Assembly: GCA_903859215.1 (NCBI GenBank)
Contig: CAIOLW010000144.1
Location: 1-64,000 of the forward strand
Direction of reading: 5' to 3'
Source of the DNA: an uncultured bacterium
GTDB lineage: Bacteria > Krumholzibacteriota > Krumholzibacteriia > LZORAL124-64-63
Length of the DNA: 64,000 bases
Positions 1 through 64,000 of this stretch are shown here, piece by piece. The notes below the pieces were generated by a model. The model saw nothing but the letters and a program-made list of their open reading frames with translations, was not told the DNA's origin and did no database searches. Position 1 is the stretch's first letter; the number at the start of each line of letters is the position of its first letter. The translations under genes were made by a program, and so were the position numbers.

Positions 1-115
1 CTAGCGCGGCGAGCGTCGCCAGGAGCAGCAGGGCGGCGCCCACGCGCAGCGAAGCAAAGCCCGGCGCGCGCGGCGCCCGCGCTTTGGCGGCCGGCACGGC
101 CGCGGGCGCGTTCAC
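1..115 (-). CDS. ABC transporter permease, second subunit (DppC/OppC-like), N-terminal fragment cut by window edge
   Basis: Reverse-strand reading from GTG (113-115) gives MNAPAAVPAAKARAPRAPGFASLRVGAALLLLATLAAL, open to the window edge; GTGA overlap with the stop of the upstream permease gene. Confidence 0.5.
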   Translation of the reverse strand, partial: MNAPAAVPAAKARAPRAPGFASLRVGAALLLLATLAAL

Positions 116-1092
116 GGCGTCTCCTGGCCGGACAGGCGGACGCGCGGGTCGACGCGCCGGCAGGCGATATCCGCCAGCAGCGAGCCGAGCGTCACCAGCA
201 CGGCCGACAGCAGCGTGGTGGCCATGATCACGGGATAGTCGCGCGCGCCGATCGCCTCGACCGCCACGCGCCCGAGGCCGGGCCAGCCGAAGACCGTCTC
301 GACGACGACGGCGCCGCCCACCAGTTGCGGCAGGTGCAGGCCGGCGAGCGTCACCAGCGGCAGCAGCGCGTGCGGCAGGGCGTGCCGCCACAGCAGGCGC
401 CGCTCGGACACGCCGCGCGCGCGCGCGGCGAGGATGAAGTCCTGCGCGAGGGCCTCGTCGAGCGCGGCGCGCAGGTAGCGGGCGGTCGCCATGAACGAGC
501 CGAGCGCGAGCGTCGCCACCGGCAGCGCGAGGTGCCGCAGCAGGTCGAACAGCCGCGCCCCGGCGGGCAGCCCGGCCGCGCCGGCCGAGCCGTAGCCCCC
601 CGACGGCAGCCAGCCCAGCCCGCGACCGAACAGCAGGATGAGCATGAGCCCCAGCCAGTAGCCCGGCATCGAGAGGAAGGCGAGGCCGGCGCCGCCGACC
701 AGATGGTCGGGCGCCCGGCCGCGGTACGCCGCCATCAGCACGGCGGCCCCCAGCGCGAGCGCGAGTTGCAGGACATAGGCGGACGTCGTCAGCAGGAGCG
801 TGGGCCCGAGCGCCTCGCGGACGACGTCGGCGACCGGGCGTTGCTGTCGCCAGCTCTGCCCCCAGTCGCCGCGCGCGCACTGCGCGACCCAGTGCAGGTA
901 CTGCGCGGCGAGCGGCTGGTCGAGCCCGAGGCGCTCGCGCAGCAACTGGTGCGCGCGCGCATCCGATGTCTCGCCGACCGAGGCCACGAGCGGATCGCCG
1001 GGCGCCAGGCGCACGACGGCGAACACGATGGTCGCCAGCAGGACGAGCATCAGCAGGGACCACAGGAGGCGTCGCGCGAGCCAGGGGATCAT
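112..1092 (-). CDS. ABC transporter permease, DppB/OppB family
   Basis: 326 aa; multiple TM segments; APGDPL motif near the N-terminus and ARARGVSERRLLWRHALPHALLPLVTLAGLHLPQLVGGAVVVETVFGWPGLG typical of the binding-protein-dependent permease (EAA) loop. Confidence 0.9.
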   Translation of the reverse strand: MIPWLARRLLWSLLMLVLLATIVFAVVRLAPGDPLVASVGETSDARAHQLLRERLGLDQPLAAQYLHWVAQCARGDWGQSWRQQRPVADVVREALGPTLLLTTSAYVLQLALALGAAVLMAAYRGRAPDHLVGGAGLAFLSMPGYWLGLMLILLFGRGLGWLPSGGYGSAGAAGLPAGARLFDLLRHLALPVATLALGSFMATARYLRAALDEALAQDFILAARARGVSERRLLWRHALPHALLPLVTLAGLHLPQLVGGAVVVETVFGWPGLGRVAVEAIGARDYPVIMATTLLSAVLVTLGSLLADIACRRVDPRVRLSGQETP

Positions 1093-1430
1093 GTCCGTCC
1101 TTCGCGGTCGGGACCGGGGAATGGTGATAGTAGGAACGGCCCGGCGCGGCGGTCAAGCGCTGCGGTCGCGCCAGCGGGCATCCTGCACGGCCGGCGCCCC
1201 CCTTCCCTGCCGGTCCGCACGATTCCCGGTCCTTCCCCGCCGGTCCCCCGGCGGCGCGCGCGGTCCCGGTCGTTCCGCGTGATTCCTGCCTGTTCCCTGT
1301 CGTTCCCCGGGCCGCTGCCGCGCCGCGATCCCGGCGGCGCCGGTACGGTTCTTTCAATACCGGCCCGGCATTCCCTGTCCACGGGCAGGTGGGCACCGGA
1401 AGCCACAGACGAACAACCGAGGGGATCACC

Positions 1431-3494
1431 ATGGCGATGCGTTGGATCACCACCACGAGCCCGGCCGACCGCCGCGCGAGCGCGCGGATCGCCGCGGCAC
1501 TGCTCGTGGCCGTCGCACTCGCGGCCCTGGCCGGCTGCGACATCAACAAGCCCGAGATGCCGACGTTCGACACGTCGTTGACGCTGCCCCTGGGCGTCGA
1601 GCGGCTGGACGTCGCGGACGCCCTCGGCAGCGAGGACTTCCTGGCGACGGGCAACGACGGCAGCCTCCTGTTCAAGGTCGACGGCACGGCCGACACCCTG
1701 AGCTTCAACTTCGACCTCTCGGCCGACGTGCCGGCGCGGTCGATGAACCAGGGGCTCGGCTCGTTCTCGCTCGCCTCGTTCGGTCCCCTCTCCTACGGCT
1801 TCCTGCTGGGCGACGTGTGGGCGCCCGCCGCCATGGCCAACGGCCTGACGATGGTCGTGCCGCCGTTCCCCGTCGTCGTCACCAGCGCCGACCAGGACGT
1901 GCCCGAGATCAATGCCGCCACGCTCGCCTCCGGGACCGCTTCGGTAACCGTCTCCAACGGCCTGCCGGTCACGATCTCGGACGCCGGCGGCCCCGACCAG
2001 CTGGTGCTGGTGCTGGAGAGCCCCACCGGCGTCGCCTTCGCCACGTTCACCTTCGGTCCGATCGCCGCCGGTACCAGCCAAACGCGCACGGTCGACCTGG
2101 CCGGCGCGGTCCTGCCCGACCGCCTGCGCGTGAGGCTGGCCGGCGGCTCGGCCGGTTCGGGCGACCAGGCCGTGACGATCAACAGCGGCGCCGCGCTGGA
2201 CGTCGAGGCGACGTTCACCGACCTGCTGGTGTCGTCCGCTACGGCCGTCGTCGGCGCCCAGGGCTTCGCCACGACGTTCAGTTCGCCGCTCCCGTCCGGC
2301 TACGAGGTCACCGAGGCCGTGCTGGCCGGCGGGTCGGCCCAGTTGAGCGTCACCAACGACATGCCGGTGCCGTGCCAGGCCCTCCTGACCTGGCCGGGCC
2401 TGCGCAGCGCCGACGGCTCGCCGCTGGTCGAGCAGTTCACCCTGGCCGCGAACGCCGCGGCTTCCCATACCATCAACTTCGCCGGCTACACGCTGGCCGA
2501 CGGCGGCGCGCCGCTGACGTCGCTCGACGCGACCGTCAGCGTGACCTCGCCCGGCAGCAGCGGCCTGCCCGTGACGATGAATTCCGGCGACGGCCTGACC
2601 GCGACGCTCGGCGCCGCGACGATCACGTTCGCCAGCGTGACCGGCGTGATCCCCGAGGCGGTGGTCGTGCTGGACCCGACCGTCGAGAACATCGACCTGC
2701 CCGCCGAGCTGAACGGCCTGTCCCTGACGGCGGCCACGTTGACGCTCGAACTGGACACGGCCGCGTCCCTGCCCGGAAGCGTCGACCTGACCCTGCGCGG
2801 CGTGGCGGCCAACGGCCACGTCAGCGACCTGACGGTCAGCCGGGCCCTGAACCAGGACCCGGGCAAGGCCCTGACCGAGATCGTGCTCGACCAGAACAAC
2901 AGCGGGATCGTCGACTTCCTGAACAACCTGCCCGAGCGCATCACCCTGCTGGGCCAGGTGGCCCTCGGCGGCGCCGGCACCGTCGGCACCGTGCATCCGA
3001 ACGACCAGGCCGTCGTGCGCTGGCGGATCGTGGCGCCGGTGGAAGTCGTCATCGACGGCGCGAGCCTCAACAGCGACCCGCGCCTGCTGAACGTCGACGC
3101 GAAGATGCAGGAAAACATCTCCACCCACGCGCAGGGCGCCCAGGCCCAGCTCGAGGTGCTCAACCACCTGCCGCTGGCCCTGTCGCTGACCGTGCTGGTG
3201 GGCCAGGACGCAAACACGCTGGACACGGCGCCGCTGCTGGCCATCGGGCCCCTGACCATCGACGCCGCCCAGCTCGATCCCGTGACGCACACCGTCTCGC
3301 AGGCCGTCGTCAGCCGGCCGACGTTCCAGCTGACCGCCGAACAGGCGCAGGTCTTCGGACAGCCCGGCCTGGTCACCAAGGTCGTGGCCACGCTCCCGTC
3401 GTCGAACGGGCAGCCGGCCCGCGTGCTCGCGACGGATTACCTCGAGGTGCGCGGCACCATCCAGTTGGACGTCCTGGTCGACAACCAGTTCTAG
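1431..3494 (+). CDS. Putative lipoprotein with repeated beta-rich modules
   Basis: Likely start MAMRWITTT within ORF 1389..3494; lipobox-like LAALAGC; repeated V-x-N-x-(L/M)-P-(V/L) modules. Confidence 0.6.
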   Translation: MAMRWITTTSPADRRASARIAAALLVAVALAALAGCDINKPEMPTFDTSLTLPLGVERLDVADALGSEDFLATGNDGSLLFKVDGTADTLSFNFDLSADVPARSMNQGLGSFSLASFGPLSYGFLLGDVWAPAAMANGLTMVVPPFPVVVTSADQDVPEINAATLASGTASVTVSNGLPVTISDAGGPDQLVLVLESPTGVAFATFTFGPIAAGTSQTRTVDLAGAVLPDRLRVRLAGGSAGSGDQAVTINSGAALDVEATFTDLLVSSATAVVGAQGFATTFSSPLPSGYEVTEAVLAGGSAQLSVTNDMPVPCQALLTWPGLRSADGSPLVEQFTLAANAAASHTINFAGYTLADGGAPLTSLDATVSVTSPGSSGLPVTMNSGDGLTATLGAATITFASVTGVIPEAVVVLDPTVENIDLPAELNGLSLTAATLTLELDTAASLPGSVDLTLRGVAANGHVSDLTVSRALNQDPGKALTEIVLDQNNSGIVDFLNNLPERITLLGQVALGGAGTVGTVHPNDQAVVRWRIVAPVEVVIDGASLNSDPRLLNVDAKMQENISTHAQGAQAQLEVLNHLPLALSLTVLVGQDANTLDTAPLLAIGPLTIDAAQLDPVTHTVSQAVVSRPTFQLTAEQAQVFGQPGLVTKVVATLPSSNGQPARVLATDYLEVRGTIQLDVLVDNQF

Positions 3495-3537
3495 GGAATC
3501 ACCTCCCGCGCGGCGGGAGCAGCAAAGGACCGGAAAC

Positions 3538-4824
3538 ATGAAGAGCATCCCGAAGAACATCGCGCAGGCCCGGCGGCGGCACCCGACCCTCGCCTGGGCG
3601 ACGACGGCCCTGCTGGTCGCGATCACGGCTGCCCTGTGGGCCGGCCCGGCCGCGGCGCAGAGCCCGGTCCGCGCCTGGGGCATGGGCGGCGCCGGCGGCG
3701 CCGTGGCCCAGGGCCTCGAGGCCGTCACCTTCAACCCGGCCAACCTGGCCTTCAGCGAGCACTCGAGCGTGGGCATGGCCGGCGCGGCGGTGTCGGTGCA
3801 GAACAACTCACTGAGCCTGGACCGCTACAACGAGATCACGGGCACGCACCTCGACGGCGCGGCCAAGACGAGGCTGCTCGCGGACATCCCCGCGGGCGGC
3901 TTCAGCCTCGACGCCGACGTGCGCGCCTCGGCGCTCGGCTTCCAGTTCGGGAACGTCGCGCTGACGGCCGGCGCCGTCGGCACCGGCCACGGCAACCTCG
4001 ACAAGGACTACTTCGACCTGGTGCTGTACGGCAACCAGCTGGGCAAGACGGTCGACTTCAGCAACACCTACGGCGAAGGCAGCGCGATGGGCGCGGCGAC
4101 GGTGTCGTTCGGCACGAAGCTGCTCTCGCTGGGCGGCGCACAGCTGGGCGCCGGCGTCAACGTGCGCTACCTGTACGGCGTGTACGAGATGCACGTGGCC
4201 GATGCCGGCGGGTCATTGACCACCGGCATGACCGAGATCGCCGGCGATGCGCACGTCTCGACGGTGTCGAGCGAGGGCGGCCGCGGCTACGGCGTGGACG
4301 TGGGGCTGGCCCTGCGCACGCCCGGCGGCATGCAACTGGGCCTGACGCTGGAGAACGCGCAGGGCCGGATGGAGTGGAACCGCAACGTCGAGAACCGCGA
4401 GTACCGCGTCACCGCGGCGGACATCAACCTGCTCAACACGAACATCGATGCCTCGGTCAACGATGCGGACTCCACCTGGGCCGGCAATCCGTACACCACC
4501 GAACTGCCGCGCACCGCGCGCCTGGGCGCGTCGGCGAAGGTCGGACCGTTCGTGCTGGCGGCGGACTACCTGCAGGGCTTCGAGAACCGCGGCCTGGTCT
4601 CCACCAACGGTCGCGTGGCGGCGGGCGTCGAGTGGCAGCTGGGCTTCCTCAAGCCCCGCTTCGGCGCCGCCAGCGGCGGCGTGCAGGGCCAGAGCGCCTC
4701 GGCGGGCCTGGGCCTGGACCTCGGGTTCTGGCACATCGACGCGGCGGCCGTCACCCGCGGCGGCTTGAAGGTGGGCGACACCAAGGGCCTGGGCGTGGCC
4801 GTGGCCTCTTCGCTGGTCTTCTAG
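3538..4824 (+). CDS. Putative outer-membrane beta-barrel protein (TraF/PorV-like)
   Basis: Signal peptide ending AAAQSPVRAWGMGGAGGAVAQGLEAVTFNPANLAF, the N-terminal signature of FadL/PorV/TraF-type barrels; alternating strands and C-terminal aromatic (VASSLVF). Confidence 0.6.
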   Translation: MKSIPKNIAQARRRHPTLAWATTALLVAITAALWAGPAAAQSPVRAWGMGGAGGAVAQGLEAVTFNPANLAFSEHSSVGMAGAAVSVQNNSLSLDRYNEITGTHLDGAAKTRLLADIPAGGFSLDADVRASALGFQFGNVALTAGAVGTGHGNLDKDYFDLVLYGNQLGKTVDFSNTYGEGSAMGAATVSFGTKLLSLGGAQLGAGVNVRYLYGVYEMHVADAGGSLTTGMTEIAGDAHVSTVSSEGGRGYGVDVGLALRTPGGMQLGLTLENAQGRMEWNRNVENREYRVTAADINLLNTNIDASVNDADSTWAGNPYTTELPRTARLGASAKVGPFVLAADYLQGFENRGLVSTNGRVAAGVEWQLGFLKPRFGAASGGVQGQSASAGLGLDLGFWHIDAAAVTRGGLKVGDTKGLGVAVASSLVF

Positions 4825-4881
4825 ACGGGATGACCGGGCTTCTAGACGGGATGACTGGGTTTCTAGACGGGACGACTGGGC
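4819..4881. repeat. Three tandem copies of a 21-bp unit TTCTAGACGGGAtGACyGGGy
   Basis: 4819-4839 ttctagacgggatgaccgggc; 4840-4860 ttctagacgggatgactgggt; 4861-4881 ttctagacgggacgactgggc; first copy contains the stop codon of the upstream CDS. Confidence 0.95.
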
Positions 4882-4911
4882 GGGAGCGTCGCCGGCACGT
4901 CGATTGACGAC

Positions 4912-5640
4912 TCAGCCGACTTCCAGCCCCCACGCCCGGCAAAAGGCGTCGGCCAGTCGCGGCAGCAGCTGCGACTGGCCTTCGTCGTCCAGGGGGGCGC
5001 CCAGCAATTGGCCGAGGTCGGTGGTGACCATGGCGAGCGTGGCGCGGTCGGGCGCCGGGCGGCGCGGGTCAGGGTGCAGGAAGCGCGGCAGTTCGAGGTG
5101 CGCCGGGCCGGCCAGGATGGAACCGTGCTGCAGGAAGACGTCGCCGCGCCGCCGCTGCGCCGAGCCGACGAGCTTGCGGCCGCGCACGTTGATCTCGTGG
5201 CGGCCGGCACTCTTGAAGCAGACCATGCCGCGCGCGTCGTCGCGGCTCTCGCCGCCCGAGACGTCCGCCGGCAGGCCGAGGTCGCGCAGGAACAGCACGA
5301 GCGCCTCGTTGATGCGCGTGTAGGTCTGGTGCAGCGTCGTCCCGAACAGTTCCGACGGGCTGGTGCCGACCACGGCGTAGGTCAGTTCGTCCCCGTGCAG
5401 GATGGCGCGGCCGCCGGTGGGCCGGCGCACCAGGCCATAGCCCGCTGCCGCGATCGCGCCGGCGTCGAACCCTTCGAGGGACTGGTGGTACCCGTAGGAG
5501 ACGGCGAACGGCCGCCAGCGGTAAAGACGGAGCACCGGCAGGTCGCCCGGCCGGTGCTCGTCAAGGAGCGCGGCATCCCGCGCCATGTTCGCCGCGCCGT
5601 CGGCGGCGCCCTCGATGAGGATCCTCAGCTTGCCCGCCAC
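4912..5640 (-). CDS. lplA: Lipoate-protein ligase A family protein
   Basis: GTG start (VAGKLRILIEG); RRPTGGRAILHGDELTYAVV and KSAGRHEINVRGRKLVGSAQRRRGDVFLQHGSI are LplA/LipB catalytic signatures. Confidence 0.85.
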   Translation of the reverse strand: MAGKLRILIEGAADGAANMARDAALLDEHRPGDLPVLRLYRWRPFAVSYGYHQSLEGFDAGAIAAAGYGLVRRPTGGRAILHGDELTYAVVGTSPSELFGTTLHQTYTRINEALVLFLRDLGLPADVSGGESRDDARGMVCFKSAGRHEINVRGRKLVGSAQRRRGDVFLQHGSILAGPAHLELPRFLHPDPRRPAPDRATLAMVTTDLGQLLGAPLDDEGQSQLLPRLADAFCRAWGLEVG

Positions 5641-5648
5641 GCGCGACC

Positions 5649-7145
5649 TCAGCAGTTGCAGGGGCCCATCCACCGCAGGTCGGGATCGCGGGCGGCCTTG
5701 GCCTCGTCCATGCGACCGACCGGCGTGTGGTGCGGGGCGCCGTGCAGCAGGTCCGGGTCGGTGGCGGCCTCCTCGCGGATGCGCTTCATCACCGCGACGA
5801 AGTGGTCGAGGCTCTCGCGAGACTCGGTCTCGGTGGGCTCGACCATGAACGCCTCTTCGACGATCAGCGGGAAGTACACCGTCGGCGCGTGCAGCCCGTA
5901 GTCGAGCAGGCGCTTGGCGATGTCCAGCGTGCGGACGCCGAAGTCGCGCTTCCAGCCCGCGCCCGTGGCCACGAACTCGTGCAGGCAGTCCTCGGCGTGC
6001 TCGACCTCGATCACGTCCTTCAGCTGGTGCTTGAGGTAGTTCGCATTCAGCACGGCGCACTCGGTGACGCGCTTCAACCCGTCGCGCCCGTTGCGCAGGA
6101 TGTAGGCCAGCGCCCGCAGGCAGACGCCCACGTTGCCGTAGTAGGCGTGGATGGCCGTGTCGTCGACGCCCGGCAGGCGATCGAGCGTGAACGTGCCGTC
6201 GGCCGCCTGGCCGATGCGCGGGCCGGGCAGGAACGGGACCAGGTCGGCGGCCACGCAGATGGGGCCGGCGCCCGGGCCGCCGCCGCCGTGCGGCGTGCTG
6301 AACGTCTTGTGCAGGTTCATGTGCACGACGTCGAAGCCCATGTCGCCGGGCCGGGCCTTGCCGAGGATCGCGTTGAGGTTGGCGCCGTCCATGTAGAGGC
6401 GGCCGCCGGCCTCGTGCACGATGCGCGCGACCTCGACGATGTCGTTCTCGAACAGCCCGAGCGTGTTCGGGTTGGTGATCATGATGCCGGCGGTCTTCGG
6501 GCCCACCGCGGCCTTCAGCGCTGCGAGGTCGATGCGGCCGTCCGCCTTCGAGGCGATCTGCCGCGGCGTCAGGCCCATGATCGCGACGCTGGCCGGGTTC
6601 GTGCCGTGCGCCGAGTCGGGGATCAGGATCTCCGTGCGCGCCGTGTCGCCGCGCGACTCGTGCCAGGCGCGGATGACCAGCATGCCCAGGTACTCGCCGT
6701 GCGCGCCGGCGGCCGGGACCAGGCTGCAGCCGGCGAAACCCGAGATCTCGCACAGCGCCTTCTCAAGGTGCATCAGCGCGCCGAGCAGGCCCTGGATGTC
6801 GGCCACGTCCTGCTCCGGGTGCAGGTCGGCGAAGCCCTGCATCGCCGCCACCTGTTCGTTCAGGCGCGGGTTGTACTTCATCGTGCAGCTGCCCAAAGGG
6901 TACATGCCGCGCTCGATGTGGTGGTTCAGGTTCGACAGCGCGGTGAAGTGGCGCATCACTTCCGGCTCGCTGATGGCCGGGAAGTCGGCCGGCGCCGCGC
7001 GCAGCGCGGAGACCGGCAGCTTGGGCGCGGGCTCGCCCTCCCAGCGCGGGAAGGTCAGGCCGCGCCGCCCCGGCGCGCCCTTGTCGAACAGAGAGCCGGG
7101 CAGTTCGCCCAGCCAGCCGGCAGCCACCTGACGTTCGCCGCTCAT
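5649..7145 (-). CDS. gcvPB: Glycine dehydrogenase (decarboxylating) subunit 2
   Basis: MSGERQVAAGW...; SVAIMGLTPRQIASKADGRIDL, MNLHKTFSTPHGGGGPGAGPI PLP-lysine motif. Confidence 0.95.
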   Translation of the reverse strand: MSGERQVAAGWLGELPGSLFDKGAPGRRGLTFPRWEGEPAPKLPVSALRAAPADFPAISEPEVMRHFTALSNLNHHIERGMYPLGSCTMKYNPRLNEQVAAMQGFADLHPEQDVADIQGLLGALMHLEKALCEISGFAGCSLVPAAGAHGEYLGMLVIRAWHESRGDTARTEILIPDSAHGTNPASVAIMGLTPRQIASKADGRIDLAALKAAVGPKTAGIMITNPNTLGLFENDIVEVARIVHEAGGRLYMDGANLNAILGKARPGDMGFDVVHMNLHKTFSTPHGGGGPGAGPICVAADLVPFLPGPRIGQAADGTFTLDRLPGVDDTAIHAYYGNVGVCLRALAYILRNGRDGLKRVTECAVLNANYLKHQLKDVIEVEHAEDCLHEFVATGAGWKRDFGVRTLDIAKRLLDYGLHAPTVYFPLIVEEAFMVEPTETESRESLDHFVAVMKRIREEAATDPDLLHGAPHHTPVGRMDEAKAARDPDLRWMGPCNC

Positions 7146-8512
7146 CACTTGCCCTTTCCACCGGCCGCCGCGAACTCCGCGAGCAGGGCCGCATACTGGT
7201 CGACCTGGTACAGCAGGCGCTTCTCGGTGACGGCCACGAGGATGTCGTTCGGGCCGCAGCCGGCCACGCCGTCCAGCGGGATGCCCGCCAGCACGCCGCG
7301 GGCGCGCGCGAAGGCGCGGAACTCGCGGGCCGGGCGCGGCAGTCGCAGCACGGTCTCGTTGAAGACCGGGCCGGTGAACGGCAGCGTCACCCCGGGCACC
7401 GCCGCGGCCCGCTTGCGAAGCGCCTCGATGCGCGCGCGGTTGGCCTCGCCCAGCTCGACCAGGCCGCCGGCGCCGAGCATCGCCAGGTAGATCACGGCGC
7501 GCATCATGTTCAGGCCCTGGTTGCTGCAGATGTTGCTCGTGGCCTTCTCGCGACGGATGTGCTGTTCGCGCGTCTGCAGCGTCAGCACGTAGCCGTCCTG
7601 GCCGCGGCTGTCGGTGGTGCGGCCGACGATGCGGCCGGGGATGCGCCGCTTGTGCTCGTCGGTGCACGACAGGAACCCGAGCAGCGGGCCGCCCCAGGTG
7701 GGCGGGATGCCGAACGGCTGCGCTTCGCCCACGCACAGGTCGGCGCCGTACTCGCCGGGCGACTTGAGCAGCGTCAGGCTGACGGGATTGACCGCCGCGA
7801 TCACCATCGCGCCGGCAGCCTTCGCGACGGCCGACAGTTCACTGACCGGCTCGACCAGGCCCAGGTAGTTGGGATTCGGCAGGACGAAGGCCGCCGCCTG
7901 CACGTTCGCCAGCACGCTCTCGAGCGCGGCGGCGTCGGTGGTGCCGGCCGAACCGGCAGGCACCTCGACGACCGCGATGCCGGCGCCGCGCATCGAGGTG
8001 CGCACAACGCGGGCCCAGCGCGGGTTCAGCGTGGCCGGCAGCACGACCAGCGGCTTGCGCCTGGTGGCGACGGCGACCTGGCAGGCCTCGGCCAGCGCCG
8101 TGGCGCCGTCGTACATGCTCGCGTTGGCCACGGCCAGGCCCGTCAGGCGGCAGACGAAGCTTTGCCACTCGTAGATGGCCTGCAACGTTCCCTGCGAGAC
8201 CTCGGGCTGGTACGGCGTGTAGGCGGTCAGGAATTCGCTGCGCGAGACCAGGGCGTCGATGACCGCGGGGATCACCGTGTCGTAGACGCCGCCGCCCAGG
8301 AAGCTGACCAGCTCGGTCGTGCCGTGGTTGATCGAGGCCGCGCAACCGAACCAGCTGCGCACCTCCTCCTCGCTCAGGCCCAGGGGCAGGTCGAGGTCGC
8401 GACCGAGTCGCACGTTCGCAGGCAGGTGGCTGAACAGCTGCTCGATGCTGTCCAGTCCCATCACCGCGAGCATCTGGCGGATGTCCCCATCCGCGTGCGG
8501 AACGTAGGGCAT
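7145..8512 (-). CDS. gcvPA: Glycine dehydrogenase (decarboxylating) subunit 1
   Basis: MPYVPHADGDIRQMLAVMGLDSIEQLFSHLP; FTAYTPYQPEVSQGTLQAIYEWQSFVCRLTGL. Confidence 0.95.
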   Translation of the reverse strand: MPYVPHADGDIRQMLAVMGLDSIEQLFSHLPANVRLGRDLDLPLGLSEEEVRSWFGCAASINHGTTELVSFLGGGVYDTVIPAVIDALVSRSEFLTAYTPYQPEVSQGTLQAIYEWQSFVCRLTGLAVANASMYDGATALAEACQVAVATRRKPLVVLPATLNPRWARVVRTSMRGAGIAVVEVPAGSAGTTDAAALESVLANVQAAAFVLPNPNYLGLVEPVSELSAVAKAAGAMVIAAVNPVSLTLLKSPGEYGADLCVGEAQPFGIPPTWGGPLLGFLSCTDEHKRRIPGRIVGRTTDSRGQDGYVLTLQTREQHIRREKATSNICSNQGLNMMRAVIYLAMLGAGGLVELGEANRARIEALRKRAAAVPGVTLPFTGPVFNETVLRLPRPAREFRAFARARGVLAGIPLDGVAGCGPNDILVAVTEKRLLYQVDQYAALLAEFAAAGGKGK

Positions 8513-8519
8513 GCCCCGT

Positions 8520-8897
8520 TCAGCCTCCCAGCAGTTCGTTGTACGCGGCGGCGTCCAGCAGCGCATCCAGCTCGGCCGGCGCGCTCAGCTTGACCTTGAC
8601 CAGCCAGCCGCCGCCGAAAGAGTCGCTGTTGAGCAGCTCGGGGCTGCCCGTGACGGCGTCGTTGACGGCCACGATCTCGCCCGACACCGGCAGGTACAGG
8701 TCCGCGACGGCCTTCACCGATTCGATGGTGCCGACGGCGTCGCCCTGGGTGAAGGTCGAGCCGACCGCGGGCAGCTCGACGAACACGATGTCGCCCAGCT
8801 CGTGCGCCGCGAACTCGGTCACGCCCACGGTGCCGGTGCCACCGTCGACCAGGATCCACTCGTGTTCCTGTGTGTACTTGCGGTCTGCGGGTACCAT
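8520..8897 (-). CDS. gcvH: Glycine cleavage system H protein
   Basis: YTQEHEWI...GVTEFAAHELGDIVFVELP...GTIESVKAVADLYLPVSGEIVAVN lipoyl-domain signature. Confidence 0.97.
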   Translation of the reverse strand: MVPADRKYTQEHEWILVDGGTGTVGVTEFAAHELGDIVFVELPAVGSTFTQGDAVGTIESVKAVADLYLPVSGEIVAVNDAVTGSPELLNSDSFGGGWLVKVKLSAPAELDALLDAAAYNELLGG

Positions 8898-8928
8898 GCT
8901 CGATTGCCTCCTGCCAGGTGGTTGTCGG

Positions 8929-10077
8929 TCAGGCCGGCGTCCGCGCGGCCAGCGGATCGCCCTTCACACGCGCCGAAAGGAACGGGAACGCGGTGGTGCG
9001 CGCCTCGACGCCCTTGCCGCGGATGTCGATCATCAGTTCGCCCGCGGGCACGCCGGTCTCGACCAGCGCCAGCGCGAGCGGCTTTTTCAACGTCGGGCTG
9101 AACGTGCCGCTGGTGACATAGCCCACGTCGCGGCCCTGGTACAGCACCCGCGCATCCTGCCGCGCGATGCCGCGGCCGGTCACTTCCAGCGCGATCAGCT
9201 TGCGCGGCACGCCGGCCGCCTGCTGGGCCCTGAGCGCCGCCACGCCGGTGAAGGCGTCCTTCTTCAGTTTTACGGCCCAGCCGATGCCGGCTTCCAGCGG
9301 GGTGATGGACTCGCCCAGTTCGTGCCCATACAGGCAGTAGCAGACCTCGAAGCGCAGCGTGTCGCGCGCCGCCAGGCCGATGGGCGCCACGCCGAGGTCG
9401 GCGCCGCGCGTGGCGAGCTCTTCCCAGACGGCCAGCGCGTCGGCGTTGGGCAGGTAGAGTTCGTAGCCGTGCTCGCCGGTGTAGCCGGTGCGCGAGACGA
9501 TCCACTCGCCGGACGCGCCGGGACACGTGAACGCGGTGTAGAAGTCCAGCGCGGCGATGTCGGCGTGCAGGTTGGCCAGGCGCGCCAGGCGGCCGAGCAG
9601 CTCGCGGCTGTCGGGGCCCTGCACGGCGATGAGCGCGGTGGCGTCGCTGCGGTCGTCCATGGCGACGCCGGCGGCCGGCACGTGCTTCTTCATCCAGGCC
9701 GCGATCTTGTCGTGGTTCGCGGCGTTGCACACGACCAGCCAGCGCTCGGCGCCCAGCCGGTAGATGAGCATGTCGTCGAGCACGCCGCCGTCGTCCTTGC
9801 ACATGGCCGTGTAGACGACCTTGCCGAGGGCGCCGCCGGTCACGCGGTTGGTGACCAGGCCGTCGAGCCACGCTTCAGCAAGGGGGCCGTCGACGAAGAT
9901 CTCGCCCATGTGCGTGATGTCGAAGAGGCCGACATGCTCGCGCACGGCCGCATGCTCGGCCAGCACGCCCTCGTACTGGACCGGCATCTCGTAACCGGCG
10001 TACGGCACCATCTTCGCGCCGTGCGCGCGGTGCCAGGCAGTCAGCGGCGTGGTCTTGAGGCCCGTCAGGTCGTCCAC
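8929..10077 (-). CDS. gcvT: Glycine cleavage system T protein (aminomethyltransferase)
   Basis: LKTTPLTAWHRAHGAKMVPYAGYEMPVQY...AVREHVGLFDITHMGEI; probable GTG start at 10077 after GGAG. Confidence 0.95.
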   Translation of the reverse strand: MDDLTGLKTTPLTAWHRAHGAKMVPYAGYEMPVQYEGVLAEHAAVREHVGLFDITHMGEIFVDGPLAEAWLDGLVTNRVTGGALGKVVYTAMCKDDGGVLDDMLIYRLGAERWLVVCNAANHDKIAAWMKKHVPAAGVAMDDRSDATALIAVQGPDSRELLGRLARLANLHADIAALDFYTAFTCPGASGEWIVSRTGYTGEHGYELYLPNADALAVWEELATRGADLGVAPIGLAARDTLRFEVCYCLYGHELGESITPLEAGIGWAVKLKKDAFTGVAALRAQQAAGVPRKLIALEVTGRGIARQDARVLYQGRDVGYVTSGTFSPTLKKPLALALVETGVPAGELMIDIRGKGVEARTTAFPFLSARVKGDPLAARTPA

Positions 10078-10144
10078 GGGAACATCTCCAGGGCTGGAGC
10101 TGCAGGATCTGGCCGGGACCGAGGCGGGCGCGGCCGAGGAGTCC

Positions 10145-10173
10145 AATCTAAACTGCGACCGGAGCGCGAACAA
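10145..10173 (-). promoter_or_regulatory. Candidate sigma70-type promoter of the gcv operon
   Basis: Reverse strand TTGTTC (10168-10173), 17 bp spacer, TAGATT (10145-10150), about 70 bp upstream of gcvT; imperfect consensus. Confidence 0.35.
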
Positions 10174-10227
10174 GCGATTCCGCAGGCCGGGCCGGGGGGC
10201 CGGGGAAGCGCCCCGGGGCGGGGTGAA

Positions 10228-13092
10228 TCAGCCGAGCAGCCCCCGGAGCATCTGCCCGGTGTAGGAGCCGGGACAGGCCGCGATGTCGTCGACCGAACCG
10301 GCAGCGACCAGCTTGCCGCCCCCCACGCCGCCCTCCGGGCCCAGGTCGATGACGTGGTCGGCGCGGCGGATGACCTCGCCGTTGTGCTCGATGACGATCA
10401 CGGTGTTGCCGTGCTCGAGCAGGCGGGCCAGGACCGCCAGCAGCCGGTCGACGTCGCAGAAATGAAGACCCGTGGTCGGTTCGTCCAGGATGTAGACGGT
10501 GTGGCGCTGCCCGCCGCGGGCCAGTTCGCGCACCAGCTTCAGGCGCTGCGCCTCGCCGCCCGAGAGCGTGCCGCCGGACTGCCCCAGCCGCAGGTAGTCC
10601 AGCCCCACGCCCTGCATCACCTCGAGCACGCGCCGGCAGGCGGGAATGTTGGCCAGTTCCTCGTGCGCGCGCGAGACGGGCATGTCCAGGAAGTCGGCGA
10701 TCGAGTGCCCCTTGAAGTGCACCTCGAGCGTCTCGCGGTCGAAGCGCTTGCCGCCGCACTCCTCGCAGGGGATCTCGACGTCCGGCAGGAAGTCCATCGT
10801 CAGGCGCCTGAGGCCGGCGCCCTCGCAGACGCGGCAGCGGCCGCCGTCGGTGTTGAAGCTGAAGCGTCCCGCGCCGTAGCCCCGCATGCGCGCGAGCGTG
10901 GTCTGGGCGAACACGTTGCGCAGGTGGTTGTAGAGGCCGGTGTAGGTGGCCGGCGTCGAGCGCGGCGAGCGCCCGATGGGCGACTGGTCGACCAGCACGA
11001 CGCCGAAGATGTCCTCGTCGCCCTCCATGCCGGCAAACGGCGCCGGGTCGCGGCGCGCCCCGTGCTTGCTGGCGGCCAGCGCGCGGTAGAGCGTCTCGTG
11101 CACGGCCGTGCTCTTGCCCGAGCCGGACACGCCGGTGACGACGGTCAACCGGCCGAGCGGGATCTCCAGGTCGATGCCCTGCAGGTTGCGGCCCCGCAGG
11201 TCGCGCAGGCGCAGCCAGCGGTCGTCCGGCGAGCGGCCGGTCAGCGGCTCGGCGGGCCCCTTGCCCACGCGCCCGGCCAGGTAGTCGCCGGTCGGCGAGC
11301 CGACCGTGGCGCAGACCTCGGCCACCGTGCCCTGCGCCATCAACTGGCCGCCGTGCTCGCCGGCGCCGGGGCCCAGGTCGAGCAGGTGGTCGGCCGCCAG
11401 CATGATGTCCCGGTCGTGTTCGACGACGATGACGGAATTGCCGCGGTCGCGCAGCGCGCGCAGCGTCTCGATCAGCCGGCCGATGTCGCGGTGGTGCAGG
11501 CCGACGCTCGGCTCGTCCAGGATGTACAGCACCCCGCGCAGCTGCGAACCGACCTGCGTCGCCAGGCGCACGCGCTGGCCCTCGCCGCCGGACAGCGACG
11601 ACGTGCCGCGCGACAGCGACAGGTAGCTGACCCCCACCTGCAGCAGGAAGCGCAGGCGGTTGCGGATCTGGTCGAGCACGGGCCCGGCCACCAGGCGATC
11701 GCGTTCGCCGGTGAACTCCAGCGCCGTCACCCACTCGGCGAAGCGGTCCAGCGTCAGCGCCGCGGCCTCGCCGATGTGCAGCCCGCCCACGCGCACGTTG
11801 AGCGCCTCGTCGCGCAGGCGGTAGCCCTCGCACGCGGTGCAGGGCAGCTCGGTCATCATCTTCTCGAGCGACTGCCGGATCTTCTCCGACTTCGTCTCGC
11901 GATGGCGCCGCACCAGCTCGGGCACCAGGCCCGCCCAGTCGCGCAGGAACGCGTTGTAGAGCTTGTGGTCCTTCAGGTCGCGGGTCATCGCCGCCGTCAG
12001 CCCGTGCAGCAGGCCCTGCTTCACGCGCGCCGGCAGCTTCGACCAGGGCGCGTCCAGGTCCGCGTCCATGGCGCCGACCAGCGCCTCGCACTGCACGTAC
12101 AGCCAGTTGGACGGCTTGCCCTTCAGGAAGGCGATGGCGCCGTCGCGCACCGAGATCGACTCGTCGGGCACCACGGCTTCGGGACGGATGGTGCGCAGCG
12201 AGCCGAGCCCGTTGCACTCGGGGCACGAGCCGGCCGGCGAGTTGAACGAGAACAGCCGGGGCTCCGGCGACGGGAAGCCGCGCCCGCAGCCCGGGCACGA
12301 CGACTGCTTGCTGTACCACGTCTCGCGCTCGCCGGCGCGCACGATGACCGTGCCCTCGCCCAGTTCGGCGGCGCGGTCGAGCGCCGCCCGCAGCCGGTCG
12401 GCGACGCCCGGGCGCCAGACCAGCCCGTCGACCACCACCGCGATGTCGTGGGACTTGCCCTTGGCCAGTTCGAGGTCGTCGTCCAGTTCGCAGAGCTCGC
12501 CGTCGACCAGCGCGCGCACGAAGCCCTGCCGCGACAGGTCGGCCAGCAGCTGCTTGTGCTCGCCCTTGCGCCCGCGCACGACGGGCGCCAGCAGGTAGAT
12601 GCGCGTGCCCTCGGGCAGCGCCGCGATCTCGTCGTGGATGTCCGACAGCGGGCGGCCGCTGGCCGGCACGTCGCAGTCGGGGCAGTGCACGACGCCGCAG
12701 CGCGCGTAGAGCAGGCGCAGGAAGTTGTAGATCTCGGTGACCGTGCCGACCGTCGAGCGCGGGCTGCGCCCGAGTCCCTTCTGGTCGATGGCCAGCGCCG
12801 GCGACAGCCCGTCGATGCGGTCGACGTCCGGCTTGGACAGCTGGTCGAGGAACTGGTGGGCGTAGGACGACAGGCTCTCGATGTAGCGGCGCTGGCCCTC
12901 GGCGTACAGCGTGTCGAAGGCCAGCGACGACTTGCCCGAGCCGCTGGGCCCGGTCACCACGACGAGCCGGCGGCGCGGGATCTCCAGGTCCAGGTTGCGC
13001 AGGTTGTGCACGCGCACACCCCGCACGGAGATCACTCCCCACGGGGCGTCGAGCGGCGGTCGGCCGGGCTGTCCGGACGGGGGCTTCGTCAC
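10228..13092 (-). CDS. uvrA: Excinuclease ABC subunit A
   Basis: 954 aa; [50 protein letters not shown] and paired ABC/Zn-finger motifs. Confidence 0.97.
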
Positions 13093-13140
13093 GCGTCCAC
13101 CATCATGTGTTGTCCGCCATCAAGCTGCCGTGGGCGGTGT

Positions 13141-13941
13141 TCAGCGCACGTCCTTCAGGGGCGCCGGCAGGGCGTCCCAGGCGGCGCGCTCGGCCTTGGT
13201 CAGGCCGTCGGTCCCTTCGAGCACCGTCGTCGCGATGACCTGCACCGGCACGGCCGGCGCCTCGCGCCCGCCCGGGGCCTGCTCGGCGGTGACGATCTTG
13301 TCGACGACATCCATCCCCGTGACCGCGTGCCCGAACACGGTGTAGCTGCGGTCCAGGAACGGCACCTCGTCGACGCAGATGAAGAACTGGCTGCCGGCCG
13401 AATCGAGGGGCTGCGCGCGCGCCATGCTGAGCGTGCCGCGCGCGTGGTGCGCGGGCGAGAACTCGGCCTTCAGCAGCGCCGTGTTGTTCGGCCCGGTCAC
13501 GTAGCCCTTGGCCGTGAGCATTGCGGCGGCCTGCGCCGGGTCCAGCTGCGAGTACTGCTGCCACTCCTGCTCGCTCAGCACGTCGCGGACGAACGGGCCG
13601 CCCGTGCCGTCGTTGTTCGGGTCGTCGTCCTTCGTCAGCGGGTCGCCGCCCTGGATCACGAAGCCCGGCACGATGCGATGGAAACGCGTTCCCGCATAGA
13701 AGCCGCTGCTCGACAGCTGCGTGAAGTTCGCGACGTGGTGCGGCGCCAGCCCGGGGTACATCACCAGCAGGATGTCGCCCTTCTCCGTCTGGAAGCGGAC
13801 GAACAGGGGCGCGGCAGCCTTGCCCGGGGGCGCGGCCGGCGTGGCCTTCTCCTCGGAGGGCCCGGCCGCAGCCATGGTGACGATGGACGTCGCCAGCACC
13901 ATGGCCAGCAGGACGCGGATCGCGATGGAAACGGGACGCAT
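13141..13941 (-). CDS. Peptidyl-prolyl cis-trans isomerase, cyclophilin type, exported
   Basis: Signal peptide; [69 protein letters not shown]. Confidence 0.93.
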
Positions 13942-14390
13942 GTCGCCTCCGGGGGCTCGCGGGCGGTCCGGCGGCCGCCTGGCGCGGGGAATGGATGACG
14001 CATCGGGGGCCGGAATCGGGCGCGAACGCCGGGGCTTCGCGTCGGTTCCCGGACCGACCCCGGATGATAACCCCTGCGGGGGGCAACGGCCAGCCTGCGC
14101 CGGCGGGCGCGGCGGCGGGGTCGCCCCTCGCCGAGGCCCCGGCCGGCCGTCCCGCGGGCGGTTTCGCGTCGTTTCCCGACGTTTCCCGTCGGGGCGCCCC
14201 GTTCCCCGCCGGGCGGCCGCTCCCCGCCCGGGCGCAATTGCGGTAAATCAGACGCCTATCCGTCCGATAAATGGAGCGAACCCCCGGGCCCGGCGCCCCA
14301 GGTCCGGGTGTCGGGCGTTGCCCTTTATCTAGCCGGCCGGACGCATGGATCCGGACGGCGACGGCACCCTCGAAGGCAGGTGGCACGCAG

Positions 14391-16469
14391 ATGAAATCCC
14401 GCACCCTGATGATCGCGCCGGTGTTGTGCCTGGCGGTCCTCGCCCCGACGCGGCCTGCGGGCGCCGCCCTCCCGGCCGCGGCCGCGAACACCCACACGGT
14501 GACCGCGCCGCTGGACACGCTCATCACCGAGCCGCTGGTCTCCGTGCCGGACCCGCGCTACGCGCAGCCCCACGTGGAGATCAGCCGGCGCGTGCTGCCG
14601 ACGGTGACCGGCAGCGCGGCGCAGACCGGGCGCCTGACGAAGCAACCGCCGCGGCTGGACGATCCCCTCGGCGCGGCCGTCGCCTACCGCCTGGCACGCC
14701 AGGCCGCCGCGGCCGACAACCCGGGCGGCGCGATGACCAACATGGCGGACGCACTCAATGCCGCGCCCGACCAGCCGCGCTACCGGATGTGGTCCGCCGC
14801 GCGCTCCGTGCGCATGCTCGACACCGCGACGCTGGCCAAGGTGCTGCCGGCGTCGGTGCGCAGCCTGGTCGACTCGCCGATCGCCCGCGGCCCGCTCGTG
14901 GTCGCCACGCACCAGGCGCTGCTGCTGGGCACCACCATCTTCTGGACGCTGCTCGTGGCCGCCCTGTGGCTCGGCCGCTGGCCGCTGCTGGCGCACGACC
15001 TGTCGGCCGCTTTCCTGAAGGACCGCCGCCACCGGCCGCGCCTGGTGATGCCGGCGCTGATCCTGATCGTGGCGCTGCTGCTGCGCCCGGGCTGGCTGGG
15101 CCTGCTGGCGCTGCTGTCGGTGCCGGTGCTCGTGCGCACGCGCGGTCGGCGCCACAACCTGCTGCTGCTGACCTGGCTGTGCGCGCTGTGCCTGACGTTC
15201 CCGAACTGGCCGCTGCTGCGCTCGGCGGTGCCCGTGATCGACCCCGAAAGCGAAGTCACGCTGCTGCAGCAGGGCTGCACGATGCCGCCGACGGCCTCGC
15301 TGATCAATGCGCTCGGCCAGCATCTGGCCGGGGCCGATGAGCCCGCGCGCAAGGCGCGCCTGCTGACCGCGCTGGGGATCCAGGAGGCGCGCCGCGGCGC
15401 GTTCGCCGCCAGCAACGAGCGCTTCGAGGCCGCGCTGAAGAACGAACCGCACGCGTTCGCCGCCACCGTCGGCCTGGCGAACAACCGCTACTACCTGGGT
15501 GAACTCGACGAGTCCGCCGCCGCCTACCGTGACGCCGAGGCGCGCTGGCCGAAACGCGGCGAGATCCCGTACAACCTGGCGCAGGTGCAGTTCAAGAAGC
15601 TGTTCGTGCCCGAGGCGACGGCCTCGCTGGACAGGGCGCGTCTGCAGGGCTTCGACCCGCCGCACGCCAACCGCGAACCCAATCCCCGCGGCGGCTTCTC
15701 GGCCGTGGTGTACCCGGGCCTGACGAACCAGCAGTTGACCGCGGCCTGCGCCTCGGAAGGCGCCGGCTACCCGCCGCTGGTGACCGTCTCGGCCTGGCGC
15801 AACCTGCTGGGCGCGCCGCCGGTGCCCCTGTTCCTGCTGGTCGGCGGCCCGCTGCTGCTGGGCCTGCTGGGCACGGCCTGGGCCGGCCGCAAGGCGCGCT
15901 ACGCGCACGAGTGCGACAACTGCGGCGCCCCGCTCTGCCGCGCCTGCAGCGGCGTGCACGACGGCGCCTGCCTGTGCGCCGCGTGCAACGAGACGGCGAT
16001 CCGCTCGCGCAGCGACCTGGTGCTGGGCACGCTGCTGAAGAACCGCGGCCGCACCGAAGGCCTGGCCTACTCGGCGCGCATCGTGCGCATGGGCCGCATC
16101 ATCCCCGGCAGCGGCCACCTGGCCACGGGCTGTTTCTGGGGCGGCTGGATGCGCCTGGCCATGGTCGCGTTCGGCCTGTTCCTGATCGCGGCGGCCTGGG
16201 CCTTCGACCCCGGCGCCGAGTGGAACACGCCCGGCCTGTTGCTGCCGAACGAGGCGATCAACCCGGCCTGGTTCCCGCTGCCGTCGGCCGCGTGGCCCGG
16301 CCTGCACGGGCTCCCGGTCGTGCTGGGCGCAACGCTCCTGGTCCTGGTCTGGCTGACCGCGCTGCTGGACGCCCCGACGCTGCGGCGTCGCCTGCACGAG
16401 CGCTTCACCACGATCACCGGCAATGCGAAGAAACAACCGGCCCGGCGCGCGGGCGCCGGCGCCCGTTAA
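14391..16469 (+). CDS. TPR-containing membrane protein with Cys-rich zinc-binding segment
   Basis: MKSRTLMIAPVLCLAVLAPTRPAGA signal peptide; TPR-like AFAATVGLANNRYYLGELDESAAAYRDAEARWPKRGEIPYNLAQVQ; CDNCGAPLCRACSGVHDGACLCAACNE; several TM segments. Confidence 0.7.
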   Translation: MKSRTLMIAPVLCLAVLAPTRPAGAALPAAAANTHTVTAPLDTLITEPLVSVPDPRYAQPHVEISRRVLPTVTGSAAQTGRLTKQPPRLDDPLGAAVAYRLARQAAAADNPGGAMTNMADALNAAPDQPRYRMWSAARSVRMLDTATLAKVLPASVRSLVDSPIARGPLVVATHQALLLGTTIFWTLLVAALWLGRWPLLAHDLSAAFLKDRRHRPRLVMPALILIVALLLRPGWLGLLALLSVPVLVRTRGRRHNLLLLTWLCALCLTFPNWPLLRSAVPVIDPESEVTLLQQGCTMPPTASLINALGQHLAGADEPARKARLLTALGIQEARRGAFAASNERFEAALKNEPHAFAATVGLANNRYYLGELDESAAAYRDAEARWPKRGEIPYNLAQVQFKKLFVPEATASLDRARLQGFDPPHANREPNPRGGFSAVVYPGLTNQQLTAACASEGAGYPPLVTVSAWRNLLGAPPVPLFLLVGGPLLLGLLGTAWAGRKARYAHECDNCGAPLCRACSGVHDGACLCAACNETAIRSRSDLVLGTLLKNRGRTEGLAYSARIVRMGRIIPGSGHLATGCFWGGWMRLAMVAFGLFLIAAAWAFDPGAEWNTPGLLLPNEAINPAWFPLPSAAWPGLHGLPVVLGATLLVLVWLTALLDAPTLRRRLHERFTTITGNAKKQPARRAGAGAR

Positions 16470-16481
16470 CGGAGGTCGACC

Positions 16482-17552
16482 ATGGCCCTCGAAGGCCAAC
16501 TGAGCGATTTCAACCTGGCGGAGATCCTCCAGTTGCTGGCCAGCCAGCAGAAGACCGGCTTCCTGCACATCGAGGCCGGCCGCAACCTGGTCTTCGTGTT
16601 CGAGAAGGGCGTGCTGATTTCCACGCGGGACCGGCGCAACCAGGAGCGCGACCCGCTCGAGAGCTACCTGCGCGCCTACGGGTGGTTCACGGACGCGCAG
16701 TGGAAGCACATCGAGTACGTGGGCCAGAACAGCTCGCTGGACCTCACCGAGATCCTCGTCTCGGAGGGCCTGGCGGACACGGCCGAGCTGGAACGCGTGC
16801 TGCGCGGCCTGGCCCAGGAGATGACCCACGCCGGCATGAAGCTGAACCGGGGCAGCTACCAGTTCAGCGCGTGCAAGGACACGCCGCCGGGCGTTAAGCA
16901 CCGCCTCAACGTCGACGTGCAGGGCCTTTTGATGGAAGCCGCCCGGCGCATGGACGAAGAACCGCTGCTGAAGGAGGACCTGCCTTCGCAGTCGATCACG
17001 TTCACCGCCGGCCGCAAGGTGATGGCGCCCGAGGCGCTGTCGCCCACGGCGCAGCGCGTCATGGAGCTGGCGCTGTCGGGCCTGCCGCTCGGCCGCATCA
17101 TTCGCCAGGGACGCGCCGAGAGCTTCGTCGTGCGCGACCTGCTGAAGAACTGGTGCCGCGACGACGTGTTGGTGCGCCACCTGCCGGTCGAAGACGATGC
17201 CGACGGCGTGGACGGCGGGCGCGGGCTGTCGCTGGCGCGCGGCCCGGCCCTGCGCTCGGCGAAGGCGGCCGCCGCCATCGCGCTGCTCACCGGCACGCTG
17301 GTCATCGCGCGCTGGGTGGCCTTCCCCCTGGCCACGGAGGACCCGGGCCGCGAGCTGCGCCTGGCGCAGCTGCGGCAGGAAGTCGTCACCGCGGCGCAAC
17401 TCTACCGCTACCAGCAGGGCCAGTGGCCGCAGGACCTGCAGTCGCTGGTGCGCGCCGGCCAGCTCGAGGTCAAGGTCCTGCGGACGGTCGAGGGTCTCGG
17501 CTGGCGCTACACGCTGCAGGCCGACCGCGACGCTTTCAGCCTGGACTCCTGA
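16482..17552 (+). CDS. DUF4388 domain protein with TM segment and pilin/GspG-like C-terminus
   Basis: MALEGQLSDFNLAEILQLLASQQKTGFLHIE (DUF4388/PatA N-terminal signature); C-terminal LRLAQLRQEVVTAAQLYRYQQGQWPQDLQSLVRAGQL resembles pseudopilin C-terminal region. Confidence 0.75.
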   Translation: MALEGQLSDFNLAEILQLLASQQKTGFLHIEAGRNLVFVFEKGVLISTRDRRNQERDPLESYLRAYGWFTDAQWKHIEYVGQNSSLDLTEILVSEGLADTAELERVLRGLAQEMTHAGMKLNRGSYQFSACKDTPPGVKHRLNVDVQGLLMEAARRMDEEPLLKEDLPSQSITFTAGRKVMAPEALSPTAQRVMELALSGLPLGRIIRQGRAESFVVRDLLKNWCRDDVLVRHLPVEDDADGVDGGRGLSLARGPALRSAKAAAAIALLTGTLVIARWVAFPLATEDPGRELRLAQLRQEVVTAAQLYRYQQGQWPQDLQSLVRAGQLEVKVLRTVEGLGWRYTLQADRDAFSLDS

Positions 17553-17569
17553 CGTCCGGGGCCCGAAAC

Positions 17570-17601
17570 GGGGCGGCGTTCCGGGAACGGAACGCCGCCC
17601 C
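17570..17601. terminator. Probable terminator hairpin
   Basis: GGGGCGGCGTTCC-GGGAAC-GGAACGCCGCCCC, perfect 13-bp stem followed by TGCTTGTTCCTTGCTTCC, just downstream of CDS ending 17552. Confidence 0.75.
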
Positions 17602-17718
17602 TGCTTGTTCCTTGCTTCCGGCCGCGAAACGGTTTAACTGGAAGCACGTCAGGCCCCGGCCCGGCGCGTCGCGCCGCCGCCCCGAATCCACCTTGTCCTT
17701 TCGCCCCGGAAGGCCGCC

Positions 17719-18942
17719 ATGAACGACCAGACCCCGGCCGCTGCCCCGTTCATCGTGCCGTGCAGCGAACGCGTCTCGAACCTGCCGCCCTACGTCTTCG
17801 CCACGCTGTTCCGCATGCGCGACGAGGCCGTGGCTGCCGGCCGCGACGTCATCGACCTGAGCGTCGGCAACCCGGACGTGCGCCCGGCGCCGGCGGTGCT
17901 GGCCGCGCTGACCGGCTCGCTCGAGGATGACAGCTGGAATGTCCACCGCTACGGCACCTTCAACGGCCTGCCGCGCTTCCGCGAGGCCATCGCCGCCTGG
18001 TACTTCGAGCGCTTCGGCGTGCGGATCGAACCGCACACGCAGTCGCTGCCGCTGATCGGCTCGAAGGAGGGCCTGGCCAACCTGATGCGCGCCTACCTGA
18101 ACCCGGGCGACGCCATCATCCTGCCGAGCCCGTGCTACCCCGCCTACTTCGGCGCGGCGCACCTGTGCGAGGCGGAGATCTTCGAGCTGAAGCTGCGCGA
18201 GGAGGACGGCTTCGTCCCTCGGCTGGAGGACATCCCGGCCGACGTCGCCACGCGAGCGAAAATGCTCATCCTGAACTACCCGAACAACCCGACCGGCGGC
18301 GTGGTCGACCTGGCGTTCTTCGCCAAGGCCGTCGACTGGTGCCGGACGCACCGCGTGATGCTGGTCAGCGACGCGGCCTACACCGAGCTGGGCTATGACA
18401 CGGAGAACCCGCCCCCGAGCGTGCTGCAGGTGCCGGGCGCCTTCGACGTGGCGATCGAGTTCCAGAGCCTGAGCAAGAGCCACAACCTGGCCGGCTGGCG
18501 CGTGGGCTTCGCCGTGGGCGCCGCCGAACCCATCGGCGTGCTGGCCAAGCTGAAGAGCCACGTCGATTTCTCGCTCTTCGGCGGCATCCAGATGGCCGCG
18601 GTGGCGGCGCTCCGGTACGGCGGGCAGACGGTGCGCGACAACCGCGCGCTGTACCTGCACCGGCGCAACCAGATGGTGGCCGGCTACCGCAAGCTGGGCT
18701 GGCAGGTGCCGACGCCGCCCGCCACGCTGTACATCTGGGCGCGCATCCCCGCAGCGTGGGGCGACGACGACTTCACCTTCGTGCGCGACGTGTTCGCCAG
18801 GACCGGCGTGCTGCTCTCGCCGGGCAGCGGCTTCGGCGTGCACGGGCGCGGCTACTGCCGCACCTCGCTGGTGGCGCCGGACGCGCAGATCACGAAGGTG
18901 ATGGGATTGCTGGAGGGCGCGGGCTTCGACTGGAGCCGGTAA
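17719..18942 (+). CDS. Aminotransferase class I/II (AlaC / LL-DAP aminotransferase-like)
   Basis: LSVGNPDVRPAPAVL..., LNYPNNPTGGVVDLAFF, SKSHNLAGWRVGFAVG PLP motif. Confidence 0.9.
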   Translation: MNDQTPAAAPFIVPCSERVSNLPPYVFATLFRMRDEAVAAGRDVIDLSVGNPDVRPAPAVLAALTGSLEDDSWNVHRYGTFNGLPRFREAIAAWYFERFGVRIEPHTQSLPLIGSKEGLANLMRAYLNPGDAIILPSPCYPAYFGAAHLCEAEIFELKLREEDGFVPRLEDIPADVATRAKMLILNYPNNPTGGVVDLAFFAKAVDWCRTHRVMLVSDAAYTELGYDTENPPPSVLQVPGAFDVAIEFQSLSKSHNLAGWRVGFAVGAAEPIGVLAKLKSHVDFSLFGGIQMAAVAALRYGGQTVRDNRALYLHRRNQMVAGYRKLGWQVPTPPATLYIWARIPAAWGDDDFTFVRDVFARTGVLLSPGSGFGVHGRGYCRTSLVAPDAQITKVMGLLEGAGFDWSR

Positions 18943-18987
18943 AGGAAACGGCGCCGGGGTTGCCGGCGCCGAGGCGCGATCACGAGG

Positions 18988-19020
18988 CGGCGGCGGCTGG
19001 AAGAGTCGCCGCCGTCTTCT
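18988..19020. terminator. Possible terminator between convergent genes
   Basis: CGGCGGCG (18988-18995) pairs with CGCCGCCG (19007-19014), followed by TCTTCT. Confidence 0.4.
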
Positions 19021-20379
19021 TCAATCCTCGCCGTCGTAGTCGTCGTCATCGTCGTCGTCCGCGTCCTCGCCCTCGGCGGGGCCGTGCACGGCGAACAGCA
19101 GGCGGTCGGGGTCGAACCAGGTGTTGGCGCAGCGCATGAGCTGCTCGTTGTCGACCTTGTCGATGCCGTCGACCAGCTCGGCCACCGGGACGAAGCGCCC
19201 GTAGTAGATCTCGTTGCGCGCCGAGCGGTACATCTGGTTGCTGACGCCGTCGAGCGAGAAGATCAGCTGCGACTTGAGCTGTGCCTTGTTGCTGTCCAGT
19301 TCGGCAGCGGGGATGCCGTCCGCCAGCAGGCGACGGTACTCCAGGCGGAGCACCTCCTCCAGGCGCGGCAGCTTCTCGGGCGAACACGAGCCCGAACAGC
19401 TGACCAGCCCGGTGTCGCGCCCCATGTCGTGGTAGTTGTAGATGGTGTAGGCCAGGCCCTCGCGTTCGCGCACGGACTGGAAGATGCGGCTGCTCATGCC
19501 GCCGCCCAGCACGTTGACCATCAGGTAGATGGCCAGCCGGTCGGCGTGCCCGAACGACACGCCCAGGTTGCCCGCCTCGAAGTACGCCTGCAGGATGGGG
19601 CTGTGCAGGTCCAGGCGCAGCGGGTCGCCCTCGCTGTCGAGGTCGAGCGCCGGGTCGACGTACGCGGCCGCGCGGGCCGCCGAAGAACCGGTTGCCGGCG
19701 CCACGAGCGGCGCGCCGCTGCCCACGCCCGCGCCGCCGAACAGGGCGGCCACGCGGTCGCGGTCGGCCGGGCTGACGTTGCCCGCCAGGGACACGACCAG
19801 GTTGGGCGCCGAGAACAGGCGGGCGTGCTGCACGCGCAACACGTCGGGGCCGTACGAGCGCACCAGCGCCGGCGTGCCCAGGATGGGGCGGCCGCGCGGG
19901 TGCGTGCCGTAGATGCGCGAGGCGAACGCGTCGTGCAGGCGGTCTTCGGGAGTGTCCAGCGCTTCCTGGATCTCCTCGCAGACGACGTCCTGCTCGAGCG
20001 CGGTCAGGTCGGGCGCGAACGCGGGCTCGAGCAGCATCTCGGCCAGCAGGTCCGCCGCGATGTTGAAGTACTCGGGCAGCACCTTCACGGTGAAGGCCAC
20101 GAGGTCCTTCGTCGTGAAGGCGTCGACCGCGGCGCCGATGGCGTCGAAGCCGGCGGCCAGATCGTAGGCGCTGCGCCGGACCGTACCCTTGAAGACCATG
20201 TGCTCGAGGAAATGCGAGATGCCGCCCAGGGCAGGCGGCTCCTCCTGGCTGCCGCGGCGCAGCCAGACGCCGAGCGTCACGGCGGTGGCTGTCGGCAGCG
20301 GCGCCGTCAGCAGCACCGCCCCGCCGGGGAGTTCCTCCCGGCGGGGCGGCGTCTCGTTCCTGTAAGGATCGAGGTTCAT
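19021..20379 (-). CDS. M16 family zinc peptidase (insulinase-like)
   Basis: GGISHFLEHMVFKGT (HxxEH motif), 452 aa, ends in poly-acidic tail DADDDDDDDYDGED. Confidence 0.93.
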   Translation of the reverse strand: MNLDPYRNETPPRREELPGGAVLLTAPLPTATAVTLGVWLRRGSQEEPPALGGISHFLEHMVFKGTVRRSAYDLAAGFDAIGAAVDAFTTKDLVAFTVKVLPEYFNIAADLLAEMLLEPAFAPDLTALEQDVVCEEIQEALDTPEDRLHDAFASRIYGTHPRGRPILGTPALVRSYGPDVLRVQHARLFSAPNLVVSLAGNVSPADRDRVAALFGGAGVGSGAPLVAPATGSSAARAAAYVDPALDLDSEGDPLRLDLHSPILQAYFEAGNLGVSFGHADRLAIYLMVNVLGGGMSSRIFQSVREREGLAYTIYNYHDMGRDTGLVSCSGSCSPEKLPRLEEVLRLEYRRLLADGIPAAELDSNKAQLKSQLIFSLDGVSNQMYRSARNEIYYGRFVPVAELVDGIDKVDNEQLMRCANTWFDPDRLLFAVHGPAEGEDADDDDDDDYDGED

Positions 20380-20392
20380 CGACTATTACCGG

Positions 20393-22606
20393 CTACCGAC
20401 GCGGCCCGCCGCGACCACCACGGTCGCGACCACCGCCGCCGCCGCTGCGGCCGCCGCCACGGTCGCCGTAGCTGTCGCTGCGCTCGCGACGCTCGGGTTC
20501 GACCCAGCCCTCGGGAGCCGGCAGCATCGCCTTGCGGCTCAGGCGCACCTTGCCGGTGCGGCTGTCGATCTCGACCAGCTTGACCTCGATGGTGTCGCCC
20601 ACCTGCAGCACGTCCTCGACGTTCGCCACGCGGTGGTACTCCAGCTCCGAGATGTGCAGCAGGCCGTCCTTGCCGGGCAGGAACTCGACGAAGGCGCCGA
20701 AGTCGACGATCGTCTTGACGACGCCCTTGTAGACCTTGCCGACCTCGGGCTCGGCCATCAGGCCGGTCACGTAGGCCATGGCGGCGGCGCCGCCGGCCTG
20801 GTCGACACTCGAGATGAAGACCATACCCGTGTCGTCCACCTCGATGGTCGCGCCGGTCTCTTCCTGGATGCGCTTGATGATCTTGCCGCCCGGTCCGATG
20901 AGCGTGCCGATCTTGGAGACCGGGATCTGCACGGTGTCGATCTTCGGGGCGTACGGGCTCATCGTGGCGCGCGGGCCGGGCAGGGCCTCTTCCATCACGC
21001 CGAGGATGTGCAGGCGCGCGGCCTGCGCATCGCTCAGGGCCTTGTTCATGACCGCGCGACTGATGCCGGCGATCTTGGTGTCCAGCTGGAAGGCGGTGAT
21101 GCCGTCGCGCGTGCCGGTGACCTTGAAGTCCATGTCGCCGAGGTGATCCTCGACGCCCAGAATGTCGGTCAGCACCGCAATGCGGTCATCCTCCTTGATC
21201 AGGCCCATGGCCACGCCGGCCACGGCCTTGCGGATCGGCGCACCGGCATCCATCAGCGCCATGGTGCAGGCGCAGACGGTGGCCATCGACGACGAACCGT
21301 TGCTCTCGAGAATGTCCGACACCAGGCGGATGGTGTACGGGAAGTCCTCCAGCTCGGGCAGGATCGGGCGGATGGCGCGCTCGGCCAGCTTGCCGTGGCC
21401 GATCTCGCGACGGCCCGTGCCGCCGTAGCGACCGCACTCGCCCACCGAGAACGGCGGGAAATTGTAGTGCAGGTAGTACTTGCTCCAGTACTGCTCGCCG
21501 CCCAGCGGCTCGATGCGCTGCTCGGCCTGCTTGCTGCCCAGCGTGACGGTGCCCAGGGCCTGCGTCTCGCCGCGGGTGAACAGGCAGGAGCCGTGCGCGC
21601 GCGGCAGCACGCCGCACTCGATGGTGATCGGACGCACCGTCGTCAGGTTGCGGCCGTCGGAGCGGACGCCCTCGGTGAGGATCATCTCGCGCATGAGCTT
21701 CTTCTCGGCCTTGCCGAAGGCCTCGCTGATCGCAGGGTCGGCCTTGCCGTCTTCACCCGGGAACTGGGCGACGACCTTCGCCTTGGCGACGTCGATGGCG
21801 GCGTAGCGCTCGAACTTGCCCTTGACCGAGCCGGCGACCTTGAGCTCGGCGCCGATGAAGTCGAGGACCTTGGCCAGGTTCGCGGAGGTGTCCTTGACCA
21901 CCGGGTCGGCCCACTTGGTCTTGCCGCCGGCCTTGGTGACCAGCTCGCGCTGCAGCGCGTTCAGCTTGCGGATCCACGTGTGCGCGAACTCGATCGCGTC
22001 CAGCAGGCGGTCTTCGCTGACCTCGAGGCACTCGCCCTCGATCATGCAGACGATGTCGTCGGTGCCGGCCACGACCAGGTCCATGCACGACGCTTCGAGC
22101 TGCTCGAAGCTCGGGTTCGGCACGAACTCGCCGTCGATGTCCGCCACGCGGACGCCCGACAGGATCTCGTGGAACGGGATGTCCGACAGCGCGAGCGCGG
22201 CCGAGGCGGCCGTGATGCTCAGCGTGTCGGCATGGAACTCGGTGTCGGCGCTGATGATGAAGGCCACGACCTGCGTCTCGTGCTTGTAGCCCTTCGGGAA
22301 CATCGGGCGCAGGGGGCGATCGATCAGCCGGCAGGTGAGCGTCTCGCGCTCGGTCGGCTTGCCTTCACGCTTGAAAAAGCCGCCGGGGATCTTGCCCGCG
22401 GCATAAGTCTTGTCGCGGTATTCGACCATCAGGGGCAGGAAGTCCTTGTCGGTCGGCCTGGGGTCGGCGGTCACCGCGAGCAGGCTCATGGTGTCGCCCA
22501 TCCGGACGACCACCGAGCCGTTGGCCTGCTTGGCCATGCGTCCGGTCTCGAGGCTGAAGGTCGTGCCGTTCATCTCGAGGCTGACAGTCTGCTTGTTCAT
22601 CATCAC
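20393..22606 (-). CDS. pnp: Polyribonucleotide nucleotidyltransferase
   Basis: RNase PH domains, KH (IPVSKIGTLIGPGGKIIKRIQEETGATIEVDDTG) and S1 domain; Gly/Arg-rich C-terminus. Confidence 0.97.
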   Translation of the reverse strand: MMMNKQTVSLEMNGTTFSLETGRMAKQANGSVVVRMGDTMSLLAVTADPRPTDKDFLPLMVEYRDKTYAAGKIPGGFFKREGKPTERETLTCRLIDRPLRPMFPKGYKHETQVVAFIISADTEFHADTLSITAASAALALSDIPFHEILSGVRVADIDGEFVPNPSFEQLEASCMDLVVAGTDDIVCMIEGECLEVSEDRLLDAIEFAHTWIRKLNALQRELVTKAGGKTKWADPVVKDTSANLAKVLDFIGAELKVAGSVKGKFERYAAIDVAKAKVVAQFPGEDGKADPAISEAFGKAEKKLMREMILTEGVRSDGRNLTTVRPITIECGVLPRAHGSCLFTRGETQALGTVTLGSKQAEQRIEPLGGEQYWSKYYLHYNFPPFSVGECGRYGGTGRREIGHGKLAERAIRPILPELEDFPYTIRLVSDILESNGSSSMATVCACTMALMDAGAPIRKAVAGVAMGLIKEDDRIAVLTDILGVEDHLGDMDFKVTGTRDGITAFQLDTKIAGISRAVMNKALSDAQAARLHILGVMEEALPGPRATMSPYAPKIDTVQIPVSKIGTLIGPGGKIIKRIQEETGATIEVDDTGMVFISSVDQAGGAAAMAYVTGLMAEPEVGKVYKGVVKTIVDFGAFVEFLPGKDGLLHISELEYHRVANVEDVLQVGDTIEVKLVEIDSRTGKVRLSRKAMLPAPEGWVEPERRERSDSYGDRGGGRSGGGGGRDRGGRGGPRR

Positions 22607-22756
22607 GCTTTCTTTCCTTCCATCCGCTTTGTCGGCATGTCGCGTGGCCCTATTGCCGCGTTCGTACCGTCCGGACGCTTCACGCCCGTTCCGCTCCGCC
22701 CCCGCCCCGACATCCGGGACAGGCAGCTTCCTCCAACCGTGGGCACCGCCAGAGAC

Positions 22757-22794
22757 GGCAATCGGTCGCGACGTTTCCGGCGCGACCGACAGCC
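22757..22794 (-). promoter_or_regulatory. pnp leader stem-loop
   Basis: TCGGTCGCG (22762-22770) pairs with CGCGACCGA (22781-22789); 10-nt loop, outer GGC/GCC across a 2x2 internal loop. Confidence 0.6.
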
Positions 22795-22822
22795 AGGCAG
22801 GCTCACATTCCGGGTCCGGTCA

Positions 22823-23092
22823 TCAACCCCGGATGCCCAGGTCCTTGATCAGGCCGCGATAGCCTTCAAGGTCCGTCTTCTTCAGGTAGGACAGCAGCCG
22901 CTTGCGCTGCCCGACCATCTTCAGCAGCCCACGGCGGGAGTGGTGATCCGCCTTGTGCATCTTGAAGTGGTCACCGAGGGTGTTGATCCGTTCGGTCAGC
23001 AGCGCGATCTGCACCTGCGGCGAGCCCGAGTCATGCTCGTGCTTGCGGTACTTGCCGATCACCGCGTCCTTCTGATCCTTGGTCAGTGCCAT
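22823..23092 (-). CDS. rpsO: 30S ribosomal protein S15
   Basis: 89 aa, [48 protein letters not shown]. Confidence 0.98.
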
Positions 23093-23326
23093 CGTCCAGA
23101 ACCTCCAGAAACTACGTCACGCCGCGGCGTCACGATGGCCGCAGGCCGGCCGTCCTCCCCGTCTGCCGAAGTCGTCAACGGGAACAGGACGGGACCGTCT
23201 CATCCGGCCGGGACATTCCGCTCCGGATGAAGGCGCCGACCCGCTGTACGGGATTGCGCGAAAACTGCCGGGCAGGTGACGATCGGGGAAAATCCCCGGC
23301 GTCCCGGTCCGGCGTCGCGCGGTTTC

Positions 23327-23355
23327 AAGATAGAGGGCGTTCCCGCCGGGTGCAA
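23327..23355 (-). promoter_or_regulatory. Candidate sigma70-type promoter for rpsO-pnp
   Basis: Reverse strand TTGCAC (23350-23355), 17-bp spacer, TATCTT (23327-23332). Confidence 0.6.
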
Positions 23356-23449
23356 GGCGAAAGCCGGCTGTCAGGCGATCCTGCCGGGCTTCCCGCCGGG
23401 TGGCCCTCCTCTCGGTCCGCGGACCGTATCGGAGAGGGTATCGTCATGC

Positions 23450-23469
23450 AAAAAAGAGACTTGAGTCTC
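23450..23469 (-). terminator. Possible rho-independent terminator of the reverse-strand EPS genes
   Basis: Reverse strand GAGAC-TCAA-GTCTC followed by TTTTTT, about 30 bp after the stop of 23498..24544. Confidence 0.5.
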
Positions 23470-23497
23470 GGCGTCAATATTTGATAACAGAATTTCA

Positions 23498-24544
23498 TCA
23501 AAGAGGTCCGGCCACATCCCGAAGGATCCCGGCCAGCCGCGGGGCCACGACAGCGACCGAATACCGCGTTTCCACCAGTTTGCGGCCGGCCAGCCCCATG
23601 GCGGCGCCGCGCGCCGGGTCGGCCAGCAACCCGATCAGGGCGGCCGCGGCCTCGTCCGCGTCACGGGCGCCGATCCCGGAATCGGCCTGCGCGAGCACTT
23701 CGTTGTTCATGCCCACCGGCGAGACGACAGCCGGCACGCCGCACGCCAGGTACTGGAGCATCTTGTAGGAGCACTTGCCGCGCGCCCAGGGCGTGTCCGC
23801 CAGGGGCATCAGCCCGATGTCCAGCGACTGCAGGAACGGGACTTCGACCGCCGGGGTCCAGGGCACCCACTGCCAGCGGTCCACGGGCAGCCGATCCAGC
23901 GGCGGGCGCCGGTCGGCACAGACGCGCACCACCACGTCGGGTTCCGCGGCAAGCACCGCACGGAGAGCCTCCTCCCACAGCAGCAGGAACGGGAAGTTCC
24001 CCGAAGACCCGGTCCAGCCGATCCGGCGAGGGCGCGCGCGCGGGCGGTCCGTCAACGTCGGGTCCGGCCGGAACCGCTCGGTGTCGATGGCGGTCGGCAG
24101 GATCTCCACGCGGTCGCAGCAAGCCCCGAACCAGTCCGCGAGGTACGCATTCCCCGCCACGACGACATCGACCTCACGCGCCAGCCTGCGCGCGAAGCCG
24201 CCGTCGCCGCGATTCAGCCAGATGGCGTCGTCGACATCCAGGACACGCGGGCGCGCGGTCAGGCCCTCGAGCGTCGCCAGGGTCGAGACGAACTCGCGCT
24301 GCAGAAGCGTGACCTGCCCGTGCCGTGTGGCGGCGATGTCCGGCAGCCTGGCGGCCAGCGTCGCCGCCAACCAGAACGGGCGCAGCAACCGGCTGGCCGG
24401 CGGGAAACTGGACACCCGGGCATGGCGGACATCGAGATCCACGCCGTCGCGCCCGAGCGCGGCTGCCAGCTGCCCGACCCGGAAGCGCGCCGACGGCACG
24501 TGGGCCCCGCCGGTCAGGGCGGTTACGCGCAGGCGCTCAGTCAT
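23498..24544 (-). CDS. Glycosyltransferase, GT4-like
   Basis: 348 aa; GWTGSSGNFPFLL, LMPLADTPWARGKCSYKMLQYLACGVPAVVSPVGMN. Confidence 0.85.
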   Translation of the reverse strand: MTERLRVTALTGGAHVPSARFRVGQLAAALGRDGVDLDVRHARVSSFPPASRLLRPFWLAATLAARLPDIAATRHGQVTLLQREFVSTLATLEGLTARPRVLDVDDAIWLNRGDGGFARRLAREVDVVVAGNAYLADWFGACCDRVEILPTAIDTERFRPDPTLTDRPRARPRRIGWTGSSGNFPFLLLWEEALRAVLAAEPDVVVRVCADRRPPLDRLPVDRWQWVPWTPAVEVPFLQSLDIGLMPLADTPWARGKCSYKMLQYLACGVPAVVSPVGMNNEVLAQADSGIGARDADEAAAALIGLLADPARGAAMGLAGRKLVETRYSVAVVAPRLAGILRDVAGPL

Positions 24545-25796
24545 GCGGCCTCCTGTCGACCAGGATGCCGCCGCGGGCCACGACGAAGCCGAGCAGGTAG
24601 AGATAGATGAACAGCACGGCCTCGTTGAACCGGTAGACGTACATGAAGCAGCTCATCGACAGCCCGTAGGAAAACAGCCCGTAGGCCAGGACGTGCCCCC
24701 AGTAACCGGCTCTCCGCGCGCGCAGGTAGAGGCGGGAGGCGATGAACCCGAGCAGGCCGCAGAAGGCCACGGCGCCGGGCCAGGTCCACTCCTGGTAGAG
24801 CACCCCGAAGATCGAGTAGACGTTGAACATCGACGGGCCGATGTTCGTGAACTGCTGCGCGAACGGCACCGACTTGACCAGGCCGAGCAGGTCGCCGGCG
24901 ATCTTCCAGACGGCATAGAAAGTCATCGCACCGGGCACCGCCGGCGGGGGCAACAGGCCATCGGCGATGTTCTGCATCGCCGGCCAGGACCCTACGAAAT
25001 ACAGGTACGGCCACTGGAGGGCCGGCGCCGCGGCCAGCGGGCTGCCCTCAGGCGCGGCGACCCGCGAGACGAAGATGTCGATCTTCGCGTTGTACGCCAC
25101 GAAGAATCCGACGAGCACTGCGCCGGCCAGCAACACATGCCGGGCCCGGAAGCGGTCGGGACGCACGACGCTCCAGGTACCCATTGCCGTCAGGGCCGAG
25201 TAGAACACGAACGCCTTGATGCCCGCCAGCAGCAGCCCCCAGATGGCGCTGGCCACGAGCAGGTCGTCCAGCGGGCTCCGCTTGCCCCGCGCGCGCCGCA
25301 GCACGTAGGCCGGCAGCACCAGGATGCCCAGCATGTTCAGGTAGCCGATGCCCTGCATCTGGAACTCGTCCTGCAGCAGCCACAGGTTGGAGAGCAACAG
25401 CCCCAGCCCCCTGTGCCGCAGGATCAGGACCGCCGCCGCCAACAGCCAACCGATGGTCGCAATGCCGGCCGTGGCGTAGAAGAAAAGTCCCAGGCCCCGC
25501 TCGTCCATGCGATCGCGGACAGCTTCCGGGGCGGGCGTCTGACGGCGGCCGACACCCAGGGCGCAACCGGCGGCGAAGGCCAACAGGCACGTCAGGATGA
25601 CGAGATGCGTCACCAGCGACACGTCCTTCATGGCCAGGAGCCGCAGGTGGTAGCCGCAGATGGACACGCAATTCACGCCGAAGAAAAGACTCAGGGGGGT
25701 GAACCAGTAGTGGTACAGGCGCCTGGACCACTGCACGGAAAGCGCGCCCAGGAGCGCGAACAGCAGCAGCCACAGGAAGTCGCCGAATCCCATCAT
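24537..25796 (-). CDS. Oligosaccharide repeat-unit polymerase (Wzy-like)
   Basis: Start MMGFGDFLWLLLFALLGALSV inside ORF 24537..27344; polytopic, NIGPSMFNVYSIFGVLYQEWTWPGAV. Confidence 0.65.
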   Translation of the reverse strand: MMGFGDFLWLLLFALLGALSVQWSRRLYHYWFTPLSLFFGVNCVSICGYHLRLLAMKDVSLVTHLVILTCLLAFAAGCALGVGRRQTPAPEAVRDRMDERGLGLFFYATAGIATIGWLLAAAVLILRHRGLGLLLSNLWLLQDEFQMQGIGYLNMLGILVLPAYVLRRARGKRSPLDDLLVASAIWGLLLAGIKAFVFYSALTAMGTWSVVRPDRFRARHVLLAGAVLVGFFVAYNAKIDIFVSRVAAPEGSPLAAAPALQWPYLYFVGSWPAMQNIADGLLPPPAVPGAMTFYAVWKIAGDLLGLVKSVPFAQQFTNIGPSMFNVYSIFGVLYQEWTWPGAVAFCGLLGFIASRLYLRARRAGYWGHVLAYGLFSYGLSMSCFMYVYRFNEAVLFIYLYLLGFVVARGGILVDRRPHD

Positions 25797-27040
25797 GGGG
25801 CCGCCTCCAGGCGCCGCAGGCCCCTCTGCACGATCCACCAGGTGCCGATGGTCACCCAGGTCGAGCCGATCAGCATCATCCAGGCCGCACCCATCATGCC
25901 GAGCCGCGGCAGGAGCAGCAGGCCGGCGCCGAACATGACCACCAATTGTGTCCCGTGCACCCACAACTGGCTCGAGAACGCGCGCATGGCGGTGGCCGGC
26001 GCACCCAGGAGACTGCCCACGTAGAGCACCGCGCCGCCGGCCATCACCAGGACCAGCAGGGGCACGTGCGCGGCGTACTCCGGCGTGTAGATGAGCGTGA
26101 GCAACGGTCCGCCCGCCAGCACCGAAACCGCGACGCCGGCAACGCCGATGCCGGAACCAAGCAGGACAAGCTGCCGGACGCGCCGGCGCAGTCCGGCAAC
26201 GTTGCGCTCGGCGACGTCGCGCCCGAGGCCCGCCAGTGCGGACTGCGAGAGCGCCTGCGTCACCGTACTGCCGGCGATCACCAGATAGGAGAGCGCCGAG
26301 AAGATGCCGAGTTCGGCCTCGCCGTGGGAGTGCTCGAGCATTGTCCGCGGCAGCGTGGTGCGCAGCTGGATGGCCAGGAACACCGTGCCCATCGGAAGCG
26401 CCAGCAGGAACAGGCGCTTCATCGCGGCAGGCTCGAAGCGCGGGCGCAACGATTGTCCCGGGCAGGCCCGCACGAGCCTCGCGGTATAGGGCAGGTCGAA
26501 GGCCAGAAGCACCAGCAGCCAGCCCGCAACCATCGAAGCCAGGCTCAGGCCCAGTGAGCCGGTTGCCTTGAAGACGCCGCCGAACAGCGCCAGCGCGATG
26601 ACGCCCTTGAGCATGAGCGACACGGCGGCCAGGTCCATGCGCTCCTGCTTCTGCTGGAAGCCGAAGTAGATGTCCGCCATCGATTCGACGACGCGTCCCA
26701 GCCCGAACAGCCCGATGACGAGCGCCTGGGCCGGCGTGTAGGCCACCCACCCGATCGCCACGACGACCAGCAGCGCGATCGGCAGCAGGACCACGCGCAA
26801 CCCGAGGTAGTCCTGGAAGGCGAACTCGCCGCGCGCGTCGGAGGCGAGCACCGGGCGCAGGCTGAGCTGGGCGAACATGAGCACCGGGGAAGCGATGGCC
26901 GAGCCCAGCGAGAAGCGACCGACGACCTCGGCCCCCCCGAGCTTGGTCAGCAGCGCCAGCTGCGCCCACAGGCACGCCGCGTACACGACGTTGCCCACCA
27001 GCGTCCAGGCGAAATTGCGGCGCAGGGACAGGCCGGCCAT
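25793..27040 (-). CDS. Polysaccharide flippase / oligosaccharide translocase (Wzx-like)
   Basis: 415 aa, ~12 hydrophobic segments, LSLRRNFAWTLVGNVVYAACLWAQLALLTKLGGAEVVGRFSLGSAI. Confidence 0.85.
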   Translation of the reverse strand: MAGLSLRRNFAWTLVGNVVYAACLWAQLALLTKLGGAEVVGRFSLGSAIASPVLMFAQLSLRPVLASDARGEFAFQDYLGLRVVLLPIALLVVVAIGWVAYTPAQALVIGLFGLGRVVESMADIYFGFQQKQERMDLAAVSLMLKGVIALALFGGVFKATGSLGLSLASMVAGWLLVLLAFDLPYTARLVRACPGQSLRPRFEPAAMKRLFLLALPMGTVFLAIQLRTTLPRTMLEHSHGEAELGIFSALSYLVIAGSTVTQALSQSALAGLGRDVAERNVAGLRRRVRQLVLLGSGIGVAGVAVSVLAGGPLLTLIYTPEYAAHVPLLVLVMAGGAVLYVGSLLGAPATAMRAFSSQLWVHGTQLVVMFGAGLLLLPRLGMMGAAWMMLIGSTWVTIGTWWIVQRGLRRLEAAP

Positions 27041-27042
27041 CG

Positions 27043-29049
27043 TCAGCCGCCGCTCGCGGTGGGACCGGTGGTGGGCGGCACTTCGGCGTGGTCACCGGTG
27101 TGGCCCTGGAAGTCGGGCACCAGGCGCAGCAGCTCGGCCCACAGCGCCGGGCGGTCGCCCGCGCGCGCGGTGGCGAGCAGGGCGGCCACGCCGTCGGCCA
27201 CGGCAACCGGGTCGATGGCCTGGCGGCGCGCCGCAAGGATGCCCGGGTTGGCCGTGGGCTGCGGCTCCTCGCCCTCGGCCCACAGTTCCTCGTACATCTT
27301 CTCGCCCGGGCGCAGGCCGGTGTAGCGGATGGCGATGTCGACATTGGGCGTCAGGCCCGACAGGCGGATCATGCGGCGCGCGAGGTCGTCGATCTTCACC
27401 GGCTTGCCCATGTCCAGGATGAAGACGTCGCCGCCGGTGCCCATCGCGGCGGCGAACAGCACCAGCTGCACGGCCTCGGCGATGGTCATGAAGAAGCGCT
27501 CCATCGACGCATCGGTCACCGTGACCGGCCCACCCTGGGCGATCTGCCTGTTGAACAGCTCGACGACGCTGCCGGCCGAGCCCAGCACGTTGCCGAAGCG
27601 GATGATCATGAAGCGCGTGCCGCCGCCCTGGTCGTGCCGCGAGAGCACGACCTTCTCGGCCACCTGCTTGCTGGCGCCCATCACGTTGGTCGGCTTGACG
27701 GCCTTGTCGGTGGAGATCATCACGAAGCGCTCGACGCCGTGCTTCAGCGCCACGTCCACCAGCTGCCGCGTGCCGAGCACGTTGTTCAGCATGGCTTCCT
27801 CGGGGTGGAACTGCAGGATCGGCACGTGCTTGTAGGCCGCGGCGTGGAAGACGATGTCGGGCTTCGCGCCGCTGAAGAAGCGTTCGAGGCGGTTCTCGTC
27901 GCGGATGTCGCCGAGCAGGAACTCCAGGTCAAGGCGGGCGCCGCCGTCGCGCAGCTCGCGCTCGATGCGGAACAGCCCGTTCTCGTCCTTGTCCAGGCAG
28001 GCCAGGTACGCCGCGCCGCCCTGCACCACCTGCCGGCACAGCTCCGAGCCGATGGAGCCGGCCGCGCCGGTCACCAGGACGCGCTTGCCCTTCAGCAAAC
28101 CCGCCAGCACCTGCTGGTCGCCGACAATGGGCCGCCGGTTAAGGAGGCTGGTGGTCGAGAAGTCCTCCACGCGACGCACGCCGGGCTTCTCGCTCTCCAT
28201 GATCTCCCAGAAGCTGGGCACGGACTTCAGCGGCAGCCCCGTCTCCTGGCACAGCCCCAGGATGCGGTACAGCTGCGTGGTCGTGGCCGACGGGATGGCC
28301 AGCACGATCACCTCGGCCTGGGTGCGGTGCGCCACCTCGCCGATGTCGTCGATGCCGCCCAGGACAGGCACGCCGCGGATGCGCATGCCGCGCGCCTGCA
28401 CGTTGTCGTCGACGATCGCCACCGGCCGGAAGCCGCCCAGCCGCGGCGACTGCATGGCCTCGATGGTCAGGGCGCCGGCATTGCCGCCGCCGACGACCAC
28501 GGCGCGCCGGCGCGGGGCGCGGTTGCCCAGCCGGTCGGCCGGCCCGCCGATGATCCGGTAGGCGAAGCGCCCGGCCACCACCAGGCCCAGGCAGAGCACC
28601 ATGTCGATGGCCAGGGTCGACAGCGGGAAGCCGCCGGGCCGCCGCCAGAACAGCCACAGGGCGACGATGATCAGGGCGCTGCTCGAAAACACGCTGAGCA
28701 CCAGCCGCGGCAGGTCTTCGACCGAGGCGAAGCGCCACGACTGGCGGTGCACGCCCGAACTCCACAGGAACAGCAGCCGCACCGGCACCGTCACCGCGAG
28801 CATGGCCAGCCACCACGCCTGCCACTGCATGTTGGTCGCCAGCAGGCGGTCCAGCACGACGAACCGCAGCAGGAACGACAACGTGACCGACACCGCGCAC
28901 AGCAGGCCGAAGAACAGCATCGCGAACAGCAGGCGGTGACCGCGCACGAGCGTCGTCAGGAACCCGTCCTGGCGCAGCAGCCGGGAACCGAGCGAGCGCG
29001 CGGGCCGGGGCGGGGCGTTCCCGGGGCCGGGGTCGGCGGAAAAGGTCAT
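27043..29049 (-). CDS. Polysaccharide biosynthesis nucleoside-diphosphate sugar epimerase/dehydratase (FlaA1/CapD/WbpM family)
   Basis: N-terminal TMs, VVVGGGNAGALTIEAM, VLVTGAAGSIGSELCRQV, FHAAAYKHVPILQFHPEEAMLNNVLGT, STDKAVKPTNVMGASKQVAE. Confidence 0.95.
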   Translation of the reverse strand: MTFSADPGPGNAPPRPARSLGSRLLRQDGFLTTLVRGHRLLFAMLFFGLLCAVSVTLSFLLRFVVLDRLLATNMQWQAWWLAMLAVTVPVRLLFLWSSGVHRQSWRFASVEDLPRLVLSVFSSSALIIVALWLFWRRPGGFPLSTLAIDMVLCLGLVVAGRFAYRIIGGPADRLGNRAPRRRAVVVGGGNAGALTIEAMQSPRLGGFRPVAIVDDNVQARGMRIRGVPVLGGIDDIGEVAHRTQAEVIVLAIPSATTTQLYRILGLCQETGLPLKSVPSFWEIMESEKPGVRRVEDFSTTSLLNRRPIVGDQQVLAGLLKGKRVLVTGAAGSIGSELCRQVVQGGAAYLACLDKDENGLFRIERELRDGGARLDLEFLLGDIRDENRLERFFSGAKPDIVFHAAAYKHVPILQFHPEEAMLNNVLGTRQLVDVALKHGVERFVMISTDKAVKPTNVMGASKQVAEKVVLSRHDQGGGTRFMIIRFGNVLGSAGSVVELFNRQIAQGGPVTVTDASMERFFMTIAEAVQLVLFAAAMGTGGDVFILDMGKPVKIDDLARRMIRLSGLTPNVDIAIRYTGLRPGEKMYEELWAEGEEPQPTANPGILAARRQAIDPVAVADGVAALLATARAGDRPALWAELLRLVPDFQGHTGDHAEVPPTTGPTASGG

Positions 29050-29246
29050 GAAACGGGTTCACTCCTTCGGGGCGGCGCCCCGCGGTCTTGCACTGGAGCG
29101 CAAGCATAATGCCGCCGGCGGCGAATGTCTGCCGCCAATTGGCCCCCGCCGCATCCGGGCTTGACCGCCCGGCCCGCGGTTCTCACTATGGACCGGCGGC
29201 CCCGGGGCCGCTCACCGATGGACGGATTCCGGAAAGTCACGCCAGC

Positions 29247-30353
29247 ATGCTCGAAGCACCCCTGTTCGCCTTCCTCGGCGCGGTGGCCCTGAACCTGGTG
29301 GCCACGCCGTGGCTCATCCGCTACCTGCGTGATCGCTCCCTGCTGGACATCCCGAACGCGCGCAGCAGCCACGACCAGCCGGTGCCGCGCGGCGCCGGCA
29401 TCGCCATCGTCGGCACCTGGCTGCTCGGCATGTCCAGCACCTGGGCCCTGCGCTACCCGCTGCCCGCCCTCGGCATCATGGCGCCCGACGGCTTCGTGCT
29501 GGGGACCGCGGCCGGCATGTGCGTGCTGGCCTTCCTGGGCTACCAGGACGACCGCCACAACCTGAACCCGTACGTCAAGCTGGTCGCGCAGGTGGCCGTC
29601 ACGGCCGGCGCGCTCTGGCAGTCGGGCCTGCGCGTGGCCGACCTGGGCCTGCCGTTCGGCGGCGCGCACGACCTGGGCGCGCTGGGCTGGGTGTTCGCCA
29701 TCGTCTGGCTGGTGGGCTTCACCAACATCTTCAACTTCATGGACGGCATCAACGGCCTGGCCTTCACGCAGCTGACGGTGGCCGGCGCGGCCTTCTGCCT
29801 GATGGGCGTGGCCACCAACGACTACGAACTGGCGATCGCCGGCGCGCTGGCCTCGGGCGCGGCGCTGGGCACGCTGAAGTACAACTTCCCGCGCGCGCTC
29901 ATCTTCATGGGGGATGTGGGCAGCCTGCCGTCGGGGTTCCTGCTGGCGATGCTGGCGCTGCGGGCGGGATTCGGCGCGCGCGCCGAGGGCACGCCGTGGA
30001 TCGCCGCGCTGTTCGTGCTGTGGCCGTTCATCTGGGACGGCGGCTTCACCCTGGTCAACCGGGTCTACCACCGCCGCAACCCGTTCCGGCCCCACCGCAG
30101 CCACCTCTACCAGCGGCTGTACGTGACGGGCATGTCGCACAAGTCCATCACGCTGCGCTACGGGGTGGCGATGCTGGCCTGCGCCATCGCCGGCCTGGCG
30201 GGCCAGCGGCGCGACCCGGAGATCCTGCGCGGCGCGCTGGCGCTGATCCTGGTGGGCTCGGCCCTCTACACCATCCGCGTCGTCCGGCGCGTGCGCGCCA
30301 GCATGACCGAAGGACGTCACGTCGACGTCGATCAGCCCCGCGGTCCCGCCTGA
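29247..30353 (+). CDS. Undecaprenyl-phosphate GlcNAc-1-phosphate transferase-like (WecA/MraY family)
   Basis: LGYQDDRHNLNPYVKLVAQ, FTNIFNFMDGINGLA, FPRALIFMGDVGSLPSGFLLA, HRSHLYQRLYVTGMSHKSITLRYG. Confidence 0.9.
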   Translation: MLEAPLFAFLGAVALNLVATPWLIRYLRDRSLLDIPNARSSHDQPVPRGAGIAIVGTWLLGMSSTWALRYPLPALGIMAPDGFVLGTAAGMCVLAFLGYQDDRHNLNPYVKLVAQVAVTAGALWQSGLRVADLGLPFGGAHDLGALGWVFAIVWLVGFTNIFNFMDGINGLAFTQLTVAGAAFCLMGVATNDYELAIAGALASGAALGTLKYNFPRALIFMGDVGSLPSGFLLAMLALRAGFGARAEGTPWIAALFVLWPFIWDGGFTLVNRVYHRRNPFRPHRSHLYQRLYVTGMSHKSITLRYGVAMLACAIAGLAGQRRDPEILRGALALILVGSALYTIRVVRRVRASMTEGRHVDVDQPRGPA

Positions 30354-31492
30354 TCCTTCGCTCCCCGCAACTCGGCGTACAGGGCCAGCGTCTGCTGCGC
30401 CACGTGCTGCTGCGTGAACCCCGATTCCACGAGCCGGCGGGCGGCCAGGCCGTAGCGTTCGCGCAGCGCCGCGTCCGCCAGCAGCTGCCGCAGCGCCCCG
30501 GCCAGCGCCACCTCGTCGCGCGCCGGCACCACCAGGCCCGTTTCCCCGTGGATGACGATGTCGCGACAGCCGGGCACGTCGGTGGTCACCGACGGCCGGC
30601 CCGCCGCGGCGGCCTCGAGCAGGGTCTTGGGCAACCCCTCGCGATACGACGGCAGGCAGACGATGTGGCAGGACGCAAGGATGGCCGGCACGTCGTCGCG
30701 ATGCCCCCACCACTCGACGTCGCCGGCCTCGCGCCACTTCAGCAGCGTCTGTTCGGGCACGGCCGCCGGGTTGTCGACGTCGGCGTCGCCCACCAGCACG
30801 AACCGCGCCTGGACGCCCTCGCCGCGCAGCCGGCGCGCCGCGGCGACGAACTCGCCCACGCCCTTGTCCCACAGCTGGCGCGCCGTCAGCACCACCAGCG
30901 GCACGCCGGCGGGCGGCGGCGTCACGGGGAACAGCGACAGGTCGACGCCCGACCCGCGGATGATCACGATGTCCTGCCGCCGCACGATGCCGGCCTTCAC
31001 CAGGCTGTCGGCGTCGTCGTCGTTCTGCAGGATGGTCCGCGCGCGCACGCGCTTCAGCGCCAGCTTCAGCAGGCTGCCGGCCACCGCGCGCAGCGCCGCG
31101 CCCTTGGCGCCCTGCGCGATGAACACGTAGCCCAGGCCGGTGAACGCGTTGACGACCGCCGGCACGCCGGCCGAGCGCGCGGCCAGGCTGCCGTAGATGA
31201 TGGGCTTGAGCGCGACGTGGTGCACCAGGTCGGGGCGTTCGGCGCGGTAGATGGCGGTGATCTGGCGCAGCGTGGCCAGCTCGCGCAGCGGGTCGATGCT
31301 GCGCCGGCTGAGCGAAAGCGGGTACAGGCGCAGGCCTTCGTTCTCGATGACGGCGCCGTGGCGGTTCACGCGCGTCACGACGACGACGTCATAGCCCGCG
31401 TCGCGCGCCGCGCGCGCCAGCGACAGGCGGTGCGAGCAGAACACCCAGTCTTCGGTGACCAGGAACAGCAGCTTCGGCTTGTGCGAACCCAA
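30332..31492 (-). CDS. Glycosyltransferase, GT4-like
   Basis: Probable TTG start after GGAGG; KLLFLVTEDWVFCSHRLSLARAARDAGYDVVVVTRV...LPSYREGLPKTLLEAAAAGRPSVTTDVPGCRDIV. Confidence 0.88.
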   Translation of the reverse strand: MGSHKPKLLFLVTEDWVFCSHRLSLARAARDAGYDVVVVTRVNRHGAVIENEGLRLYPLSLSRRSIDPLRELATLRQITAIYRAERPDLVHHVALKPIIYGSLAARSAGVPAVVNAFTGLGYVFIAQGAKGAALRAVAGSLLKLALKRVRARTILQNDDDADSLVKAGIVRRQDIVIIRGSGVDLSLFPVTPPPAGVPLVVLTARQLWDKGVGEFVAAARRLRGEGVQARFVLVGDADVDNPAAVPEQTLLKWREAGDVEWWGHRDDVPAILASCHIVCLPSYREGLPKTLLEAAAAGRPSVTTDVPGCRDIVIHGETGLVVPARDEVALAGALRQLLADAALRERYGLAARRLVESGFTQQHVAQQTLALYAELRGAKDQAGPRG

Positions 31493-31515
31493 TGGGAGCC
31501 TCCCGAACCCTGAAC

Positions 31516-33459
31516 CTAGTGCCTGAGCCACAGCTGGAACATGAGCACATCCCACAGGTCGTATTGCCAGTTGCGCCTGCCGGACAGGTGCTCGTCCCAC
31601 TTGCGGCGGATGGGCGCGGGCGCGAAGTAGCCTTCCTGCGCCAGTCGCCCGGGCTCGAGCAGGTCCTCGGCCCATGCGCGCAGCGGGCCGCGCAGCCAGT
31701 CGTCGATCGGGACGCTGAACCCCATCTTGGGCCGCTCGATCAGTTCGCGCGGCACATAGCGGTACAGCACCTGGCGCAACGGCCACTTCCCGACGCCGCC
31801 CCGCAGCTTGTAGTCCAAAGGCAACGACCACGCGAACGCGACCACGCGATGATCGAGCAGCGGCACGCGCGTCTCGAGGCTGACGCCCATCGCGGCACGG
31901 TCGACCTTCACGAGGATGTCGTCCGGCAGGAAGGCCAGCGTGTCGAGCGCCATCATCCGGTGGATGAAGCCGTCGGTGCGCGGCTGCAGGTCGGGCGTCG
32001 TCATCACGGTGGCCGGTTCGGTGGCGCCCAGGACGACCGAGGCCGGGTCCTGCCAATGGCTGACCAGCATCCGGTACAGGTCCTCGGCCGAGCGGGCGCC
32101 CATCACGTCGGCGCCCTTGTGCAGCTTGTCGCCGACGTTCGCCTGCCCGATCCCGGCCGGCAGTCGCGACTGCACCGGCCCCAGGAGGCGGTCCCAGGTC
32201 GAGGGGCTGATCGCGGTCAGCGCGCGGCCGAGCCCGGCCCGCCCGCCGCGCGGCAGCAGGGAGAACCGGCGCCACAGCGTGTTGGCGAGCACGTAGCGGT
32301 TGTAGCCGCTGAAGACCTCGTCGCCGGCGTCGCCGGACAGGGACACGGTCACGTGCCGCCGCGCCATCTGGGCCACCAGGAAGGTGGGGATCTGCGACGA
32401 GTCCGCGAACGGCTCGTCGTACAGGTCGGGCAGCCGCGGGATCACGTCCAGCGCCTGCTGCGGCGTCACTTCCAGTTCGGTGTGGTCGGTGCCCAGGTGT
32501 TTGGCGACGGCGCGGGCGTGCTCCGCCTCCTGGTAGTTCTGGTCGGGCACGCCGATGGTGAACGTGCGCACCGGGCGCGACGACTGCGCCTGCATGAGCG
32601 CCACGATGGTCGACGAGTCCACGCCGCCGGACAGGAACGCGCCCAGCGGGACGTCGGACATCATCTGCCCGCGCACGGCAGTGCGCAGCAGCGCGTCCAG
32701 TTCATCGACGGCATCGGCCGGCGAGCCGCGGAACGGATGCGCCAGGCCGTCGGCCACCACCCGGCGCAGGTCCCAGTAACGTCGCGGCGCCGCGTCGCGC
32801 TGCGCCAGGGACAACGTCAGCAGCGTGCCGGGCAACAATTTTGAGATGCCCTGGAAGATGGAATGCGGCGCCGAGATGGCATTGTGGCGCATCAGCAGGC
32901 ACAGGGCATCGCGGTTGACGGGCGCAGCGAACGCAGGATGGGCGCGCAGCGCCTTCAACTCGGAGCCGAACAGCAGCGTGCCGCCCTGCCAGCCGTAGTA
33001 CAGCGGCTTCTCGCCCAGCCGGTCGCGGGCCAGGGTCAGTTCGCGACGCTCGCGATCCCAGACGGCCAGCGCGAACATGCCCACGCTGCGCTCGATCGTC
33101 TCGTCGAGGCCCCACGCCTCGAAGCCGGCCAGCAGCGTCTCTGTGTCGGAGTGGCCGCGCCAGGCAGGCGCGGCTTCGCCCAACTGCTCGCGCAGCTCGA
33201 GGTGATTGTAGATCTCGCCGTTGAAGACCAGCACGAAGCGCCCGCCGGCCGACAGCATGGGTTGGTGCCCGGCCGCGCTCAGGTCGACGATGGACAGCCG
33301 CCGGTGCACCAGGCCCACCGCCGCGTCCGCATCCACCCACACGCCGGCATCGTCCGGGCCGCGATGGGCGATGACCTCGCCCATCCGCCGCAGGACATCC
33401 GGCCCCGACGACGGGTCGAACGCCGCTGAAGCCCCCAGGTAACCGGCGATGCCGCACAT
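31516..33459 (-). CDS. asnB: Asparagine synthase (glutamine-hydrolysing)
   Basis: MCGIAGYLG N-terminal Cys amidotransferase; GAFLSGGVDSSTIVALM PPi motif. Confidence 0.95.
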   Translation of the reverse strand: MCGIAGYLGASAAFDPSSGPDVLRRMGEVIAHRGPDDAGVWVDADAAVGLVHRRLSIVDLSAAGHQPMLSAGGRFVLVFNGEIYNHLELREQLGEAAPAWRGHSDTETLLAGFEAWGLDETIERSVGMFALAVWDRERRELTLARDRLGEKPLYYGWQGGTLLFGSELKALRAHPAFAAPVNRDALCLLMRHNAISAPHSIFQGISKLLPGTLLTLSLAQRDAAPRRYWDLRRVVADGLAHPFRGSPADAVDELDALLRTAVRGQMMSDVPLGAFLSGGVDSSTIVALMQAQSSRPVRTFTIGVPDQNYQEAEHARAVAKHLGTDHTELEVTPQQALDVIPRLPDLYDEPFADSSQIPTFLVAQMARRHVTVSLSGDAGDEVFSGYNRYVLANTLWRRFSLLPRGGRAGLGRALTAISPSTWDRLLGPVQSRLPAGIGQANVGDKLHKGADVMGARSAEDLYRMLVSHWQDPASVVLGATEPATVMTTPDLQPRTDGFIHRMMALDTLAFLPDDILVKVDRAAMGVSLETRVPLLDHRVVAFAWSLPLDYKLRGGVGKWPLRQVLYRYVPRELIERPKMGFSVPIDDWLRGPLRAWAEDLLEPGRLAQEGYFAPAPIRRKWDEHLSGRRNWQYDLWDVLMFQLWLRH

Positions 33460-33461
33460 CC

Positions 33462-34628
33462 CTAGCCCGCCGCCTTTCGCTGCGCACCCAGCGCCGCCAA
33501 CCCGGCGTAAAACAGTTCGTACTTCTTCACGATCGCGCCGATCTCGAACTGCGACGCCACGCGCCCGCGCGCCCGCGCGCCGAGTTCGGCCCGCTGCGTC
33601 GGCGACAGGGCGAGCAGGTCGTCGGTCGCCGCCGCCAGCCCCGCCATGTCGCCGCAGGCCACGACGCGGCCGGAGTCCCCCACGATCATGGCCGAGTCGC
33701 CGGCAGCCGTCACGGCGCACGGCACGCCGCAGGCCATCGCTTCGCCCAGGACGCTGGGAAAGGCCTCGCCCCACGACGGCGAGACCAGCACGTCCAGCGC
33801 CGCCATCAGGCGCGGCACGTCGTCGCGAGGGCCCAGCAGCCGGGTAGCGCCGGACACGCCCGCGTCTTGCGTGCATTCGGCAAGCCGCGCATTGTCGCGA
33901 TCGAGCCCCGCGCCGACGAGCACGAACCGCGCATCGGCGCGGCGCCCGTGCACAAGGCCGGCGACGGTGACGAACCCCTCGATGTTCTTCAAGGGGTCCC
34001 AGCGGGCGACCAGCCCGACCACGGGCGCCTCGGCCGCCAGGCCCAGTTCGCGCCGCACCTCGGCCCGCGCCTCGCCGTCGGGCCTGAACCGCGAGAGGTC
34101 GAACCCGTTCGGCACCACGACCAGGCGCCCGGCCGCATAGCCGATCGCGATGTGGGCCGCGCGCGCGGCCTCGGACACCGACAGGATGCGGTCAGGTACA
34201 AGACGCGAAAGCCGCGCGCAGGCCCGCGCCACCAGGCGCGTGGAGAGCTTGGTCCTGTCCGGGTCGAGCGACGTGTTGTGGATGGCCCAGCCGATGCCGC
34301 AGCCCCCGGCCAGCTTCGCCGCCAGCCCGCCCACCAGGTCGGCATGGTACATCCAGGTGTGGACGACGTCAGGCCGCAGCGCGCGCAGGCGGGTGGCCAG
34401 CCGCGCGACCGCGAGCGGCCCCACGCGCCCCGGTGTCAGGCCGAGCGCCTCGACGGGGATGCCCAGCGCCTCGATCCGCCGGCCGACCTCGCCCACGTCG
34501 GTCAGCGAGATGACGCGCGGCGCCCAGGCCGGGTCCAGGCGCTCGAGCACCTTCAGGAGCGTGAGCTCGGCGCCACCGGTCCGCAGTCCGGTGATCACAA
34601 CGACCAGGCGTGCCGGACGGCCGTCCAT
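33462..34628 (-). CDS. Glycosyltransferase, GT4-like
   Basis: LRTGGAELTLLKVLERLDP; VSPSWGEAFPSVLGEAMACGVPCAVTAAGDSAMIVGDSG. Confidence 0.9.
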   Translation of the reverse strand: MDGRPARLVVVITGLRTGGAELTLLKVLERLDPAWAPRVISLTDVGEVGRRIEALGIPVEALGLTPGRVGPLAVARLATRLRALRPDVVHTWMYHADLVGGLAAKLAGGCGIGWAIHNTSLDPDRTKLSTRLVARACARLSRLVPDRILSVSEAARAAHIAIGYAAGRLVVVPNGFDLSRFRPDGEARAEVRRELGLAAEAPVVGLVARWDPLKNIEGFVTVAGLVHGRRADARFVLVGAGLDRDNARLAECTQDAGVSGATRLLGPRDDVPRLMAALDVLVSPSWGEAFPSVLGEAMACGVPCAVTAAGDSAMIVGDSGRVVACGDMAGLAAATDDLLALSPTQRAELGARARGRVASQFEIGAIVKKYELFYAGLAALGAQRKAAG

Positions 34629-34727
34629 GGGGCTCCAGGGTCGAAAGGTGGCGGGTGCGGAAGCGGAAGGTACGATCAGGGGCGGGTCGAAGGTCTGTCA
34701 AGGGGCAGTCGGCACTGCCCCCTGACC

Positions 34728-35573
34728 TCAGCTCATGCTCTGGACGTACTGCAGGATCTCCTCGGCCTCGGCCTCGGCGTCCTCGGCCAGGGCCAGGCCC
34801 AGGCCCAGGCTCAGGCCACCGGGAACGGCGACCATGGCGCGGATACTGGCCGGCATCGCGGCAGGGTGAACGGCTGTCCGGGCCACCAGCGGCCGCGGCA
34901 GCAGGGCCGCGGGCTCGTACCAGGCCGGCACGTTGGCCACGATGGGCGCGTCCAGCAGCTGCCCGGCCGTCATCGCGGGCGTGGACTTCCACGGCGAGAC
35001 GGTCTCGAGGATCGTCCAGATGTCCCGCAGCAGCGGGTCGGTGAGGCACTCCTCGTACATGGCCAGCTTGCGCGGCATGACGCGGTCGATGTAGAAGCGG
35101 CGCGAATCGCGCACCTGGTCGTCGGCAAGGATCGATTCCTCGCTGCGAAACGCAAGCGTGGCGCGGTGCGTGATCCCAGGCCTGACGTTCAGGATCCTCT
35201 GGTACTGGCGCGGGAACATCGAGGCGAACTCGGGCACCTCGGGCCGCGGCCCCACCAGCGACATGTTGCCCTTCAGGACGTTCCACAGCTGCGGAATCTC
35301 GTCGAGCTTGGTGCGCCGCAGAAAACGCCCCACGGCCGTCACGCGCGGATCGCCGCCGGCGGTAACGCGGGCGCCCCGACGGTCGGCGTCGTGGATCATC
35401 GAGCGGAACTTGTACATGCGGAATGGACGCCCATGGCGGCCGAGGCGCGACTGCGCGAAGACCACCGGGCCGGGGCTCGACAGCCGCACGGAGGTGGCGA
35501 CGCCCAGGATCAGCGGCAGCAGAATCAGCAAACCGATCACGGATGCGGAAACATCAAACCATCTCTTTACCAA
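34728..35573 (-). CDS. Bacterial sugar transferase (undecaprenyl-phosphate sugar phosphotransferase family) with C-terminal extension
   Basis: KRWFDVSASVIGLLILLPLILGVA, SPGPVVFAQSRLGRHGRPFRMYKFRSM, RRTKLDEIPQLWNVLKGNMSLVGPRPE. Confidence 0.92.
   Translation of the reverse strand: MVKRWFDVSASVIGLLILLPLILGVATSVRLSSPGPVVFAQSRLGRHGRPFRMYKFRSMIHDADRRGARVTAGGDPRVTAVGRFLRRTKLDEIPQLWNVLKGNMSLVGPRPEVPEFASMFPRQYQRILNVRPGITHRATLAFRSEESILADDQVRDSRRFYIDRVMPRKLAMYEECLTDPLLRDIWTILETVSPWKSTPAMTAGQLLDAPIVANVPAWYEPAALLPRPLVARTAVHPAAMPASIRAMVAVPGGLSLGLGLALAEDAEAEAEEILQYVQSMS
34761..34817. repeat. Low-complexity GGCCTC/AGGCCC hexamer-like tract in sugar transferase 3' end
   Basis: ctcggcctcggcctcggcgtcctcggccagggccaggcccaggcccaggctcaggcc; encodes LSLGLGLALAEDAEAEAEE. 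Confidence 0.7.
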
Positions 35574-36268
35574 GATCTCCCCTTCCCTGGGACATCACCC
35601 ACGCCGAACCGGCCGTCTGATATCGGCCGGGCGCGGGAATTCCTTAGTGATTCATGCAATGCCGGTGCCACTCCCCCAACTGCCCAGCATAACGTTCGGT
35701 GATGCCATTTCTTTCTCAGATACTTCAATTTTGTGGGGAGTTATGAGAATAGGCAAGGGCAATGTTGGGACATTATCATGAGTTTTTTGGTCCGCTATTG
35801 GCTGGTTGTTTTCCTACCCATGTGGTGGGGATGAACACGCGTAGATCGTGCCGTCCGGCCTCGAACGTGGAGCCTCGTGATGAATTTGAATGAAATTGCA
35901 ACTCATCAAGATAATTCCGCCTGCGGCACCCGAAAGTGCTAGATGACCGGAAACCGCAGCTCACCACGCGGCCCAAGACCAAGATGCCCGACATGGAGCG
36001 GTCATCAATACCGCCGCGCACGGGCATCTTGTAACCAACCGGCGGCGACGTGCCGCACCCGACGGGTAGACCGGGTCATATTGTCGCGATTGCCGCCACG
36101 CAGACAAAATGCAATCATGCTTGAAAAGTGTTTCGTGTCGGCACGGGGGTCGCATGCCTGCGATCGCTCATCAACCTGCCCTGTGACGCACAACGAACAG
36201 AGCCTATGCGACGCTCGCCAGACGGTTGGCCCGCAACAAAGTCGGGTCCCAATGCCTTACAAAGGGAC

Positions 36269-37399
36269 ATGGTAATCGTTGTGAGTCCGTTGAATCTGCC
36301 GAATTCGCCCCCGCCGAACGGTGTCACCTTCATCATCGTTGCACGCAACAGCGGGAGCGTCATAGCCCCTCTGATAGGTGACCTGATAGCCCAGGATTTC
36401 CCCCGTTCGGATCTTGAGGTGATAGTTGTTGACGGCTGTTCAACAGATGGCACAGCGGACATCGCCGAGCGGTTGCTTACCGGTTCCGGCATTGCCTTTC
36501 GCATCCTGAGCAACCCCGCTCGCATTCTCCCGTCCGGCTGGAACATTGCACTGGCAAGCGCACAACGTGACATCATCCTGCGCGTCGATTCCCACGCGCG
36601 TATCCAACCCGACTTTGTGCGACGCAACTACGAGGCTCACGCCCGCGGCGAGTTCATCACGGGGGGACCAGTCATCTCCATGGCGCAAGAGGGGGCGAGC
36701 AAGTTCGCCCTGGCACTCGAGTCGTCTCGATTCGGTGGCGGCGCAGCCGACTTCCGCAATGTCCTGCCGCAATCCGACTATGTAGACACGCTTGGATTCG
36801 CGGCATATCGGCGAGAGATCTTCCTTGCGATCGGCGGCTATGACGAGCGCCTGGTCCGCAACCAAGACAACGAAATTCATGCCCGCATGCGCCATGCCGG
36901 CTACCGGTTCCGCTACGAACCCACAATCCGCAGCACCAGATGGGTCCGCCCCCGATTCAGGGCGCTTCTCCGCCAGAAGTTTCTGACTGGATATTGGATT
37001 CCCCTCACCGCAGTGGTCCGCCCATCTGCCTTTTCTGCACGCCATTGGGCGCCACTCATGTTCGTACTGTTTCTGGCAGCCGCTGCAGCATGTTTCGGAA
37101 TCGGGCAGATTGGATGGCCGCTCTTCACGATGCTCGGTTGTTATCTGGTTCCTGCAGTGCTGTTCTCAGCGAAGGCGGCGAACAGTACAAGTGGCCCGGG
37201 GCTGGTTGGATCCGTGTTCCTACCATTCGGATTCTTCGCGTTGCACATAAGTTACGGCATCGGTACGCTCGCCGGGACGTTGGCTGCGCCATCATTTGCC
37301 TGGCGGACGCGGCGATATTCCAACCCGTATCCGGCCGGGAAGAACCAGGAAAGTTCCCAAGGCCGCCGACAGGGAGAGGACCTCACTGGCCATGCGTAA
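36269..37399 (+). CDS. Glycosyltransferase family 2 (ExoA-like)
   Basis: VTFIIVARNSGSVIAPLIGDLIAQDFPRSDLEVIVVDGCSTDGTADIAERLL; C-terminal TMs. Confidence 0.9.
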   Translation: MVIVVSPLNLPNSPPPNGVTFIIVARNSGSVIAPLIGDLIAQDFPRSDLEVIVVDGCSTDGTADIAERLLTGSGIAFRILSNPARILPSGWNIALASAQRDIILRVDSHARIQPDFVRRNYEAHARGEFITGGPVISMAQEGASKFALALESSRFGGGAADFRNVLPQSDYVDTLGFAAYRREIFLAIGGYDERLVRNQDNEIHARMRHAGYRFRYEPTIRSTRWVRPRFRALLRQKFLTGYWIPLTAVVRPSAFSARHWAPLMFVLFLAAAAACFGIGQIGWPLFTMLGCYLVPAVLFSAKAANSTSGPGLVGSVFLPFGFFALHISYGIGTLAGTLAAPSFAWRTRRYSNPYPAGKNQESSQGRRQGEDLTGHA

Positions 37400-38513
37400 G
37401 CCGGACATCGTCTTCATGGCCAGCAGGGATTGGGACAGCCTCCCCCTGCACAGTCATTACCTTGCAGAAGGATTCGCCCGTCTGGGACACGAGGTCCTGT
37501 ACATCAACCAGACGCTCCAGAAATGGCCGCGACTGAGCCATGTGTTGTGGCGCCTGCTGCCTCACCGAAAATCGGGGCGCGTTTCTTCCTACTCACGTGA
37601 GCATGCGGTCCCCAACGTCACGCCCGTCACCATCTGGACCGGCCCGCCGACCTCGTGGCTGCGCCCGATCAACAAACGGATCATCGCGCACACACTCAAG
37701 GCATGGCGAAACCGCCGCCCCATTTTCGTGACATTCGTGCCGACCTATACCGCTCTGGACCTCGCGGACTTCCTCAAGCCAGGCGCTATCGCTTACGTCA
37801 ACTACCATCACTTCGAAGCCGACAATGTCATCTCTGACCTGTTGAGGGCGGAGCGCGAACTCGTTGACCGATGTGACTTCCTGTTCGCTGACTCGCTCTT
37901 CCTTCGCGAACGTATCACGCGCATGTCGGGAGGCCGCGAGGTCCACCGATGCATGCCCGGAGTCTACTATGACCGCTTCCGTGCCGCATGCCGTGGCGAC
38001 GAAGTCACGCGACGAAGGACGATCTACTACTTCGGCGATATCGGGGCTCATTTGGACCTCGACCTGTACAATGGGTTGGCCGAAACGCACGAAGTGACAT
38101 TCATAGGGGTCGTGAACCCGGTCGCCCGTGAACTCATATCTTCGCGCATCAGGGTATTGCCCCCGGTTTCCGTCATGGATTTGCCGTCCGCCCTCCGCGA
38201 GGCGGATATTGTCACCGCCCTATACCGGCCTTCCGAGTACATGCTGGGCGTCATCCCCGCCAAATTCTTCGAATGTCTCGCGACCGGCAAGCCATTTCTG
38301 GTCAGTGGGTTGCGCGAGGCAGAGCCGTATCGGGAACTCGTCTACATCGTCCAGGACGGCCTGACCGAGGCCCTGCGCATCATCGAGGACCTGAGCACAA
38401 CAGAGTCACCGGAGCGTCGTGCGGCCTGCGACGACGAGGCCCGCACCGCAGACTGGGGCAAACGGTTCGAGCAGTTCAAGACCGTTGTCCTGCCGGGGGA
38501 AAATGATGCATAA
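37392..38513 (+). CDS. Putative glycosyltransferase
   Basis: MRKPDIVFMASRDWDSLPLHSHYLAEGFARLGHEVLYINQT; ADIVTALYRPSEYMLGVIPAKFFECLATGKPFLVSGLREAEPY. Confidence 0.8.
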   Translation: MRKPDIVFMASRDWDSLPLHSHYLAEGFARLGHEVLYINQTLQKWPRLSHVLWRLLPHRKSGRVSSYSREHAVPNVTPVTIWTGPPTSWLRPINKRIIAHTLKAWRNRRPIFVTFVPTYTALDLADFLKPGAIAYVNYHHFEADNVISDLLRAERELVDRCDFLFADSLFLRERITRMSGGREVHRCMPGVYYDRFRAACRGDEVTRRRTIYYFGDIGAHLDLDLYNGLAETHEVTFIGVVNPVARELISSRIRVLPPVSVMDLPSALREADIVTALYRPSEYMLGVIPAKFFECLATGKPFLVSGLREAEPYRELVYIVQDGLTEALRIIEDLSTTESPERRAACDDEARTADWGKRFEQFKTVVLPGENDA

Positions 38514-39660
38514 CGGCAACTCTCAGCCAGGACGCGGCCTTTTGTTCATTTACAGATACAACGACCCCACCATTTACGGCGGTATCGAACGCAAAATCCT
38601 GACTATAGCAAAGTGGCTATCCGCTAATCAGATGTTTACACCGCACCTTTTGACCAATTACGGGGATTCGATGTTCGCCGGTGATTTTCGCAGTGCAGGC
38701 TTCCCGGTCCACGTTGTGTCAATGGGTGGCCCCTTCGGAATCGCAAACATCGCCCGGACAGCTCTGGCACTCATAGAGGAACACGATATCGTGCTGGTGC
38801 AGACTCACAGATTTCGCGAAAGCCTGGCCGGCGCCGAGATTCGCAGGCGCAACTCACGCATCCGCCACATTACGCGGGTGCACACCCACATCGACGGCTC
38901 CGCGGTGCAAGGCTGGAAGTTGCCAGCCTACCACCTGCTGGACAGATGCGCACAACCGTGGGTAGATTCCTACGTAGCGCTCAGCCAGACGATCCGCGAC
39001 GAACTCGTAGCCCGCAGCCACATTGCACCATCCAAAGTGCGCATTGTACCCAACGGAATTCCGATGCTTGAGACCGAGCCCCAGATTGAGGATGGCCAGA
39101 ACAGCCTGCAGCGCCATGTGGCGGTCGTTGGAACTGTCGAGGAGCGCAAGCGCCAGGAATACCTCGTCCGGGCGATCGGTCATCTCCGACGCGAGCGGAA
39201 ACTCGACGTGCGACTGTCGCTCTTCGGTACCTTCGACCCCATGTACGGCGAGTGGATGCGCAACCTCGTCGGACAGGAGGGCGTCGGCGATCTGGTGAAC
39301 CTCGCGGGGTATACAGACAATGTCGCCGCTGCGCTGGCCGGCATCCCCGTTGTGGCGATCGCGTCCGATTTCGAAGGAATTCCGACGAGCATTCTTGAAG
39401 GCATGAGCGCCGGTCGTCTGGTCGTCGCCACCGATGTGGGCGGCACTGCGGACCTAGTGGTCGATGGCGTCAACGGGTTCCTGCTGCCGCCCGGCGACTG
39501 GCGACCCTTCGCAGAGGTTCTGGAAAGGATCTGGTCCGCACCTGCCGCCCACTGGGTCGGCATGCGTCGGGCCGCCATGGCCACGTACCAGGAACGATTC
39601 ACCGTCGATGCGATGATGCAGGGATTGCTCGCCACCTACCGCGACTGCGGCGTCCTATGA
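38503..39660 (+). CDS. Glycosyltransferase, GT4-like
   Basis: YGGIERKILTIAKWL; VVGTVEERKRQEYLVRAIGHL; IASDFEGIPTSILEGMSAGRLVVATDVGGTADLV. Confidence 0.9.
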   Translation: MMHNGNSQPGRGLLFIYRYNDPTIYGGIERKILTIAKWLSANQMFTPHLLTNYGDSMFAGDFRSAGFPVHVVSMGGPFGIANIARTALALIEEHDIVLVQTHRFRESLAGAEIRRRNSRIRHITRVHTHIDGSAVQGWKLPAYHLLDRCAQPWVDSYVALSQTIRDELVARSHIAPSKVRIVPNGIPMLETEPQIEDGQNSLQRHVAVVGTVEERKRQEYLVRAIGHLRRERKLDVRLSLFGTFDPMYGEWMRNLVGQEGVGDLVNLAGYTDNVAAALAGIPVVAIASDFEGIPTSILEGMSAGRLVVATDVGGTADLVVDGVNGFLLPPGDWRPFAEVLERIWSAPAAHWVGMRRAAMATYQERFTVDAMMQGLLATYRDCGVL

Positions 39661-41181
39661 GCGGAACCGGCGCGCGAGGCTGAGGCGTTCCCGGATAACA
39701 GCCTGCTGGTCATGGCCGAAGCCGAGCCCGTATCCCGCCGCAAACACGACGATGACGGTCGGCACGGCCACCAGGACGAGCAGCGGCCATGACTCGATGA
39801 CCAGGCCGGCACCGACCCGCCACGCCAGGTAGAAGAGCGCGCCCATGACCAGTCCTGGGCGCCAGATCGCCCCCAGCAGGCCGCGTGACTGGCCCTCGAG
39901 CGCCGCGCTCATGATGATCGGGTAGTAGAAGCTCAGCACCGACCGTCCCAGCATCTGACCCATGATGATGCCGGCCAATCCGTAGCGCTTCCCCAGAATG
40001 CACGCCGCGGCGATCCCGACCACGGCCGCCACACATCCGGCCAGCACCTTGCGCCGCATGTTCAGCGTGGCGTCGATCAGGAACGCATCAGCCCGGAAGG
40101 CGACCTGCTGCGCGATGGCTAGGACCATCAGCAGGTTGATGCCGGAACCGCAGAATCGCTCGCGCCCCACCCAAAGCGCCACGAAGCTGGCGTTCAGGAG
40201 CAGAACACCGCAGCCCAGGACAAGCATGAACAGCCAAAGCACCGACATCAGTTCGCCCCGCACGCGCCGCGCCCGCGCGAATTCCCGCGTGCCGATGAGG
40301 CCGCCGATGCCGGGCACCGCAGCGTTGACGATCATGGCGCTCGCATTGACGCCGATCTGCGCCGCGTAGAGCGTCAGCGTGTATTTCGTGACCTCATCGG
40401 CGCTCATGACGAGGCCGATGATCACGACATCCGAGAAGAGCACGAGCTTGTTGACGAGTGTCCACGAGAACACCCAGGCACTGAAGCCGAAGAACTTCCG
40501 GACGTCGTCGCGCGCCGGGCGCGCCACCCCGTACCACGGCACATCCCGTCGCGCGTTGAAATGGTTGATCGCACCGGACATGAACACGGCGAGGCTGAAG
40601 GCCACAGCGAGCCCGATGAGCCCGAGGTGCAGAAGAACGGCCGCCGCCAAGAGCGCGCCGCCCACGATCTCCGCCACGACCTTGGCGACGGTCATCCGGT
40701 AGCCGAGGTTGAGCCCCTGCAGGATCGCCTCGGGCACCTGGGCCATTCCCATGAGCATCAGGCGCAAGACCAGGATGGCGCACGTGATGCGGGCTAGCGG
40801 CAACATCGCAGGGTCCAGGCCTCGGATCAGGCGGGGCCCGAGCCAGACCACAGCAGCGCCCGCAAGCGCCACGATCGGCAAGAACATCATCCAGATCGTG
40901 ATCGCACTACCTACCGAGCGGCGCTTCTCCTGGTCGTCGGTGGTGACCTGGCCATTGGCGAGCACCCACTTGAGCGCCTGCGTTGCGCGGCCCTCGGCAG
41001 ACTCCACGTAGGTCAGGTACCGCTGGCAGATCTGCCAGATGCCGAAAAGCTCCCCGCCGAGCCCCGTGACGAGAATCGGATTGACGACGAACCCGACCAC
41101 AATGCGCACTACGTAGATGAGGAAGGAGGAGCCTGCGTTCAGGACCGAGTGCTTCGTGAGGTTGTCCTGCATCTTCCTCAT
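39655..41181 (-). CDS. Lipopolysaccharide/polysaccharide flippase (Wzx-like), second in locus
   Basis: Start MRKMQDNLTKHSVLNAGSSFLIYVVRIVVGFVVNPILVTGLGGELFGIWQI; polytopic. Confidence 0.85.
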   Translation of the reverse strand: MRKMQDNLTKHSVLNAGSSFLIYVVRIVVGFVVNPILVTGLGGELFGIWQICQRYLTYVESAEGRATQALKWVLANGQVTTDDQEKRRSVGSAITIWMMFLPIVALAGAAVVWLGPRLIRGLDPAMLPLARITCAILVLRLMLMGMAQVPEAILQGLNLGYRMTVAKVVAEIVGGALLAAAVLLHLGLIGLAVAFSLAVFMSGAINHFNARRDVPWYGVARPARDDVRKFFGFSAWVFSWTLVNKLVLFSDVVIIGLVMSADEVTKYTLTLYAAQIGVNASAMIVNAAVPGIGGLIGTREFARARRVRGELMSVLWLFMLVLGCGVLLLNASFVALWVGRERFCGSGINLLMVLAIAQQVAFRADAFLIDATLNMRRKVLAGCVAAVVGIAAACILGKRYGLAGIIMGQMLGRSVLSFYYPIIMSAALEGQSRGLLGAIWRPGLVMGALFYLAWRVGAGLVIESWPLLVLVAVPTVIVVFAAGYGLGFGHDQQAVIRERLSLARRFRS

Positions 41182-43298
41182 GGCCTGGTCACGATTTCCA
41201 GCAACAATGCCAAACGCACCACGGCCTCTTCCGGTCCGGTCCGAGCGGAGTCCAGTTCGGCCACGACGGTATGATCCCCGATCGCCCCCCGGATGGCGGC
41301 GATGTTCTCCCGCACGTTCTCCACAAACGCCGCGAAAACCGCGGGATCGCGCCCCTTGACGCGATGGTCGCGCGCGCGCTCGTTGATTCGCGCATTGAGG
41401 ACCTCCGCCGGCGCATCGATGATGCAGACTGCATCCATCGCCCCAACCAGCCGCAAAGCGGTGGAGCGCAGCCAGTCCCTCGCGCACGCTTCCCGGCCGG
41501 TACCCCGGCACTCGTTAACGACCCAGACCAGCCCCGCCAGTGGTCCTTCGTCGAGCAGGAACGATCCGTACTTGAGGGTGTCGATCCGGTCACGCGCGGC
41601 CAGGAGGTCGGCTTGCGTCTCGATGACGAACATAGTCCAAGCGATGCGGGGCGGAAAGCCCTGTGCCATCCGCGTTACGAGTTGCGGCCACTTCCGCGCC
41701 AGTCGCCCGGCAGCAAAACAGCGATGGCGCCGGATCGCCAACCGCGACCGGAGCCCCGGCCTCCGGGGCTTCAATCCGTCCAGGAGAGTCGTCTTCCCGG
41801 CGCCGGGAGGGCCTAGGATCTCTACGACGCGCTGGCGGGCGCCGATGGTGTCCCAGATGCGCTCGCGGATCGTCGCCTGGATAGCCAACAGGTCTCCATC
41901 GGCAGCAATGACCAGGTCTGTGACCGGGCTCCACTCGCGACTCCAGAGTTCCCCATTGCGCGCCAGGACGTACGCCTCGCCGTCCTCGGGCTTGCGCAGC
42001 GCAGCCACCTCGGGAGGCAATCTCAGCACGATGCGCACGTCGGCTGCCGGCGAACTCGCGTAGGCGCGTTCCTCGCCTCGCGCCAGCGCGCCCAAAATGC
42101 CGCCCGTACCGAAGCGCGTCGCGATCTGGGGCGCGTCCATCATCGCTATCCCGGGCACGGGGTAACGGTCACACAGCACGATGGCACCTTGATCCCGCGC
42201 TCTTGCTGCCCACTGCAGGGCCCGCAGCCGATCACGGGCCAAAAGGTGATAGCCGATCGCCTGCGCCAAAGCCGGGTAGCGTTCGTGATCGATCCCGAGG
42301 ACCGGCCGGGCGATCCGCAGGCACGCCGCCCACAGACGCCGCGCCGGGCCGGCCGGCGGCTTGCCATAGTGCAGGTTCACCACGGCGAAGTCGCCGCCCA
42401 GCCACTTGCGGATGGCCTTCAGGTTGGTCGTTTTGCCGGCGCCGTCGCCGCCAACCACCGCGACGATGATGCCGCCGCCGCGGGCGCGCTTTCCACCGAC
42501 CCGCCGGCCGAGGCGGTTGCGCGCCGCCATGGCCAGACGGCGCCCGACCAGGGTGAGCGCCGCGGGCAGGGGCGGCCTGATCGCGTAGCCGCCCAGGCAC
42601 GCCGCAAGGGCGCCGCCCGCAGCCAGACGTTCGCGCCGGGAGGCGTCACTGCGCAGCGATTCCTCACAGCGCTTCCAGACCGCGTCGGTTACCTGCGGCA
42701 ACAGCATCGCCTTCGCGCGTGCGCGCGCCTCGTCGTCTGCCTGCTCCATGAGCCAGGCCAGTTCGCGCGCATCGCTCCCGGCCAGGCCCTGTGGGCCGCG
42801 CCCGGCGATGAAGGTGAGCCAGCGACGCGGCCCGCCGAGGAAGACACCCAGCAACCGCCGCTTGAGCGCCATCCGCGCCACGAACACGACGTATTCCCGG
42901 GCGGGGTCCGGCACCGGCAGCGGGCCGCACCGGCGGGTGTCCGCCAGGTACATCGCCTCAACCGGCAGGTGGTAGTTCTTCAGCAAGTCGATGCCGACAT
43001 TGAGCGCGTAGTGGGCATGGACATGGACGATGACGCCGCTGTCGACGTCGAGCCCGTGGAAGTTGAAGATGCCGGCTGTCCAGGACTCGGTGTGCGAAGA
43101 GAACTGGCGGAAGCCGAGCGCCCGCAGCCGGGCTTCGAAGACCTGACGGTCACCCGCCGCAACCAGCAGGTCCAGGTCGTTGTCGCCGACGAACGCCAGG
43201 TGTAGGTTGCAGTTGCTCTTCCAGTGGCACCAGGAGATCCGCGCCGCATCGAGATCGGCGGCCAGGTCCTCGACGAGCCGCAGCACGCACACCGTCAT
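41178..43298 (-). CDS. Multidomain protein: nucleotidyltransferase-like N-terminus, thymidylate-kinase-like P-loop domain, second P-loop ATPase/kinase domain
   Basis: CHWKSNCNLHLAFVGDNDLDLLV (NT-like), IIVAVVGGDGAGKTTNLKAI (Walker A 1), VVEILGPPGAGKTTLLDGLKP (Walker A 2). Confidence 0.75.
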   Translation of the reverse strand: MTVCVLRLVEDLAADLDAARISWCHWKSNCNLHLAFVGDNDLDLLVAAGDRQVFEARLRALGFRQFSSHTESWTAGIFNFHGLDVDSGVIVHVHAHYALNVGIDLLKNYHLPVEAMYLADTRRCGPLPVPDPAREYVVFVARMALKRRLLGVFLGGPRRWLTFIAGRGPQGLAGSDARELAWLMEQADDEARARAKAMLLPQVTDAVWKRCEESLRSDASRRERLAAGGALAACLGGYAIRPPLPAALTLVGRRLAMAARNRLGRRVGGKRARGGGIIVAVVGGDGAGKTTNLKAIRKWLGGDFAVVNLHYGKPPAGPARRLWAACLRIARPVLGIDHERYPALAQAIGYHLLARDRLRALQWAARARDQGAIVLCDRYPVPGIAMMDAPQIATRFGTGGILGALARGEERAYASSPAADVRIVLRLPPEVAALRKPEDGEAYVLARNGELWSREWSPVTDLVIAADGDLLAIQATIRERIWDTIGARQRVVEILGPPGAGKTTLLDGLKPRRPGLRSRLAIRRHRCFAAGRLARKWPQLVTRMAQGFPPRIAWTMFVIETQADLLAARDRIDTLKYGSFLLDEGPLAGLVWVVNECRGTGREACARDWLRSTALRLVGAMDAVCIIDAPAEVLNARINERARDHRVKGRDPAVFAAFVENVRENIAAIRGAIGDHTVVAELDSARTGPEEAVVRLALLLEIVTRP

Positions 43299-44551
43299 GC
43301 CGCACCCCCGCGGTTCTCGAGGTGAGCGCCCACGATGCCCAGCATCATCCACGTCACGCGGCTCTCGAGGCGGTCGCCGAAGAAGAACAGGACAGCCAGC
43401 GAGACGACCAGGCCGACCATGATCCCCGGAGCGCCTTCGGACCGCGACCGGCGGCACTCGGCAAGGAGTCGCCGCGCAAGGTCGACGAGAACATTGGCCA
43501 CGACGGCGAGCCCGACGATGCCGAAGGCCACGAGCGCGCCGAGGTAGGTATTGTGGGGGTTCCAGATGCGGCCACCGCGGATGGCAGCGTCGATCACCGA
43601 CATCTCGCGCCCCAGTCCCACGCCCGTCCACGCGAACTCGCGCCAGTGCCGGAGGTAATCGGCCCAGATGAACAGGCGCACGTTGTCGCCGGAAACGGTC
43701 TGCGACCTCTGGAACAATTGGTCGAACACCCCGCGCGGCGTCGCCAGCAGGACACCGGCGCCGATGACCACGGCCATCACCACGTACCGCGGTCGCACCA
43801 CGCGCAGCGACGACAGGGCGAAGACTCCCAGGCCGGCGGCGACCGCCACGATGGCGCCCCGCGATCCGGACATGAGCAGCAGCACGAACGCGAACACGAG
43901 AGCGATGGCCGCCGCCACGGAAACGGCCGGGGTACGCGACCGGTCCATCAGCGAGGCAAGCGCAAGCCAGGCGAGGATGACGGTGACCTCGGCAAACGCG
44001 TTCGGGTTGCTCATGCCGCCCGAGAAGCGTTCACCGCCGGCAAGGACGCCTCCGGCATCGCCAAGCGTCACCAGCGCCAGGAGGCTGGCGCCGAGCGCCC
44101 AGGTCATCGCGCGGATCTCCCGCGCGCCGCGGATCTGCGTGGCGAGCGCGAACGGCAGGAGCATGAACAGCAGGTTCTTGACCAGCAGCGAGGCGCTCGA
44201 GTCGCGGATGCTCGTCTTGACCCCGAGGTCCACGACGATCGGCTGCCACGACAACTCCCCGGGATGGATGACCACCCAGGTGATGAAGTTGTGCGCCAGG
44301 ACGAAGACGACCATCGCCGCGTACGCCCGGGGCATCGCATGCCACCGGCGACGGCTGCGGAAGACCCAGTCCAGGATCAGCCCCATCAGCGCGACGTTGA
44401 AGAGATGGGAAAAGACGGCGCCGAAGCCCCCGGCGAACTCGGACGACCAGGGAAGTGCAAACGCGAGAAGCGCCAAGAACGGCAGGACGACGATGCGATC
44501 GATGGCCATCGGTACGCGCAATGACTGCTGCGAGACATCGGCCATCGTCAA
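43295..44551 (-). CDS. O-antigen ligase/polymerase-like membrane protein
   Basis: Polytopic; VLLLMSGSRGAIVAVAAGLGVF; WTGVGLGREM...NPHNTYLGALVAFGIVGL (Wzy_C/WaaL signature). Confidence 0.85.
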   Translation of the reverse strand: MTMADVSQQSLRVPMAIDRIVVLPFLALLAFALPWSSEFAGGFGAVFSHLFNVALMGLILDWVFRSRRRWHAMPRAYAAMVVFVLAHNFITWVVIHPGELSWQPIVVDLGVKTSIRDSSASLLVKNLLFMLLPFALATQIRGAREIRAMTWALGASLLALVTLGDAGGVLAGGERFSGGMSNPNAFAEVTVILAWLALASLMDRSRTPAVSVAAAIALVFAFVLLLMSGSRGAIVAVAAGLGVFALSSLRVVRPRYVVMAVVIGAGVLLATPRGVFDQLFQRSQTVSGDNVRLFIWADYLRHWREFAWTGVGLGREMSVIDAAIRGGRIWNPHNTYLGALVAFGIVGLAVVANVLVDLARRLLAECRRSRSEGAPGIMVGLVVSLAVLFFFGDRLESRVTWMMLGIVGAHLENRGGAA

Positions 44552-45513
44552 GCCCGCTGCCGCCCGTCAGTGACCTTCATCCAGGCGAACGCAGCGGCGA
44601 AGGAAAGGACCAGGCCGGCCAGAACCACCGGGCGGCGCTGCGGCCAGAAGTGGATCATAGGCACCGAGGCGCGGTCAAGCACCCGGAGCACCGGCATCTG
44701 CGCCGAGTCCTGGATCTTGACGAGTTCGTACTGCCGCATCAGGTCGCCGTAGACCCCGCTGCTCAGGTTCAGGTCGCGCTCGAGGCGGCGTTCATCGAGG
44801 GCCAACCGCGGCGACTGCCGGGCGTCGCGATTCTGGACCTGGAAGTACTGCAGGCGCTCCTCCTGGACCGCGAGGCTGTCGGTGATGCTCGCGATGCGCT
44901 GTTCCAGCAGGCGCCGCTGCATGCGGACCTCGCCGGCCATCTCGCTGCCGAAATAGCCCTCGATCTCACCGAGCAGGGCATTGACCATGGCGGCGGCGAA
45001 ATATCGGTTCCGGTGTTCGTAACTGATGGTCACGACGCCGGACTTGATGCTCTTCGTGGCCTGGATCTTGTCCTGCAGCGCGAGGCGTAGTTCATACAGT
45101 CTGGTCGAATCGGCAGCCTGGCCGTGCAGGAGCACGTCGCGAAGCGTCCCTTGGCCGAACGGGTGGTTGATCGCGGCATCGAGGATGCGGTCGCTGCGCA
45201 CGACAGCCGGGTACAGGTCCGAGGAAGTCCCCCCCGTGCCGAGACCCGCCAATCCCGCGAGTGAGCCGAAGGACGACAGCATGCCGCCGACGCCGCGCTG
45301 TTCGGCGGGCGGCATGATCGATGCCTCGGCGCGGTAGCGCCTCGGGAGAGCAAGCGCCAACGCGATGCTGACGACGGCTCCCAGGACGAGCGCCACCGCG
45401 AACAGGCGCCGACGGCGCCAGATATCGCGGGCGAGCCCGGCAAACATCTCGGCAATCGTCGGTTCACCGCTTCGGTCATCGGTCATCGGTTCGCCACTTT
45501 CCGCGTTCGTCAA
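44548..45513 (-). CDS. Wzz/chain-length determinant family protein
   Basis: N-terminal TM, RYRAEASIMPP, C-terminal DRASVPMIHFWPQRRPVVLAGLVLSFAAAFAW. Confidence 0.85.
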   Translation of the reverse strand: MTNAESGEPMTDDRSGEPTIAEMFAGLARDIWRRRRLFAVALVLGAVVSIALALALPRRYRAEASIMPPAEQRGVGGMLSSFGSLAGLAGLGTGGTSSDLYPAVVRSDRILDAAINHPFGQGTLRDVLLHGQAADSTRLYELRLALQDKIQATKSIKSGVVTISYEHRNRYFAAAMVNALLGEIEGYFGSEMAGEVRMQRRLLEQRIASITDSLAVQEERLQYFQVQNRDARQSPRLALDERRLERDLNLSSGVYGDLMRQYELVKIQDSAQMPVLRVLDRASVPMIHFWPQRRPVVLAGLVLSFAAAFAWMKVTDGRQRA

Positions 45514-47870
45514 TTCGTCCGATTAATAACCAACCAAACCGTAGCCACCCCCGCCAGAATCCCGCTGATCTCCTTCAGCTTCGCCAGCGTGCTCTCGCCC
45601 TCGGGCGGCGCCTTCTGCGGCACGATGATCGTCGAGCCGGCCAGCACCTTCGAGCCGTGCTTGTTCGGCAGCGACGCGCCGTTCGGCCACACCACGCGCG
45701 ACTTGCCCTTGTCGGCCTTCTCCAGGTAGCCGCCGGCGCGGTCGACGTACCAGTTGATCTTCCGGCCCTCTTCCCACACCAGGCTGGTGGGGAAGCCCAC
45801 CTGGCCCACCACCTTCACGGTGAACATGCGGTCGGGGATGATCACTTCGTCGCCGGACTGCAGGATGATGTCGTGTTCGGAGCCGGGCTCGGCCAGCGCG
45901 TCGACCAGGTTGATCGCCACGTTGCCGACGTTGTCCTGCGCGCGCTGCACGCGGGCGCCCTCGGGATACGCGTCCGGGCGCAGGCCGCCGGCGCGGGCGA
46001 TCATCGTTGAGAGGCGCTCGTCCTTGCGTTCGAGGCTGAACTGGCCGGGGAAGAACACCTCGCCGCGTAGGGTGACCGTCTGCTGCAGTTCCCACCACGG
46101 CAGGCGGCGGATCGCGACGCGGTCGTAGGGCTTCAGCAGGAAGCCGTCGTCGCGCGTCAGGAAGTCGGCGCCCAGGGGCACGCGGATGACCTCGACGGTC
46201 TGCTCGGGCCGCTTGGTGATGTCGGTGCTGGCGGCGGCGTCCGCCAGCAGGCGCGACACCTCGGCCTGCATCAGGTTGGCGCTGTCCTTCATGCCGCCGG
46301 CCTTCAGGACCAGCTCGCGCAGGGTCATGCCCTCGCGCCACTGCGGCTCAACCGGCTCGAACACCTCGCCCGAGATGTACACCTGCGGCCGGCTCTTGAG
46401 CTCCCACCGCGCGAACACGTGCAGCATGTCGCGCGATTGAAGTGGCACTGGCTCGGCAGTGCCGTCCAACGGCACGGTCACCGACAGCAGGTCGCCCGCG
46501 GGCGTCGTGCGATCGATGATCGCCTTGTCGGTCATGGCGTCGGGCCACAGGCCGCCGGCCATCGCCAGCAGGTCGGTGACCGTCAGGCCTTCGCGGAACT
46601 CGTAGCGGCCGGGCACCTTCACGCTGCCCTTCACGTCGACGTAGCGGTCCAGGCGCTCGGTGATGGCGTCGACGACGACCTGGTCGCCGTCCAGCAGCTC
46701 CACCGGCTTGCCCTTCGACGACACGTCCACGAACACATGGTCCGGCTGGCCGTCGCGGCGGTCGGCCGGCGCCAGCACGCGGCGGATGTGCACCGGGTCG
46801 GGCACGGCCTCGGGAGCCAGGCCCCCGGCGTAGCCGAGCAGGTCGGACAGCTTCTCGCCCGCCTTCATCTCGTAGTACATCGGCCGGCGCACCGGGCCCA
46901 GGATCTGGACGCGCCGCTGGCGGTCCGGGATGTAGACGGTGTCGCCTTCCTGCAGCAGGCGGTCGCCCGTGCGCGCGCCCTTCGTCAGGTACTCGTACAG
47001 GTCCAGGTGGGCGACGACGTCGGTCCCGCGCATCAGCCGGATGTCGCGGAACGAGCCCGTCGCCGCCGGGCCACCCGACGCGTACAGCGCCGTCAGCACC
47101 GTCGAGGCCGAGCTCAGCTGGTACGAGCCCGGCCGCACGGCCTCGCCGATCACGTAGATGCGGATGGGCCGCAGCTGGCCCAGGGTCACCTCGACCTGCG
47201 TGGCGCCCTTGCCCTTGTCCTTGCTGTCGATCGAGGCGTGGCTCTGCGCCAGCTGCGAACGGATCGAGGCGCCGGCCTCGCTCAGCGTCCTTCCTGCGCA
47301 GGTCACCTTGCCGGTGCGCGGCAGGATGATGCAGCCGTCGCGGTCGACGACGCGGGTCATCTGGAAGTCGACCTCGCCCCACGCGTGGACGACCAACTCG
47401 TCGCCGACGCCCAGGCGGTAGTCCGGCGACACCGGCCCGAAGCTGGGCGGCTGGAACACGCCGGCGTCGAGGCGGAAGAAGCTGGCGCCGAAGGTGGCGT
47501 TGACACTAGTGGCCGCCGAATCGGCGGCCGTTGCCTTGGCCTGCAGGCTTTCCAGCTGGGACATCGGCAGCACGACCTGAGCGTCGGTGTCGCGCCAGGC
47601 GCCGGTCGGGTTGGTGTCGTCGATGCCCTTGATGGAGGTGCGGCCCGGCTCTGTCGCCGGCTCGGCGGCGCTCTGCGCCGCCGCTGGGGCGCCGCCACTG
47701 GCCTCATAACGGCGCAGCAGCTCCTCGCGGCTCAGCCCGGTGCGGCGGGCAGCCTCGTCCAGCATGGCGGCATCAGGGGTCTGGGCAATCGCCGGCAGGA
47801 CAGCCGAGACAGCCGCAAGGATGGCCACGAACGCGGCCAGGACGGTCATCGCGTAACGGGATTTGCGCAT
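45510..47870 (-). CDS. SLBB-domain polysaccharide export protein (Wza-like)
   Basis: GVGDELVVHAWGEVDFQMTRVVDRDGCIILPRTGKVTCAG (poly_export) plus several SLBB repeats. Confidence 0.93.
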   Translation of the reverse strand: MRKSRYAMTVLAAFVAILAAVSAVLPAIAQTPDAAMLDEAARRTGLSREELLRRYEASGGAPAAAQSAAEPATEPGRTSIKGIDDTNPTGAWRDTDAQVVLPMSQLESLQAKATAADSAATSVNATFGASFFRLDAGVFQPPSFGPVSPDYRLGVGDELVVHAWGEVDFQMTRVVDRDGCIILPRTGKVTCAGRTLSEAGASIRSQLAQSHASIDSKDKGKGATQVEVTLGQLRPIRIYVIGEAVRPGSYQLSSASTVLTALYASGGPAATGSFRDIRLMRGTDVVAHLDLYEYLTKGARTGDRLLQEGDTVYIPDRQRRVQILGPVRRPMYYEMKAGEKLSDLLGYAGGLAPEAVPDPVHIRRVLAPADRRDGQPDHVFVDVSSKGKPVELLDGDQVVVDAITERLDRYVDVKGSVKVPGRYEFREGLTVTDLLAMAGGLWPDAMTDKAIIDRTTPAGDLLSVTVPLDGTAEPVPLQSRDMLHVFARWELKSRPQVYISGEVFEPVEPQWREGMTLRELVLKAGGMKDSANLMQAEVSRLLADAAASTDITKRPEQTVEVIRVPLGADFLTRDDGFLLKPYDRVAIRRLPWWELQQTVTLRGEVFFPGQFSLERKDERLSTMIARAGGLRPDAYPEGARVQRAQDNVGNVAINLVDALAEPGSEHDIILQSGDEVIIPDRMFTVKVVGQVGFPTSLVWEEGRKINWYVDRAGGYLEKADKGKSRVVWPNGASLPNKHGSKVLAGSTIIVPQKAPPEGESTLAKLKEISGILAGVATVWLVINRTN

Positions 47871-47960
47871 GGGCGGGCCCTCCCTGGCCCGGGCGCCGGC
47901 ACGGACAGGCCGCGCGGCGCCGGCATCATGCCGCAGGGGGACCGTGCGGTCAAGCGCTCC

Positions 47961-49337
47961 TCAGTCGGAAGAGCGCGGCCGCGAAAAATCGGGGTACAGG
48001 GCCTTGATGCAGTCCGGGCAGACGCCGTGCGAGAACTGCGCCCCGGTGTGCCGGGCCACGTACGACTCCACCTGCTCCCAGTAGCCGGTGTCGTCACGTA
48101 CCTTCTTGCAACTGGCGCAGATAGGCAGAATTCCCTGCAGGTCGCGGATCTCGCCCAGGGCCGCCCGCAGCTCGCGGATGGTCTCGTGGCGCTCGGCCTC
48201 GGCCAGCTTGCGGGCGGTGATGTCGTTCATCACGGTCAGGAAGTAGGTCTTGCCCTGGTTCTCGATGATTTCCCCGGAGAACAGCCCCACCAGGATCCGG
48301 CCGCTCTTCGCCCGGACCCTCAGTTCCTCGTCCCGGACGCTGCCCGTCTCCCGGAGGATGTTGGCGACGCGCAACTGCTCGTCATGGTCGACGAACAGGT
48401 TCAGGTCGGGGGCCCTTTTCCCGATGACCTCGGCTTCCGTGTAGCCCAGCGTCCTCATCCAGGCTTCGTTGACCTCGATGAAGACCTGCTCGGGGATGTT
48501 GCTGACGGCCATCGGCGCCGGGTTCATGCGGAACAGGCGGTCGAACTTCTGCAGCGCCTCCTGTTCGTGGCTGATTTCCCGGCACAGCCCGACGATGCAG
48601 TCCACGCCGTTCCAGCGGCCCATCCAGACGCGCGTTTCCACCGGCACCAGCGCGCCCGACTTGTGGCTCAACGGCAACGGACACGCCACCCGCGCGCCGG
48701 CGAACATCTCGCCCAGGATCTTGGCCGCTTCTTCCCGCACGAATTCCGGGTGCAGGTCCAGGATCCGCATGCCCAGCAGCTCGTCGGCGCTGTAGCCGAG
48801 CGCCTCGGTCGTGGCCGGGTTGGAGTACATGACGCGACCGTCGAAATCGCCGATGAGCACGATGTCGGAAATGCTTTCGACCAGCGCGCGGAAGTTGTCG
48901 TCCGTGCTCGCGACCTCGACGGCCGCGCACACGACGTAGCTGGCGTCACCGTTGCCGATGGTCGTCGGGGTCTTCGTGATCTCCATCAGGCGCCGGACGC
49001 CCTGCGCGTCGGGCATCCACTCCTGCGTGACAATGGTGGCGCCGGCGGCGAGCGCCGCGCGCGTCGACTGCTCGCACACACTGGCGACGTCCGCAGGCCA
49101 GCGGTCCCGCAGCGGGCGAAACTCCAGGTCGCTCCGGCTGACACCCAGGAAGTCGGCGTGCCGCTGGTTGGCGCGCCCGTACGTGCCGTCAGCGGACAGG
49201 AACCACATCTGCACCGGCACGGAATCGAGCAGGGGGGCCTGCTGCTGCCAGTAGTCCTGAAGAAGGTCTGTCTTGCCGTTGCTCACGCCTTGCGCTCCTG
49301 ACGCCATGACCCCTCGAAACCGCACCGTTCCCCCCAC
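47961..49337 (-). CDS. PAS domain S-box protein with C-terminal Cys-motif domain
   Basis: Three PAS-like segments (SNPATTEALGYSADELLGMRILDLHPEF); C-terminus LPICASCKKVRDDTGYWEQVESYVARHTGAQFSHGVCPDCIKALYP; start may be internal. Confidence 0.88.
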   Translation of the reverse strand: MGGTVRFRGVMASGAQGVSNGKTDLLQDYWQQQAPLLDSVPVQMWFLSADGTYGRANQRHADFLGVSRSDLEFRPLRDRWPADVASVCEQSTRAALAAGATIVTQEWMPDAQGVRRLMEITKTPTTIGNGDASYVVCAAVEVASTDDNFRALVESISDIVLIGDFDGRVMYSNPATTEALGYSADELLGMRILDLHPEFVREEAAKILGEMFAGARVACPLPLSHKSGALVPVETRVWMGRWNGVDCIVGLCREISHEQEALQKFDRLFRMNPAPMAVSNIPEQVFIEVNEAWMRTLGYTEAEVIGKRAPDLNLFVDHDEQLRVANILRETGSVRDEELRVRAKSGRILVGLFSGEIIENQGKTYFLTVMNDITARKLAEAERHETIRELRAALGEIRDLQGILPICASCKKVRDDTGYWEQVESYVARHTGAQFSHGVCPDCIKALYPDFSRPRSSD

Positions 49338-49498
49338 TGAGGATAACCGGTAACGTTGAAATAAGCGAGATCCTTATCGTCCCATAACGCATTTTTCCAT
49401 ACGCATAACCCAAATTCCCAGACATGATTCCCACCCGTTTTCGACCCGGAACCGGAATCCAATGGCAAATGCCGTGCCCATAACTGTATTATCGCGAG

Positions 49499-50446
49499 AT
49501 GAATACGACCCTCAAAGCCGCTGTCGTCGGCGCCGGCTACCTCGGCCGGTTCCACGCCCAAAAATACGCCGCCCTGCCGGGCGTCGACCTCGTCGCCATC
49601 GTCGATGTGGACCCCGAGCGGGCCCGGGCGGTCGCCGCCGAGACCGGCGCGCCCCATGCCTGCGCCTCGCTCGACGACGTGCCCGCGACGCTGGACCTCG
49701 CCTCGGTGGTCACCCCGAACGACGCCCACTTCGCGACCACAGCGGCGCTGCTCGCGCGCGGCATCCATGTGCTGCTCGAGAAGCCGGTGACCGGCGACGT
49801 CGCCCAGGCCGCCGAGCTGGAAGCGACCGCCGCCGCCCGCGGCCTCATCCTGCAGCCGGGCTTCCTCGAGCGCTTCAACCCGGCCATCCGCTTCCTGCGC
49901 GAGCACGCTCCCCATCCCCGCTTCATCGAGGCGCACCGCCTGGGCGCCTACAAGGCGCGCGCCACCGACGTCGACGTGGTGATGGACCTGATGATCCACG
50001 ACATCGACATCGTCCTGCACCTGATCGGCGCGCCCGTCCGCGAAGTGCGCGCCTCGGGCACGCGCGTGCTGACCGGCCACGTCGACATCGCCAACGCCCG
50101 CCTCGAATTCGCCGGCGGCGCCACCGCCAACCTGACGGCCAGCCGCGTCTCGCTGAAGGACATGCGCAAGGTGCGCGTGTTCAGCGACGGCGGCTACGCG
50201 GCCGCCGACTGCGCCGCGCGCGAAAACGTCGTCGTCTCGCGCGGCGCCGACGGCTCGCTGCCGCTGGCGCCGGTGCCGCAGGTGGTGCAACACCCCGCCT
50301 GCGACCCGCTGCTGGAGGAGATCGCCTCGTTCGTCGCCGCGGTGCGCGGCGACCGCGCGGTGGAAGTGCCGGCCTCGGCCGGGCGCGAGGCCATCACGGT
50401 GGCGCTGGCCATTCGGGCGGCGATGGCGCGGCAGGAGTTGGCGTAA
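49499..50446 (+). CDS. Gfo/Idh/MocA family oxidoreductase
   Basis: AAVVGAGYLGRFHAQKYAALPGVDLVAIVDVDPERARAVAAETGA; GIHVLLEKPVTGDVAQAAEL; DLMIHDIDIVLHL. Confidence 0.93.
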   Translation: MNTTLKAAVVGAGYLGRFHAQKYAALPGVDLVAIVDVDPERARAVAAETGAPHACASLDDVPATLDLASVVTPNDAHFATTAALLARGIHVLLEKPVTGDVAQAAELEATAAARGLILQPGFLERFNPAIRFLREHAPHPRFIEAHRLGAYKARATDVDVVMDLMIHDIDIVLHLIGAPVREVRASGTRVLTGHVDIANARLEFAGGATANLTASRVSLKDMRKVRVFSDGGYAAADCAARENVVVSRGADGSLPLAPVPQVVQHPACDPLLEEIASFVAAVRGDRAVEVPASAGREAITVALAIRAAMARQELA

Positions 50447-50455
50447 GCGGTTGCG

Positions 50456-51502
50456 CTAGTCGCTCCGCTCCACTTGCGCCGGCGCAAGTGCGCCCTCGTA
50501 CACGTGCCGATGCCGATGACACCGCGAACACAGCGTGACCAGGTTCTCCAGGCTGTTGCTCCCGCCCTCGCCGCGCGCCACCACGTGATGCACTTCCAGG
50601 AACCGCGTCGCGCCGCACGCCGGCGTTGTGCAGCGATGCCTGTCCCTCGCCAGCACTTGCGCCCTCGTTGATGGCGGGATCGTCGCCCGGTTGGGCTTGC
50701 CCGGTTCCTGCACACGCGCGTCGCACGCGATGGCCTCCACTTGCGCCGGCGCAAGTCGCTGCTCGCCGCGGCTGGTGACCGCCGCGGCCTCGCCGCAATC
50801 GGGGCACTGGTGCACGACGATTTGCACCGATGGCGCTGCGGATTCGGGCCCGGTCACCGCCGAGGCCACCAGCGCCTCAAGACCCGCCAGCACGAGGTCC
50901 ATTCGGTCCGCGTCGGCGGGCACTAGCTTCAACTTCCGCGCCTTCTCCATGAGCGCCTCGAAGCGGGCCAGCTGCAGGCCGTCGGCGCGCAGGGTGATGG
51001 TGACCGGCGGCATGGACTCAGGCGCCGGGAGCTTCCCTCCCAATTCGGATTGCGCCGCCGACTTGCGCCGGCGCAACTGGCACCGCGCCTGCTTTACCTC
51101 GCGCTCCAGGTCGCGCCGCCCGGTGGCCACGGCTTTGCCCACCCACTCGGCTTGCGTCGCCGGCGTCGCCACGCGCGCCACCTGCTGCGCCTTGGTCCAG
51201 CCCAGGTCGCCGGCCTGCACGGCCTCGCGCAGCACCGGCAACCGGTCGAGGTCATCGGCCAGCCGCTTGAACTGCCAGTAGCGGTTGGGGCTGAACCCCA
51301 GTGCTTCGGCGGCGTAGAGCTGCAGGCTGGCGTGACCGAGCTCGCGATAGAGCGCCCGGCGCTGCACCTCGGCGAACCACAGAACGGCGCACTCGCGGGC
51401 GCGGTCGCAGGCGGCCAGCGACTGGCGCAACGAGGCATCGACCTGCGCGGCGGGGCGGCCGGCGGTAAATACGGGCAATTGGATGGCGGTCATCGGGCCC
51501 AC
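50456..51502 (-). CDS. HNH endonuclease domain protein (DUF222-like N-terminus)
   Basis: RAQVLARDRHRCTTPACGATRFLEVHHVVARGEGGSNSLENLVTLCSRCHRHRH HNH motif; start could be ATG at 51493. Confidence 0.9.
   Translation of the reverse strand: MGPMTAIQLPVFTAGRPAAQVDASLRQSLAACDRARECAVLWFAEVQRRALYRELGHASLQLYAAEALGFSPNRYWQFKRLADDLDRLPVLREAVQAGDLGWTKAQQVARVATPATQAEWVGKAVATGRRDLEREVKQARCQLRRRKSAAQSELGGKLPAPESMPPVTITLRADGLQLARFEALMEKARKLKLVPADADRMDLVLAGLEALVASAVTGPESAAPSVQIVVHQCPDCGEAAAVTSRGEQRLAPAQVEAIACDARVQEPGKPNRATIPPSTRAQVLARDRHRCTTPACGATRFLEVHHVVARGEGGSNSLENLVTLCSRCHRHRHVYEGALAPAQVERSD
50471..50490. repeat. Dispersed palindrome copy 1 (perfect 20 bp)
   Basis: CACTTGCGCCGGCGCAAGTG; inside HNH gene, encodes ..LAPAQV.. 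Confidence 0.97.
50739..50756. repeat. Dispersed palindrome copy 2 (perfect 18 bp)
   Basis: ACTTGCGCCGGCGCAAGT; inside HNH gene, encodes ..LAPAQV.. Confidence 0.97.
51061..51078. repeat. Dispersed palindrome copy 3 (14-bp core 51063-51076)
   Basis: ACTTGCGCCGGCGCAACT; inside HNH gene in another frame, encodes QLRRRK. Confidence 0.95.
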
Positions 51503-51714
51503 GTTTCCGGGAGGAAAGTGATGGCGTAAAGATAGCGAAAGATTGTGGCAACCGCAAGTGGTTGATTTAGTTGGAATGCAGGTTTGTTCCGCCGAACCCC
51601 TTCATTGATATTGCATCCATTTTCATTGTCCTGTTGCGGGACCGCCCCCATGAGGTACGTTTCCGCCCAACGGAAGCCCTTGACCCTAGACGGATCCACC
51701 GAAAGGAAGCCGCC

Positions 51715-52101
51715 ATGCGCATCGCCAAGGAAAGCATCCCCGCAAAGATCAACGTCCCCGGCGCGGTCGCGCGCCAGGTCACTGAATTCGGAGACGCCTC
51801 CGGATTCGGGAAGATGGGCGGCGAATACTTCTCGCTCGCCGCCGGCCTGGATATCTCGCCGCTGCTCAGGGGCCTCAAGGACGACGCCTGCCAGGCGCCG
51901 CACTGGGGCTACATGATCGCGGGCGAGCTTGTCGTGACCTACACCGACGGGAAGACCGATACATGCTCCGCGAATGACCTCTTCTACTGGCCGCCCGGGC
52001 ACAGCGTGCGGGTGGTGGCCGATGCCGAGGTCATCCTGTTCAGCCCCCAGCACGAGCACACCCATGTGATCAATCACATGCTGGACGTGATGAAGGGCTG
52101 A
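51715..52101 (+). CDS. Cupin domain protein
   Basis: HWGYMIAGELVVTYTDGKTDTCSANDLFYWPPGHSVRVVADAEVILFSP. Confidence 0.8.
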   Translation: MRIAKESIPAKINVPGAVARQVTEFGDASGFGKMGGEYFSLAAGLDISPLLRGLKDDACQAPHWGYMIAGELVVTYTDGKTDTCSANDLFYWPPGHSVRVVADAEVILFSPQHEHTHVINHMLDVMKG

Positions 52102-52144
52102 TCCATACGAAAGTAGACGCGGGGCCGACATCCGGCCCCGCGTC

Positions 52145-52164
52145 CACTTGCGCCGGCGCAACTC
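52145..52164. repeat. Dispersed palindrome copy 4
   Basis: CACTTGCGCCGGCGCAACTC, core 52148-52161, between cupin and ribF 3' ends. Confidence 0.95.
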
Positions 52165-52166
52165 CC

Positions 52167-53252
52167 CTACGAGATCCCCAACACCCGCCGCGCCTGCTCC
52201 CCATCGCGCGCCAGCTGCGCCTTCAATTCCTCGACGCCACCAAACGTCGTCTCGCCGCGCAACCGCTCGATCCAGTCGATCTTGATGTTGCGGCCGCGCA
52301 GGTCGCCCTCGAAGCCGAAGATGTTGGCCTCGATGCGCGGGATGGGCAGGCCGCCGCCGTGGAAGGTGGGCACGAAGCCGAAGTTGAGCATGCCGCCGAA
52401 GACGGCCCAGTCGCCGGACGCAGCGCTCAGCATCTCGCCGTGGCGGTCGACTTCGGGCAAGGATTCGGTAACCCGCGCCAGCTGCCCGGGGCCGCCGGCG
52501 GGCGCCACATCGCCCGGCACCTGCACGCGCACCGCGTAGACGCCGACCTTCGGCAGCAGTTTCAGGGCGTCGAGCGGCACCAGGTTCGCGGTGGGGTAGC
52601 CCAGTTCGCGGCCCCGGCGGTCGCCGGGCGTCACTTCGCCCCACAGTTCGTACGGGCGGCCGAGCATGGCGCCGGCCAGCCTCATGTCGCCGTCGCTGAC
52701 GGCGGCGCGGATGGCCGAGCTGCTGATGACGACGTCGCCCTCGCGCACGGGCGGGAACACTTCCAGCGTGAAGCCCAGTTCGCTGCCGAGCGCCGCCAGC
52801 GTCTGTGCATTGCCGTGGCGGCCGGCGCCCAGGTGCACGTCGTGGCCGGCCACCAGGTGCTTCATGCCGAGGTAGCCGACCAGGAAGCGGCCGACGAACT
52901 CGCGGTAGTCGAGCTTGGCCAGCGCCGGGCAGAAGTCGGCGGCGATCACGGTCTCGCAGCCGAGTTCCTTCAGGACGGCCAGCTTCTCGCGCCAGGTGGT
53001 CAGCAGGAAAGGCGTTGTCGAAGGGTCCAGCGTCTGGCGGGGATGGCGGGTGAAGGTGAAGACGGCGCCGTCGCTCAGACCCAGGCGCTCGCGCGCGGTC
53101 ATCACGCCGCGCAGCAGTTCCTGGTGGCCGCGGTGCAGGCCGTCGAACGAGCCGATGGCGAGCGCGCTGCTCGGCAGGTGCGGGCCGCGGTGGCCGATGC
53201 GGCCTTCGACCAGCTCGTTCACGTACTGTTCGCTCAGGCGGATCATCCGCAC
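52167..53252 (-). CDS. ribF: Bifunctional riboflavin kinase/FAD synthetase
   Basis: SALAIGSFDGLHRGHQELL; ELGYPTANLVP; FGFEGDLRGRNIKIDWIERLRGE. Confidence 0.95.
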   Translation of the reverse strand: MRMIRLSEQYVNELVEGRIGHRGPHLPSSALAIGSFDGLHRGHQELLRGVMTARERLGLSDGAVFTFTRHPRQTLDPSTTPFLLTTWREKLAVLKELGCETVIAADFCPALAKLDYREFVGRFLVGYLGMKHLVAGHDVHLGAGRHGNAQTLAALGSELGFTLEVFPPVREGDVVISSSAIRAAVSDGDMRLAGAMLGRPYELWGEVTPGDRRGRELGYPTANLVPLDALKLLPKVGVYAVRVQVPGDVAPAGGPGQLARVTESLPEVDRHGEMLSAASGDWAVFGGMLNFGFVPTFHGGGLPIPRIEANIFGFEGDLRGRNIKIDWIERLRGETTFGGVEELKAQLARDGEQARRVLGIS

Positions 53253-54217
53253 GACGGGTCACCTCCCACGGCCGGCACCACCGTTTCCAGTCGCCAGCCA
53301 TCATCCTCCAACCGGCCGGCCACCGCCACCAGATCCCCGTCCGGGTCCAGCAGCGCGGCGCAGCGCGCCTCGCCCACGTCGCGCAGCCACGCGGCGCCGG
53401 GCTGCGCGCCCTGGCGCACGGCCGCGGCATCGGCGGCCTCGAGCACCACCTGCGGCAGGTGCGGCAGCGCGCGCCCGAGCGGAATCGCGGCGGCCGCCAT
53501 GTCGGCGCCCCGCGCGTTCATCACGTCCGCGAACGCATCGTCCACGCGGAACGGGCCCACGACGGTGCGGCGCAGCGCCGACAGGTGCCCCAGCGAACCG
53601 GCCGCCAGCGCCAGGTCGCGCGCCAGCGAGCGGATGTAGGTGCCGCTCGAGCAGTCCACCTCGAGGTCGAGTTCGGGCAACGCCTGGTCCCAGCGCGCGG
53701 CCACGATGCGCAGCCCGTGGATGGTGACCGGTCGCGGCTCGGGCTCGGGCACGTCGTGGCCGGCGCGCGCCTCGCGGTGCAGTGTCTTGCCGTCGCGCTT
53801 GAGCGCGCTGTAGATGGGCGGCACCTGCAGGATGGGACCGGTGAAGCGGTCGAGGACGGCGCTCACGTCGTCGCTCGAGGACGGCGGCGGCGCCGTGGCG
53901 GTCACTTCGCCGTCGGCATCGAGCGTGTCGGTGCCGGCGCCGAAGCGAATCGTGGCCAGGTAGGTCTTGTCGAGGCCGACCAGGAACGGCGTCAGGCGGC
54001 AGGCGCGTCCCAGCAGCACCAGCAGTAGGCCCGTGGCCAGCGGGTCGAGCGTGCCGGCGTGGCCCGTGCGGAACCGCATCGTGGCCGGGCCGCCGCCGCG
54101 CTTCTTGCGCGCGCGCAGGTCGGGGAAGTCTTCGGCGATCGCGTGCAGGACGCGCCCGGCGACGGTGTGCGACGTGACGCCCGCCGGCTTGTCGACCAGC
54201 AGCAGCCCGCTGTTCAT
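53243..54217 (-). CDS. truB: tRNA pseudouridine(55) synthase
   Basis: GLLLVDKPAGVTSHTVAG; FRTGHAGTLDPLATGLLLVLLGRA; GTYIRSLARDLA. Confidence 0.95.
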   Translation of the reverse strand: MNSGLLLVDKPAGVTSHTVAGRVLHAIAEDFPDLRARKKRGGGPATMRFRTGHAGTLDPLATGLLLVLLGRACRLTPFLVGLDKTYLATIRFGAGTDTLDADGEVTATAPPPSSSDDVSAVLDRFTGPILQVPPIYSALKRDGKTLHREARAGHDVPEPEPRPVTIHGLRIVAARWDQALPELDLEVDCSSGTYIRSLARDLALAAGSLGHLSALRRTVVGPFRVDDAFADVMNARGADMAAAAIPLGRALPHLPQVVLEAADAAAVRQGAQPGAAWLRDVGEARCAALLDPDGDLVAVAGRLEDDGWRLETVVPAVGGDPSCG

Positions 54218-55743
54218 GCGCGCGGCATGGCGGCCAGCTGGGCCACCAGGTCGTCGATGATGTCGGCCAGCGCGCCCTCGATGGTGCAGCCCGCCGCGGC
54301 GCGGTGCCCGCCGCCGCCATACTTGGCCGCCACCTGCTGCACATCGCCCTCGCGGGCGCGCAGCGAGGCGCGCCAGATGTCGTCGCCGTTCTCCTTCAGG
54401 AAGACCACGAAACGCACGCCGTCGACGGCCGTCGCGATGTTCACGAAGCCCTCGGTGTCGGTCATCGAGCCGCCGGTCTCTTCGATCATCGCGCGCGAGG
54501 CGTGCAGCACCAGGATGCGGCCCTGGTCGTACCACTGGAACGTGGCCAGCACGCGCTGCATCAGTTCGATGCCGGTGCGCCGGTACCGGTGCAGCGTCAT
54601 CGAGGCGACCTTCGCCGTGTCGACGCCCATCGCCGACAGGCGGCGCGCCAGCTCGAAGGTGAACGGCACCGTGTTGTCGAAGCGGAAGCCGCCGGTGTCG
54701 TTGACCAGGCCGGCGTAGAGGTTCGTCGCCATGTCGAGCGTCATCTCGAACGGCGCGTCGCCCTCGGGCCCGGCGCCCTCCTCGTCTTCGGTGTCCAGAT
54801 CTTCAGGGACCAGATCTTCAAGGACCTCGTCTTCAAGGGGCAGGTCTTCGGTGTTCAGATATTCACGCGATTCAGACGACAAGTCTTCGGCATCCAGGTC
54901 GCCCTTGGCCAGCTCCGAAATCACCTGGTAAATCAACGTGCACGTCGAACACGCGCGCGCCTCGATCCAGCCGGGCTCGGGCGCGCGGCGCCCGCTGACC
55001 AGGTGGTGGTCGATGGCCAGGCGGGTCTCGCAGCGCGCCAGCGTCTCTTCCAGCGGGCCCGTGCGGTCGATGCGGTGGCAGTCCACCAGCACGATGGTGT
55101 CGGGCTCCTCGGCCGTGAAGGCCGCCGGCGCCTTGTCGCTGTACAGCACCTCGCGGTGGCCCGGCAGGTCGGCCAGGCCGACGGCCGGATCGGGGTACGC
55201 CAGCACGCGCGCCTGCCGGCCCATGGCCGTGAGCGCCTGCCCGAGCGCCAGCGCGGCGCCCATCGCGTCGGGATCGGGATTGTGGTGCGGCACCACCCAG
55301 ACGACGCGCGCCAGGCGCAGCGCCGTCAGCAGGTGCGCGGGCGGCACCAGGTCGTCCAGGCAGAGCTGCCGGCGCTTCTCGGCCTCGGTCAGGAACTCGC
55401 CCTTGCCCTTCAGTTCGTTGAGCAGGCCGTCGAGCACTTCGCCGCGCACCAGCGACTCGTCGTACACGAACCGCAGGTCGGGCGTCGTGCGCATGCCCAG
55501 CGTCTTGCTGAGCCGCGCCTGCAAAAAGCCCCGGGCCTTCTTGAGCCCCTCGAGCGACTGCGCCGGGTCGGCCCCTTCGCCCATCACCGAGAAGTACACC
55601 TCGGCCACCGAGTGGTCCCGGTTGAGCTTGACGCCCCCAAGCGTGACGAACCCCACGCGCGGATCCTTCACATGCGCCTGCAGCAAATTCGAGAGCACCT
55701 CGAGAATCGCGTGCGTCATCTTGTTGGTCCTGTACGGATCCAT
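54214..55743 (-). CDS. RbfA-DHH/DHHA1 phosphoesterase (NrnA-like) fusion
   Basis: N-terminal RbfA (ILEVLSNLLQAHVKDPRVGFVTLGGVKLNRDHSVAEVYFSVMG) followed by VVWVVPHHNPDPDAMGAALALGQAL, LVDCHRIDR, IDHHLVSG and GGGGHRAAAG. Confidence 0.88.
   Translation of the reverse strand: MDPYRTNKMTHAILEVLSNLLQAHVKDPRVGFVTLGGVKLNRDHSVAEVYFSVMGEGADPAQSLEGLKKARGFLQARLSKTLGMRTTPDLRFVYDESLVRGEVLDGLLNELKGKGEFLTEAEKRRQLCLDDLVPPAHLLTALRLARVVWVVPHHNPDPDAMGAALALGQALTAMGRQARVLAYPDPAVGLADLPGHREVLYSDKAPAAFTAEEPDTIVLVDCHRIDRTGPLEETLARCETRLAIDHHLVSGRRAPEPGWIEARACSTCTLIYQVISELAKGDLDAEDLSSESREYLNTEDLPLEDEVLEDLVPEDLDTEDEEGAGPEGDAPFEMTLDMATNLYAGLVNDTGGFRFDNTVPFTFELARRLSAMGVDTAKVASMTLHRYRRTGIELMQRVLATFQWYDQGRILVLHASRAMIEETGGSMTDTEGFVNIATAVDGVRFVVFLKENGDDIWRASLRAREGDVQQVAAKYGGGGHRAAAGCTIEGALADIIDDLVAQLAAMPRA
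54789..54902. repeat. Degenerate in-frame 15-bp tandem repeat within RbfA-DHH gene
   Basis: gtcttcggtgtccag|atcttcagggaccag|atcttcaaggacctc|gtcttcaaggggcag|gtcttcggtgttcag ... gtcttcggcatccag; encodes xxxED pentapeptides (LNTED LPLED EVLED LVPED LDTED). Confidence 0.85.
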
Positions 55744-55802
55744 CTCTTTATCTCCCGCGCTGTTCCTCGAGGCGTACGTGATCGAGCATCAGGTGCCCGT
55801 GC

Positions 55803-55896
55803 GTAGTTTGGTGGTGGATGCGAATTCGGGCAGGCTATCCGCAGGAGCGAAGCTCCGAGGACTGCCTGCCCGAGTTCGCATCCACCATCAAACTAC
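55803..55896. repeat. Long inverted repeat/hairpin, 33-bp arms (31/33 identical), overlapping infB stop codon
   Basis: GTAGTTTGGTGGTGGATGCGAATTCGGGCAGGC (55803-55835) versus reverse complement of 55864-55896 GTAGTTTGATGGTGGATGCGAACTCGGGCAGGC; inner GGAGC-GAA-GCTCC hairpin. Confidence 0.97.
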
Positions 55897-58757
55897 AACT
55901 CGGTGCGCTTGATCTCCTCGATCTCGTAACACTCGAGGACGTCGCCCTCTTCCATGTCGTAGAAGTTCTCCAACCCGATACCGCATTCGTACCCGGTCGC
56001 GACTTCCCTGGCGTCTTCCTTGAAGCGCTTGAGCGAGTTGACCTTGCCCTCGAAGACCACGACCTCGTTGCGCACCAGCCGCGCGCGCGAGTTCCGCTTG
56101 ATGACGCCGTCCAGCACCATCGAGCCGGCCACCGAGCCGACCTTCGGGATCCGGAACACGACGCGCACCTGGGCGCGACCGGTCGAGACCTCGCGCTTGA
56201 TGCTGCCGAGCAGGCCGGCCATCGCCTTCTTGAGCGTGTCGACGACCTCGTAGATGATGTCGAAGACCTCGATGGTCACGTTGTGCCGCTTGGCCATGTC
56301 CTGGATCGCGGCGCCCGGACGCAGGTGGAAGCCGATGATCATGGCGCCCACGTTGGCCGCCAGCAGCACATCGGATTCCGAAACCGCGCCCACGGCCTTG
56401 TGCATGATGCGGACCTGCACCTCGGACGTGTTCAGTTCCATGAGCTGGCCGGCAAGGGCCTCCACGGAACCGGCGACGTCGCCCTTGATGATGATCGGCA
56501 GTTCCTTGAGGTCGCCGGCGCTCATCAGGTTGGCCAGGTTGTCCAGGTCGATGACCTGCTTCGGCCCGACCAGCTTCTGCTGGCGCTGCAGGCTGCGGCG
56601 CTTGGCCGCCAGGTCGCGGGCCTCGCGCTCGGTCTCCAGCCCGTAGAAGCGGTCGCCGGCCTCGGGCACCGCCGAGGCGCCCAGCACCTCGCAGGGCTCG
56701 CCGGGCATCACGATCTTCATCGTCTTGCCGCGCTCGTCCTGCAGGGCGCGCACCTTGCCGTCAACCATGCCGGCCAGGAAGTTGTCGCCCATCTTCAGGG
56801 TGCCCTGCTCCATGAGGACCGTGAACACGACGCCCCGGCCCTGTTCCTTCTTGGCCTCGATCACGATGCCGCGCGCGGGGCCCTTCGGGCTGGCCTTGAG
56901 CTCCAGCACCTCGGCCTGCAGGTGGATCATGTCGAGCAGGTTCTCGATGCCGATGCCCTTCTTGGCCGAGATCTCGGCGATCATCGTCGAGCCGCCGAAC
57001 TCCTCGACCGCGATGCCGTGCTGCAGCAGCTCGTGCTTCACCAGGTCCGGACGCGAGCCCGGCAGGTCGATCTTGTTGATCGCCACGATCATGGGCACGC
57101 CCGCCGCCTTCGCGTGCGAGATGGCCTCGACCGTCTGCGGCATGACGCGATCGTCGGCCGCCACGATCAGGATCACGATGTCCGTCACCTGCGCGCCGCG
57201 GGCGCGCATGGCGGTGAACGCCGCGTGGCCCGGGGTGTCCAGGAACGTGATCGGGCCCTTCGCCGTCGCCACGGTGTAGGCGCCGATGTGCTGCGTGATG
57301 CCGCCGGCCTCGCCCGCGATCACGTTCGTGTTGCGGATACGGTCCAGCAGCGACGTCTTGCCATGGTCGACGTGACCCATGACGGTCACCACCGGCGGGC
57401 GATCCACCAGGTCCTCGTCCTTGGCCGCTTCGGTCTCGAGCACTTCCTCGCCGTACTCGGAGAGGAACTCGACCTCGCGGTCGTAATCGGCCGCCAGCAG
57501 TTCGATGCTGGACTTCTCCAGCCGCTGGTTGATGGTCGCCATGATGCCGACGCTGAACAGCTTGCCGATCAGCTCCTGGGCCTTGACCTGCAGCTTGTCG
57601 GCCAGCTCCTGGACGGTGATGTACTCGGTCAGCTTCAGCAGGGTGGTCTCCACCGTCTCGTCTTCTTCCTGTTCTCCGCCCTTGCGCCGTTTCTTCTTGC
57701 CCGTGGCGCCGCCGAGCTGCGCCATGGTCGCCTTGACCGCGCGCTGCACCTCGACATCATCGACCTTCTTCTTCTTCTTGCGGGCGCGCTTGGCGCGCTG
57801 GTTCGCTTCGCGGGCGTCGGCTTCCTCGCGACGGCGCGCAATGGCCGCCTTGATGGAGTCGCGCACCGAATCGCTGCTGACGGTGCCGGTGCCGGCAGCG
57901 CCGGGCGTGGTGCCGTCGGCCCGCGGCTTCGGCGCCGCGCGGATGATGTCGCCGACCTTGAAGCCGTCGTTCTTCTTCGTGCCCAGGCCGTCCAGCGGAT
58001 CGGCCGGGCTGCCCGGGCCGGCCGGCTTGGCCGGCGTACCGGCGGGAGCCGCGGCTTCCGGCGTCGCGGCCGGCGCCTCGCCCTCGACGTGCGCCGGCGT
58101 CTCGGTCGTGTCGACGACCGGGGCCTCGAACGCGTCGGCCAGCACATCGCCGGCCTCGGCGACGGGCGCCACCTCGACGGGCTCGACGACCACCGGCACC
58201 TCTTCGGGCTTCGGCAGGTCGGCCTTCTTGACCAGGCGCGCCTTCACCTGGCGGGCCTCCGCGTGCTCTTCGCGCTTGGCGGCCAGGTCGGATTCGCGCT
58301 TCTCGTGTTCCTCGCGGCGCCGCGCGGCCTCGGCTTCCCTGGCCTGCTCGACAGCGTCCTTGTCGGCCTGCGCCTTCTTGGACACCGCGGTGGCCTGGCC
58401 GGCCTTCTTGATGACCAGCACCTTGGGCTTGGCGACGACCTTCTTCTTGGTCACCTTCTTCTTCGTGACCTTCAGCTCCGGCTCGGGCTCGTCCGTCGGG
58501 ACGGGCTTCTCGAGCGGCTTGAGCGCCGCCACGTTCTTGAGCTGGTCGGGGTTGAGCCCGTGCGAGCGCGCGTAGTTCTCGCGCGCAAGCTCACGCTTGC
58601 GCTGGAAGATGGCGTGGACCTTGTCCACGTCCTCGTCCTCGAGCACGCTCATGTGGCTCTTGGCCTCGACCTTCATCTTCTGGAGCAGATCCATGATCTG
58701 CTTGCTGTCGACACCGTAGTGCCGACCCAGTTCGTAAACGCGCAGCTTCCTCAGCAA
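55893..58757 (-). CDS. infB: Translation initiation factor IF-2
   Basis: PPVVTVMGHVDHGKTSLLDRIR; probable TTG start (LLRKLRVYELGRHYGVD) after GGAGG. Confidence 0.96.
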   Translation of the reverse strand: MLRKLRVYELGRHYGVDSKQIMDLLQKMKVEAKSHMSVLEDEDVDKVHAIFQRKRELARENYARSHGLNPDQLKNVAALKPLEKPVPTDEPEPELKVTKKKVTKKKVVAKPKVLVIKKAGQATAVSKKAQADKDAVEQAREAEAARRREEHEKRESDLAAKREEHAEARQVKARLVKKADLPKPEEVPVVVEPVEVAPVAEAGDVLADAFEAPVVDTTETPAHVEGEAPAATPEAAAPAGTPAKPAGPGSPADPLDGLGTKKNDGFKVGDIIRAAPKPRADGTTPGAAGTGTVSSDSVRDSIKAAIARRREEADAREANQRAKRARKKKKKVDDVEVQRAVKATMAQLGGATGKKKRRKGGEQEEDETVETTLLKLTEYITVQELADKLQVKAQELIGKLFSVGIMATINQRLEKSSIELLAADYDREVEFLSEYGEEVLETEAAKDEDLVDRPPVVTVMGHVDHGKTSLLDRIRNTNVIAGEAGGITQHIGAYTVATAKGPITFLDTPGHAAFTAMRARGAQVTDIVILIVAADDRVMPQTVEAISHAKAAGVPMIVAINKIDLPGSRPDLVKHELLQHGIAVEEFGGSTMIAEISAKKGIGIENLLDMIHLQAEVLELKASPKGPARGIVIEAKKEQGRGVVFTVLMEQGTLKMGDNFLAGMVDGKVRALQDERGKTMKIVMPGEPCEVLGASAVPEAGDRFYGLETEREARDLAAKRRSLQRQQKLVGPKQVIDLDNLANLMSAGDLKELPIIIKGDVAGSVEALAGQLMELNTSEVQVRIMHKAVGAVSESDVLLAANVGAMIIGFHLRPGAAIQDMAKRHNVTIEVFDIIYEVVDTLKKAMAGLLGSIKREVSTGRAQVRVVFRIPKVGSVAGSMVLDGVIKRNSRARLVRNEVVVFEGKVNSLKRFKEDAREVATGYECGIGLENFYDMEEGDVLECYEIEEIKRTEL

Positions 58758-58821
58758 CTCGCACAACCTCCGACAGCGGGATGTCCGCCGCGCCCGGCCC
58801 ATACGGCCCGGCGCCCTGACG

Positions 58822-59190
58822 TCACCCCAGTTTCCGGATCCCGTCGACGAAACCCGGATCACACACACTCACGACCGAGAGCTTGTTTCGTCCCAGGTGC
58901 GTCGCCAGTTCGTCGCACGTGACCTGGTCGGCCACGAAGCCCCGCACCGGCTCCCACCGCAGCGCCCGTGTGCGCTGCCCGGCTCCCATGTCGACCGCCA
59001 GGATCACCAGCGGCCTTTCGTTCCGGTGGACGGCCTGCTCCACCGCGCTCCAACCCACCTGCAGCTTGTTCGCGCGCCGGGCCAGGCCCAGCAGCGCCAG
59101 CAGTCGCGACGGATCGCGCGGGACGGCAGTGGCGTCCTTGTCCAAAGCGTCCTTGTCCACAGCGTCCTGGTCCACAGCGTCCTGGTCCAA
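58822..59190 (-). CDS. L7Ae-family ribosomal/RNA-binding protein (YlxQ-like)
   Basis: RLLALLGLARRANKLQVGWSAVEQAVHRNERPLVILAVDMG; TTG start directly after the nusA stop (TAG TTG); repeat-derived N-terminus. Confidence 0.75.
   Translation of the reverse strand: MDQDAVDQDAVDKDALDKDATAVPRDPSRLLALLGLARRANKLQVGWSAVEQAVHRNERPLVILAVDMGAGQRTRALRWEPVRGFVADQVTCDELATHLGRNKLSVVSVCDPGFVDGIRKLG
59131..59190. repeat. Four 15-bp tandem repeats GCGTCCTkGTCCAmA
   Basis: gcgtccttgtccaaa gcgtccttgtccaca gcgtcctggtccaca gcgtcctggtccaac; encodes DQDAV/DKDAL repeats at the L7Ae-like N-terminus. Confidence 0.93.
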
Positions 59191-60681
59191 CTAGTCGTCC
59201 AGTTCGGTGTTGGCGAACGGGTTGACCTTCGGCTCTTCCTCTTCGGCCTCGGTCTTCGGCAAGTCCTTGAACAGCTCGCCCGCCGGCATGGGCACGTCGC
59301 CCTGCTCGAACGCGGCCAGCGTCTCGTCGGACTGCATGCCCTCGTCGGTCAGCGCCGACTCGTCGAACAGCGGCTTCTCGGCCTCGGCTTCCTTGGCCAG
59401 CTCCTCGGCGATCGTCCGGTCGATCAGCACCTTCAGCTGGTCCGAGGTCATCTGGGCCGTGGTCTGCAGCGTCTCGGCCGTCTCCTCGTCCATGCCCGGC
59501 AGCTCGACCAGGGTGGCGTACGGGACGTCGGCCAGGGCGTCGATGGTGTCGATGCCCACGGCCTCGAGCACGACCAGGATCTCCGGCGTGACGCCGTCCA
59601 TCTCGGCCAGCTGCATGGTCATCTCGTCGACGACGCGCTGGCGGATGCCGTACTCGCGCGCCGACACGAGGTCGATCTTCCATTCGGTCAGCTTGGCGGC
59701 CAGGCGGACGTTCTTGCCTTCCTTGCCGATCGCCTTGCTGAGCTGGTCGTCGCCGACGATGACCGTGGCCTCGTTGCGGTCGCGGTGCAGCTCGATGTGG
59801 CTGACGATGGCCGGGCTCAGCGCGCGGGCGATCATCAGGCTGGGCTCGGCGCTCCAGGGCACGATGTCCACGCGCTCGCCCGAGAGCTCGCGCGTCACGG
59901 CCTGCACGCGGCTGCCCTTCATGCCGACGCAGCTGCCCACCGGGTCGACCCGGTCGTCGTTGCTGACCACGGCGATCTTCGAGCGGGTTCCCGGCTCGCG
60001 CGCCACGGCCCGGATCTCGACGATCTTCTCCTGGATCTCGGGCACTTCCTGCTCGAACAGCGCCTTCAGGAAACCGGGATGGCTGCGCGAGAGGATGACC
60101 TGCGGGCCCTTGGCGTTGTCCAGCACCTCGATGATGAAGCAGCGGACCGTCTTGCCCTGGTGCAGCTTCTCGCCGCGGATCTGCTCGCGGAACGGCATCA
60201 TCGCCTCGGTGCGGCCCAGGTTGACCAGCACGTTGCCGCGGTCGACCTGCTGCACGGTGCCCACGATGATCTCGTTGACCCTGTTCTTGTACTCCTCGAA
60301 GATCTGCGCGCGCTCGGCCTCGCGGACCTTCTGCACCAGGATCTGCTTGGCGACCAGGATGGCGTTGCGGCCGAACTCGTCGACCTCCAGCGGCCAGCGG
60401 AGCTCATCGCCCAGTTCGACACCCTCGCCGAACTCGATCTGCGCCTCTTCCAGCGAGATGTCGGTATCCGGGTCGTCGACTTCCTCGACCACCGTCTTGA
60501 CCATCTCGACCGACATCGCCCCGGTCACGGGGTCGACCTTCGCATCGATGTTCGCCTCGGCGCCCAGCTTCTTGCGGGCAGCCGACTGCAGGCCGGCCTC
60601 GAGCGACTCGATGATGATGGCCTTGTCGATGTTCTTTTCCCTGGCGATCTCGTTCAGGGCCTGCAGTACGTTGTGGTCCAT
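59191..60681 (-). CDS. nusA: Transcription termination/antitermination factor NusA
   Basis: S1/KH domains: VDPVGSCVGMKGSRVQAVTRELSGERVDIVPW. Confidence 0.97.
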   Translation of the reverse strand: MDHNVLQALNEIAREKNIDKAIIIESLEAGLQSAARKKLGAEANIDAKVDPVTGAMSVEMVKTVVEEVDDPDTDISLEEAQIEFGEGVELGDELRWPLEVDEFGRNAILVAKQILVQKVREAERAQIFEEYKNRVNEIIVGTVQQVDRGNVLVNLGRTEAMMPFREQIRGEKLHQGKTVRCFIIEVLDNAKGPQVILSRSHPGFLKALFEQEVPEIQEKIVEIRAVAREPGTRSKIAVVSNDDRVDPVGSCVGMKGSRVQAVTRELSGERVDIVPWSAEPSLMIARALSPAIVSHIELHRDRNEATVIVGDDQLSKAIGKEGKNVRLAAKLTEWKIDLVSAREYGIRQRVVDEMTMQLAEMDGVTPEILVVLEAVGIDTIDALADVPYATLVELPGMDEETAETLQTTAQMTSDQLKVLIDRTIAEELAKEAEAEKPLFDESALTDEGMQSDETLAAFEQGDVPMPAGELFKDLPKTEAEEEEPKVNPFANTELDD

Positions 60682-60684
60682 GCG

Positions 60685-61395
60685 CTAACTCTCCTGCTTG
60701 TCCGGGCCGCCGCCGGCCTTGCCGTCTTTGTTCTTCGGGCGGCCCTTGCGCCGCGCCGGGCGTTCCCGGCGCTCCTGCTGTTTCGCGTCCTTCTTCTGCC
60801 GGCGGTCCGCGTGGATGATCGCCTGCACATCGAACTCGGGATCGAGGTTGCCCTCGCGCAGCCGGCTCATCCCCAGGGTGACCGGCTTCGGCAGCGCGGC
60901 GGGCGGCGGCGCGGGCTTGGCCGCCTCGCCCTCCACCGGGCCAGGCGTCGTGTCGGCCCGCGGCACCGGCTGGATGGTCACCGTCGAGGCGCTCACTTCC
61001 AGCAACGTGCCGCGGAGCCGCTTGGCGCCGTCGGGAACGGAGACCTTCACCTCGATGCGCTTGCCGACCGCGGCCAGGTAATGCTCCCGGGTCCGCAACG
61101 GCCGCCGCACACCGGGCGACGAGACTTCGAGCACGTAGGGGTCGGCGATGGAGTCGGCCTCTTCGAGCAGCATGCTGACGGTGCGCGACGCGGTCGCCAC
61201 TTCGTCGAGATTGATGCCGCCCTCGGGCAGGTCGACGAAGATGCGCAGCGTGATGCGACCGCCGCCCCGGAACACGCGGACGTCCAGCAGCTCGAAGCCC
61301 TGGTTCGTCAGCTCGCCCTCCAGCAAGTCGATGACCTCGGCGGCGAGCCGCCTGGGTTCGAATCGCGTGGTTTCGGGCGTTCCGGGTTCGGTCAA
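60685..61395 (-). CDS. rimP: Ribosome maturation factor RimP
   Basis: FELLDVRVFRGGGRITLRIFVDLPEGGINLDEVATASRTVSMLLEE...YVLEVSSPGVRRPLRTREHY; TTG start. Confidence 0.93.
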   Translation of the reverse strand: MTEPGTPETTRFEPRRLAAEVIDLLEGELTNQGFELLDVRVFRGGGRITLRIFVDLPEGGINLDEVATASRTVSMLLEEADSIADPYVLEVSSPGVRRPLRTREHYLAAVGKRIEVKVSVPDGAKRLRGTLLEVSASTVTIQPVPRADTTPGPVEGEAAKPAPPPAALPKPVTLGMSRLREGNLDPEFDVQAIIHADRRQKKDAKQQERRERPARRKGRPKNKDGKAGGGPDKQES

Positions 61396-61418
61396 GTCTC
61401 GGCACCATCCATCGGGCT

Positions 61419-61446
61419 AAAAAAAAAGTGGACGTTAAGCCCACCT
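61419..61446 (-). terminator. Terminator/attenuator-like hairpin in rimP leader
   Basis: Reverse strand GGTGGGC-TTAAC-GTCCAC(T) stem followed by 9 Ts, 24 nt before the rimP TTG. Confidence 0.55.
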
Positions 61447-61489
61447 CAAAAAGCCCACCTGCGTTGCTGTGGGGTCTCTGGGTGATGCC

Positions 61490-61518
61490 AATATACCCGG
61501 CGGGGGCGTTTGCAGCAA
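61490..61518 (-). promoter_or_regulatory. Candidate sigma70-type promoter of rimP-nusA-infB operon
   Basis: Reverse strand TTGCTG (61513-61518), exact 17-bp spacer, TATATT (61490-61495). Confidence 0.7.
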
Positions 61519-61684
61519 GCGCAATCGGTTTGGGGGGTTGGGGATGGGAGTTCGGGTTTTCGGAAGGGTTCGGGGCCAGCCGGGCCCGACTTTGTTTGCC
61601 GCGACGGGATCCCCTTAAATGACAACATATTATCGATAAATGTTCATCCGGCCTGCGAACCGGGTCGCGGGGCCTTTGCGCCGC

Positions 61685-61704
61685 CACTTGCGCCGGCGCA
61701 AGTC
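61685..61704. repeat. Dispersed palindrome copy 5 (18-bp perfect 61686-61703)
   Basis: CACTTGCGCCGGCGCAAGTC, next to the 3' end of the methyltransferase gene. Confidence 0.97.
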
Positions 61705-61712
61705 GGGCCTGG

Positions 61713-62450
61713 TCAGCCGGCCACCCCCACCACGTCGATCGCCCACGGCGCCACCGCCGTCTCGCTGACCCAGGCGATGCCCTCGTCGGGCCGGCCCAGC
61801 GGCAGGTGCTCATGGATCCGCATCATCCCCGCCCGCCGGTACACCTCCAGGTACGCGTCCCGCTCCCAGAGGATGTCGTCGACCGGCCGGCGGTCGGGCA
61901 CATCGAGCATGATGATCCGCACCTGGTCGCCGGTGCGGGCCTGACGGTTTTCCGGGAAGTCCTTCGTCGAGAACGACACCCACTCGTGCCTGTAGATGTC
62001 CGGCGACGAGACCAGGTTCAGCAGCCGGCCGCCGGGCGCCAGGCGCGCGCGCAGCGCCGACATCAGCGCCACCTTCTTCTCCCAGCCGGGGATGTTGTCG
62101 AAGGTGAAGGCCGACAGGACCAGGTCGAAGGGGCCCGTCACATCGTCGGCAAGGTCGCCGTCGCGCACCAGGTGGTAGCCGCCCTGCGGGTCGCGCGCGC
62201 GGGCGAGGTCGAGCATCGCGGCGGAGATGTCGGCGCCGCACGCGTCCCAGCCGTGCGCTTTCAGGAAGCGCGTCGAGCGTCCGGCGCCGCAGCCGAAATC
62301 GAGGGCGCGGCGGGTCGGCGTGTTTGCGTGACGCGTGATGAGGTCGGGGATATCGCGGAACGCCAGATGGTAGGTGCCCGGGTACTCGAGCTGGTCGTAC
62401 GAGGCGGCGCGGTCGGCATCGTCATACACGTTGCTGAAGTCATCGGTCAT
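61713..62450 (-). CDS. Class I SAM-dependent methyltransferase
   Basis: RALDFGCGAGRSTRFLKAHGWDACGADISAAMLDLARARDP; FDLVLSAFTFDNIPG. Confidence 0.9.
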   Translation of the reverse strand: MTDDFSNVYDDADRAASYDQLEYPGTYHLAFRDIPDLITRHANTPTRRALDFGCGAGRSTRFLKAHGWDACGADISAAMLDLARARDPQGGYHLVRDGDLADDVTGPFDLVLSAFTFDNIPGWEKKVALMSALRARLAPGGRLLNLVSSPDIYRHEWVSFSTKDFPENRQARTGDQVRIIMLDVPDRRPVDDILWERDAYLEVYRRAGMMRIHEHLPLGRPDEGIAWVSETAVAPWAIDVVGVAG

Positions 62451-62464
62451 CTTCGCATCCCCCT

Positions 62465-62482
62465 ACTTGCGCCGGCGCCAGT
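62465..62482. repeat. Dispersed palindrome copy 6 (one mismatch pair)
   Basis: ACTTGCGCCGGCGCCAGT, immediately 5' of the methyltransferase gene. Confidence 0.9.
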
Positions 62483-62501
62483 TATCTGAAAGACCAGCGT
62501 C

Positions 62502-63590
62502 CTACTGCCACCGGAAAATCCGCACCGCCACCACGAACCCCACTAGCCCCCACACCACCAGCACCAGCACCGGCGACCACACCATTGCCAGCGACGACCC
62601 GTCGTTGATGATCCCGCGCAGCGCGTCGTTGAGCGCCGTCAGCGGCAGGATGCGGATAAAGGGCAGCGCAAAAGCCGGGAAACGCTCGTAGCTGAAGAAG
62701 GTGCCCGAAAGCAGCCACATGGGCAACTGCACCAGGTTCATCCAGCCGGACACGGCCTCGATGGTGCGCGGCCGCGCCGCGACCAAAAGGCCGATGCCTC
62801 CGAAGCTGAGCGCCCCCAGCAGCGAGACCAGCATCACGGCCGCGAGCGAGCCCTGGATGCGCACCCCGAACAGCAGGCGCCCGGCGCCGGCGATGGCCGC
62901 CACCTCGAGCCCCAGGAACAGCAGGCGCGACAGCGCGATCGAGGCCAGGTAGTCGCCCCGCCGCATGGGCGTGGCGGCCAGCCGCTTCAGCAGCTTGTTG
63001 ACGCGCGCGCTGACGACCGAGAAGCCGATGCCCCACAGCCCGCTGCCCATCAGGTTCATGCCGATCAGGCCGGGGATCAGGAAGTCGATGTACCGCGAGC
63101 CGCGCGTGGGCGGCGGGCCGTCGCGCGCGGCGACCGCATCGGTGCGGCCCCAGGCGCGCTGCACGACGTCGTCGACGACCAGGCGGGCGGCGCGGCCCTC
63201 GGCCCGCGCGGGGTCGAACCCGTAGACCAGGGCGGGCGGCGCGCTGCCGGCGGCGGGTGCGGGCGGCGCGCTGGGGTCCAGGCCGACGATCACCTCGACG
63301 CGCGTCTTGCGCAGGGCCACGGCGGCGTCCGCTTCATTCATGACGCGCAGCTGCAGGCGCGGCGAGGTGCGCAGTTTCTTCTCGAGCTCGGCGCGCGCGG
63401 CGGGCGGGCCGCTGTCGAGCAGCGCCACGGAAGTCAGCGCCCCGGTCTGCGACCGGAACGCGATCCCCAGCGCGACGGCCATCAGCACCGGGAATACGAA
63501 GACCCAGAACACGGCCTCGGGCTCGCGCACGAATTCGAGGATGCGCGCGAGGGTCAGTTCCACCAGCGGAGGCAGGCGACGGTTACTCAT
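62502..63590 (-). CDS. ABC-2 type transporter permease
   Basis: FWVFVFPVLMAVALGIAFRSQT; NLMGSGLWGIGFSVVSARVNKLLKRLAATPMRRGDYLAS. Confidence 0.9.
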   Translation of the reverse strand: MSNRRLPPLVELTLARILEFVREPEAVFWVFVFPVLMAVALGIAFRSQTGALTSVALLDSGPPAARAELEKKLRTSPRLQLRVMNEADAAVALRKTRVEVIVGLDPSAPPAPAAGSAPPALVYGFDPARAEGRAARLVVDDVVQRAWGRTDAVAARDGPPPTRGSRYIDFLIPGLIGMNLMGSGLWGIGFSVVSARVNKLLKRLAATPMRRGDYLASIALSRLLFLGLEVAAIAGAGRLLFGVRIQGSLAAVMLVSLLGALSFGGIGLLVAARPRTIEAVSGWMNLVQLPMWLLSGTFFSYERFPAFALPFIRILPLTALNDALRGIINDGSSLAMVWSPVLVLVVWGLVGFVVAVRIFRWQ

Positions 63591-64000
63591 CGCGCAACCC
63601 CCGCCCGGTCAGGTGCACGAAGACGTCCTCGAGCGTGGCCTGGTGCGTGCTGAGCCGCTCCATCTGCAGCCCGCGCGCGGCCAGGGCGTTGATGACCGAG
63701 GGCAGCACCGGCCCGGCCTGTTCCACGTTGAGCACCCACGATTCGGATTGCCTGATGACCGACCGCACGCCCGGCAACGCCGCCAGTTCGGCCTGGTCGA
63801 TGTCGCCGTCGGCCGTGAACGTGATGACCTGCCGCGCGCCCAGGGAGTCGACCAGCGCCGCCGGCGCGTCCTGCGCGATGACCTTGCCGTGGTCGATAAT
63901 GGCCACGCGGTCGCACAGCCGCGCCGCCTCTTCCATGTAGTGCGTGGTCAGGATGACGGTGCCGCCCAGCTGCTTGAACTGCTCGACGATCTCCCACACC
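63583..64000 (-). CDS. ABC transporter ATP-binding protein, C-terminal part (truncated by window edge)
   Basis: GGTVILTTHYMEEAARLCDRVAIIDHGKVIAQD (H-loop region of drug/ABC-2 ATPases). Confidence 0.88.
   Translation of the reverse strand, partial: VWEIVEQFKQLGGTVILTTHYMEEAARLCDRVAIIDHGKVIAQDAPAALVDSLGARQVITFTADGDIDQAELAALPGVRSVIRQSESWVLNVEQAGPVLPSVINALAARGLQMERLSTHQATLEDVFVHLTGRGLRDE

Follow-up and report, generated by a model that had tools for sequence, protein, structure and literature searches.

The window, by which we mean the whole 64-kb stretch of Krumholzibacteriota DNA that was analysed, carries a gene for an HNH protein and six copies of a short palindrome, arranged as follows.

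50456..51502, minus strand: HNH gene, 348 aa, with a predicted ParB/Noc-like DNA-binding domain, linker, zinc ribbon and HNH nuclease
51529..51557, minus strand: conserved sigma70-like promoter of the HNH gene (TTGCGG, 17 bp, TATCTT)
51044..51451, minus strand: predicted ParB/Noc-like helical DNA-binding domain, residues 18–153 (Foldseek on the predicted structure)
51272..51286, minus strand: residues 73–77, first turn of the recognition helix, which covary with the palindrome half-site
50498..50674, minus strand: HNH nuclease domain, residues 277–335, catalytic and Zn residues conserved
50471..50490, no strand: palindrome copy 1, 20 bp, within the HNH coding sequence close to its 3' end, encoding LAPAQV
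50739..50756, no strand: palindrome copy 2, 18 bp, within the HNH coding sequence, encoding LAPAQV
51063..51076, no strand: palindrome copy 3, 14-bp core, within the HNH coding sequence in a different reading frame, encoding LRRRK
52148..52161, no strand: palindrome copy 4, probably the upstream copy of the HNH gene, displaced
61686..61703, no strand: palindrome copy 5, 18 bp, intergenic, a dispersed copy
62467..62480, no strand: palindrome copy 6, one mismatch, intergenic, a dispersed copy

The conserved start of the HNH gene is probably the ATG at codon 4. The protein matches Pfam HNH (PF01844) at E=9.8e-11, with C291, C296, H305, N320, C325, C328, H329 and H333 invariant. The gene is multicopy (8 matches in its own genome, 5–18 in the genus and up to 28 in the family), and the 5–28 copies per genome are divergent, several of them truncated. 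The window copy has no empty counterpart, since 4/4 g1 genomes carry, at the corresponding position, either this gene or, at a contig end, a fragment of it; one HNH presence/absence site was found, and unrelated genes occupy it where the HNH gene is absent. Among plasmids, HNH relatives were represented by just one weak HNH-domain match. The promoter is conserved in g1 paralogues and its form recurs in HNH genes of other genera irrespective of their palindrome. We considered autoregulation via the -35 element (CTTGCGG) acting as a palindrome half-site, but as genera with different palindromes have the same promoter form, the likeness is a coincidence.

In the AlphaFold model of the window protein (pLDDT 83.6), Foldseek relates the N-terminal domain to ParB (7o0n, probability 1.00, rmsd 2.7) and to the Noc DNA-binding domain on its site (6y93, probability 1.00, TM (target) 0.70, 103 columns, rmsd 2.8). 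Many other ParB/Noc chains match at probabilities of 0.93–1.00, with weak E-values (0.1–0.5) and concordant top domain matches. Pfam finds HNH in 40/40 family members, DUF222 (PF02720) in 8/40 at E up to 0.5 (best 3.8e-7) and HTH_ParB, weakly, in 8/40; the window protein gave no match to DUF222 in the Pfam search, and neither Pfam scans nor the AlphaFold model contain an N-terminal ParB-type CTPase domain. By this prediction the window protein joins a ParB/Noc-like DNA-binding domain to a zinc ribbon and an HNH nuclease. Palindrome binding by ParB and Noc is dimeric, and helices 4 and 6 determine the specificity (PMC7383237).

The palindrome has the consensus [G/C]ACTTGCGCCGGCGCAAGT[G/C], with exact TTGCGCCGGCGCAA cores (n=5) at 50474, 50741, 51063, 52148 and 61688 and a 1-mismatch core at 62467. 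The sequence-only reading, which had noticed the repetition, was right that it exceeds expectation: with 2 mismatches allowed, the window contains 8 matches, while shuffles average 1.28 and reach at most 5. It was also right that copies 1, 2 and 5 are perfect palindromes (20, 18 and 18 bp) and that the first 50 kb is free of copies, as far as exact ones are concerned, the two 2-mismatch matches there being at chance level. Just past the window end the same contig has two further copies, at 64590 and 64628. Copies 1–3, which that reading had placed around the HNH gene, are actually inside it, copies 1 and 2 being spaced 267 bp and bracketing the HNH domain. A cupin gene now lies between copy 4 and the HNH gene, and the congener G001 is without this cupin gene. 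G003 has copy 5 at the orthologous site too, followed there by an additional 767-bp stretch, and at the site of copy 6 it has an 828-bp stretch in place of the palindrome. The GCGCAAGTGG flank once thought to orient the element does not do so: outside the symmetric ACTTG...CAAGT, the adjoining tetranucleotides CGAC, GCAC, CCAC and GGAC have similar counts on both sides. An oriented or longer repeat unit is not supported in g1, where flank conservation ends at the symmetric 18–20 bp; an inner sequence is common to some palindrome doublets only.

The genome-wide count that had been proposed as a check gives 224 copies of the 14-bp core in the own genome (4.33 Mb) and 141–296 in congeners; outside the genus there are 6 and 6 copies in the sister genus g13 and no more than 1 in other genomes. 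The 16-mer has 126 copies in the own genome, while the reversed control has 0. Clustering around the HNH gene, as originally described, is seen at 2.47/kb inside the gene and at 0.40/kb up to 500 bp away but not beyond, as the density at 0.5–5 kb (0.067/kb) equals the genome background (0.090/kb). No wider clustering is seen, and the position of the window HNH gene has no bearing on copies 5 and 6. Sites lie near gene 3' ends, mostly within 100 bp, avoid 5' ends and are frequent in convergent gaps (14 observed vs 4.1 expected). In G003, whose DNA is 88% coding, 53 of 65 palindromes are intergenic, and two HNH genes contain 5 of the 12 genic ones. Most dispersed copies are kept at orthologous sites across species, with unchanged cores and flanks only ~52% identical, so slow or maintained sites fit better than very active mobility; this conservation tells against the suggested non-autonomous mobile element, which is possible but unproven. 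The refuting case named beforehand, equal abundance where the HNH family is missing, did not occur: G040, the sole HNH-less genome sampled, has 0 dispersed palindromes in 347 kb, and relatives having the family carry other palindromes.

These other palindromes repeat the same arrangement. HNH homologues of other genera have different perfect palindromes, both upstream of and inside the gene, and for the four that were counted, a palindrome of the lineage's own HNH genes is the one dispersed there: ACCCGCCGGCGGGT is present 11 times in G027, 9 in G019, 4 in G012 and at most once in other genomes; TCCACCCGGGTGGA 20 times in G045 and at most twice in others; TCCAGACGTCTGGA 11 times in G005 and 0 in others; and TCCACACGTGTGGA is confined to G022 and G013. 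Apart from ACTTGCGCCGGCGCAAGT, the palindromes considered include AGTCCAGACGTCTGGACT, GTCCACCCGGGTGGAC and GGCCCCCCGGGGGGCC. A palindrome of at least 14 bp is carried by 51/66 non-g1 HNH genes (codon shuffle mean 6.6, max 15), and the upstream and internal palindromes are the same in 12/13 genes (permutation mean 3.0, max 8); ~15/94 HNH genes are without a palindrome of at least 14 bp. Within the genes, palindromes occupy variable linkers, at positions differing by lineage. Core letters are identical at 48/48 [LVI]APAQ and 10/10 LRRRK sites, with no synonymous variation, and the computed comparison indicates that the DNA of internal copies is constrained beyond the encoded protein.

About 300 five-residue windows were ranked in a set of 57 proteins, and residues 73–77, in the first turn of the recognition helix, were the rank 1 window for tracking the half-site in four data sets (r of 0.73 for all, 0.60 outside g1/g13, 0.56 below 50% identity and 0.72 within one genome), with the reservation that shared descent of the HNH genes makes covariation and self-carriage partly non-independent. 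None of 1000 entropy-matched random sets equalled these residues, and a single genome can hold several palindrome specificities. The covariation is in agreement with specific reading of the 14–16 bp palindrome by the HNH protein. Among the earlier readings a recognition site appears the best supported, and the link to the HNH gene has gained more support than was foreseen, from in-gene sites, lineage-matched dispersal and helix covariation.

In the right part of the window 4/4 gene-sized indels touch a palindrome, and a palindrome-ORF-palindrome arrangement in G003 corresponds to a single palindrome in G000. Pooled, extra DNA is found in 4/17 palindrome gaps vs 4/94 other gaps, with Fisher p of 0.055 in one direction and 0.25 in the other, neither significant. 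The comparison is only suggestive of palindromes as breakpoints of gene gain or loss.

What else could account for these observations? A Noc-like chromosome organiser or regulator, whose binding of the dispersed palindromes serves chromosome structure or the control of genes and whose sites selection keeps for the good of the cell, would need no selfish spread. Noc sites are spread chromosome-wide, and the predicted Noc/ParB-like domain, the cores unchanged at most orthologous sites next to ~52% identical flanks, and the preference for 3' ends and convergent gaps (14 vs 4.1) over 5' ends all suit such a role. However, an organiser does not explain a conserved HNH nuclease, 5–28 divergent and partly truncated gene copies per genome, several specificities in one genome or sites within the HNH gene itself, and we regard it as unlikely, if the most serious of the alternatives. 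The 3'-end location would suit a function in RNA, in which palindrome hairpins at the ends of genes terminate transcription or stabilise mRNA; the 18-mer has a folding energy of -8.1 kcal/mol, and T runs follow some copies in G027. But g1 has no T tract, copies lie in HNH coding sequence, and what is conserved within a lineage, and tracks the DNA-binding helix, is sequence identity beyond mere pairing, which makes this highly improbable.

Variable linkers and lineage-specific positions are what one would see if another factor spread the palindromes and HNH genes, being many and tolerant, often received the insertions. Such neutral landing is very improbable, since other genes seldom carry palindromes (in G003, with 88% coding DNA, 53/65 lie between genes), the two HNH genes of G003 account for 5/12 of its genic copies, synonymous drift is absent, and matching to the recognition helix would be unexpected. 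Ordinary REP elements spread by RAYT, a Y1 tyrosine transposase, with an incidental HNH link, would give the copy number, intergenic 3'-end location and doublets known from REPs and BIMEs (PMC2817692). Yet Y1_Tnp (PF01797) has no match in G000, G002, G003, G005, G019, G027 or G045, and G001 has only a fragment with a stop; on this search RAYT is disfavoured as the palindrome's partner. The GTAG/GGAG head is missing too (GTAG in 2 and GGAG in 7 of 168 arms), and it is the HNH recognition helix that the palindrome tracks, so that this explanation is scarcely credible.

We therefore consider it likely that the HNH protein binds the palindrome specifically, as a dimer, the gene family and the palindrome being a co-evolving pair. 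Two ParB-like domains would occupy the two half-sites and position the zinc ribbon and HNH domain, which may then nick or cut the palindrome or adjoining DNA. With less confidence, repair of the break could carry copies of palindromes, of the HNH gene and of genes nearby from one palindrome to another, and the pair would thereby spread selfishly in a REP/RAYT-like or homing-like manner and its sites would mark breakpoints of gene gain and loss; both cleavage and mobility are steps that we infer. A nuclease with 140–300 sites in its own genome must be under some restraint. More tentatively, and without leaning towards it, we raise the idea that ParB/Noc-like HNH nucleases make, maintain and spread their own palindromes chromosome-wide and within the genes that encode them, acquire new specificities when the helix turn changes and exchange palindrome-bounded genes as cassettes, and would thus be an unrecognised self-propagating class. 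The dozens of natural helix/palindrome pairs, even in one genome, are a data set for the evolution of DNA-binding specificity.

Among known systems, free-standing HNH homing endonucleases (PMC3943268) are similar: their HNH genes too are multicopy and look selfish, and they bind DNA at specific sites, as the protein here presumably does. Here, however, there is no intron or intein, both the gene and the DNA beside it contain the supposed target in unbroken form, and the host genome retains hundreds of targets. The DUF222/13E12 HNH family (REP13E12 of mycobacteria; PMC10589994) likewise consists of multicopy repeated genes, all members here having HNH and some PF02720, although most miss the DUF222 model. 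The literature searched describes no palindrome link for that family, no connection of DUF222/HNH with REP-like palindromes and no earlier report of the pair; reading, and probably cutting, the lineage's own in-gene palindrome would be a function for this large, unexplained multicopy family of DUF222-like proteins. With Noc/NBS and ParB/parS (PMC7383237) the HNH protein shares the predicted fold and would share dimeric reading of 14–16 bp perfect palindromes, specificity in the recognition helix and, as regards Noc, sites all over the chromosome. It differs in having no visible CTP-binding domain or membrane helix, in being multicopy with many lineage-specific palindromes, and in its fusion to a zinc ribbon and HNH nuclease, which would link ParB/Noc-type recognition to a nuclease. 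A parallel in function is REP/REPIN with RAYT (PMC2817692, PMC3116915): short dispersed palindromes, often in >100 copies (141–296 here), extragenic near 3' ends (53/65 intergenic in G003), as singlets and doublets, with a dedicated DNA-processing enzyme whose gene is flanked by co-evolving cognate palindromes (12/13 genes; helix covariation). Nevertheless the pair is not REP/RAYT, because the RAYT gene is absent in key genomes, the perfect, symmetric palindrome has no loop and no GT(A/G)G head at one end, and copies lie inside the coding sequence of an enzyme that has many copies per genome and combines a ParB/Noc-like HTH with an HNH nuclease in place of a Y1 transposase. On our best reading it functions like REP/RAYT and would be a second, independent pair of enzyme and dispersed palindrome.

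The six palindrome copies that the sequence-only reading placed in the window, starting near 50471, 50739, 51061, 52145, 61685 and 62465 (copies 1–6), are all confirmed, with the 14-bp core found five times exactly and once with one mismatch, and the excess over chance claimed for them holds (8 matches at two mismatches against a shuffled-sequence mean of 1.28). Over the whole genome (G000; 4.33 Mb, 391 contigs; like all genomes compared, a metagenome assembly) the 16-mer CTTGCGCCGGCGCAAG has 126 copies and its reversed control 0, while the genome-wide count proposed for the 14-mer gives 224, so the palindrome is a genome-wide repeat and not a local one. The host, to judge from named relatives, is an uncultivated bacterium of Candidatus Krumholzibacteriota. 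In its genus (g1) the conserved unit is the symmetric [GC]ACTTGCGCCGGCGCAAGT[GC], and no conservation was found outside it. Outside HNH genes the copies are biased to intergenic positions (53 of 65 palindromes in 400 kb of the congener G003, ~88% coding, with genes called by a purpose-built small codon-usage caller); most are no more than 100 bp from the 3' end of a gene, and they are enriched in convergent gaps (14 vs 4.1 expected) and avoid gene 5' ends. Both g1 species have the palindrome in almost every orthologous interval of similar length, and at 16 summable sites, which include a few HNH-internal copies and two low values due to misalignment, identity is 87.5% in the palindrome columns vs 52% in the remaining interval. 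Since orthologous copies are conserved, we argue that the palindrome probably spreads slowly.

Some g1 copies are doublets 34 bp apart with a common inner sequence CATCACGACTCNGTGA (sampled stretches L107 8716–8763 and L104 17188–17235; G000 contig C130 near 36347), and one orthologous site is a doublet in G003 and a singlet in G000, differing by exactly one 34-bp unit. Separately, 400 kb of G003 (C9/C40 stretches, L096–L115) contain two copies of TGTTCCACGTGGAACA, a near match to classical parS; this is probably the ParB site of the chromosome and a different element from the dispersed palindrome. A stretch of ~30 bp at window ~55835–55864 has 93% identity to many places in all g1 genomes and could be either another dispersed repeat or one within coding sequence. 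At window 54214–55743 (minus strand) one ORF matches RbfA at its N-terminus and then a DHH/DHHA1 phosphoesterase, so that ribosome-binding factor A and a nanoRNase-like protein appear to be fused here.

The HNH gene of the window is one member of a multicopy gene family:

50456–51502, minus strand: HNH gene, 348 aa

The family has 8 matches in the own genome, 5–18 in three congeners and up to 28 in other genera of the taxonomic family. Copies 1, 2 and 3 lie inside the HNH coding sequence, and copy 4 is most simply its upstream palindrome, because in the congener G001, without the intervening cupin gene, the palindrome sits ~240 bp beyond the HNH homology. The suggested clustering around the gene is borne out inside HNH genes (2.47/kb) and within 500 bp of them (0.40/kb) but not at 0.5–5 kb, where density (0.067/kb) is at the level of the genome beyond (0.090/kb), which makes copies 5 and 6 part of the dispersed background. 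Among 26 g1 paralogues, ~30% divergent as proteins, 48 of 48 [LVI]APAQ sites and 10 of 10 LRRRK sites are written with the letters TTGCGCCGGCGCAA, although this uses the disfavoured codons CTT and CAA (4% and 17%), with a codon-usage probability of ~9e-4 per LAPAQ site. Internal palindromes of other genera encode other residues, so what is conserved is not the protein; the constraint is at the DNA level and is explained by selection on the site or by repeated homogenisation. HNH genes of all genera also have in common a promoter form CTTGC...TTCG..TATATT (window 51500–51560; leaders elsewhere), followed before the start by a CCTCCC motif able, in several members, to base-pair with the ribosome-binding site GGAGG; folding z-scores for this leader are weak.

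HNH genes of other genera hold other perfect palindromes (CCCCCCGGGGGG, CCCGCCGGCGGG, GTCCACCCGGGTGGAC, AGTCCAGACGTCTGGACT, AGTCCACACGTGTGGACT, TGTACACGTGTACA and others). A palindrome of at least 14 bp is found in 51 of 66 HNH genes without the g1 core, vs 6.6 (maximum 15) after codon shuffling, and in 12 of 13 genes the internal palindrome and the one 60–330 bp upstream have a 12-bp core in common, vs 3.0 (maximum 8) on permutation. Counts over 58 genomes show every palindrome that was tested to be concentrated where the HNH genes hold it: TTGCGCCGGCGCAA in g1 and slightly in the sister genus g13, ACCCGCCGGCGGGT in G027, G019 and G012, TCCACCCGGGTGGA in G045, TCCAGACGTCTGGA in G005 and TCCACACGTGTGGA in G022/G013. 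Most of these copies are likewise intergenic; the stretches were picked for holding the motif, so their locations are informative and their densities are not. In G040, a genome without an HNH match, no 14-bp palindrome occurs more than once in 347 kb, whereas the g1 core occurs 23 and 65 times in two samples of G003, each of 400 kb. In a more distant HNH relative (G009, L057, gene near 1429–2406) GCGGAACGTTCCGC stands on both sides of the HNH gene and not inside, from which flanking palindromes may be the older arrangement. Genus g8 (G027) has a composite element of ~100 bp in which CCCCCCGGGGGG and CCCGCCGGCGGG, matching sites of different HNH paralogues, lie 49–50 bp apart around a conserved inner sequence GCAGTGATATTTATTATCCATGC; it resembles a REPIN, but is built of two specificities.

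Composite element in sampled stretches of G027
L122 17062–17123
L128 2418–2480
L129 10281–10342
L132 9630–9691
L134 5434–5494

The AlphaFold model of the HNH protein (pLDDT 83.6) has a helical N-terminal domain, a zinc ribbon and an HNH domain. In Foldseek the N-terminal domain matches the ParB and Noc DNA-binding domains 7o0n, 7bnk, 6sdk and 6y93 (probabilities near 1, rmsd 2–3 Å, E-values 0.1–0.5 with the whole model as query) and the C-terminal part McrA-type HNH nucleases; Pfam finds DUF222 in 8 of 40 members and, weakly, HTH_ParB in 8 of 40. The zinc-binding and catalytic residues of the HNH part are invariant. ParB and Noc read palindromes as dimers, and mapping placed their specificity in helices 4 (the recognition helix) and 6 (PMC7383237). 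If the HNH protein reads the palindrome as its site, its recognition helix is expected to change with it. We compared differences in each five-residue window with half-site differences in 57 proteins of <80% identity, and the best window is residues 73–77, the start of the predicted recognition helix (r = 0.73), a value reached by 0 of 1000 entropy-matched random five-column sets. It stays first among ~300 windows without g1/g13 (0.60), for pairs of <50% identity (0.56) and within one genome (12 paralogues, 0.72), and residue 73 is first of 283 by column-wise mutual information. These residues were picked after viewing the helix/half-site pairs (typically NRYWQ with GGCGCAA, TRTGD with GGGGGG, SR[T/A][D/N/R]D with GGGGGC, SK[T/A]YE with GGGTGG and GTCTGG, AK[T/F]YQ with GTGTAC), but the scan was exhaustive, and shared descent raises all helix/palindrome correlations but not that of one window in particular. 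That the HNH protein recognises the palindrome is, on this comparative evidence, well supported; what the nuclease does there we infer.

Some differences in gene content lie at palindromes. At one locus two palindromes bracket a 242-aa ORF of unknown family in G003 (L099 4146–4977, C40), with the look of a clean gene cassette, and the orthologous site of G000 has one palindrome only (L015 1498–1517, C92); at another, G000 has different genes separated by a palindrome and one genome has palindrome–HNH–palindrome. Compared with its congeners, the right-hand part of the window shows four gene-sized differences, each of which touches a palindrome: a methyltransferase-like gene, the cupin gene and, in G003, stretches of ~770 and ~830 bp.

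Gene-sized presence/absence at palindromes, window vs congeners
50440–50472
52101–52166
61707–61726
62450–62501

These cases hint at exchange of genes between palindromes, for which the systematic comparison of palindromes with gene-sized differences is suggestive only. A Noc-like organiser with a nuclease attached is the less favoured reading of the whole; copy number, divergence, truncated copies and the preserved nuclease favour a REP/RAYT-like or homing-like selfish pair.

As an enzyme plus dispersed cognate palindrome, the pair is of a kind already known. It has the DNA-binding domain of ParB/Noc without the CTPase part, and the family overlaps with DUF222/13E12 HNH proteins, for which we found no palindrome link in the open-access literature. 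It works like REP/RAYT but fails two of the defining features of that system, and it could realistically merit a separate class.
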